Numbered from the stretch's first letter, positions 1 to 32,985 are shown. The stretch: DNA of 32,985 bases from Saprospiraceae bacterium (GCA_020629845.1 JAHDCQ010000022.1:1-32985), one strand, 5' to 3'. Program-made: numbers and translations. The notes: generated by a model not told the origin, from the sequence alone.

Positions 1-820
1 GATGATCTGCACTCATATTCAAATTCCAAACTCCGATATTGCCCCCATTTGCACCCGAAGCACTCGCCACTTCTATTCCCTTACTTCCACCTGCACCGAT
101 AGTATAACCATCGCCACTTGAGTGTGCCATAATAGTAAACTGCTGTGCTTGAGTGTTCTGAAAACTATTTTGCTGGATATTGCCATTATTGCCAGAGCCG
201 CCTGTATTGCTTACATATTTGCCACTATGTTTAAACTGCATATAATAGCAACCATCTGTGATGTTAGGTAAACAATCATCCACTATGACATCAATAGAAA
301 GGGTATTGGAACATCCATTTCCATCAGAAGCTGTAACAGTATAAGTGCCACTCATATTAGTCGTTAGATTAGATAAGGTAGCGTCACCTATTGCAGAAAA
401 ACCATTTGGGCCTGTCCAAGATTGACTGAGACTATTAGGCAATACGGATAGTCGAATTTCCTCGCCTTCGCAGAGTGCAGCAGGCGAACAGTCGCCACTC
501 ACCCAACCACTGCCTGCATTATATTCACAAACAGGATTCACATCACTCACGACTAATTCAAATTCTGTGGTGTAGGTACAAGCACCATCCGTTGAAGTGA
601 GCACATAAGTACCAGCCATCGAAGGCGTAATATTGTTTAGTCTAGCCCAATCATTGGTGGCTGTAAAACCGTTCGGGCCTGTCCAAGTTTTTGAGGAGAG
701 GTCTGGCTGTGTTCGTAGGCTGACATTGTTTGTACCTTCACAGACTTGAATCGTGCAGTTGCCATCATTGACCCAAGTGCCATAATTGATACGCGAAGAA
801 CATTCCAGCACTTGCGAACA
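1..820 (-). repeat. Diverged direct repeat of 2749-3560 (Ig-Ig-ricin module)
   Basis: Bases 1-55 are identical to 2749-2803, and similarity continues with scattered changes to about 820 versus 3560. In the ricin part I count only 2 amino-acid differences in 84 residues (S/T and L/M), while many third codon positions differ. This indicates an old duplication or recombination kept under protein-level selection. Confidence 0.85.
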
Positions 821-1921
821 TGCTACCATTGGATAAAATGTATTGCAAGGCGGCATTGACCAAGTGGTAGCAGAAGGATCGCCATAAGTCGTGAAGGTAT
901 AAATGGTATTCGGATCAGAAAAAGGCGAGTTCCAGCCCTTATAATCTGTTGTATTATTTACAATGATATTGTTTGGGCCAGGTGGCTCATGTCCGTACTG
1001 TGCGCCACCTGTTGCAAAGATATTCCAGTTGTGATAGGACGGTATCGTGATGGTATTTTGTTCAATCAAGTTGTAACCATCGTCTCCACTATGAAAGTTG
1101 ATGTCTACTGTAAAATTGCATTGATAGACTACATTATACTTCGCGCCTCTTTGGATAGAAAAATGCCTTATTCTGTTTACGTCTTCTTGGTAGAATAGGT
1201 TATTATCTCCGCGAATATCATAATAACCGTTGCCATTTACGCCTTTGTTATAGCATTGGTCAATGAAGTTACGCCTGAACGTATTATGATTGCCTCGGAT
1301 ATAAATTGCATCTGTGCCTGACTTTAGGATTCTAGTATCTTGAACCCAACAATTAGAACTACCAGGGTCAAGATAAATAGCTTGCACATACAAATCATCC
1401 AACCCACAAGGGTCGTTCTCAAAGGCACTCGATATGGTACAGCCTGAGACCATAAACTCATAGGTCAGATTTTCGATACCTGCGTATTGACAATCATCGA
1501 AATAGAGGGCATACTTCTTGCCTTGCGCCCAAGTAGAACGCATATAGCATCGGAGCTTTGTGCCTGTCTGACTAGCACCACGTAGCACCACATTCGATTT
1601 CATATTGATGGTGCTATTGATGTCATAGTTGCCGCTATTCAACACAATGACTCCACCGCCAGCATTCGATACATTATTGATAGCATTTTGTAGATTATCG
1701 CCTGCTGAAATGGTCATTGCAACAGGCAAATTCTGGGGAATGCCGCCTTGAACGCCTGCCTTCACAAACTCATTTTCGATATAGGAATAGGTATTGGTAT
1801 AGCAAGTCGGGTCGCCCTGCATACAAGGGTCGCCGATGTCGCATTGAGCTATGCTATGGTTAGAAACACTGCATAATACTACTACTAGGATAAAAGGGTA
1901 TATCTGTTTAATATTTTTCAT
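1..1921 (-). CDS. Secreted right-handed beta-helix (pectate-lyase-like) protein with Ig-like and ricin-type modules, C-terminus cut by window edge
   Basis: The frame is open from an ATG at 1921 down to base 1 (640 complete codons), so the protein is partial at its C-terminus. Residues 1-26 form a signal peptide ending SIAQ. Residues ~70-365 resemble the Pectate_lyase_3 type beta-helix, opening with GDNLQNAINN and then asparagine/glycine-rich rungs such as IYIRGNHNTF. Two cysteine-containing Ig/PKD-like repeats follow (~373-458 and ~464-548), each with a SWTGPNGF-type core, then a ricin-B-like domain from ~556 (YYMQFKHSGKYVSN). The last ~270 residues closely match the tail of the neighbouring metalloprotease. 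The likely role is extracellular polysaccharide binding or cleavage, probably exported through Sec and then T9SS. Substrate and lyase/hydrolase chemistry cannot be read from sequence. The ATG lies directly after a TTTTGTCAGAAA stretch, with no Shine-Dalgarno. Confidence 0.82.
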   Translation of the reverse strand, partial: MKNIKQIYPFILVVVLCSVSNHSIAQCDIGDPCMQGDPTCYTNTYSYIENEFVKAGVQGGIPQNLPVAMTISAGDNLQNAINNVSNAGGGVIVLNSGNYDINSTINMKSNVVLRGASQTGTKLRCYMRSTWAQGKKYALYFDDCQYAGIENLTYEFMVSGCTISSAFENDPCGLDDLYVQAIYLDPGSSNCWVQDTRILKSGTDAIYIRGNHNTFRRNFIDQCYNKGVNGNGYYDIRGDNNLFYQEDVNRIRHFSIQRGAKYNVVYQCNFTVDINFHSGDDGYNLIEQNTITIPSYHNWNIFATGGAQYGHEPPGPNNIIVNNTTDYKGWNSPFSDPNTIYTFTTYGDPSATTWSMPPCNTFYPMVACSQVLECSSRINYGTWVNDGNCTIQVCEGTNNVSLRTQPDLSSKTWTGPNGFTATNDWARLNNITPSMAGTYVLTSTDGACTYTTEFELVVSDVNPVCEYNAGSGWVSGDCSPAALCEGEEIRLSVLPNSLSQSWTGPNGFSAIGDATLSNLTTNMSGTYTVTASDGNGCSNTLSIDVIVDDCLPNITDGCYYMQFKHSGKYVSNTGGSGNNGNIQQNSFQNTQAQQFTIMAHSSGDGYTIGAGGSKGIEVASASGANGGNIGVWNLNMSADH

Positions 1922-1975
1922 TTTCTGACAAAATTTTATGCTTATCTTCGAAATAGAGTGAAGTGGACTTGTAAC

Positions 1976-1994
1976 TGCCGAGTGGTACTCGGCA
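1976..1994. other. Short hairpin (8-bp stem, 3-nt loop)
   Basis: TGCCGAGT pairs with ACTCGGCA around a GGT loop, in the 158-bp gap between the two minus-strand secreted genes. It could be a terminator or mRNA-stability element for the gene starting at 5070. There is no T-run, so the function is open. Confidence 0.4.
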
Positions 1995-2026
1995 CATGCT
2001 ACACTTTGCTTTATCTGCTCATCCTG

Positions 2027-2045
2027 TACCAAGCACCGCTTGGTA
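2027..2045 (-). terminator. Candidate terminator hairpin after the metalloprotease gene
   Basis: TACCAAGC pairs perfectly with GCTTGGTA around a 3-nt ACC loop, 35 bp past the metalloprotease stop in its direction of transcription. No clear U-tract follows, so it may be an mRNA 3'-end stabiliser instead. Confidence 0.4.
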
Positions 2046-2079
2046 TTTACTATTCACCCGATTTTGGGTATGCGAATTT

Positions 2080-5070
2080 TTAATCTACCGTAACCACACC
2101 ACTTTCAGACATTACGCCTAAATGATTCCGATGTCGCACCGCTATATGATATGTACCAGATGGCAATCCAATGAATTGTAATTGTGTACTTCCTGTCGTT
2201 GCATCTACTACATCGCCATCGCGTTGTATAAGTGCAGCCATTTGTGCAGCTACTACATTTGCGGTGCTAGCGTTTCGTAATTCTATAAGCACCCAATCCA
2301 CGATAGCATTATTGCCTGTTAGTGCCATTACAGGCATCGCAGCCGTTACCCCTAATCCATAAGGGTCAGTGTTTGGTAGATTCAGCGCATTATTCATCAT
2401 GCCTGAAGTGCTGTTGAATGTACCGCCTAAGTAAGTCTTTACTTCGATATTGGTGCAAATATTCGTGCCTACACAGTCGCAATGTGTGCCATTGGCATTC
2501 ATAGCAGCAGTGTATTCATAAGTAGTACTGCCTATGCAAGCATCACTATCATTACAAGCTGTACCTATTGCTGGACATTGGTTGCAAGGAATCAAGCGTA
2601 CTTTCTCATTATCTTGATTCAGCAATTGCCACTGATGCACATTTGCACCTTCTGTATTGCTTACGGTTTGCTCTGAAAAATAGAGATTACTATTCTTATT
2701 TCGGATATTATAGTACCCACCGCCAGCATCTTCAAAATACCAACGATGATGATCTGCACTCATATTCAAATTCCAAACTCCGATATTGCCCCCATTTGCA
2801 CCTGAAGCACTTGCAACTTCTATACCCTTACTTCCACCTGCACCGATAGTATAACCGTCGCCGCTAGAGTGCGCTAGGATGGTAAACTGCTGTGCTTGGG
2901 TATTCTGAAAGCTGTTTTGTTGGATGTTACCATTATTGCCTGAACCGCCTGAATTGCTGACGTATTTACCGCTATGCTTGAATTGCATATAATAGCAGCC
3001 ATCTGCGATAGATGCACCGCTACAATCTTCTACTGCTACATCTATAGAAAGCGTATTTGTGCAGCCATAAGCATCTGTAGTGGTAACTGTATATGTACCA
3101 CTCATATTTACCGTTAGGTTAGAAAGCGTAGCATCGCCTGTAGCCGTAAAGCCGTTTGGCCCTGTCCACGATTGATTAAGGTTGTTAGGTAGTACGGATA
3201 GTCGAATCTCTTCACCTTCACAAAGTGTTGCTGGCGAACAGTCTCCACTTACCCAGCCACTACCTGCATTATATTCGCAAATTGGATTGACACTATGAAC
3301 TATCAATTCAATTGCTTTGGTGTAGGAACAGCCATTTCCATCTGTTGCAGTGACAGAATATGTCCCTGCCATACTTGGCGTAATATTATCGAGTCTTGCC
3401 CAGCCTGTATCTGTGAAACCGTTCGGGCCTGTCCAAGTTTTTGTTAGGCTGTTAGGATCAACCGAGAGGGTTACATTGCCTGTACCTTCGCAAACATCAA
3501 GGCTACAATCTCCTGTAATCCAAGTGCCATAATTTACCCGATAGGAACATTCTACTACCTCATCACAACAAGCATCGCAGACACCGCCGCAGTCTACGCC
3601 TGTTTCATCTTGGTTTTGAATATTGTCGTTACAAGTACCACAAGAAAATGGACAGATACCGCCGCAATCTACACCCGTTTCATCCTGATTTTTGATGCCA
3701 TCATGGCAAGATGCACAAGGAAAATCACAGCTTGCTGCTGCGTATTTGCTACGCATCAGATTGCCTGGTTGTGTGCCGAAACCTAGCGTCATATCTATGC
3801 CTATTCCGCTGGCTAAATAGCAATAGCTCATCATCGTACCTGCTGAAGGCGTTGGTGTAGTAGCAGGACAACCGCCTGGTACGCCGTCCCAAGCTTCTGT
3901 AGGGACACAGGCATCAATCGCAGTATTATTACCATTCCAGAAACAGGAATGAGTATGCGCCGAGCCAAAGTTATGTCCCATTTCATGAGCAACTAAGAAA
4001 ACAGAAAGCGAAAAAGTAGGATAGCCAGCATACGAACTATTAATGCCAGCAGTTCCATATCCACCACTTTCTGGAAGACGGTCACATAAGGCATCCACCC
4101 AAGCAAGTCCTCCGCCACCATCGTAATGGACATAGTGCGAAATACTACCTGTCCATGCATTAGCATTTCTGTAATCTCTGTATTTTTCTAATGAATTTAT
4201 AAGGTCTGGGTCGCCAGAAAGTCGTCGGAATGGCTCATCAGATGTCCATGCAACCAAGCCAGAAATTTTTACGGGAATACTTTCATTGGCGTAGAGTGTA
4301 GTAACATGCGTGAACAATCCAAAAACATAAGCCGCTGCTTGTGTCGTGCCGCCTTTATCATTTACGAGGTCTTTATCTACATCAAAATGCACGCCGATAC
4401 ACTCTGTTGCTGCCTTTGATATATCTGCTTCTTCTTTTACTTGTTGCGGCATTGGCAAATCGTCCATACCGCATTTAAAAGTGCTGAAAAGCTCTTCTAA
4501 TTGAGTATCATCGTATAAAATATATTCTGGTCTATCATTAATTTTTCCGAAGGTGATATTTCGTCCACCAGCCAAAAGTAACAAGCCCATGACTTCATGC
4601 TCGAAAAAGCTCATGGTGGCACTTGAGCGTTTTTCTCCTACTACCACGCCTTGATAATGTACGCCTGTTTTAGGATTTTCGATAATTTTGCCGCTTGGCA
4701 TTTCTTTCAATGTGAAATCAGGGGTAAAAAGATTGACCTGTACTAATTCTAAATCATAAAAAGTGCCGTCTGACTTTGGAAGTCGCAATTTTATGGTTGC
4801 TGGACGATTGACTAAAATTTCTTCTTGAATAGCCGAGTTGAGCGAGAGAACACTATACGTTTTTATGGACGTAGGAATATTGTTTGAAATTTCATTAACT
4901 ACTTTGGTGTTTGCTGTTTTTACGAAATCATTATAGTCCATAAAGACTGTTCCATCGGTTTTTTTCGCTTGTATTAGCTGTTCTAGGACAGTTTCTTGTG
5001 CGAATGAGGTATTAGTTACTAGTAGTAGTCCACACAGAAAGTGTATGGCATGCCTAATTGTTACGTTCAT
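2080..5070 (-). CDS. Secreted M12B-type (reprolysin-like) zinc metalloprotease with Cys-rich, Ig-like, ricin-type and C-terminal modules
   Basis: 996 residues. A signal peptide ends near residue 24 (TSFAQ). A propeptide of ~190 residues ends in FKCGMDDLP, where C200 could act as a cysteine switch. The catalytic domain (~220-450) holds the zinc motif HEMGHNFGSAH (H362, E363, H366, H372) and a downstream Met-turn (MMSY, 413-416). Next come two copies of a cysteine repeat containing NQDETGVDCGG (~452-500), two Ig/PKD-like repeats (~505-590 and ~598-682), a ricin-B-like domain (~690-830) and an unnamed C-terminal module (~875-996, IVDWVLIELR...RHRNHLGVM) that recurs in two other proteins of this window. 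It should be an extracellular endopeptidase targeted by its lectin-like tail. No TIGR04183-type sorting domain is present. The tail is a near copy of the downstream neighbour's. Confidence 0.93.
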   Translation of the reverse strand: MNVTIRHAIHFLCGLLLVTNTSFAQETVLEQLIQAKKTDGTVFMDYNDFVKTANTKVVNEISNNIPTSIKTYSVLSLNSAIQEEILVNRPATIKLRLPKSDGTFYDLELVQVNLFTPDFTLKEMPSGKIIENPKTGVHYQGVVVGEKRSSATMSFFEHEVMGLLLLAGGRNITFGKINDRPEYILYDDTQLEELFSTFKCGMDDLPMPQQVKEEADISKAATECIGVHFDVDKDLVNDKGGTTQAAAYVFGLFTHVTTLYANESIPVKISGLVAWTSDEPFRRLSGDPDLINSLEKYRDYRNANAWTGSISHYVHYDGGGGLAWVDALCDRLPESGGYGTAGINSSYAGYPTFSLSVFLVAHEMGHNFGSAHTHSCFWNGNNTAIDACVPTEAWDGVPGGCPATTPTPSAGTMMSYCYLASGIGIDMTLGFGTQPGNLMRSKYAAASCDFPCASCHDGIKNQDETGVDCGGICPFSCGTCNDNIQNQDETGVDCGGVCDACCDEVVECSYRVNYGTWITGDCSLDVCEGTGNVTLSVDPNSLTKTWTGPNGFTDTGWARLDNITPSMAGTYSVTATDGNGCSYTKAIELIVHSVNPICEYNAGSGWVSGDCSPATLCEGEEIRLSVLPNNLNQSWTGPNGFTATGDATLSNLTVNMSGTYTVTTTDAYGCTNTLSIDVAVEDCSGASIADGCYYMQFKHSGKYVSNSGGSGNNGNIQQNSFQNTQAQQFTILAHSSGDGYTIGAGGSKGIEVASASGANGGNIGVWNLNMSADHHRWYFEDAGGGYYNIRNKNSNLYFSEQTVSNTEGANVHQWQLLNQDNEKVRLIPCNQCPAIGTACNDSDACIGSTTYEYTAAMNANGTHCDCVGTNICTNIEVKTYLGGTFNSTSGMMNNALNLPNTDPYGLGVTAAMPVMALTGNNAIVDWVLIELRNASTANVVAAQMAALIQRDGDVVDATTGSTQLQFIGLPSGTYHIAVRHRNHLGVMSESGVVTVD
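2083..2448 (-). other. Unnamed C-terminal module, copy 1 (in metalloprotease)
   Basis: Residues ~875-996 follow the pattern V-K-x-x-L-x-G ... M-x-x-x-L ... P-Y ... IVDWVLIELR ... AALIQRDGDVVD ... YHIAVRHRNHLGVM. It aligns by eye with 25544-25942 and 29668-30015. I know this pattern from other Saprospiria/Bacteroidota secreted proteins but cannot name a family for it. Confidence 0.75.
2749..3560 (-). repeat. Diverged direct repeat of 1-820 (Ig-Ig-ricin module)
   Basis: This is the second copy of the duplicated module, coding for residues ~505-774 of the metalloprotease. The repeat fades upstream, where one gene has the beta-helix and the other the cysteine repeats and protease, so the shared unit is the carbohydrate-binding tail. 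Confidence 0.85.
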
Positions 5071-5156
5071 TGTTTGTGCTATTCAAATATTTGTTAAATG
5101 TAGAGGGTATTGTGTGCAATGATTGTTCTTGAAGCAAGTGAAGCTGAAAGATTACG

Positions 5157-5205
5157 TTTTCTGACAAATTTACCGACTCCACGAATGGGCTACTTTGTCA
5201 GAAAA
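5157..5205. repeat. Short inverted repeat (12-bp perfect arms)
   Basis: TTTTCTGACAAA and its exact complement TTTGTCAGAAAA flank a 25-nt loop, 87 bp upstream of the metalloprotease start. The same TTTGTCAGAAAA string, minus one base, immediately precedes the start codon at 1921. It could be an operator or a small hairpin element. Confidence 0.55.
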
Positions 5206-5336
5206 TCAAAAACTAAAAGAAAGTAAATAGAAGCGTAGGACAAAGGTATGAAATAAGAAATTAATTCTAATGTAGATAGAATCCTTAATCTGTAGAAATG
5301 GTAAATTGATAAACGTATGTCTTTTACAGTTAGCGA

Positions 5337-5385
5337 GCAGGCAAGAAATGAGCGCGCCATAATGGGGCACTTATTTCTTGTCTGC
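5337..5385. repeat. Degenerate short relative of inverted-repeat family A
   Basis: Imperfect 17-bp arms (GCAGGCAAGAAATGAGC / ACTTATTTCTTGTCTGC). The arms resemble the ends of the full family-A elements at 8664, 23955 and 29468, but the centre is deleted. It lies in the 346-bp gap between the hydroxylase stop and the metalloprotease start; apart from this and the 5157-5205 repeat I see nothing else in that gap. Confidence 0.45.
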
Positions 5386-5416
5386 TTTAGGTTTTAATTT
5401 CTGACTTTTCTAAAAT

Positions 5417-6334
5417 CTAAGTCTCTTCTTGTTTCAATAAGGCTTCCCTTAAGGTTTTCGCCCGCTTATCTTCCCCGTCGTGACTCCAACCTGGCGCGTA
5501 GAAAATATACTTCAACTTATCACTCCACTTTTCGGCACGGCGGACATCGTGCCAAATCGCAGCATATTCATGCGTCGCAACATAAGCAGGATTGAAGGAA
5601 TTGATATTTACGGTGAGTCCGTAGACAGGTTTATCAAAGTCTTTTTCTTCGGAGAATGTGCCAAATAATCTATCCCAAATAATGAGCGCGCCGGCATGAT
5701 TGCAGTCCAAATAGCGAATATTGGACGCATGATGCACTCGGTGATGCGAAGGGGTATTGAAAATTAATTCTATAGGACGGGGAAGCTTATCTACGAGTTC
5801 TGTATGTACCCAAAACTGATAGAGTAAATTGATGGACATAGCTAAGAACATCATCACAGGATCGAAGCCTAAGAGCGGTATCCATAGCCAGAAGAGGTAT
5901 TTATGTAAGCGTTCGCCCACGCCTTGTCTCAATGCTGTGCCAAAATTCATATACTCCGAAGAATGATGTGGCACATGCCCCGCCCAAAACAAGCGTACTT
6001 CGTGGTTCGCCCGATGAAACCAATAGTAGGCAAAATCATCAGCAAAAAACAGGATGCCCCAAGCCCACCATTGTCGTCCTACTACGTCGCGCAACGGACT
6101 CAATTCGTGGAGATAGAAAAATGCGATGAAAGCCAGCAATTTTGGCAAAAATTCCACAATTGCCGTGATGACTGCCATCGAAAAAGACACCCAAAAATCC
6201 TTCGTATTATACGCGCCTCTATCAAATTTTTTATCTACATACATCTCTATTAGCACCACCGCTAAGAAAAACGGGAAGCTGAGTACTAATAATTTATCTT
6301 GTGATACTTGCTCTATGAAATATTGAATATCCAT
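5417..6334 (-). CDS. Sterol desaturase / fatty acid hydroxylase superfamily membrane protein
   Basis: 305 residues with several hydrophobic segments (~14-30, ~48-75, ~88-106, ~143-172). The eight-histidine di-iron signature of this superfamily is present: HRANH (107-111), HVPHH (120-124), SHHRVHH (196-202), plus H177 and N212-H213. Members are integral membrane oxygenases that hydroxylate or desaturate lipid substrates using O2; the substrate here cannot be assigned. It is transcribed divergently from the rhomboid gene across a 102-bp gap. A TACCTTTC box on the minus strand (6358-6365) is a weak -7 candidate. Confidence 0.9.
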   Translation of the reverse strand: MDIQYFIEQVSQDKLLVLSFPFFLAVVLIEMYVDKKFDRGAYNTKDFWVSFSMAVITAIVEFLPKLLAFIAFFYLHELSPLRDVVGRQWWAWGILFFADDFAYYWFHRANHEVRLFWAGHVPHHSSEYMNFGTALRQGVGERLHKYLFWLWIPLLGFDPVMMFLAMSINLLYQFWVHTELVDKLPRPIELIFNTPSHHRVHHASNIRYLDCNHAGALIIWDRLFGTFSEEKDFDKPVYGLTVNINSFNPAYVATHEYAAIWHDVRRAEKWSDKLKYIFYAPGWSHDGEDKRAKTLREALLKQEET

Positions 6335-6380
6335 TGCTAAAATGATTTTTTCTGTAGGAAAGGTAAAAATATTCTTAGAC

Positions 6381-6415
6381 TTTGTATTCGCTAATGCGTC
6401 AAAATGCTACATTTG
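6381..6415 (+). promoter_or_regulatory. Bacteroidota-type promoter candidate for the rhomboid gene
   Basis: TTTG at 6381-6384 and TACATTTG at 6408-6415, spaced by 23 nt, match the Bacteroidota -33 (TTTG) and -7 (TAnnTTTG) pattern. The -7 box ends 21 bp before the ATG. The spacer is slightly long. Confidence 0.5.
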
Positions 6416-6436
6416 ACAAAACTCAAATCAAAATAG

Positions 6437-7066
6437 ATGTCAGTTACACTCGTCCTTGTCATAGTAACCAGCTTGATTTCGTACCAAGCCATCCAAAATC
6501 CCAACATGTTAGCCCAATTGGTGCATTCGCCTTATCGAGAGAAGCATAATCAGGAATATTACCGTATGCTTACGTCGGGTTTTATACATAGCAATCGCAC
6601 TTGGATGCACTTGCTTATCAATATGTTTGTGCTTTACCAATTTGGAGAGATAGTAGAGCGAGAATTTGTAAAAGATTTTGGACCGACTCTTGGACGCGTC
6701 AATTATTTAGGTTTGTATTTATTAACCATAGTATGCGCAAGTTTGCCGTCCTATTTTCGCCACAAAGACAATCCTTCTTATAGTGCCTTAGGTGCGTCGG
6801 GTGGCGTGTCTGGTATTATGTTTGTATTTGCACTTTTCTTTCCATGGGCAATGTTGGGCTTGTTCTTTATTATTCCTTGCCCTGCTATCATCGCGGCGGT
6901 CTTATACTTAGTCTATTCACATTGGGCAGACCGTAATCAGAATGATAATATTGGACATGATGCACATCTTTATGGAGCATTATTTGGAGCAGCCTTTGCG
7001 ATAGCTTTAAACCCATCTTTATTTAATGAATTTATTACAGAATTATTGGCAGGATTTCCATTTTAA
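6437..7066 (+). CDS. Rhomboid family intramembrane serine protease
   Basis: 209 residues with about six hydrophobic segments. The catalytic signature is complete: GASGGVSG gives the nucleophile S121 in GxSG, H177 in the AHLYGALFG helix is the partner, and H58 and N62 in WMHLLINMF fit the oxyanion-site positions of GlpG-type enzymes. It would cleave transmembrane segments of other inner-membrane proteins; targets are unknown. It stands alone between divergent and convergent neighbours, converging on trmD with a 30-bp gap. Confidence 0.93.
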   Translation: MSVTLVLVIVTSLISYQAIQNPNMLAQLVHSPYREKHNQEYYRMLTSGFIHSNRTWMHLLINMFVLYQFGEIVEREFVKDFGPTLGRVNYLGLYLLTIVCASLPSYFRHKDNPSYSALGASGGVSGIMFVFALFFPWAMLGLFFIIPCPAIIAAVLYLVYSHWADRNQNDNIGHDAHLYGALFGAAFAIALNPSLFNEFITELLAGFPF

Positions 7067-7096
7067 GTAAGAGTAGGTGCAGTTCATTAAAAGGTA

Positions 7097-7783
7097 TTAG
7101 CTATCCAGCTTATCCAATAAATCAGGGCGACGCTCTTGGGTGCGTTTGAGTGATTGTTCATAACGCCATTCAGCTATTTTGGCATCATGCCCTGAAAGCA
7201 GTACAGGCGGCACTTCCCAATCGCGGAACTTGGCAGGACGGGTATATACAGGTGGGGCAAGCAAATCATCCTGAAAAGAATCGAAGAGGGCAGAGGTTTC
7301 ATCATTCAATACGCCTGGTAGCAAGCGACCAATAGAATCTACGACCACGGCAGCAGCCAATTCTCCGCCCGATAGCACATAATCGCCTATCGAAATATCC
7401 ATGGTGATATAATGCTCGCGGATGCGCTCATCTATGCCTTTATAATGCCCACAAAGTAGCATCAAATTGCCCTTCAAGGAAAGTTGGTTGCAGATGCTTT
7501 GATTGAGGCGTTTGCCATCGGGAGTCATGTAGATGATTTCGTCATAGTCGCGTTTGGCTTGGAGGCTTTCGATGCAATTTACAAGGGGTTCTACCATCAT
7601 TACCATGCCTGCGCCGCCTCCAAATTGATAATCATCAATTTGCCGATGTTTGCCCAATCCGAATGCGCGTATATCATGTATATGCACCTCCAACAAACCT
7701 TTTTGCTGGGCGCGTTTCATAATGGAATGCTGCAATGGACTGTGCAATAAATCGGGGACAGCGGAAAGAATGTCAATACGCAC
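7097..7783 (-). CDS. trmD: tRNA (guanine-N1-)-methyltransferase TrmD
   Basis: SAM-dependent SPOUT enzyme that makes m1G37 in tRNAs reading CNN codons and prevents frameshifting. Family hallmarks are the knot motifs [12 protein letters not shown] and [13 protein letters not shown], and [16 protein letters not shown] with the catalytic Asp at about residue 168. I place the start at the GTG at 7783 ([13 protein letters not shown], 228 aa), matching the usual MRIDI-type N-terminus. A longer reading from a TTG at 7804 would put the first codons inside a perfect inverted repeat (7791-7854), and an in-frame stop lies just beyond it. The usual neighbours rpsP, rimM and rplS are absent. Confidence 0.96.
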
Positions 7784-7790
7784 TGGTTTG

Positions 7791-7854
7791 GTATTAGGTA
7801 TCAAGTATTAGGTATTAAGTACAAAGCTCTTGCCTAATACTTGATACCTAATAC
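7791..7854. repeat. Perfect 22-bp inverted repeat built from the dispersed TACCTAATAC motif
   Basis: Bases 7791-7812 pair without mismatch with 7833-7854 around a 20-nt loop. It fills the gap between the FKBP gene stop and trmD. It may work as a terminator for the FKBP gene, although no T-run follows. Related TACCTAATAC / GTATTAGGTA strings occur at about 8638, 8825, 10539-10565 and 13634. Confidence 0.75.
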
Positions 7855-7867
7855 TTAATACAATTGA

Positions 7868-8590
7868 TTACTCTATGCTCAATAATTCTACATCGAAAAT
7901 AAGCGTAGAACCAGGTCCGATGGCACCACCTGCGCCACGGTCGCCATACGCTAAGTTGGATGGTAAGAATAAGCGATATTTAGAACCTACAGACATCAGT
8001 TGTAAACCTTCTGTCCAGCCTGAAATCACCTGATTCAGACCGAATGTAGCAGGCTTGCCACGATCTACGGAGCTATCAAATACCGTACCGTCAATCAAGG
8101 TACCATGATAGTGTACGGTTACTTTATCCGTAGCTTTAGGATAGGTAGCGCCATCTCCTTCTTGTATTACGAGGTATTGTAGACCACTTTCGGTAGTCTT
8201 CACGCCATCTTTCTTAGCATTGTCTGCTAGGAATTGCGTTCCTTTTTCTGCATTTTTTTGCTCTGCCATTTTTCTTATTTCCATTATGTGTGCTTGTAGC
8301 ATTTGGTTAGCAGTAGCCACATCTATAGTAGCGTTTCCAGCTAGGTTTTCTTTAATTCCTTTCATCACCACATCAATATCTAGGTCTTCTAAGCCTTGCT
8401 GCTTAATGCTTTCTGCCATCAGTACTCCCATACTATAGCTTAAGGAGTCATTTTTACTTTTTAAATCCATCTGTTCCAATTTACTTTTTTCCTCCGCCTG
8501 AACCATTTTACTGTTTTGTTCCGTCTGCGCCGACAATTGTTGCGCCATAAGTCCTACTGTAATTGTTAGGGCGTACATTAGAAATTTCAT
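7868..8590 (-). CDS. Exported FKBP-type peptidyl-prolyl cis-trans isomerase (FkpA/Mip-like)
   Basis: 240 residues. A signal peptide ends near residue 22 (QQLSAQ). Residues ~45-125 match the helical FKBP_N dimerisation domain (YSMGVLMAESIKQQG...), and ~150-240 the FKBP catalytic domain (VTVHYHGTLIDGTVFDSS, VISGWTEGLQLM, LAYGDRGAGGAIGPGS). It should catalyse proline isomerisation and act as a folding chaperone in the periplasm. It lies upstream of trmD on the same strand, but the 22-bp hairpin in the 84-bp gap suggests separate transcripts. Confidence 0.94.
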   Translation of the reverse strand: MKFLMYALTITVGLMAQQLSAQTEQNSKMVQAEEKSKLEQMDLKSKNDSLSYSMGVLMAESIKQQGLEDLDIDVVMKGIKENLAGNATIDVATANQMLQAHIMEIRKMAEQKNAEKGTQFLADNAKKDGVKTTESGLQYLVIQEGDGATYPKATDKVTVHYHGTLIDGTVFDSSVDRGKPATFGLNQVISGWTEGLQLMSVGSKYRLFLPSNLAYGDRGAGGAIGPGSTLIFDVELLSIE

Positions 8591-8663
8591 ATTTATTCGT
8601 CTTTTTTGCTTGTGAATAATTGTTTTGGTACAAAGTATTAGGTGGATGACCTACTTGGTACTT

Positions 8664-8824
8664 AGGGAATCGGCAAAAAATAACCTACCCATTTGACTTG
8701 TTCTTTTTCCAAGCAAGGTCGTTACTCATCAGTTACAGAACTAGCTATGCGCCTTCTTCGCGCCTTCTTGCTTGAAAAAATAACGAACTCAAATTATGGG
8801 TAGCTTATTTCTTGCCGATTCCCT
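8664..8824. mobile_element. MITE-like inverted-repeat element, family A copy 1
   Basis: 161 bp with 27-bp terminal inverted repeats (8664-8690 and 8798-8824) differing at two positions, and no open reading frame. The central block GTTACTCATCAGTTACAGAA and the following GCTATGCGCCTTCTTCG are shared with copies 2 and 3. If the ends are taken as GGG...CCC, a TTA triplet flanks both sides directly. It lies between the start of the FKBP gene and the stop of the next gene. Confidence 0.85.
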
Positions 8825-8839
8825 TAATACCTAATACTA

Positions 8840-9583
8840 TCAAGGCCATATTGCCTCAAAAGGGTCTTTTTCAATACCCAGTCCCTCAAACGTCTGAGCA
8901 GATTTTATATTTTCTAAGGTCAAATTTATTCCTCCCAATTGATGCGATTTTGCAATTTTCGCGCCGCTTGCTAAGGTTTGCCAATTTTCCCAAGTGTTCT
9001 CTATGCCTTTTAGTGGAATAATGCCTACCCACATGCGCCAAGCTTTGGGGAGTCCATTTTCATCCAATATCCAAAGATAGGCATCGCCAGGGGTCACGCC
9101 GCCTGAGCTGTATTGCACCAATAAGGCATCATCGCCTTCTTCGGTTTTTAGCGCGCTGCGTGTCACGCCTTTATCAAACGCTTTAGCAGGTGCATTGAGC
9201 CAAAAGGAATCATTACAAAAACTCGACCATGCTTTTTTTACCGACTTATCGGCTGCATTGCCCTCTAGTTCCGCGCCATCTTTCCATGCTTTGCCACTTA
9301 TCTCATTCGGATTGAGTAGTACCGTATTTTCGCCCCATTTTACTTGTACTAAATGTCGCTTTTTGTCCCACACATAATTGCGACTAACAAAAGTCCATTG
9401 TACCACGTTGGTGGTATCCCAAGCCTCTTGCTTGATGGCAGTAAGCATTTTTTGTGCTAGAGCATCTGCTTGCGCGCCCGTTTCGCCTGTTGGGAGTGGC
9501 TTGCTCATGATTTTCATAGCAATAAACCCAATGATTAGCAATCCTGCTACTACTATACCTAACCATTTTAGTACTTTAAGCAT
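8840..9583 (-). CDS. Conserved hypothetical membrane-anchored protein
   Basis: 247 residues; I cannot name the family with confidence. One N-terminal hydrophobic helix (~7-24, WLGIVVAGLLIIGFIAM) is followed by a soluble, probably periplasmic domain rich in Trp and aromatic residues (VWDKKRHLVQVKWG, DAYLWILDENGLPKAWRMW, ENTWENW). The pattern of short beta-strands ending in a lipid- or sugar-like surface recalls LolA/outer-membrane-lipoprotein-sorting-like folds, but this is only an impression. Its stop is 16 bp from family-A copy 1, and its upstream region has a good -7 box at 9679-9686. Confidence 0.75.
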   Translation of the reverse strand: MLKVLKWLGIVVAGLLIIGFIAMKIMSKPLPTGETGAQADALAQKMLTAIKQEAWDTTNVVQWTFVSRNYVWDKKRHLVQVKWGENTVLLNPNEISGKAWKDGAELEGNAADKSVKKAWSSFCNDSFWLNAPAKAFDKGVTRSALKTEEGDDALLVQYSSGGVTPGDAYLWILDENGLPKAWRMWVGIIPLKGIENTWENWQTLASGAKIAKSHQLGGINLTLENIKSAQTFEGLGIEKDPFEAIWP

Positions 9584-9678
9584 GATTCTTGTTTTTAGTG
9601 TGTTCTTCTTTTTGCTTCCTAAAAATCAATCTCTACAAGGATGAGTTCAATAATAAATTGAGCTTTCCTAATTTGCCG

Positions 9679-9686
9679 CGAAGGTA
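9679..9686 (-). promoter_or_regulatory. Possible -7 promoter box (TACCTTCG)
   Basis: On the minus strand this reads TACCTTCG, close to the Bacteroidota -7 consensus TAnnTTTG, about 96 bp upstream of the start at 9583. No clear TTTG lies 19-23 nt upstream, so it is only a candidate. Confidence 0.35.
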
Positions 9687-9703
9687 CAAATTTTCGTTTA
9701 CAG

Positions 9704-10270
9704 CTACATTTCCCCCCAACGATAGCTTTCCAAATCGAAGCCTGCTAAATCCAATGCTCGGTCTACTACCGTAGCAGCGAGTGCTTCAAAAGTGGTCGGG
9801 CGACTATAAAAGGAGGGCGAAGCGGGGCAAATAATCGCGCCTGCTTCGGTGAGTGTTTTCATATTATTAATGTGAATAAGATTGTAAGGCGTATCGCGGG
9901 GGACTAGAATTAGCTGCCGACGCTCCTTCAGCATCACATCCGCTGCCCGTGTAGTGAGGTCGTTGGAAGTACCCGTAGCTATGCGTGCCATTAGCCCCAT
10001 AGAGCAAGGGCAAACGAACATCGCACCATATTTTGCTGAACCCGATGCAAAAGGAGCCATGAAGTTGTTTTTTTCATAAAAATCGAAGGGATATTGCTCA
10101 AAGGCTCGATTCTCTAATTCATATTCCCAATTGAATTTTGCATTATCGCTCATTACGATGCCTACTTGTGCGATTTGTGCTTGCAGTTGTACCAATTTAT
10201 CTAATAAGACTTTTGCATATATCGCCCCACTAGAACCACCTACAGCAACTACTACCTTTTTTTTATTCAT
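9704..10270 (-). CDS. ubiX: UbiX-family flavin prenyltransferase
   Basis: 188 residues, full family length. VAVGGSSGAIYAK at the N-terminus is the FMN-binding glycine/serine loop, followed by PCSMGLMARIATGTSNDLTTRAADV and LVPRDTPYNLIHINNM, both typical of UbiX/Pad1. The enzyme attaches a dimethylallyl group to FMN to make prenylated FMN for UbiD-type decarboxylases. No ubiD gene lies in the window, so the partner is elsewhere. The start MNKKKVVVAVGG fits the family. Upstream is the hairpin element at 10296-10401. Confidence 0.95.
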   Translation of the reverse strand: MNKKKVVVAVGGSSGAIYAKVLLDKLVQLQAQIAQVGIVMSDNAKFNWEYELENRAFEQYPFDFYEKNNFMAPFASGSAKYGAMFVCPCSMGLMARIATGTSNDLTTRAADVMLKERRQLILVPRDTPYNLIHINNMKTLTEAGAIICPASPSFYSRPTTFEALAATVVDRALDLAGFDLESYRWGEM

Positions 10271-10295
10271 TCTAGCCTGATATTATTTGATGATT

Positions 10296-10401
10296 CTCTG
10301 ATTATTTTGGTGATGAATCAAGCCTATTTTTCTGCAAAAGTTCGACCGTTCTACTAACTCATTTTGCAAAAAAATAGGCTTGACCACCAAAATTATCAGA
10401 G
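10296..10401. repeat. Hairpin element (about 40-bp arms) upstream of ubiX
   Basis: CTCTGATTATTTTGGTGAT... on the left pairs with ...CACCAAAATTATCAGAG on the right. The arms are about 40 bp, with a 4-nt insertion on the left side and few mismatches, around a centre GTTCGACCGTTCTACTAACT. There is no ORF. It starts 26 bp upstream of ubiX. The rest of this 324-bp gap (10402-10594) holds only TACCTAATAC-type repeats next to the thioredoxin start. Confidence 0.75.
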
Positions 10402-10536
10402 CATGTTTTTGGTTAAAGCTTTCTTAATGCCTCAACTTCCTCCTAAATCTAGCGTACTTTTGGTATCAGTTGAAATTTCATATTAGGCACAGGCTATGGA
10501 GGTATGCTTTGTTACATCCTGAAAGTAGGAAAAAAT

Positions 10537-10567
10537 ACCTAATACTTAATACCTTGTACCTAATACC
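10537..10567. repeat. TACCTAATAC-type dispersed repeat
   Basis: AATACCTAATACTTAATACC followed by TTGTACCTAATACC, the same heptad-like motif that builds the hairpin at 7791-7854. It sits 28 bp before the thioredoxin-like gene. Confidence 0.5.
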
Positions 10568-10594
10568 AAGCAATTAAGCTTTAAAACAGATAAG

Positions 10595-11164
10595 ATGAAA
10601 AAAGTTTTGTTTCCCGTCACTATTCTTGTGCTTTGTGCAGGATTCTTTGCCTTCACATTGCCAGCAGAGGAAAAACCTACCATAGAGTGGCACACTTGGG
10701 AAGAAGCCATTGAAAAAAGCAAGGAAAATCCTAAAAAGATATTCATTGATGTGTATACGGATTGGTGTGGCTGGTGTAAGGTGATGGATAGAAAAACCTT
10801 TACGGACAAAGATGTGATTGAATACATGAATGAAAATTTCTATGCCGTAAAGTTTGATGCAGAGCAGAAGGAGACCTTGACTTTTGATGGGCATGAGTTT
10901 AAATATATCAATTCAGGACGTAGAGGCGTACATGAGTTGGCGTATAGCTTGCTCGACGGTCGTTTAGGCTACCCTTCGGTGGTGTATTTAGATGAAGATA
11001 AGAAGCGTATTTTAGTATCGCCGGGCTTCAAAGACCCTAAGGCGATGATGAATGAATTGACGTTTGTAGCGGAAAAGCATTACAAAACCACTTCATTTGA
11101 AAAATATGCAAAAAGCCTAGAAGAAGGTGCTACACCTGATACTGCAACAAAGGATAAGCAATAG
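10595..11164 (+). CDS. Exported thioredoxin-like (thioredoxin_7 / DsbD-gamma-like) protein
   Basis: 189 residues. An N-terminal signal or anchor (MKKVLFPVTILVLCAGFFAF) precedes the thioredoxin fold; C14 does not fit a lipobox. The redox motif is WCGWCK with C58 and C61 after IFIDVYTD, followed by KTFTDKDVIEYMNENF and the cis-Pro region GYPSVVYLDED. An insert of about 30 residues between the catalytic helix and the cis-Pro (THDGHEFKY-like, here FDGHEFKYINSGRRGVHEL) is longer than in classical thioredoxin. Its likely role is reduction or isomerisation of disulfides in periplasmic proteins. It appears monocistronic, with element D following. Confidence 0.88.
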   Translation: MKKVLFPVTILVLCAGFFAFTLPAEEKPTIEWHTWEEAIEKSKENPKKIFIDVYTDWCGWCKVMDRKTFTDKDVIEYMNENFYAVKFDAEQKETLTFDGHEFKYINSGRRGVHELAYSLLDGRLGYPSVVYLDEDKKRILVSPGFKDPKAMMNELTFVAEKHYKTTSFEKYAKSLEEGATPDTATKDKQ

Positions 11165-11199
11165 CTTGGTTTATGGTTGTATTGTCATATTGCTTGACA

Positions 11200-11333
11200 C
11201 TACGGTGAAAAGTGTGGGTGCGCTCAACTTGATTCAATCAATTCAGCGTACATTTTCTGTTTTATACGTATTCCCTCCAATGGAACGCGTTCCATTGGGA
11301 CAAAAAAAGAATGACCCACACTTTTCACCGTAG
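11200..11333. mobile_element. MITE-like inverted-repeat element D with internal palindrome
   Basis: 134 bp bounded by perfect 20-bp inverted repeats (CTACGGTGAAAAGTGTGGGT and its complement). Near the right side sits a perfect palindrome whose 20-bp core at 11278-11297 is CAATGGAACGCGTTCCATTG. No convincing ORF. It begins 36 bp after the thioredoxin stop. Element E (21754-21815) has the same architecture on a smaller scale. Confidence 0.8.
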
Positions 11334-11349
11334 AGCCTATTGCTTTATG

Positions 11350-11390
11350 GTAAGGATTGTGTACAAAATAAGTTCATACACAATCCTTAC
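11350..11390. terminator. Perfect 14-bp hairpin, possible terminator
   Basis: GTAAGGATTGTGTA pairs exactly with TACACAATCCTTAC around a 13-nt loop, 186 bp after the thioredoxin stop. No T-run follows. It could end read-through from upstream or be another small hairpin element. Confidence 0.45.
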
Positions 11391-11767
11391 TGGCATGATG
11401 AACGATAAAATAATATGAGGATACAACAGTAATCTTTGTATTAGACTATTTAGCAAAATGTAAAACCAAGCTTATTTTTTGCCCTAAAAACAAGCCCTAT
11501 TACGTATAATCTGCTGATAGCCAAATTAAAAGATTAGCTCGTGTCCATTGTTTTGCTCAACACTTGAGTATTTAGCAAATAGAATTTCATAAAAAGCTGA
11601 AGCATGATTTTACGAATACTTAACCTATTGAACAATAGATTTATCTATTTTTGCGGCTTGATTAAATTAAGGTTAATAATAATTGAGCTTAGGCTTTGCA
11701 AGGAAACTTATTCCGAAAAAGCCAGTTCTATACTTAGACAATACACAATAGGATTTTAAACATATCT
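11391..11767. other. AT-rich intergenic stretch, no gene seen
   Basis: This is the remainder of the 603-bp gap. It contains a short 51-codon ATG frame from 11603 to 11758 with no recognisable features, which I reject, and no confident promoter. A TTTG at 11696 and TATACTTAG near 11731 are too far apart for a standard spacing. Confidence 0.5.
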
Positions 11768-12199
11768 ATGGAAAAGAAAGACTTCACACTACAGCAGGCA
11801 TACGATGAAAAGGGACAAGCAGTAAGTCCAATCCTGCCTGAAGGTGTAAAAAACTACTTAATTGATATTGACGGAACGGTGTGCGATGATGTGCCAAATG
11901 AAGAACCAGAACGCATGGGCACAGTACTACCTTATCCTGACGCGCTTGATATTTTGAATAAGTGGTATGACCAGGGGCATATCATTACCTTCTTTACTTC
12001 ACGTACCGAAGAGCATCGCGAGATAACAGAATACTGGTTGCAAAAGCATAATTTCAAGTACCATGGCTTGCTGATGAATAAGCCACGCGGCGGCAATTAT
12101 CATTGGATTGATAACCATATCGTGAAAGCAACACGCTTCAAGGGGCGTTTCACGGATTTAGTAGTGGCTACGAAGGAAATTGAGGTATTTGAGCAGTAG
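11768..12199 (+). CDS. Small HAD-like phosphatase
   Basis: 143 residues. HAD motif I is LIDIDGTVCDD (nucleophile D33, acid/base D35), motif II is FFTSRTEEHR (T77/S78), followed by NKPRGGNYHWIDNH with K105 and D115 as probable motif III and IV residues. There is no cap domain, so it is a compact C0-like member that probably acts on a sugar phosphate or a larger substrate. Homologues in Bacteroidota are sometimes labelled phosphoheptose isomerase, which the motifs do not support. It is isolated: a long AT-rich leader precedes it and a family-C element follows 10 bp after the stop. Confidence 0.82.
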   Translation: MEKKDFTLQQAYDEKGQAVSPILPEGVKNYLIDIDGTVCDDVPNEEPERMGTVLPYPDALDILNKWYDQGHIITFFTSRTEEHREITEYWLQKHNFKYHGLLMNKPRGGNYHWIDNHIVKATRFKGRFTDLVVATKEIEVFEQ

Positions 12200-12208
12200 C
12201 TAACAATG

Positions 12209-12383
12209 TAGAATGTAACTATTTAGCAGATGAGAGAAAAGAGACCACTTCATTGAGAGAAGAGAGATGGACAGATACCAATACATTTCACGCTTAGTTG
12301 AAAAACAGTTATAGCATTGTAATCTCTTTTCTCTCAGTCCAAAAGGACGGTCTCTCTTCTCTCATCTAAATAGTTACATTCTA
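12209..12383. mobile_element. MITE-like inverted-repeat element, family C copy 1
   Basis: Core ends GTAACTATTTAG (12215-12226) and CTAAATAGTTAC (12366-12377), with pairing extending inward through GATGAGAGAA...GAGACC and outward through TAGAAT/ATTCTA. The interior (CATTGAGAGAAGAGAGAT, CTCAGTCCAAAAGGACGGTC) is shared with copy 2. No ORF and no target duplication visible. It fills the gap between two convergent genes. Confidence 0.82.
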
Positions 12384-12393
12384 GGTTTCCTCT

Positions 12394-13482
12394 CTAAACA
12401 TCATAAGTCACTTCTACTTCATCCGTCATTGGGTGCGATTGGCAGGTCAGTATGAAACCTTGAGCCACTTCGTCGTCATCAATAGCATAATGCACATCCA
12501 TTTTCACCTTCCCTTTTATGGTTTTGGCTAAGCAAGTCGAGCATGCACCTGAGGTACAAGAGTAAGGTGGGTCATAGCCTTCCTTAATCAAAGTGTCTAG
12601 TATGGTTTTGCCACTTGGCACTGCTATTTGGATGGCTTCCCCATTTAACTGCACAGTCACTAGACTACCTTCTACGCCTTTTACTTTATCGCCTTCTGCC
12701 ACACTAGAAGTAAAGTGTTCAGCATGAATAGTATCTGCTGGAATATTCATATTTTTTAGCGTACGCTCCACCGTAGTAATCATATCGCCAGGGCCGCAGA
12801 TGAAGTATTCCGATTGTTGAGCGTGTGCAGGATGCGCTGCTAAGAATTCCTTTATCGTTTTCGCGCCTAAGCGTCCCACTTTGCCTGTCCAGCTTATTTT
12901 AGCTCTGGATAGCCATCCGCTTTTTTCCTTCTTTGGTTGGCTTAAGATGTGTTCTACACTCAGTTGCCCTGCGTAGCGCGACTGAAGCGCATCCAAGTCG
13001 GACTTAAAAATAATAGAATCTTCATTGCGATTACCATAAAACAAATGCACGCTACTCTTTGGCTCTTGTTCCAGTATCGTTTTCAAAATAGACATCAGCG
13101 GCGTAATACCACTCCCCGCCCCGAAAAGATAATAAGTCTTTTTCTGTTCAGGACTCAGTTTGGTATAGAAACGACCTTCAGGCGGCATCACTTCTATTGG
13201 TGTACCTGCTCGCACATTATCACCAATATGATTGGAGACTAAGCCATCTTTTACGCGCTTCACTGTTACTGAAATACCATCTTCCATTGGGCTACTCGAC
13301 ATAGAATAAGCACGGCGTGCCTCTTGTCCGTTTAGGTCAAATTTTAGGGTCAGGTATTGCCCTTGCTTATACGCAAATGTGGATTTTAAGTCCGCAGGAA
13401 TATCGAATGTTATCGTATTCGTATCAGCCGTTTCTGCTTTCACCGAGCGTACATTCAGGCTATAAAATGTATGATTTGACAT
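12394..13482 (-). CDS. PaaE-type ferredoxin-NADP reductase-like flavoprotein with C-terminal 2Fe-2S domain
   Basis: 362 residues in FNR order: FAD-binding barrel (~5-108, RRAYSMSSSP flavin motif at 56-65), NAD(P)-binding domain (~115-245, YLFGAGSGITPLMSILK, and YFICGPGDMI near the end), then a plant-type 2Fe-2S ferredoxin domain (~270-362) with ligands C309, C314, C317 and C347. It would pass electrons from NAD(P)H through FAD and the cluster to an oxygenase or desaturase. No paaABCD genes are nearby, so a general or lipid-oxygenase partner (perhaps the di-iron hydroxylase at 5417) is only speculation. Confidence 0.93.
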   Translation of the reverse strand: MSNHTFYSLNVRSVKAETADTNTITFDIPADLKSTFAYKQGQYLTLKFDLNGQEARRAYSMSSSPMEDGISVTVKRVKDGLVSNHIGDNVRAGTPIEVMPPEGRFYTKLSPEQKKTYYLFGAGSGITPLMSILKTILEQEPKSSVHLFYGNRNEDSIIFKSDLDALQSRYAGQLSVEHILSQPKKEKSGWLSRAKISWTGKVGRLGAKTIKEFLAAHPAHAQQSEYFICGPGDMITTVERTLKNMNIPADTIHAEHFTSSVAEGDKVKGVEGSLVTVQLNGEAIQIAVPSGKTILDTLIKEGYDPPYSCTSGACSTCLAKTIKGKVKMDVHYAIDDDEVAQGFILTCQSHPMTDEVEVTYDV

Positions 13483-13570
13483 AGGTTTGTTTTGCTACAA
13501 TAGTTTTGATTTCGCAAAAATAAAAATAAAATGAAGCGTAGCTAAAATTGTTCGCACATTGAGGATTTAT

Positions 13571-13610
13571 CCAAAATAAAAACGGCGATGCAGCAAAGCC
13601 ACATCGCCCC
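13571..13610 (-). terminator. Rho-independent terminator after the coiled-coil protein gene
   Basis: Read on the minus strand, GGCGATG pairs with CATCGCC around an 11-nt loop, followed directly by GTTTTTATTTTGG. The stem is GC-rich and T-runs follow, the classical layout. It is about 110 bp past the stop at 13717. Confidence 0.8.
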
Positions 13611-13716
13611 TAAGAACCGTACTAATTTTGTAAGTATTAGGTACAACAACTCTGATAAAACACCAGCATATCGTACTTAAACCTTACTTTAAAATACTAA
13701 ATAAATTGCTAATTCC

Positions 13717-14373
13717 TTACATCTTTTTCAGACGTGCTTTTATATCATCTACTACCTTTTGCTGCTTTCCAATTTCCTCTTCTTTAGCAGATTGAGCGGA
13801 TTCGTTTTCAGAAATATCTTTCTTTGCTTCTGCTATCTTTTCTTCACATTTCTGAATTTCGTTTTCATAGCCTTTCTTGTCTTTCTTCAAGTCTTCTTGA
13901 TCTTTTTCCAGCTTTTTTAGCTTGTCCTCTTCTTCGGCTAGAAGTTCTTCAATAGCAGCCGTAGATACTTGCCCCGCGAATTCAATGAGCATAGCATTCG
14001 CTTTGCCATACGCTTGAGCATGCTCACTTGATGATACATACGCACCACCTAAGTTGTACCATACCACTAGTTCTGTATCAGCACCTTGCTCCACTACTTG
14101 AGCGTATACATCTACTGTATTGTCGCTCATCTCTTTAATTTCCGCATTATCCGTAAAGGTGATATTAGTCTTCTTATTAAGCTTCGTTTTGCCTTTGTAG
14201 TCACCAATATATTTATTCCAAGCTTTCTCTACTTCCTTCTTATTGGTCTTTTTTAGCATGATAGATACCGCATTATTTTTGCCTTTAGGCATGGTGCGTA
14301 ATCCTTCATTTACTTGTGCGAAAGTTGTACCACATACCAATACGAATACTAATAATAATAGCTGTTTCATCAT
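13717..14373 (-). CDS. Secreted protein with C-terminal coiled coil, unknown function
   Basis: 218 residues. Start is either of two adjacent ATGs (14373 or 14370); the second gives MKQLLLLVFVLVCGTTFAQ, a clean signal peptide. Residues ~25-140 form a small mixed domain with NNAVSIMLKKTNKKEVEKAWNKY-like and VVWYNLGGAYVSS segments that I recognise as a recurring unnamed Bacteroidota domain. Residues ~142-217 are a highly charged coiled coil (EELLAEEEDKLKKLEKDQED, then repeated K/E heptads). It may bind envelope components or oligomerise in the periplasm; no enzymatic motif is visible. It has its own terminator and a 295-bp divergent upstream region. Confidence 0.85.
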   Translation of the reverse strand: MMKQLLLLVFVLVCGTTFAQVNEGLRTMPKGKNNAVSIMLKKTNKKEVEKAWNKYIGDYKGKTKLNKKTNITFTDNAEIKEMSDNTVDVYAQVVEQGADTELVVWYNLGGAYVSSSEHAQAYGKANAMLIEFAGQVSTAAIEELLAEEEDKLKKLEKDQEDLKKDKKGYENEIQKCEEKIAEAKKDISENESAQSAKEEEIGKQQKVVDDIKARLKKM

Positions 14374-14611
14374 TTTTGATTGAATAAATTAATCATTATA
14401 GTAGGCTTCATTTCTAAATTAAAAAGCTTACCAAAAAATAAATAACTTGTGACATATTAGACGGACAGCTAAAAAAAGGTAACAGGTTATGAATAAATGA
14501 AAATCATAACAATTCGTTAAAATTTGGCACAAGAAACGAATTTAAGGTCACAAAAAATAAAATTAAAGTGATTTAATGACTTTTAACATAAAAAATCTAG
14601 ACAGGTGTAGG

Positions 14612-14643
14612 TTTGAAGCCCTCCTAGAAATCTATTATCTTAG
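14612..14643 (+). promoter_or_regulatory. Promoter candidate for the SGNH hydrolase operon
   Basis: TTTG at 14612-14615 and TATCTTAG at 14636-14643, spaced by 20 nt, fit the Bacteroidota -33/-7 pattern with one mismatch in the -7 box. It lies 25 bp upstream of the start codon. Confidence 0.4.
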
Positions 14644-14668
14644 TTGAAAATGAAAAATCGGACGATAA

Positions 14669-15364
14669 ATGAATTATCTACAAGTATTCATCAGTACACT
14701 TTTATTGAGCATGTTGGGGCACTCTTATACTCAAGCACAAGACTGGGCAAATCTCCAGCGTTTCCAAGCAGAAAATGCTAAACTTGGCATACCAACCAAA
14801 GGCGAAAAGCGCGTGGTTTTTATGGGCAATTCCATCACCGAAGGCTGGGGAAATGACAAGACGAGCTTCTTTCATACGAAAGGCTATATCAATAGAGGCA
14901 TTAGTGGACAAACCACACCACAGATGCTTGTGCGCTTCCGACAAGATGTGGTAGCTTTGCAGCCTGAAGTAGTGGTAATACTCGCAGGCATCAACGATAT
15001 TGCGGGCAACACTGGTCCATCTACAATTCCACAAATAGCGGATAATATCAAGGGAATGGCGGAAATTGCGCGTGCCAATGGTATCAAAGTAGTTATTAGT
15101 TCCGTTTTGCCTGCATACGATTTTCCGTGGCGACCTGGCTTAGAACCCGCCCCGAAAGTAATTGCCCTCAATAGAATGCTGAAAGCCTATTGCAAGAAAA
15201 ATAAAATCGTCTATCTCGATTATTTTAGTGCAATGGTGGATGAGCGCGATGGCATGAAAAAGGAGTATACCTATGATGAAGTACATTGTACCCAAGCGGG
15301 TTATGATGTGATGAAACCTTTGGCAGAAAAAGCAATTGCAAAAGCGATGAAACGAAAGAAATAA
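14669..15364 (+). CDS. Exported SGNH/GDSL-family hydrolase
   Basis: 231 residues with a signal peptide to about residue 24 (SYTQAQ). The four SGNH blocks are present: VFMGNSITEGWG with nucleophile S55, RGISGQTT with G80, LAGINDIAG with N109, and DEVHCTQAGY with D203 and H206. It most resembles the SGNH group that includes sialate or xylan acetylesterases and PAF-acetylhydrolase-like enzymes, so it may remove acyl groups from sugars or lipids in the periplasm. Its TAA overlaps the ATG of the next gene (TAATG), showing translational coupling. Confidence 0.92.
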   Translation: MNYLQVFISTLLLSMLGHSYTQAQDWANLQRFQAENAKLGIPTKGEKRVVFMGNSITEGWGNDKTSFFHTKGYINRGISGQTTPQMLVRFRQDVVALQPEVVVILAGINDIAGNTGPSTIPQIADNIKGMAEIARANGIKVVISSVLPAYDFPWRPGLEPAPKVIALNRMLKAYCKKNKIVYLDYFSAMVDERDGMKKEYTYDEVHCTQAGYDVMKPLAEKAIAKAMKRKK

Positions 15365-16482
15365 TGCAACTCAAGGACTTTAAACTGGAACGCTATTTTG
15401 GCATCCATGAATTTACGGCAAAATACCTGCTTTCCAGCTCGGACTGTGATGGCTATACGATGCAAGATGTGCTAAACACCGCCACAGTAGATGAGCTAGA
15501 ACGTTGGAATAAACTCCAATTGGGCTATACCGAAAGTGAAGGCAACCCGCTATTGCGCCAAGCTATTCGCCCATTTTATAAAAATGCGGACTTGGATAAT
15601 ATTCTAGTTGCGTCACCAGGAGAGTTGAATTTTGTGTTGATGAATACCCTGCTGACTGCTAATGACCATGTGATAGCCATCGCCCCAAGCTATCAATCGC
15701 TGCATGAAGTAGCACGAAGTATCGGCTGTGCTATGAGTTATTGGCTACCTGATGAGCAGACATGGGAATATGAACCCGAACAACTGGAATGCCTAATTCA
15801 GGAAAACACGAAACTGATTATTATTAACTTTCCGCATAATCCAACGGGAGCCTATCTTAGCGAAGCAGTACTTTTACGAATTGTGGAAATCGCTCGAACA
15901 CATGGCATTTATATCTTTTCGGATGAAATGTATCATAAACTTACCGTTGGGGAACTACCTACTTTGCCCCCCATTCAAGATGTGTACGAAAAAGGCATCA
16001 GTCTGTGGGGAACATCCAAAACCTTTGGTTTGGCTGGCTTACGCACAGGCTGGTTGGTGACACAAGACAAGACCGTACTTCGCAAAATATTAGCATTCAA
16101 AGATTACCTCAGTATCTGCAATAGCGCGCCTAGCGAAATTCTAAGTATCATCGCGCTAAATCATATTGAGCAGTTTTTAGACCCGAATCTTGAAAAGATA
16201 AAACGCAATATTCAGTACTTTCAGGAGTTCGCAGATGCGCATACGGATTATGTGCGTTTTATTCCGCCTAAAGCAGGTTCTACTGCTTTTGTGGAACTAC
16301 ATATTCCAGAAACGAGTTTAGTATTTAGTGATAAAATGGTAGCTGAAACAGGCATTATGACCGTTCCTGCCGAGATGTTTGGTTTTGATGGAACATACAT
16401 TCGAGTGGGGTTTGGACGTGCCATTTTACCTGAAATCCTAGAACGCTTCAGCGACTATTTGAAAACAAATTACACAGCATGA
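15364..16482 (+). CDS. PLP-dependent class I/II aminotransferase
   Basis: 372 residues, fold type I. Key residues: Y109/P108 region in APSYQSLHE, NFPHNPTG with N159, SDEMY with D187, the Schiff-base lysine K219 in GTSKTFGLAGLRTGW, and the substrate-carboxylate arginine R347 in YIRVGFGR. It transfers amino groups between an amino acid and a 2-oxo acid or acts as a lyase; the substrate is not readable. The absence of a signal peptide puts it in the cytoplasm. It shares one base with the upstream stop and is 24 bp from the next gene, forming a probable three-gene operon. Confidence 0.92.
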   Translation: MQLKDFKLERYFGIHEFTAKYLLSSSDCDGYTMQDVLNTATVDELERWNKLQLGYTESEGNPLLRQAIRPFYKNADLDNILVASPGELNFVLMNTLLTANDHVIAIAPSYQSLHEVARSIGCAMSYWLPDEQTWEYEPEQLECLIQENTKLIIINFPHNPTGAYLSEAVLLRIVEIARTHGIYIFSDEMYHKLTVGELPTLPPIQDVYEKGISLWGTSKTFGLAGLRTGWLVTQDKTVLRKILAFKDYLSICNSAPSEILSIIALNHIEQFLDPNLEKIKRNIQYFQEFADAHTDYVRFIPPKAGSTAFVELHIPETSLVFSDKMVAETGIMTVPAEMFGFDGTYIRVGFGRAILPEILERFSDYLKTNYTA

Positions 16483-16506
16483 GTTCAATAATACATTTAC
16501 TTAGCA

Positions 16507-17235
16507 ATGAGTGATATTATCAACAAAGAAAACAAGGCGATTTGGAATACCAATGCCAACTTTTGGGATGCTAAAATGGGAACAGCAGGTAATGATTGGC
16601 ACCAAGAACTCATCGCACCCAAAACAGAACGTTTGCTGGACTTAAAAGCTCCTGCGCGCTTGCTAGATGTAGGCTGTGGCAATGGCGTATTTGCTAGAAG
16701 AATGGCAGCGAAAGGCATCGCTGTAACGGCTTTCGATTTCGCGGAACAAAATATCGAAAATGCGAAAAAATATCCTTCCGAGGGTATTGAATATCTAGTG
16801 CTAGATGCTACGAATGAAGCGGCTTTGCGTTCACTCGGCAGCGAAAGTTTTGAGGCAGCAGTCGCCAATATGGTGCTGATGGATGTACCTGAAATAGAAC
16901 CACTTTTCAAGGCTTTACAGCATTTACTCGTACCGAATGGCTGCTTTGTATTTTCGGTTTGCCATCCTTGCTTTCATTCGGAGCAAGTAGAACATACACA
17001 GGGCGGCATTTTGGTTCGCACCTATCATCAGCCACAAACTTCCAAAGGCGTAGCCATTAATAAACAGCCAGAATTGCAGTACTATTTTCATCGCTCGGTA
17101 ACGGATTATCTACGCCTTGCATTTCAGTATGGCTTTGTAGTAGATGGCTACGAAGAGCCTGTGTTCGAGGAAGCCCATGGCGGCATTTTTACTAAGGTTC
17201 CTCCTGCCTTGATTGTGCGGGTGCGGAAGCTATAA
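16507..17235 (+). CDS. Class I SAM-dependent methyltransferase
   Basis: 242 residues. SAM-binding motif I is LLDVGCGNGVFARRMA (52-67), followed by an acidic post-I position (AFDFAE, 75-80), motif II-like VLDATNEAAL and AVANMVLMDVPEI, then LVPNGCFVFSVCHPCF, which is typical of the Methyltransf_11/25 small-molecule enzymes. Substrate unknown; the operon with an aminotransferase and a lipase-like enzyme suggests small-molecule metabolism but no named pathway. Confidence 0.9.
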   Translation: MSDIINKENKAIWNTNANFWDAKMGTAGNDWHQELIAPKTERLLDLKAPARLLDVGCGNGVFARRMAAKGIAVTAFDFAEQNIENAKKYPSEGIEYLVLDATNEAALRSLGSESFEAAVANMVLMDVPEIEPLFKALQHLLVPNGCFVFSVCHPCFHSEQVEHTQGGILVRTYHQPQTSKGVAINKQPELQYYFHRSVTDYLRLAFQYGFVVDGYEEPVFEEAHGGIFTKVPPALIVRVRKL

Positions 17236-17245
17236 ACCAATTAAC

Positions 17246-17377
17246 ATGTTTCAGATTCTTCAAATTCTTATATTACTTGGCATCGCACAGATAGTAGGCA
17301 TTCTTTATCGTGCTTACCGAAAACCTAAGCAAGAAAATAATCCAACCTCTAAGCGGAGGATAACAAGACGGTTTTAG
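17246..17377 (+). CDS. Possible 43-residue single-pass membrane protein
   Basis: An ATG 11 bp after the methyltransferase stop opens a 43-codon frame: a hydrophobic helix (FQILQILILLGIAQIVGIL) followed by a strongly basic tail (YRAYRKPKQENN, SKRRITRRF). Proteins of this kind are easily missed. Position-specific evidence is only the close spacing and the membrane-plus-basic pattern, so it may be chance. Confidence 0.4.
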   Translation: MFQILQILILLGIAQIVGILYRAYRKPKQENNPTSKRRITRRF

Positions 17378-17498
17378 TAACTCGCGCTTATCAAATCTAA
17401 ATCAGGGGATTTTTTACAAAGGGAATTATTTTTTCATCATGGATGTCACACTTTGTATTTTTCAGACTTATATATGCAAATCTAACTCAAGTTTCAAA
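17378..17498. other. AT-rich intergenic stretch, nothing recognised
   Basis: The left part of the 429-bp gap before the exporter genes. No ORF, hairpin or promoter that I can support. Confidence 0.4.
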
Positions 17499-17655
17499 GT
17501 AATTATTTAGAGCAGAGAAGAGAGACCATTCGCTTCGTTCATTGAGAGAAGAGATAGTATACCAAAGAATAATAGAGAATGAATAAAAAAATACTTGTCC
17601 CTCTCTGTTCTCTCAGTCCAAAGGACGGTCTCTGCTCTCTCCTCTAAATAGTTAC
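17499..17655. mobile_element. MITE-like inverted-repeat element, family C copy 2
   Basis: Core ends GTAATTATTTAG and CTAAATAGTTAC, with arms extending through GAGCAGAGAAGAGAGACC. The interior shares CATTGAGAGAAGAGATA and CTCAGTCCAAAGGACGGTC with copy 1. It is flanked by an 8-bp direct repeat, GTTTCAAA (17491-17498) and GCTTCAAA (17656-17663), one mismatch. It lies directly next to the likely promoter of the exporter gene. Confidence 0.85.
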
Positions 17656-17664
17656 GCTTCAAAG

Positions 17665-17672
17665 TAACTTTG
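17665..17672 (+). promoter_or_regulatory. Possible -7 promoter box (TAACTTTG) for the exporter operon
   Basis: A perfect TAnnTTTG match, about 135 bp upstream of the exporter start and 2 bp past the target duplication of family-C copy 2. The expected -33 region would therefore fall inside the inserted element, and I see no TTTG there, so promoter activity may have been altered by the insertion. Confidence 0.35.
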
Positions 17673-17806
17673 TAGTACTTGCATAAGTACAAAATAGTAT
17701 AGATTTTATTCGAACTGTCTTCTACTGTTTTATCGCCTACACTTTCTTACAGCGAAGGTAATAGTGTGTAGGATGCCATTCGTGAAATCTCGATAAAAGT
17801 AAAAAA

Positions 17807-20023
17807 TTGAGGAATAAAAAATTTCCATTTTACCGACAACATGATGAATATGACTGTGGCCCTACTTGCCTTAGGATGTTGGCAAAGTACTATGGAAAAA
17901 ACCATAATATTGAGCGACTAAGACATCTGTGTTCGATAACCATGGAAGGCGTATCGGCTAGAGGAATTATTGAGGGGGCGGAATCTATAGGGTTTCAAGC
18001 ATTGCCCGCTTTGATAGATTTCAATAGCCTAAAAAACGAAGCACCGCTTCCTTGCATTAGTTATTGGCGCGATAGGCATTTTCTAATCGTTTATGAAGTC
18101 AGTAAAAAATGGGTGTATGTAGCCGACCCCGCGCATGGATTAATAAAATATTCTCACGAAGATTATATTAAAGCATGGCAAAATAGGAAAGACAAAGAAG
18201 CCGATCATAAAGGGGTGGTTATTTTACTAGAACCAACACCTGATTTTTATAAAGAAGAAGGAGATGCGAAGCCTAAAAGTGGCTTGTCCTTAATTAGGTC
18301 GTACATTAGTAAGGATAGTCGCTATGTGTTTCAGATATTTTTAGGGTTGCTTGGTGGAACCATTATTCAGTTAGCTTTTCCATTTCTTACCCAAGCCGTA
18401 GTAGATCAGGGCATTGTGACGGGCGACTTAAATTTTATTTATATTCTCTTGATTGCCCAAATCACTTTGTTTCTTAGCAGTTCAGTGTTTTCACTTATTC
18501 AGGGTTGGTTGTTGTTGTTTGTCGGTTCGCGGGCTAGTATTCTTATTGCAACGGACTATTTGCGAAAGCTATTGAGCAAGTCGCTTTCCTTTTTTGACGC
18601 GAAAACCTCTGGAGATATTCTTCAACGTATCAATGATTCCAATCGAATAGAACAGCTCATTGCCTCTGCGCCTGGAACCATTTTTTCCTACCTCAATGCT
18701 GTCGTATTCTTAGCTATTTTACTGTATTATGATCTTACTATTTTCACGGTTTTTGTAGTCGGAATAGTGCTATATGTGTTGTGGGTACAATACTTCATGA
18801 AAAAAAGAGAGGAATTAGACTATAAACGCTTTGAAGAAAATGCTGGCACGAATACATCTTTGATGCAAATGGTAAATGGCATCCAAGAAGTAAAAGTAAA
18901 TGGCTCAGAGTTGCGCCGAATTTGGGCATGGGAAGAGATTAGAATACGCCTTTACAAAACCGCCATTTCTAATCTAAAATTAGCACAAATTCAAACCGTA
19001 GGCGGCAATGTTATCAATGAATTCAAGAATATAACGATTACTTTTTTAGCGGCAAAAGGGGTGATAGATGGGCAGCTTACCTTAGGGATGATGCTGGCTA
19101 TTCAATATATAGTAGGGCAGATAAATGTGCCTCTCAATACGCTGGTTCAATTTCTAAAAGAGCTACAAGATGCAAGATTAAGTGTAGAGCGATTCACGGA
19201 TATTGATTTTAAGACGGAGGAAGAAAAACTGATGAACAAAAAGAACCTCACCCGCGCCAAAAACGAGCCGCAAGACATCCGAATAGAAAATTTATCGTTC
19301 CGATATGGTGGGCATCGAAGCCCTATGGTATTGAAAAATATAAACCTCACCATTCCGCAAGGCAAAGTGACCGCCATAGTAGGAATGAGTGGTGGAGGTA
19401 AGACTACGCTTTTGAAACTTCTACTAAAGCTGTACTTACCTACTGAAGGTACTATTTACGTCGGCAATGTCAATTTGAACCTCATTGATACCCACTCTTG
19501 GCGACAAGGTTGCGGCAATGTCATGCAGAGTGGATATATCTTTTCGGACACCGTTGCTCGAAATATTACAGAATCCAATTCTTTTGGTGATTATGATGAA
19601 GAACGTATTTTAGAGTCGGTGAAATTGGCTAATATTTATGATTTTATCGAAAGCCACCCTTCTGGCTACAATGCCCGAATAGGGCCGCCTGGGGCTAGTG
19701 GTCGAAGTTTGAGCGGCGGGCAAGTGCAACGCATCTTATTAGCCAGAGCAATTTATAAAAACCCAAAATATATCTTTTTGGATGAAGCTACCTCTGCGCT
19801 TGATGCGAATAATGAGCGGGAAATTATGGAAAAACTAGAAGCATTTTACGAAGATAAAACGGTAATAATTGTCGCTCATAGATTGAGTACCGTACGAGAT
19901 GCAGATCAAATTGTGGTGCTAAAAGATGGGGAAGTAGTAGAAGTAGGAAAGCACGAAGACCTGATTCAAAAGAAAGGGCAGTATTTCACATTAGTCAAAA
20001 ATCAACTAGAGATAAGCAAGTAA
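17807..20023 (+). CDS. Peptidase C39 domain-containing ABC exporter (bacteriocin/leader-peptide type)
   Basis: 738 residues in the classical three-part order. Residues 1-140 are a C39 peptidase with all catalytic residues: Q11, C17 in YDCGPTC, H91 in RHFLIVYEV, D107 in VADPAHG. Residues ~165-450 hold about six transmembrane segments, and ~490-738 the ATPase: Walker A GMSGGGKTT (526-534), signature LSGGQ (635-639), Walker B IFLDEATSALD, H-loop H691. It would cut double-glycine-type leaders and export the peptide. The start is TTG; an in-frame TGA lies 22 bp upstream and the first ATG is beyond C17, so TTG is required for an intact peptidase. Its stop overlaps the adaptor's ATG. A candidate substrate gene lies at 21454-21603. 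Confidence 0.96.
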   Translation: MRNKKFPFYRQHDEYDCGPTCLRMLAKYYGKNHNIERLRHLCSITMEGVSARGIIEGAESIGFQALPALIDFNSLKNEAPLPCISYWRDRHFLIVYEVSKKWVYVADPAHGLIKYSHEDYIKAWQNRKDKEADHKGVVILLEPTPDFYKEEGDAKPKSGLSLIRSYISKDSRYVFQIFLGLLGGTIIQLAFPFLTQAVVDQGIVTGDLNFIYILLIAQITLFLSSSVFSLIQGWLLLFVGSRASILIATDYLRKLLSKSLSFFDAKTSGDILQRINDSNRIEQLIASAPGTIFSYLNAVVFLAILLYYDLTIFTVFVVGIVLYVLWVQYFMKKREELDYKRFEENAGTNTSLMQMVNGIQEVKVNGSELRRIWAWEEIRIRLYKTAISNLKLAQIQTVGGNVINEFKNITITFLAAKGVIDGQLTLGMMLAIQYIVGQINVPLNTLVQFLKELQDARLSVERFTDIDFKTEEEKLMNKKNLTRAKNEPQDIRIENLSFRYGGHRSPMVLKNINLTIPQGKVTAIVGMSGGGKTTLLKLLLKLYLPTEGTIYVGNVNLNLIDTHSWRQGCGNVMQSGYIFSDTVARNITESNSFGDYDEERILESVKLANIYDFIESHPSGYNARIGPPGASGRSLSGGQVQRILLARAIYKNPKYIFLDEATSALDANNEREIMEKLEAFYEDKTVIIVAHRLSTVRDADQIVVLKDGEVVEVGKHEDLIQKKGQYFTLVKNQLEISK

Positions 20024-21330
20024 TGGAAAAATCGAAAGTCTATGACATACAAAAGCGGAGTGATTTCGTCAATGATGTATTAGAAAGAACACCCAACTGG
20101 ATTATCACTTGGGGAAATACCTATTTTTTACTATTCCTTTTACTTTTAGTAGCTTTAGCTGCTTTCATCAAATATCCTGATATCATCAATGCTCGAACTA
20201 TTATCACCTTAGCCAATCCGCCAATTAGTGTAGTAACCGAAAAATCGGGAGAATTGGAGCGCATTTACTACTCGGACAAAGAGTTGGTAGCAAAGGAAGC
20301 ACCCGTGCTAAAAATATTTTCACTCGCCCAACTAGAAGACGTATCACTAGTACGTGAAAAATTAGTCGCTTTCAATGAAGTATCCTCTATACATGAATAT
20401 TTATCTTTCTATCTTCCAACGGATTTAGAATTAGGTAGTTTGGCTTCTACTTACAGTACGCTCCAAAAAGATTATCAAAACTTTATGTATTTCCTTACGA
20501 ATACCAATACCTCTAAAAAAGTAGCTTCGCTAGAACGAGAAATAGAAAAAATTAGAGCCTTAAATCATTCCTTGACAAGGCAAGAAGTGATCTTTAGAGA
20601 GGAATTTAACCTTGCTAAGAAAAATTACGATAGAAGTGTCCTATTAAATCAGAGAGGAGCAATAAGTGATTTGGAGCGCGAACGAGAAGAAAGTGCCTAC
20701 CTTACCCAAAAGCGTCAATTAGAAAATTTCAATGTGCAGAAAATTAATAATGAATTGCTTATAGAAGAAAAACAAGCTCATATCAATGACTTATTAGGTG
20801 GCAAAAACGAAGATTTAGACAGTCAGGCCAATGCCTTGAAAGAGCAAAGTGCACAGCTACTAGAGCAAATAAAATACTGGGAAAAGCAACACCTCATCAA
20901 AGCACCTATAGCTGGTAGGATATCGCTGGATGAGCGAATAGTAGAACAATACTATGTGAATAAGAAAGAAGTCGTTTTTGATATTATCCCCGAGGGCGAA
21001 AACAAAATAATTGGACGCGCAGAAATGCCCATTATTAATTCTGGAGAAATTCAGACAGGCGATAAAGTGCAAATTCGCCTAGATGCCTACCCTTATCAGG
21101 AATATGGTTTTATCGAAAGTAAAATTCAATCTATTTCCTTACTACCAAAACAAATCGAAAACGCCACTTTTATTACGGCTGAATTGGAACTCCCAGATAC
21201 CCTAAAGACGGTTTACGGCAGAGCTATCCCACTTATTCCCAACATGACTGCCACTGCTTTGATTGTAAAGGAAGATAAGACACTGTTAGCAAGAATATTT
21301 GATCGGATTAGCTTAGTTTTTCAGGGTTAG
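20023..21330 (+). CDS. HlyD-family periplasmic adaptor (membrane fusion protein) of the C39 exporter
   Basis: 435 residues. A cytoplasmic N-terminus (1-30) and one transmembrane helix (~32-50) are followed by the first half of a lipoyl-like domain (~60-97), a long alpha-helical hairpin or coiled coil (~165-285), the second lipoyl half (LIKAPIAGRISLDERIV, ~291-307), and a beta-barrel with GDKVQIRLDAYPYQEYG (~346-362). It bridges the ABC exporter to an outer-membrane TolC-type channel, which is not encoded in the window. Its ATG shares one base with the exporter stop, so the pair is translationally coupled. Confidence 0.95.
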   Translation: MEKSKVYDIQKRSDFVNDVLERTPNWIITWGNTYFLLFLLLLVALAAFIKYPDIINARTIITLANPPISVVTEKSGELERIYYSDKELVAKEAPVLKIFSLAQLEDVSLVREKLVAFNEVSSIHEYLSFYLPTDLELGSLASTYSTLQKDYQNFMYFLTNTNTSKKVASLEREIEKIRALNHSLTRQEVIFREEFNLAKKNYDRSVLLNQRGAISDLEREREESAYLTQKRQLENFNVQKINNELLIEEKQAHINDLLGGKNEDLDSQANALKEQSAQLLEQIKYWEKQHLIKAPIAGRISLDERIVEQYYVNKKEVVFDIIPEGENKIIGRAEMPIINSGEIQTGDKVQIRLDAYPYQEYGFIESKIQSISLLPKQIENATFITAELELPDTLKTVYGRAIPLIPNMTATALIVKEDKTLLARIFDRISLVFQG

Positions 21331-21420
21331 ACTCTTTAACAATTTTTTCTGATTACTTAATGGTCTGTTTCTAATTCGACTGAATTATTCACCAAAATTT
21401 TTAGAAGATTTTTCAATGCA

Positions 21421-21441
21421 GCTTCTCAAAGAACGAGAAGC
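21421..21441. other. Small hairpin between convergent adaptor and peptide genes
   Basis: GCTTCTC pairs with GAGAAGC around AAAGAAC. It is 90 bp past the adaptor stop and 13 bp past the peptide stop, so it could terminate the peptide transcript, though no clear T-run follows. Confidence 0.35.
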
Positions 21442-21453
21442 CATACGCAATAT

Positions 21454-21603
21454 TTACGTTCCAATTCCTAATGCTGACCCAGCCGAGGCTACTCCATTGC
21501 CAAGCAAACTATCTGTCAGTTGCTCTAATTGTGCTTGTTCCTGCTTAGACGTTTTATTCTTGAAATCTTCTAAGCTTGCTTTTTGCAATTTTTGCTTTTT
21601 CAT
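21454..21603 (-). CDS. 49-residue leader-like peptide, candidate substrate of the C39 exporter
   Basis: ATG at 21603, TAA at 21454. The N-terminal half is lysine/glutamine-rich and hydrophilic, starting MKKQKLQKASLEDFK; this KKxxLxKxSLEDFK look is typical of leader regions of C39-exported peptides in Bacteroidota. The C-terminal end is LLGNGVASAGSALGIGT, small and glycine/alanine/serine-rich, without cysteines. There is no canonical GG; GNG (35-37, with L34 at -4 and L26 at -12) or AG (41-42) are possible cut sites. The gene is convergent with the exporter operon, 123 bp past the adaptor stop, with a 239-bp AT-rich upstream region. No modification enzyme is adjacent. That it is a precursor is inference from leader style and position. 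Confidence 0.62.
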   Translation of the reverse strand: MKKQKLQKASLEDFKNKTSKQEQAQLEQLTDSLLGNGVASAGSALGIGT

Positions 21604-21753
21604 GTTCAATGAATTTTTTTTGTTAAAAATGATTTATTTAAAATGGTTTTGAAGCTATAATTTTTAGCTACTTTGATGGCATATATCTATATAAGTGCAG
21701 AAAATGCAAAGTGTGACATTTTTTTAATGTATATTTTTTGGTAGTGGTCAAAA

Positions 21754-21815
21754 GCGAGTGATAAAAACTCAGCACTTCAAGGGAGCATGCTCCCTTGGAC
21801 GAAAGTATCACTCGT
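21754..21815. repeat. Short inverted-repeat element E with internal palindrome
   Basis: Outer arms GCGAGTGATA and TATCACTCGT (9 of 10 paired) enclose a perfect 20-bp palindrome, CAAGGGAGCATGCTCCCTTG, at 21778-21797. The layout matches element D. It lies 28 bp before the acylase ATG and would be in its 5' leader or promoter. Confidence 0.7.
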
Positions 21816-21842
21816 TATCTTACACCAGATATTTTTTTAAAA

Positions 21843-23936
21843 ATGAATAAATTAGTACTTGCCTTCATCTTTGTAGCTTTCGCAACTTCCATTGTTGCCC
21901 AAACGCAACTTGAAAGCATCACCATCTACCGCGACCAATGGGGCGTGCCACACATTTACGCACCTACCGATGAGGAAGTCTGCTATGGACTAGCTTGGGC
22001 GCAATGCGAAGACGATTTCAAGACGGTTCAAGAGCAAATGCTCGCCGTGCAAGGACGCTATGGCGAACTAGCAGGCAAAGACGGCATAGTAGCTGATTTT
22101 GCCATCAAGTTTATGGGTTTCCGCGAGCTAGTGGAAGCACGTTATGAAAAGGATCTAAGCCCCAAAGTGCAGCGCATGTTGGAAGCTTATTCTGATGGCG
22201 TGAATAATTATGCTGCTGCACATCCTAAAGAACGTTTGCTAAAAGGTAAATTTCATACTACTGCTAAGGACTTAGTAGTGGGCTACATGCTTGGCGTAAC
22301 TCAACTCACGGGCGCGACCAAAGACCTGCTCGCCATACTAGACGGCACTATTGAAATGCCAAAAGAAGACATGCAACGCGGCTCGAATGCCATTGCAATA
22401 AGCGGCAATAAAACGACTACAGGTGAAACCTTTCTAGCCGTCAATTCACATCAACCAATGGAAGGCTGGTACTCTTGGTATGAAGCTCACTTGGGTAGCG
22501 ATGAAGGCTGGAATATGCTCGGCGGTACTTTCCCTGGAGGCATGACTATTTTTCATGGCGCGAATGAGCACTTGGGTTGGGCGCATACCGTCAATCATCC
22601 TGATTTATCGGATGTCTATCGTTTAGAGATGCACCCAAATGGGGAATTGCAGTATAAATTCGATGGAGAATGGCTGCCCTTGAAGGAGAAAAAATATAAA
22701 GCAAAACTAAAGCTGGCAGGTCTAAAAATCCCAATTAGTCGCACGATATATGAAAGCAAATACGGACCAAGCTTCAAGACGAAAGATGGTCGTTTTTACG
22801 CTTGGCGATTTGTTTCGGGACTCGAAATAGGCGCACCTGAGCAATGGTATCGCATGAATAAGGCGACGAATTTGGAAGAGTTTCAAGCGGCTTTATCTAT
22901 GCGTGGCTTGGTGTGTACCAATATTGCGTATGCAGATAGGGTAAATAATATTTACTACATCAGCAATGGCAAGATTCCGCAGCGCGCTTCTATATTTAAT
23001 TGGCAAGAAGTACTACAAGGCAATACTTCTGCCACGCTTTGGGAGGAGGATGAATTTGTGGATATAGCGCAATTACCACAAGTACTTAATCCCAAGGCGG
23101 GTTATGTATTCAATACGAATAACAGCCCTTTCAACTCCACAGCAAGCTCGGAAAACCCTGAAGAGACTGCCTTAAATAAAAGCATGCACTATCAAGGCGT
23201 AGGCGTGGAAAATAATCGCAGTACTCGATTTATGGAATTGATAGCACAGTATGATACATTGAGTTGGGACGATTTCAAACGTATCAAATTTGACCGCACT
23301 TATCCAAGCACGCTACAGACGGTGGATATGCAAAACTTAGAATTATTATTGCAATTAAAAGCCGAGCAATATCCCGATATTGCAGATGCGATACAACTGC
23401 TTAATACTTGGAATAGAGAGACGGAATTGGAGAATAAAACTGCCCTTTTATTTTTCACGACTATTGATTTTTTAACAAAAAAATTACGTGACGAAAAACG
23501 CCTAGAACGCGGTAATAACATTACAGAAACGGATGCCGTAGCCGCTATTCAAAAAGCAAAAAAGCAACTACTCAAAGATTTTGGTCGTCTTACTATTCCA
23601 CTAAAGGAAGCACAGCGACATATACGTGGTAAAGTGGATATTCCGCTTGTTGGCGGCCCTGATGTCCTAGCAGCTATCTACTCCAAGCGACAAAAAGATA
23701 GTCGGCGCAAAGCCTTTGCAGGCGATTGCTACATACAATTGGTACGCTTTGGCGAAGCAGGCGTACATATCGAATCGGTGAATGTATATGGCGCATCTGC
23801 CAAGCCTGATAGTCCGCATTTTACGGATCAGATGGAGCTATTTGCCCAACAACAATTAAAGCCTATGACGCTGGATTGGGCGCAAGTACGAAAGGAGGCG
23901 GTGAAGACGTATCATCCTTTGCGGGTGTTGGAGTGA
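21843..23936 (+). CDS. Exported penicillin-acylase-family Ntn hydrolase
   Basis: 697 residues from the ATG at 21843, which gives the signal peptide MNKLVLAFIFVAFATSIVAQ; a start 48 bp further upstream would lie in inverted-repeat element E and spoil it. The precursor should self-cleave before S181 in QRGSNAIAISG, giving an alpha part (~21-180) and a beta part starting at the Ser nucleophile. Other family features are RDQWGVPHIYAPT, the AWAQCEDDF segment, and AHTVNHPDLSD with N251 as likely oxyanion residue. Relatives hydrolyse amide bonds of penicillins, acyl-homoserine lactones or cyclic lipopeptides; the substrate is not readable. It follows the peptide/exporter locus, but a functional link is unproven. 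Confidence 0.94.
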   Translation: MNKLVLAFIFVAFATSIVAQTQLESITIYRDQWGVPHIYAPTDEEVCYGLAWAQCEDDFKTVQEQMLAVQGRYGELAGKDGIVADFAIKFMGFRELVEARYEKDLSPKVQRMLEAYSDGVNNYAAAHPKERLLKGKFHTTAKDLVVGYMLGVTQLTGATKDLLAILDGTIEMPKEDMQRGSNAIAISGNKTTTGETFLAVNSHQPMEGWYSWYEAHLGSDEGWNMLGGTFPGGMTIFHGANEHLGWAHTVNHPDLSDVYRLEMHPNGELQYKFDGEWLPLKEKKYKAKLKLAGLKIPISRTIYESKYGPSFKTKDGRFYAWRFVSGLEIGAPEQWYRMNKATNLEEFQAALSMRGLVCTNIAYADRVNNIYYISNGKIPQRASIFNWQEVLQGNTSATLWEEDEFVDIAQLPQVLNPKAGYVFNTNNSPFNSTASSENPEETALNKSMHYQGVGVENNRSTRFMELIAQYDTLSWDDFKRIKFDRTYPSTLQTVDMQNLELLLQLKAEQYPDIADAIQLLNTWNRETELENKTALLFFTTIDFLTKKLRDEKRLERGNNITETDAVAAIQKAKKQLLKDFGRLTIPLKEAQRHIRGKVDIPLVGGPDVLAAIYSKRQKDSRRKAFAGDCYIQLVRFGEAGVHIESVNVYGASAKPDSPHFTDQMELFAQQQLKPMTLDWAQVRKEAVKTYHPLRVLE

Positions 23937-23954
23937 GTTCAAAGAAGTATCGTT

Positions 23955-24114
23955 AGGGAGCAGGCACGAAATAACCTACCCAAATTTGGAATAGTTATTT
24001 TTTCAAGCAGCTAGGCACGAAGAAGGCGCATAGCTGGTTCTGTAACTGATGAGTAACGACGCTGATTGGAAAAAGAACAGTTCAAATGGGTAGGTTATTT
24101 TTTGCCTGCTCCCT
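23955..24114. mobile_element. MITE-like inverted-repeat element, family A copy 2 (inverted)
   Basis: 160 bp; ends at 23955-23981 and 24088-24114 differ at two or three positions. The interior is the reverse complement of that in copy 1 (CTGTAACTGATGAGTAACG, AGAAGGCGCATAGCT), so this copy has the opposite orientation. Flanking TTA on both sides in direct orientation. It begins 18 bp past the acylase stop. Confidence 0.85.
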
Positions 24115-24116
24115 TA

Positions 24117-24216
24117 TCTGACAAATCCCGTGGCCGAAGAAAAAGAAAACACAAAAACGTCCAGAAAGTAGTGTTGTGATTTCTTTTTCTTCGGCTTCGT
24201 CACGGGATTTGCCAGA
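24117..24216. repeat. Hairpin element G
   Basis: Left arm TCTGACAAATCCCGTGGCCG then AAGAAAAAGAAA pairs with the right arm ending CACGGGATTTGCCAGA, with a 6-nt bulge (TTCGTC side). 100 bp, no ORF. It abuts family-A copy 2 with only 2 bp between. Confidence 0.75.
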
Positions 24217-24314
24217 GAACCAAAAGTATAAAAAACGGTGCAATTTGTTATGCCTATAAGGAAGTTTTGTAAAATGAATTGTTTTAATATATTTGTTTTT
24301 ATTTGAACGCATTT

Positions 24315-24441
24315 GTAACTATTTAGTAGAGGGTAGCAAGTATAGGGTAGAGGGATATACGTGTCCATTTTTTTCTAAAAAAAGGATGTTTTTCAAGAAA
24401 ATTCCTACATAGATTCCCTCTACTCTCTACCAAATAATTAC
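24315..24441. mobile_element. MITE-like inverted-repeat element, family C copy 3
   Basis: 127 bp with ends GTAACTATTTAG and CCAAATAATTAC, arms continuing through GTAGAGGGTAG / CTACTCTCTAC. Flanked by an exact 8-bp direct repeat, ACGCATTT (24307-24314 and 24442-24449), the expected footprint of transposition. Only the ends, not the interior, match copies 1 and 2. It ends 19 bp before the start of the FG-GAP protein gene. Confidence 0.85.
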
Positions 24442-24460
24442 ACGCATTTATAACAAAACT

Positions 24461-25945
24461 ATGCACACACGTACCTATACTCGCTTTCGTGCGGTTAAGC
24501 AAAAATATTATCGCTTACAGCAGCGCATTCAACGCCTCATCAATACAGGAGATATCCATAAATTTTCTCGCCGGAAACGCCAGCAGCTTTTTAATCGCTT
24601 AGCGCGCTATCAACGCCAATGTTACCGCCTTGTAGGAGCAACGGCTTTGGCTGTAATGACCACCTTGCCCACCCAAGCGCAAACGTTTTGTGAGCAAACG
24701 GGAGCTAATAACCCTTTCAATAGTCTCAATATTAGCAATGCTATAGGTGGCTACTCTACACCACATTTAGTAGATTTAGATGGCGATGGCGACCTTGATT
24801 TGGTGAGTGGCGAAGAGGAAGGTACTATTTTATACTTTGAGAATACAGGCAGTACAGCAAGCCCAATGTATGTCGCACGGACAGGTGTGGACAATCCTTT
24901 TAATCTTATTGATGTTGATTTATATTCCGATCCCTATTTAGAAGATGTAGATATGGACGGAGATTTGGATATGATTATTGGAGAATATGACGGTAGCATC
25001 AACTATCACGAAAATACAGGGGATGTCAATAATCCTACTTTCGTAAAGCGAACAGGACTCTTAAATCCATTTAATGCGATTAATACGACTGGTTATCGCT
25101 CTACGCCACAATTAGTTGACTTAGACGGTGATGGTGATTTAGACGTAGTAACAGGTCAGTATAGTGGTGCGGTCAATTATTTTGAAAATACAGGAGCAGA
25201 TCCTAATTCCCCTTACGAGGAGCAAACAGGTACTAATAACCCTTTTGATGGCATTAGTGTAGGCGAATATAGCAATCCAGTAGTAGCAGATATAGATTGC
25301 GATGGCGATTTGGATTTGATAATTGGGCAGTACAATACGAATGTCATCTACTACGAAAATACAGGCAGCACCGCTAGTCCCAATTATGTCCGACGTATGG
25401 GAGGGGCAAATCCTTTCAGTAGTATTAGCTTAGTTGGTTCAGCGCCTCAGTTTGTAGATTTTGATTTAGACGGTGACTTAGACCTGGTGGTCGGTGATTA
25501 CGAAGGCGATATCTCCTACTATGAAAATTGCTCTACGCCTGCCAAAGTCGTTTTATCGCCTAAGGTTTATCTCCAAGGCCCGCTTAGTGGCACGTCCATG
25601 AGTGCAGACTTAAGTACCAATAGTCTTGTACCACCTACGGAACCTTATACGGGACTGGGATACAGTTTGACAAACGGTAGCGGCGAAAGTGCAAGTACCG
25701 TTGCTTTAGCAAATACTGGAAATCTAGCGATAGTAGATTGGGTGGTAGTAGAACTACGCGACGCGAACACCCCTGCCACCATTATTGAAAGTCGAGCAGC
25801 TCTATTACGTGCTGATGGCACAGTAGTAGCCAAAGATGGAATAGGCCCCGTAGTATTTAGCGCGGCATCTGGAACGGACTATCATGTGGCTATACGGCAT
25901 CGCAATCATCTTAGTGTGATGACGGGTACGGCAGTGCAGTTTTAA
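24461..25945 (+). CDS. Exported FG-GAP/VCBS-type repeat protein with long basic N-terminal extension
   Basis: 494 residues. Residues 1-57 are strongly basic (FRAVKQKYYRLQQRIQRL, FSRRKRQQLFNRLARYQRQ) and precede the hydrophobic core and cleavage site of a signal peptide (VGATALAVMTTLPTQAQ, ~58-74). Five repeats of ~57 residues follow (~77-356), each with a calcium-loop type DxDGDGDLDL and ending YFENTG-like, suggesting a beta-propeller-like adhesive domain. The C-terminal ~130 residues (from ~362) are the unnamed IVDWVVVELR...RHRNHLSVMT module. Probably cell-surface or secreted; no TIGR04183 tail. Its 5' end abuts family-C copy 3. Confidence 0.9.
   Translation: MHTRTYTRFRAVKQKYYRLQQRIQRLINTGDIHKFSRRKRQQLFNRLARYQRQCYRLVGATALAVMTTLPTQAQTFCEQTGANNPFNSLNISNAIGGYSTPHLVDLDGDGDLDLVSGEEEGTILYFENTGSTASPMYVARTGVDNPFNLIDVDLYSDPYLEDVDMDGDLDMIIGEYDGSINYHENTGDVNNPTFVKRTGLLNPFNAINTTGYRSTPQLVDLDGDGDLDVVTGQYSGAVNYFENTGADPNSPYEEQTGTNNPFDGISVGEYSNPVVADIDCDGDLDLIIGQYNTNVIYYENTGSTASPNYVRRMGGANPFSSISLVGSAPQFVDFDLDGDLDLVVGDYEGDISYYENCSTPAKVVLSPKVYLQGPLSGTSMSADLSTNSLVPPTEPYTGLGYSLTNGSGESASTVALANTGNLAIVDWVVVELRDANTPATIIESRAALLRADGTVVAKDGIGPVVFSAASGTDYHVAIRHRNHLSVMTGTAVQF
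25544..25942 (+). other. Unnamed C-terminal module, copy 2 (in FG-GAP protein)
   Basis: Residues ~362-494: KVYLQGPLSGTSMSADL, PPTEPYTGLGY, IVDWVVVELRDANTPATII, SRAALLRADGTVV, YHVAIRHRNHLSVMT. The same order and spacing as the modules ending the metalloprotease and the beta-helix protein. Confidence 0.75.
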
Positions 25946-25956
25946 GTATTCATACT

Positions 25957-26057
25957 GTAAGTACTCAATGAGTGCATGAAAGAATGATAAATGAGTGAAT
26001 AATTCTAGATTCTATTCGCTCATTCAGTCATTCACAATTTACTCATTGAGTATTTAC
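25957..26057. repeat. Hairpin element H between convergent genes
   Basis: GTAAGTACTCAATGAGT pairs with ACTCATTGAGTATTTAC (16 of 17), and pairing continues imperfectly inward for about 42 bp per arm around TTCTAGATT. It begins 12 bp after the FG-GAP gene stop and could act as its terminator. Confidence 0.65.
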
Positions 26058-26068
26058 CTCATACTCAC

Positions 26069-26235
26069 TTAGAAGCTGTTTTAAAACCTCTGCTTGTTTT
26101 TCTGCGTCCCTCTTTTTTCGTCTATTTCTCGATTTTTTTCGCTCCGTAACTCGGCTATGCAACTCAAAAAATCAAAAAATAGACAAAAAAATAGCGTGCA
26201 GAAATTCCAACCATAGGTTTTAAAACAGCTTCTAA
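26069..26235. mobile_element. MITE-like inverted-repeat element, family B
   Basis: 167 bp with perfect 21-bp ends reading TTAGAAGCTG then TTTTAAAACCT and its complement. A second inner stem (GTCTATTT... / ...AAATAGAC) surrounds CCGTAACTCGGCTATGCAAC. No ORF. A solo left end lies at 29628-29648. Confidence 0.8.
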
Positions 26236-26245
26236 AAACGAATAG

Positions 26246-26276
26246 GTGGACAGTCGAATTCAGTTCGACTGTCCAC
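26246..26276. terminator. Strong hairpin between convergent genes, probable bidirectional terminator
   Basis: GTGGACAGTCGAA pairs perfectly with TTCGACTGTCCAC around a TTCAG loop, 20 bp before the stop of the minus-strand gene that ends at 26296. The stem is 13 bp; T-runs are lacking. Confidence 0.5.
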
Positions 26277-26295
26277 TAACTGCTGATAAACGCCA

Positions 26296-29200
26296 TTAAT
26301 TCTCCAATGGATGTGCTGCTAATAACTCCTCTGGTCTATAAAAAACCTCTTTATCTGCTGTCGCAGCGCGTACTGCCGTCACTTGTTCCGCACTTATTGG
26401 CGAGGATTTATTGGTAAAACTATTACGTACAAAAGTCAAAACGTCCGCAATTTCTGCATCATTCATAAGGTTGCCATAGGGAGTCATAGGTACGCGACCA
26501 GGATAGGGTTCGCCTAGTACTTCCATTGGGCCATATAGTCCATGTAGCACTAGTTTGATCAGGCGTTCTTCGCTGCCATTTACCCATTTTGTGCCGACTA
26601 GAGGTGGAAAACCTGACGCGCCTAAGCCTTTGCCATTGGCTTGATGACAGGTGACACAAGAACCATCTTGATGATACAACTCTAGCCCGCGCTTGAATTG
26701 TTCTAAGGCTTCGCCCTCAAGATGTGCAGCCGTTATTTTCTTCGGGTCTTCCGTTATCGAATAGCCATTGAGATGCGCTTTGGCGGTATTGAAAGTTGCT
26801 GCTACTTCGCTATCCATATTTTCCTCATTTACTGCTGCTAGAACTTCCAAGCCATCCTGTTTATGCAGCCAAGAAGCGGCAGTAATGGCTTCTATTTGGA
26901 CTCGGCCGTGTGCATCTTTCGCTATTTGCCGCAGCAAGTCTATGCGATTTTCTAGGCGATGTCCCATATAGCGTACTACCCGCGCTGCCGCTGCACGAAT
27001 GTGGTAATTTTTAGAAGCAAGTAATTGATGCAACAAATCCTCATTGACTTCATTCATGCCCCAATAGACCCAAAGTGCTTCTAGTAGATGGTGTTCGTGC
27101 TGGGTATCCTTTTTATCCAAATCTGCTACCCAAGTTTGCAGGGCAGTAGTGACTGCTGAAGCAGCTCGTCCACGTAACTCCCGACGCGTACGGTAGCGCG
27201 TACGATATTCGGGTAGTTTAAGATTATTGAGTAAGGTCGCTATACTTGCACCAGCAATTTCAGCAGGACCTACAAGTGGACGACTAGGGTAGGTGATGCG
27301 ATAAATGCGTCCGTGTTGGTGGTCGCGTAGAGGGTCGCGGGCATTATGCTGCATGTGTCCGACTAGTACATTGTGCCAATCCACGATATAAAGCGAGCCA
27401 TCGGGGGCAAATTCCAAATCAACGGGGCGATAATTGCCATCGCTAGATTTCGCTAAATCTTGTCGAAACTTACTGAGGTAGCCCGATGTGTCATCCAGCA
27501 TTTGGTGTTGTTTAGTGCCTAAAAATCCAATGGCATTATTGATAAGCATATCGCCCTGCATTTCATCAGGAAAGTGCCGACTCGACACAAACTCCAAACC
27601 CGAAGTAGGGCGTACTTTATGGGCTTCTTCAATAATATTTTTAGATTTACAATGCGAAACACCATAGAGCGATTTCACAGTACCTGGCAACATCCAACGC
27701 ACATCAGGGCCAGAAGTTTCTGCAAAAAAAGGCTGTCCCCATTCATCGAAAGCAATGCCCCAGGGGTTTGGAATGGGCAATTGAGCGGTGCGCTCTAAGC
27801 GTTTTCGGGCGGGATTGTAGCGCATAAATCCGCCATTGGTAGCGCGCACCGTACCATAGGGCGTTTCTACATTGGTGTGTAGAAATACGCCTTCCGCCAT
27901 ATAAATTGCCCCCGAAGGATCGGCACAATAGGCACTTATCACATGATGGGTGTCGTGGTCATCGAAGCCACTGAGGATAATTTCTTTACTATCCGCTTTA
28001 TCATCGCCATTGCTGTCTTTAAGCAAGACTAAATTGGTGCCTTGTGTGCAAAATACGCCTTCATGCGTAAGCTCAAAGCCTGTGGGTAAGTGTAAGCCGT
28101 CTGCAAAAATAGTCTGTTTATCGGCTTTACCGTCCTTATCCGTATCTTCCAGTATGAGGAGTTTGTCATTCGGCTTTTCGTCGCCTGGACGATAGTGCGG
28201 ATAGCTAGGCATGGTAGCCACCCAAAGCCGCCCTTTATTATCAAAGGATAGTTGTACAGGATTGGCTAGATCTGGAAACTCTTGTTCTGAAGCGAATAAT
28301 TCCAATTGGAAACCATCCGCTACTTCGAAAGTGGCAAGCGCGTCTTCTCCATATAAATAGCGTTCTTTTCCCCTTCCATAGTCACCCAATTTATAGTTGG
28401 TTTCCACGGCTGGCAAGCTATCTGTTTTTGCATCGGCTGCGGTAATATCAAAGTCATTAGCTTGTGCGGTTGCCCAAATCGCTTGGTCACGGATGGCGGT
28501 CATTGCACGAATTTTCTTTAATTCAAAGGGATAATTATCAGGGCCAAAAGGATCAAAACGCCGCCCAAATACATGTACGCCATTTGGAATTTTATAATCA
28601 TTATGCCACATCCAATTTTTTTCTTGCACAGCGGCATGAATGGCTTTTTTATGTGGTTTTGCTTTCATTTTTTCTTTGCCAAATAATTCATTGGCAAGAT
28701 AATCTCCAAATTGTTCATAAGCCGCATCGGTCAGTTGCAAGCCATCAATCGTATAATTATCCGCACTAGCAAACCATTCTTGGGTAGGCGTGAAAACATC
28801 TACAAAATACACACCTTGCTCGGCAGCGACTTCCTGCATAGCTTGGGTGTATAAGGCTAGATTTTTGTTCTCTTTGCTGCCATCAGGTAGGTCGTATTGG
28901 TTGGATAAATCCTCAAAAGCAGTTGGAGAAACTAGGGCAAGCTGAGGCGCGTTTTTGCCATTGTATTGCTGGGCTAAGGTATGTTGGATAAAAGCCGCCA
29001 ATTCATTTTTAAAGAGCGAAATACCTGCTTCGCCTTTATAGGATTCAGGAAAGCCAAAAAAGGCCAAAATAACATCTGCCTTGTGCTGAGTAAGCCAATC
29101 GTCTGCGCTTTCCAGTTGCCCAATATTGCCCGAATTGCGCGTGAAATCAGGCTGATAGACTGGTGCGCCTTCGAATGTCCACGGATTTTCGAGCCCCGAA

Positions 29201-29442
29201 CGCGGACGAAAGGCAGGCGTATCGCCGCCGTCGCACATATTGCGGATGTATAGGCTGCTATCAGGAAAGCGCAGATGCAGGGCGGTTTCAAAATGCCCAT
29301 AATTCATCATACGAGCACATAAATTATTGCCTATCAAAATGATGTGGGCATCCTTATGGAGGAGTAGATAAGGTTTGTCTTCTTTTGTGCAACTTATTAA
29401 AAATAAGCTAGCTATCAAGAACAAGCAGATTTGCCGCGCCAT
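26296..29442 (-). CDS. PVC-type membrane-bound dehydrogenase lipoprotein: degenerate SGNH + beta-propeller + HEAT-like + cytochrome c
   Basis: 1048 residues. The lipobox LFLISC (C18) makes it a lipoprotein. Residues ~30-255 look like the SGNH domain seen at the head of such proteins, but block I is IGNNLCARM and the last block is TIDGLQLTD, so the usual Ser and His are absent. Residues ~370-720 match the TIGR02604-type propeller (LWVATMPSYPHYRPGDEKPN, WGIAFDEWGQPFFAETSG, SLYIVDWHN), ~740-880 HEAT-like helices, and ~910-1010 cytochrome c with CVTCH (929-933) and possible Met ligand M986. Likely oxidises sugars or alcohols in the periplasm and passes electrons to the chain; substrate unknown. 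A full family-A element lies 25 bp upstream of the start. Confidence 0.9.
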   Translation of the reverse strand: MARQICLFLIASLFLISCTKEDKPYLLLHKDAHIILIGNNLCARMMNYGHFETALHLRFPDSSLYIRNMCDGGDTPAFRPRSGLENPWTFEGAPVYQPDFTRNSGNIGQLESADDWLTQHKADVILAFFGFPESYKGEAGISLFKNELAAFIQHTLAQQYNGKNAPQLALVSPTAFEDLSNQYDLPDGSKENKNLALYTQAMQEVAAEQGVYFVDVFTPTQEWFASADNYTIDGLQLTDAAYEQFGDYLANELFGKEKMKAKPHKKAIHAAVQEKNWMWHNDYKIPNGVHVFGRRFDPFGPDNYPFELKKIRAMTAIRDQAIWATAQANDFDITAADAKTDSLPAVETNYKLGDYGRGKERYLYGEDALATFEVADGFQLELFASEQEFPDLANPVQLSFDNKGRLWVATMPSYPHYRPGDEKPNDKLLILEDTDKDGKADKQTIFADGLHLPTGFELTHEGVFCTQGTNLVLLKDSNGDDKADSKEIILSGFDDHDTHHVISAYCADPSGAIYMAEGVFLHTNVETPYGTVRATNGGFMRYNPARKRLERTAQLPIPNPWGIAFDEWGQPFFAETSGPDVRWMLPGTVKSLYGVSHCKSKNIIEEAHKVRPTSGLEFVSSRHFPDEMQGDMLINNAIGFLGTKQHQMLDDTSGYLSKFRQDLAKSSDGNYRPVDLEFAPDGSLYIVDWHNVLVGHMQHNARDPLRDHQHGRIYRITYPSRPLVGPAEIAGASIATLLNNLKLPEYRTRYRTRRELRGRAASAVTTALQTWVADLDKKDTQHEHHLLEALWVYWGMNEVNEDLLHQLLASKNYHIRAAAARVVRYMGHRLENRIDLLRQIAKDAHGRVQIEAITAASWLHKQDGLEVLAAVNEENMDSEVAATFNTAKAHLNGYSITEDPKKITAAHLEGEALEQFKRGLELYHQDGSCVTCHQANGKGLGASGFPPLVGTKWVNGSEERLIKLVLHGLYGPMEVLGEPYPGRVPMTPYGNLMNDAEIADVLTFVRNSFTNKSSPISAEQVTAVRAATADKEVFYRPEELLAAHPLEN

Positions 29443-29467
29443 GTCTAAAGTTGTTCGTTTCGTAGTT

Positions 29468-29628
29468 AGGGCATCGGCAAAAAATAACCTACCCGTTTGA
29501 CTTGTTCTTTTTCCAAACCGCGTCGTTACTCATCAGTTACAGAACCAGCTATGCGCCTTCTTCGTGCCTAGCTGGTTGAAAAAATAACAAACTCAAACTA
29601 TGGGTAGGTTATTTTTTGCCGATGCCCT
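29468..29628. mobile_element. MITE-like inverted-repeat element, family A copy 3
   Basis: 161 bp with perfect 27-bp inverted ends (29468-29494 and 29602-29628). The interior matches copy 1 in the same orientation (GTTACTCATCAGTTACAGAA, AGCTATGCGCCTTCTTCG). TTA flanks both sides directly if the ends are taken as GGG...CCC. It occupies most of the 222-bp gap upstream of the dehydrogenase gene, so it must lie within or next to that promoter. Confidence 0.9.
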
Positions 29629-29648
29629 TAAAAGCTGTTTTAAAACCT
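29628..29648. repeat. Solo end of family B abutting family-A copy 3
   Basis: TTAAAAGCTG then TTTTAAAACCT, one mismatch in 21 to the family-B end at 26069. The matching right end is missing. It directly adjoins copy 3 of family A, pointing to a nested insertion or deletion. Confidence 0.7.
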
Positions 29649-29664
29649 AAATTAATCAATTTAA

Positions 29665-31800
29665 TCAAAATGAAACAGGGTTTTTTGTCATAACGCCCAA
29701 GTGATTGCGATGGCGCACCACTACATAAGCACTTGAGACCGTCACGCCATCAAAGGTAATTTCTAAGCTACCATCCAAATCTACTACTTGTCCATCCTTT
29801 CGCAACAAAGCCGCTCGACTTGCAATAATACTACTACTATCCGATGCATCACGAAGTTCTAGTTTTACCCAATCCACCATATCATTTGTAAAGCTTGGCA
29901 TGTTTTCACTTTCTGTATAAGGATTTTGGTTTGGTAATAGACTGGAAACTTGCAAATTCGTGTTCATATCCGTTCCATTAAACGCGCCATGCAAAAACAC
30001 TTTTATTTGTACTGTTTTACCAAACCATTCATACGCGCCAATATCAGGGTTGGCATCTCGAAGCTGCATATCATAGTCATCGCTTGGTAAATCGGTATGT
30101 ACGAATCCTGCATCTCGTGCAGGACTAATACCTCGGATACGCAAATCACGATTAAGCGTATCTACAAAGTAAGGGTTAGCTGTAAAGTATTGCCCCGCCG
30201 ATAAGTCGCTTAATCCCTTAGCGAGTATATTATTAGAAGCTTCCAAAAACTGGGTGTTGGGCCAATCATACACCCGATACGCGCCATCGCTATCGAAACG
30301 CGCCCAACTAATGTTGTTATAGAGTCGCACATAATCCGAACCATGTATGGTAATACCAGAAGAAGCCTGTCGCCCTGAACTCAACGGCACAGCACCATTC
30401 AAATAGCAGGTGTTATTTGTTACAATGCTGCGGTCGGATTTATGTACCACCAAGCCATTGATGCCATTGCCATAAGAGACATTATTCGCAAAGTAAAACC
30501 AGCCGTACAAGTAGGTGTCACGATTGCGTGTGATATAGCAGCCCGAACCATCTATAATGTAATCTTGCGCAGGTGTACCATAGTCTGATGGCCCGTCAGT
30601 AGGATAAGTAGGATTGTAATAAGGGATATTGTTGTAATTATCATAGACCAAATTATTGCTTATTCGCATCTTGATGATTCTCTCCGTATCAATATCTTGT
30701 GCCGTAGCAAATACGATAGCACTTTCTGCATTCGACGACCACCACGTATTGTTGTAGACTATATTTCTATCCACCGTACAGTAGTCACCATTGTTTATTC
30801 GAATTCCCGAATTAGGACAATCATGCACTACATTATCATGGATATAAATATGGTGTCCACTCCAGATTGCAATCCCGCGTCCGCCATAATAATTGTCTTG
30901 AATCAAGCGATTTGAGAAAGCATCGGTATAGCTAATTGCTTGATTTGGCCCTTCTATTTCAAAGCCCGCAATTTCCAAATAGTTTGCTGTCCCCATAAAG
31001 CCACCTGAGCCATCGAATTGCAATTTGGGACTATGCCCTGCTGCATTTTTAATAACCAGCCAGCCAGTTGCTTCGCCTGTTACTGTTCCACTATTTAGGG
31101 ATACTACTGCGCCATTATTGAGACTGCCCGACCCATAGTTCGCATTTTGGTAAATGCCATCCATCACACAAATCGTGTCGCCTGGCTGCCAAGCATTATT
31201 GATGGCATATTGAATCGTTTGCAAAGGATTGGCTGTAGATGTACCATTGTCACCTGAGGTATCATTTATACCGTTAGGACTTACGTACCAATTCGTCACC
31301 TCCCGAATGAGGCTTAATTCATCCAAATAGTAGGTGCCGACTTCTTTGAAATTGAGTTTCAAGCGTCCTGAGCTTGATGATACGCCTGCCGTAAGCGTAG
31401 CGGTATACCATGTCCAGTCGTTGGAAGTTAGCGTTATATCTGTCGTTGCATCATTGGTGAGGTCATCCATTAAGGTAAGACTTATGCTTGTGCCTACTGG
31501 GCCTTTTAGTTGAAAGCTAAGGGTATAATCTTCGCCAGCCACCATATCAAAATAACAAGCCGCGCCGCTAAACATCCGTATTTGCCAGGGACTCGGAGTA
31601 TTTACCTCTATTTGGAGTGCTTGTGTACCTGCATAGACTTCAGTACTTTCAATTTGAAAACTGCCATTGTCTTCATCTGCCGTGAACCAAGTCGTTAGAG
31701 GGGATGCCCCTTCAAAACTGCCTATGCCACCTACCTCAAGGCATTGTGCAAAGATGTAAAAAGGAGCAACTGCCCATAGAAAAGCGAGTGAGTGTTTCAT
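29665..31800 (-). CDS. Secreted right-handed beta-helix protein with CBM-like N-terminus
   Basis: 711 residues. Signal peptide to ~19 (FYIFAQ). Residues ~21-165 form a CBM4_9-like jelly roll (SFEGASPLTTWFTADEDNG, YTLSFQLKG, YYLDELSLI). Residues ~170-595 form a parallel beta-helix that opens with the DUF1565-type WYVSPNGINDTSGDNG...PLQTIQYAIN and has Asn-rich rungs (HHIYIHDNVVHDCPNSGIRI, NNISWA), ending SPARDAGF and NPDIGAYEW. Residues ~596-711 are the unnamed IVDWV-type module. This family includes polysaccharide lyases and structural surface proteins; catalytic residues cannot be assigned. No TIGR04183 tail is present. Confidence 0.9.
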   Translation of the reverse strand: MKHSLAFLWAVAPFYIFAQCLEVGGIGSFEGASPLTTWFTADEDNGSFQIESTEVYAGTQALQIEVNTPSPWQIRMFSGAACYFDMVAGEDYTLSFQLKGPVGTSISLTLMDDLTNDATTDITLTSNDWTWYTATLTAGVSSSSGRLKLNFKEVGTYYLDELSLIREVTNWYVSPNGINDTSGDNGTSTANPLQTIQYAINNAWQPGDTICVMDGIYQNANYGSGSLNNGAVVSLNSGTVTGEATGWLVIKNAAGHSPKLQFDGSGGFMGTANYLEIAGFEIEGPNQAISYTDAFSNRLIQDNYYGGRGIAIWSGHHIYIHDNVVHDCPNSGIRINNGDYCTVDRNIVYNNTWWSSNAESAIVFATAQDIDTERIIKMRISNNLVYDNYNNIPYYNPTYPTDGPSDYGTPAQDYIIDGSGCYITRNRDTYLYGWFYFANNVSYGNGINGLVVHKSDRSIVTNNTCYLNGAVPLSSGRQASSGITIHGSDYVRLYNNISWARFDSDGAYRVYDWPNTQFLEASNNILAKGLSDLSAGQYFTANPYFVDTLNRDLRIRGISPARDAGFVHTDLPSDDYDMQLRDANPDIGAYEWFGKTVQIKVFLHGAFNGTDMNTNLQVSSLLPNQNPYTESENMPSFTNDMVDWVKLELRDASDSSSIIASRAALLRKDGQVVDLDGSLEITFDGVTVSSAYVVVRHRNHLGVMTKNPVSF
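29668..30015 (-). other. Unnamed C-terminal module, copy 3 (in beta-helix protein)
   Basis: Residues ~596-711: VQIKVFLHGAFNGTDMNTNL, NQNPYTES, MVDWVKLELRDASDSSSII, SRAALLRKDGQVVDLDG, YVVVRHRNHLGVMT. It aligns with copies 1 and 2 over its whole length. Confidence 0.75.
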
Positions 31801-31869
31801 ACGTTGAGTACATTCGTGTGGAAAGAGGAAAGATAGGGAAGTTTTTTGGGATTGTCGGGCAGATTTTAG

Positions 31870-32295
31870 CTATTCCACCCGCTCATACTCCAAGCCTGGC
31901 CCGTCACAGGCTTGCCATGTGCCAATGAGTGTCTTTTCAGTTTCTAGGAACAATTGTTCTTGTTGATTCCCAAAGCAGTTACCCATCAGCGCACTATCTT
32001 CTTCATAGTCCAATACCAAATATGTACCATCAGCTAATTCTTGAAAGCTGTATTTGCCACCTGCTTCTTCTACTACGCCATCGCGGGTTCTAGATTTTAT
32101 GAATGTGTCGTCATCCATAAGCAGATAATATTCTTGCCATTCCATGTCCTCGCCTGTGGTTTCGGAATTGGGGACTTGCCCCCACATTTTCACTAACTGC
32201 CATTGTTCGCCTTCTAGCTCAGGTGTTACAGGATCGTTATCTTCGCAAGCTGTGATTACTATCAATAATAATGCGACTAAAATCGGATGTTTCAT
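31870..32295 (-). CDS. Small lipoprotein, lipocalin-like, unknown function
   Basis: 141 residues. LIVITAC gives a lipobox with C17, so the protein is expected to be lipid-anchored. The remainder has the sequence style of small Bacteroidota lipocalin-like lipoproteins: GEQWQLVKMWGQVPNS near the start, short alternating strands (YYLLMDDDTFIKSRTRDGVV, GTYLVLDYEEDS) and a terminal TLIGTWQACDGPGLEYERV with one more Cys near each end. No enzymatic motif. It is 69 bp upstream of the beta-helix gene on the same strand and may be co-transcribed with it. Confidence 0.82.
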   Translation of the reverse strand: MKHPILVALLLIVITACEDNDPVTPELEGEQWQLVKMWGQVPNSETTGEDMEWQEYYLLMDDDTFIKSRTRDGVVEEAGGKYSFQELADGTYLVLDYEEDSALMGNCFGNQQEQLFLETEKTLIGTWQACDGPGLEYERVE

Positions 32296-32369
32296 GTTTT
32301 CAGATTCTATCTATAATGTATTTGCTTCCTTTTGTAAGACGGTGGATTTTTTGGGAAGGGTTGGGTGTA

Positions 32370-32531
32370 TAAGTAGTCGAGTCTAAACACTGTCCGCTAC
32401 TATTGGCTACTTTTTCTGAATGGCAGCGTTAAAAATGATGACCAGCCAAGGAGGATGCTAATAATTTTTGCCTTGCTCTTCAAAAAAATCAACTCAATAG
32501 CAACAGGAAAGTATTTAAACTCGACTACTTA
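32370..32531. repeat. MITE-like inverted-repeat element I
   Basis: 162 bp bounded by TAAGTAGTCGAGTCTAAA and its complement with one mismatch (right side TTTAAACTCGACTACTTA). No ORF. It lies between the small lipoprotein gene and the T9SS cargo gene. Only one copy is in the window. Confidence 0.65.
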
Positions 32532-32534
32532 AAA

Positions 32535-32571
32535 CAATTCAGTAGTCACTACTGAAGCAACTACTGAATTG
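32535..32571 (-). terminator. Terminator hairpin after the T9SS cargo gene
   Basis: CAATTCAGTAGT pairs exactly with ACTACTGAATTG (12 bp) around a 13-nt loop, 11 bp past the stop on the minus strand, followed by TTTTAAG in the direction of transcription. A probable Rho-independent terminator with a short T-run. Confidence 0.6.
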
Positions 32572-32581
32572 AAAAGATGAA

Positions 32582-32985
32582 TTATTGTATGATTAATTTT
32601 TTAGTCAAAAACTGTTCATTTGATTGAATATGCACAAGATATACTCCTGTACTCAAATGCGCTAAGGAAAGCTGTTGTTGTACGAAGCCTTTTTCTTGCC
32701 AAGTAGTATGTGTTTGTAGTACTTGGCCGCGCAAATTCAAAATATCTATACGCAGCTCTCCAGCTTCAGGCAACACCCATTGCAAGTTAGCCTTATCTTT
32801 AGCAGGATTAGGGAAAATATCTATTTCCGTGCTACTTATAGCTGGCTGATCAATCAATAGGTTTCCGCCTGCACCACTCACAAAAACGGCTTCATCATCT
32901 TCATTGGCGGTGCAACATGCGCCATTGTCGGGCGTAGAATCGAAATCGGTTTGGTCGGCTTCAAGCACTTGTGCGTAAAGTTGCA
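32582..32985 (-). CDS. C-terminal fragment of a T9SS cargo protein (DUF11-like repeat end + type A sorting domain)
   Basis: The frame stays open to the window edge (codons read ...QLYAQ before the internal GTG at 32968), so only the last ~134 residues are here. AQVLEADQTDFDSTPDNG followed by EDDEAVF is the typical closing of a DUF11 conserved-repeat domain. The last ~80 residues (IDIFPNPAKDKANLQWVLPE, LRGQVLQT, LSTGVYLVHI, KKLIIQ) are a TIGR04183-type T9SS sorting domain that directs export across the outer membrane and is then removed. The full protein is probably a large adhesin-like surface protein. This is the only gene in the window with a recognisable T9SS tail. Confidence 0.88.
   Translation of the reverse strand, partial: QLYAQVLEADQTDFDSTPDNGACCTANEDDEAVFVSGAGGNLLIDQPAISSTEIDIFPNPAKDKANLQWVLPEAGELRIDILNLRGQVLQTHTTWQEKGFVQQQLSLAHLSTGVYLVHIQSNEQFLTKKLIIQ

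What the first reader, a model, noticed from the sequence alone, without database searches (positions are those of the whole stretch)
17807..21603. C39 exporter with an orphan 49-residue leader-like peptide on the opposite strand: possible undescribed secreted-peptide system
The exporter has an intact C39 peptidase (Q11, C17, H91, D107) and a coupled HlyD adaptor, so it should process leader peptides. The only small gene next to it, at 21454-21603 on the minus strand, begins MKKQKLQKASLEDFK and ends in a cysteine-free G/A/S-rich tail. It has no canonical GG site (GNG or AG instead) and no modifying enzyme nearby. This may be a new class of peptide substrate, for example a bacteriocin, signal or matrix peptide.
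Basis: partly seen in the sequence, partly recalled or inferred. Interest (0 to 1): 0.78.

Follow-up and report, generated by a model that had tools for sequence, protein, structure and literature searches.

The report
Secreted-peptide gene with its dedicated exporter
The small gene is real: it is one of four related export-leader peptides in this genome, it shares a promoter-like DNA motif with the exporter beside it, and its relatives in other genera sit next to the same exporter with peptide-modifying enzymes, so this looks like a stripped-down branch of an uncharacterised secreted-peptide system.

Summary
In detail: an intact C39 exporter (17807-20023), a coupled HlyD gene (20023-21330) and a 49-aa gene on the minus strand (21454-21603). 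The peptide is not an orphan. Its genome carries a tandem triplet of homologues on another contig, and no other C39 exporter was found there. Among 398 genomes of its taxonomic family, the exporter's close clade occurs in six, and the same six give every strong precursor hit. In the five others the precursors lie within 4 kb of the exporter, with a carnosine-type methyltransferase where examined (four); three are also shown with an HQxxH enzyme. Relatives have Cys-His-Asp cores; this genome has neither that core nor those enzymes.

The peptide lies in the double-glycine register (Leu -8, Leu -4, Gly -2), but -1 is Asn; across the clade -1 is G, R, D, N or T.

The exporter, this peptide and the triplet each have a TGTCAC-N17-CTTATA motif upstream. 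It occurs 18 times in the genome (about 1 expected), including before an ECF sigma factor and many secreted proteins.

Best reading: a variant C39-exported peptide system, probably releasing a short unmodified 13-20 aa peptide, co-expressed with a secretome. Export, cleavage and biological role are untested.

The parts
17444..17472 (+). Promoter-like motif TGTCAC-N17-CTTATA upstream of the exporter (334 nt before its TTG start)
   Evidence: Exact match; one of only two in the window, 0.13 expected with up to 1 mismatch; one of 18 in the genome
17807..20023 (+). C39 peptidase-containing ABC exporter (PCAT), 738 aa, intact C39 residues Q11/C17/H91/D107
   Evidence: Pfam hits, residues, alignment to PCAT1; the only C39 match found in this genome
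20023..21330 (+). HlyD-type periplasmic adaptor, translationally coupled to the exporter
   Evidence: TIGR01843 E=1e-20, below the curated cut-off; 42% and 37% identical to the adaptors of the G033 and G163 loci
21454..21603 (-). Precursor peptide MKKQKLQKASLEDFKNKTSKQEQAQLEQLTDSLLGN / GVASAGSALGIGT (predicted 36-aa leader, 13-aa product)
   Evidence: Homologues in own genome and five other genomes; register with L-8, L-4, G-2
21690..21718 (-). Promoter-like motif TGTCAC-N17-CTTATA, 87 nt before the peptide's ATG
   Evidence: Exact match; its first 18 bases differ from the exporter's copy at one position
21421..21442 (-). Stem-loop just downstream of the peptide stop codon; possible terminator without a strong U run
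   Evidence: RNA fold z = -3.1; not scored as an intrinsic terminator by the pattern scan

Best explanation
The exporter and adaptor form a peptidase-containing ABC (type I) secretion system, and the 49-aa gene encodes one of at least four leader-bearing substrates made in this genome; the other three are a tandem array on contig C338. The leader (K-x-L-x-x-x-S/N-L-E-x-F then a helix ending L-L-G-N) docks on the C39 domain. The domain cuts at the double-glycine position, here Gly-Asn or Gly-Thr instead of Gly-Gly, and a short product of 13-20 residues is passed through the exporter, HlyD and an outer-membrane channel. Exporter, peptide and array are transcribed from the same type of promoter, probably by an autoregulated ECF sigma factor that also drives secreted hydrolases and lipoproteins. 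In related genera the same system carries Cys-His-Asp cores and peptide-modifying enzymes; this genome appears to have lost both and probably secretes unmodified peptides, most likely signal or interference peptides. Shown by computation: the homology, the exporter/precursor co-occurrence, the shared motif and the absence of close matches to those enzymes. Inferred: cleavage, export, sigma-factor dependence and biological role.
For: A tandem triplet of paralogues is in the same genome, with leaders under purifying selection. The exporter's close clade (C39 domain E<=1e-52) is in 6 of 398 family genomes. The precursor profile gives strong hits (E<=1e-11) in exactly those 6 genomes; the only others are weak (E>=5e-4), canonical-GG relatives in G217 and G548. 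A profile made from this genome's four peptides alone already picked out four of the five other genomes. In the related loci the precursors are 0.2-3.9 kb from the exporter. The exporters form one clade: support 1.0 for window+G033+G163, 0.996 with G272+G226. The G033 order exporter > HlyD > MTase > < CARME < MTase < peptide equals the window's with the three methyltransferase genes missing. TGTCAC-N17-CTTATA lies before exporter, peptide and array; 18 exact copies genome-wide against about 1.2 expected, and 43 copies against 13 for the reversed-pattern control at up to 1 mismatch. An ECF sigma gene (TIGR02937 above cut-off) has its own copy.
Against: Position -1 is Asn, whereas C39 peptidases are described as cutting after GG, GA or GS (review PMC10885120); -7 is Thr and -12 is Gln where hydrophobic residues are expected. 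The window product (hydrophobic, neutral) and the triplet's products (basic, hydrophilic) are unlike each other, so a single role is not obvious. The promoter motif was not found in the related loci. The genome is about 91% complete in 594 contigs, so a second exporter or the missing enzymes could be unsequenced. Part of the precursor profile was built from the related loci, so the co-occurrence figure is not fully independent of the exporter search.
Confidence: 0.72

Rival explanations
1. The peptides are RiPP precursors still modified in this genome, by enzymes encoded elsewhere or by the upstream methyltransferase (16507-17235) or aminotransferase (15364-16482), then exported.
For: Relatives sit beside CARME-type methyltransferases, an HQxxH protein distantly like the aKG-HExxH peptide hydroxylases, and in G226 a grasp-with-spasm pair. 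A methyltransferase and an aminotransferase are upstream of the window exporter.
Against: No close CARME homologue (best E=0.0099, partial) and no HQxxH homologue was found in this genome. The upstream methyltransferase has only weak generic similarity to the clusters' enzymes. The Cys-His-Asp motif is missing from all four cores. The upstream genes are separated from the exporter by 0.57 kb that contains the exporter's own promoter-like motif.
Confidence: 0.15
2. The window peptide is a degenerate leftover of a lost RiPP cluster; the exporter now serves mainly the C338 peptides.
For: The window arrangement equals the G033 one with the enzyme genes removed. It is the most divergent leader of the four, with Thr at -7 and five extra N-terminal residues.
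Against: Open frame, conserved leader positions and an intact promoter-like motif nearly identical to the exporter's.
Confidence: 0.1
3. The 49-aa ORF is a chance reading frame, antisense to a plus-strand ORF at 21416-21652.
For: Short ORFs are common in AT-rich intergenic DNA; there is no match in curated family libraries.
Against: Paralogues at E=7e-5 and better, shared invariant leader positions, promoter-like motif, homologues beside orthologous exporters.
Confidence: 0.03

Closest known systems
Double-glycine leader peptides exported by PCATs (ComC/ComA, LahA/LahT, CtA/PCAT1, colicin V type with HlyD)
   Same: C39 exporter with intact catalytic residues, adjacent short gene with a helical leader, Gly at -2, hydrophobic -4, HlyD adaptor as in Gram-negative systems
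   Different: -1 is Asn/Thr instead of Gly/Ala/Ser; -7 and -12 are not hydrophobic in the window peptide; precursor gene convergent with the exporter, further precursors on another contig
Bacteroidota GG-motif RiPP precursors with PCATs, including grasp-with-spasm loci (PMC10352776, PMC8939145) and bacteroidetocins
   Same: Phylum, PCAT plus HlyD, several precursors per genome, SPASM/ATP-grasp pair in one related locus (G226)
   Different: No match to any curated precursor family; Cys-His-Asp cores with CARME-type methyltransferase and HQxxH protein in relatives; none of these in the window genome
Bacteroidota peptides of the type MKKLSF..LLEQISGGTENDCHDD (G217, G548)
   Same: Same register (LL-8/-7, I/V-4, G-2) and the same CHD start of the core
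   Different: Canonical GG and a different N-terminal leader half; weak profile scores

Membership tests
PCAT / C39 peptide exporter | N-terminal C39 domain with Gln, Cys, His, Asp, then ABC membrane and ATPase domains | tested here: met
   Pfam domains above cut-offs; Q11, C17, H91, D107; aligned to PCAT1
PCAT / C39 peptide exporter | Adjacent HlyD adaptor (Gram-negative form) | tested here: met
   20023-21330, TIGR01843 E=1e-20 but below the curated cut-off; homologous to the adaptors of sister loci
Double-glycine leader peptide | Small gene encoded near a C39 exporter, conserved among relatives | tested here: met
Double-glycine leader peptide | Gly at -2 and hydrophobic -4 | tested here: met
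   Gly -2 in all 16 precursors tabulated, L or V at -4
Double-glycine leader peptide | Gly, Ala or Ser at -1 | tested here: not met
   Asn in the window; N, T, N in the triplet; R in G163, D in G272/G226, G only in G033
Double-glycine leader peptide | Hydrophobic -7 and -12 | tested here: not met
   T and Q in the window peptide; L-8 and L-11 instead
Double-glycine leader peptide | Cleavage by the C39 domain and export | not testable with these tools
   Needs biochemistry
RiPP biosynthetic cluster | Modifying enzyme encoded with the precursor | tested here: not met
   Not in the window, and no CARME or HQxxH match in the genome; met in G033, G163, G272, G226
ECF sigma regulon | Shared two-part promoter motif before several genes including the sigma gene | tested here: met
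   18 exact TGTCAC-N17-CTTATA sites, one before an ECF sigma gene
ECF sigma regulon | The sigma factor actually recognises the motif | not testable with these tools
   Needs transcription assays

The most novel reading that the evidence does not exclude
A previously undescribed peptide system in this Bacteroidota family: precursors with an L-x-L-x-x-F-K leader and a G-x (not GG) site, Cys-His-Asp cores acted on by a carnosine/ovothiol-type histidine methyltransferase and an HQxxH enzyme, exported by a dedicated C39 clade; and, in the window genome, a branch that dropped the chemistry, scattered its precursors and placed exporter and peptides under one ECF-type promoter, giving a dispersed secreted-peptide regulon.
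Probability: 0.4. Interest if true: 0.72.

Novelty: new variant of a known kind. Interest (0 to 1): 0.55.

Why it matters
C39 exporters without recognisable substrates are common in Bacteroidota genomes. This case shows how to pair such an exporter with dispersed precursors: by leader homology in the exporter's clade and by a shared promoter motif. It makes testable how strict C39 peptidases are at -1, and suggests an undescribed family of Cys-His-Asp peptides with a carnosine-type methyltransferase. It would also link a peptide exporter to an ECF-controlled secretome.

Tried and rejected
Curated families (Pfam, NCBIfam) for the peptide and its relatives: nothing significant. Searching the peptide alone in 60 relatives gave only chance hits inside long frames; the weak hit G047:C104 lies inside a 939-aa gene on the opposite strand and was discarded. 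Exporters at 44-50% identity in named Bacteroidota and in relatives had no homologous peptide beside them. The upstream methyltransferase and aminotransferase as modifying enzymes: no real similarity to the cluster enzymes. Sigma-70 consensus promoters and intrinsic-terminator patterns around the peptide: none. MAFFT alignment A2 misplaces the site in the G272/G226 peptides; the register was set by hand from L-8/L-4/G-2. Exporter-clade substitutions in the C39 domain (A51, I55, Y86) could explain a relaxed -1 site, but PCAT1 appears to carry the same A and I, so no claim is made. Literature searches found no description of this precursor family or of carnosine-type methyltransferases in RiPP loci; the library is incomplete. 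One paper reading failed on its search terms.

Full report
What is there. The window carries, on the plus strand, a C39 peptidase-containing ABC exporter (17807-20023; all three Pfam domains above cut-off; Q11, C17, H91 and D107 present; aligned to PCAT1) and a coupled HlyD gene (20023-21330). Convergent with them, 124 bases beyond the HlyD stop, lies a 49-aa ORF on the minus strand (21454-21603).

The peptide is a real gene and not an orphan. In the same genome, contig C338 (5.4 kb) holds three tandem genes with the same leader (E from 7e-5): MKKLNLEAFQAKLxxxEQxKxDALCxQLLG followed by 16-20 variable, S/G/K/R/N-rich residues. Their leaders differ mainly at synonymous sites (pS 0.22-0.40, pN 0.03-0.10). 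No other C39 exporter was found in this genome (about 91% complete), so the window exporter is the likely route for all four peptides.

Related systems. An exporter clade at 58-75% identity occurs in 6 of 398 genomes of the taxonomic family (C39 domain, E<=1e-52). The precursor profile finds strong hits in exactly those six (E<=1e-11). Two further genomes, G217 and G548, give weak hits to canonical-GG relatives such as MKKLSFNDLSAMAENVATTALLEQISGGTENDCHDK. The chance of two independent sets of six coinciding is about 2e-13, but the profile was partly built from these loci; the independent part is that a profile of this genome's own four peptides already ranked G226, G153, G272 and G163 on top among short frames. 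In G163, G272 and G226/G153 the precursors (three to six genes) lie upstream of the exporter on the same strand; in G033 the precursor is convergent with it, as in the window.

Enzymes in the relatives. The G033, G163, G272 and G226 loci carry a methyltransferase of the carnosine N-methyltransferase type (PF07942 above cut-off in the three tested, with a weak ovothiol-type hit; G226's copy is 51% identical to that of G272). G163, G272 and G226 carry a protein with HQCSH in a region weakly like the aKG-HExxH peptide beta-hydroxylases (E=0.004, below cut-off, so only a lead). G226 also has a grasp-with-spasm ATP-grasp/SPASM pair (the ATP-grasp member is slightly below its curated cut-off). Cores in these genomes start with or soon reach Cys-His-Asp. 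I infer that the histidine is a methylation target; this is untested. The window genome has no HQxxH match and only a partial E=0.0099 hit for the methyltransferase, and no Cys-His-Asp in its cores. The order in G033 (exporter, HlyD, MTase, then convergent CARME, MTase, peptide) minus its three enzyme genes gives the window's order.

The cleavage site. Aligned by eye on the leader end, all 16 precursors tabulated share Leu or a like residue at -8, Leu/Val at -4 and Gly at -2. Position -1 is Gly only in G033; it is Arg in G163, Asp in G272/G226, Asn in the window peptide and Asn/Thr/Asn in the triplet. C39 peptidases are described as cutting after GG, GA or GS with hydrophobic -4, -7 and -12 (PMC10885120); the window peptide fails at -1, -7 (Thr) and -12 (Gln). 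It therefore works like, but does not strictly meet the definition of, a double-glycine peptide.

Shared control. TGTCAC-N17-CTTATA occurs exactly twice in the window: 334 nt before the exporter start and 87 nt before the peptide ATG, and once 38 nt before the triplet. Genome-wide there are 18 exact copies against about 1.2 expected from base composition, and 43 copies at up to one mismatch against 13 for the reversed-pattern control. Nearly all exact copies lie before a gene on the same strand: lipoproteins, a subtilase, an M43 protease, a GDSL lipase, and a sigma-70 ECF factor followed by a gene for a membrane protein that could be its anti-sigma factor. Positions outside the defined motif are also constrained (T at 9 and 18), which argues for a true promoter. 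Autoregulation by that ECF factor is the simplest reading, but the assignment is an inference. The motif was not seen in the related loci, so this control is lineage-specific or has changed sequence.

How it probably works. The ECF-type promoter switches on exporter, peptides and secreted enzymes together. The C39 domain removes the leaders at G-N or G-T, and peptides of 13 (window) and 16-20 residues (triplet) leave the cell. The window product is neutral and hydrophobic, the triplet's are basic and hydrophilic. Short unmodified products of this kind fit signals or interference peptides better than membrane-active bacteriocins, but this last step is a judgement, not a result.

Verdict. It is a new variant of a known kind (C39-exported leader peptides) belonging to an uncharacterised precursor family. 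The family itself, with Cys-His-Asp cores and a carnosine-type methyltransferase, is the more novel object and deserves its own study.

Noticed in passing
G000 contigs C6, C29, C94, C101, C156, C162, C216, C219, C277, C390, C482, C500 (two), C545, C573 (loci L152-L160, L164-L169): An apparent ECF sigma regulon: exact TGTCAC-N17-CTTATA before lipoproteins, a subtilase, an M43 protease, a GDSL lipase, a TLC-domain protein and the ECF sigma gene itself (C94, L154:890-1438 -).
   Followed up: partly
L164:1501-1660 (G000:C390): The same promoter motif is followed by no ORF but by about 95 nt ending in a strong hairpin and U run: a candidate small RNA of the same regulon (fold z = -2.9).
   Followed up: partly
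L005:584-1105 (-) and 358-591 (-): A second ECF sigma factor gene and a small, possibly anti-sigma-like gene lie divergent from the triplet of precursor genes on contig C338.
   Followed up: no
L122:12527-15137 and precursors at 13650-16803: In G226 a grasp-with-spasm enzyme pair (TIGR04192/TIGR04193) sits among five of the six LxLxDFKxK precursors, so one precursor family may feed two kinds of chemistry.
   Followed up: partly
G217 contigs C84, C133, C76 (L144): Several canonical-GG precursors ending in ENDCHD/CDCHD that match no curated family; a related Cys-His-Asp peptide family in the same taxonomic family.
   Followed up: no
window 17509-17638: The long 5' region of the exporter (334 nt) contains an inverted repeat with 10-nt perfect arms (AGAGCAGAGA/TCTCTGCTCT); possible leader structure or small mobile repeat.
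   Followed up: no
window 21795-23936 (+): A penicillin-amidase/PvdQ-like acylase gene follows the peptide locus; acyl-homoserine lactone acylase activity is possible but there is no evidence of a link.
   Followed up: no
window 2080-5070 (-): A 996-aa protein with a reprolysin-like metallopeptidase domain and ricin-type lectin domains, probably secreted.
   Followed up: no
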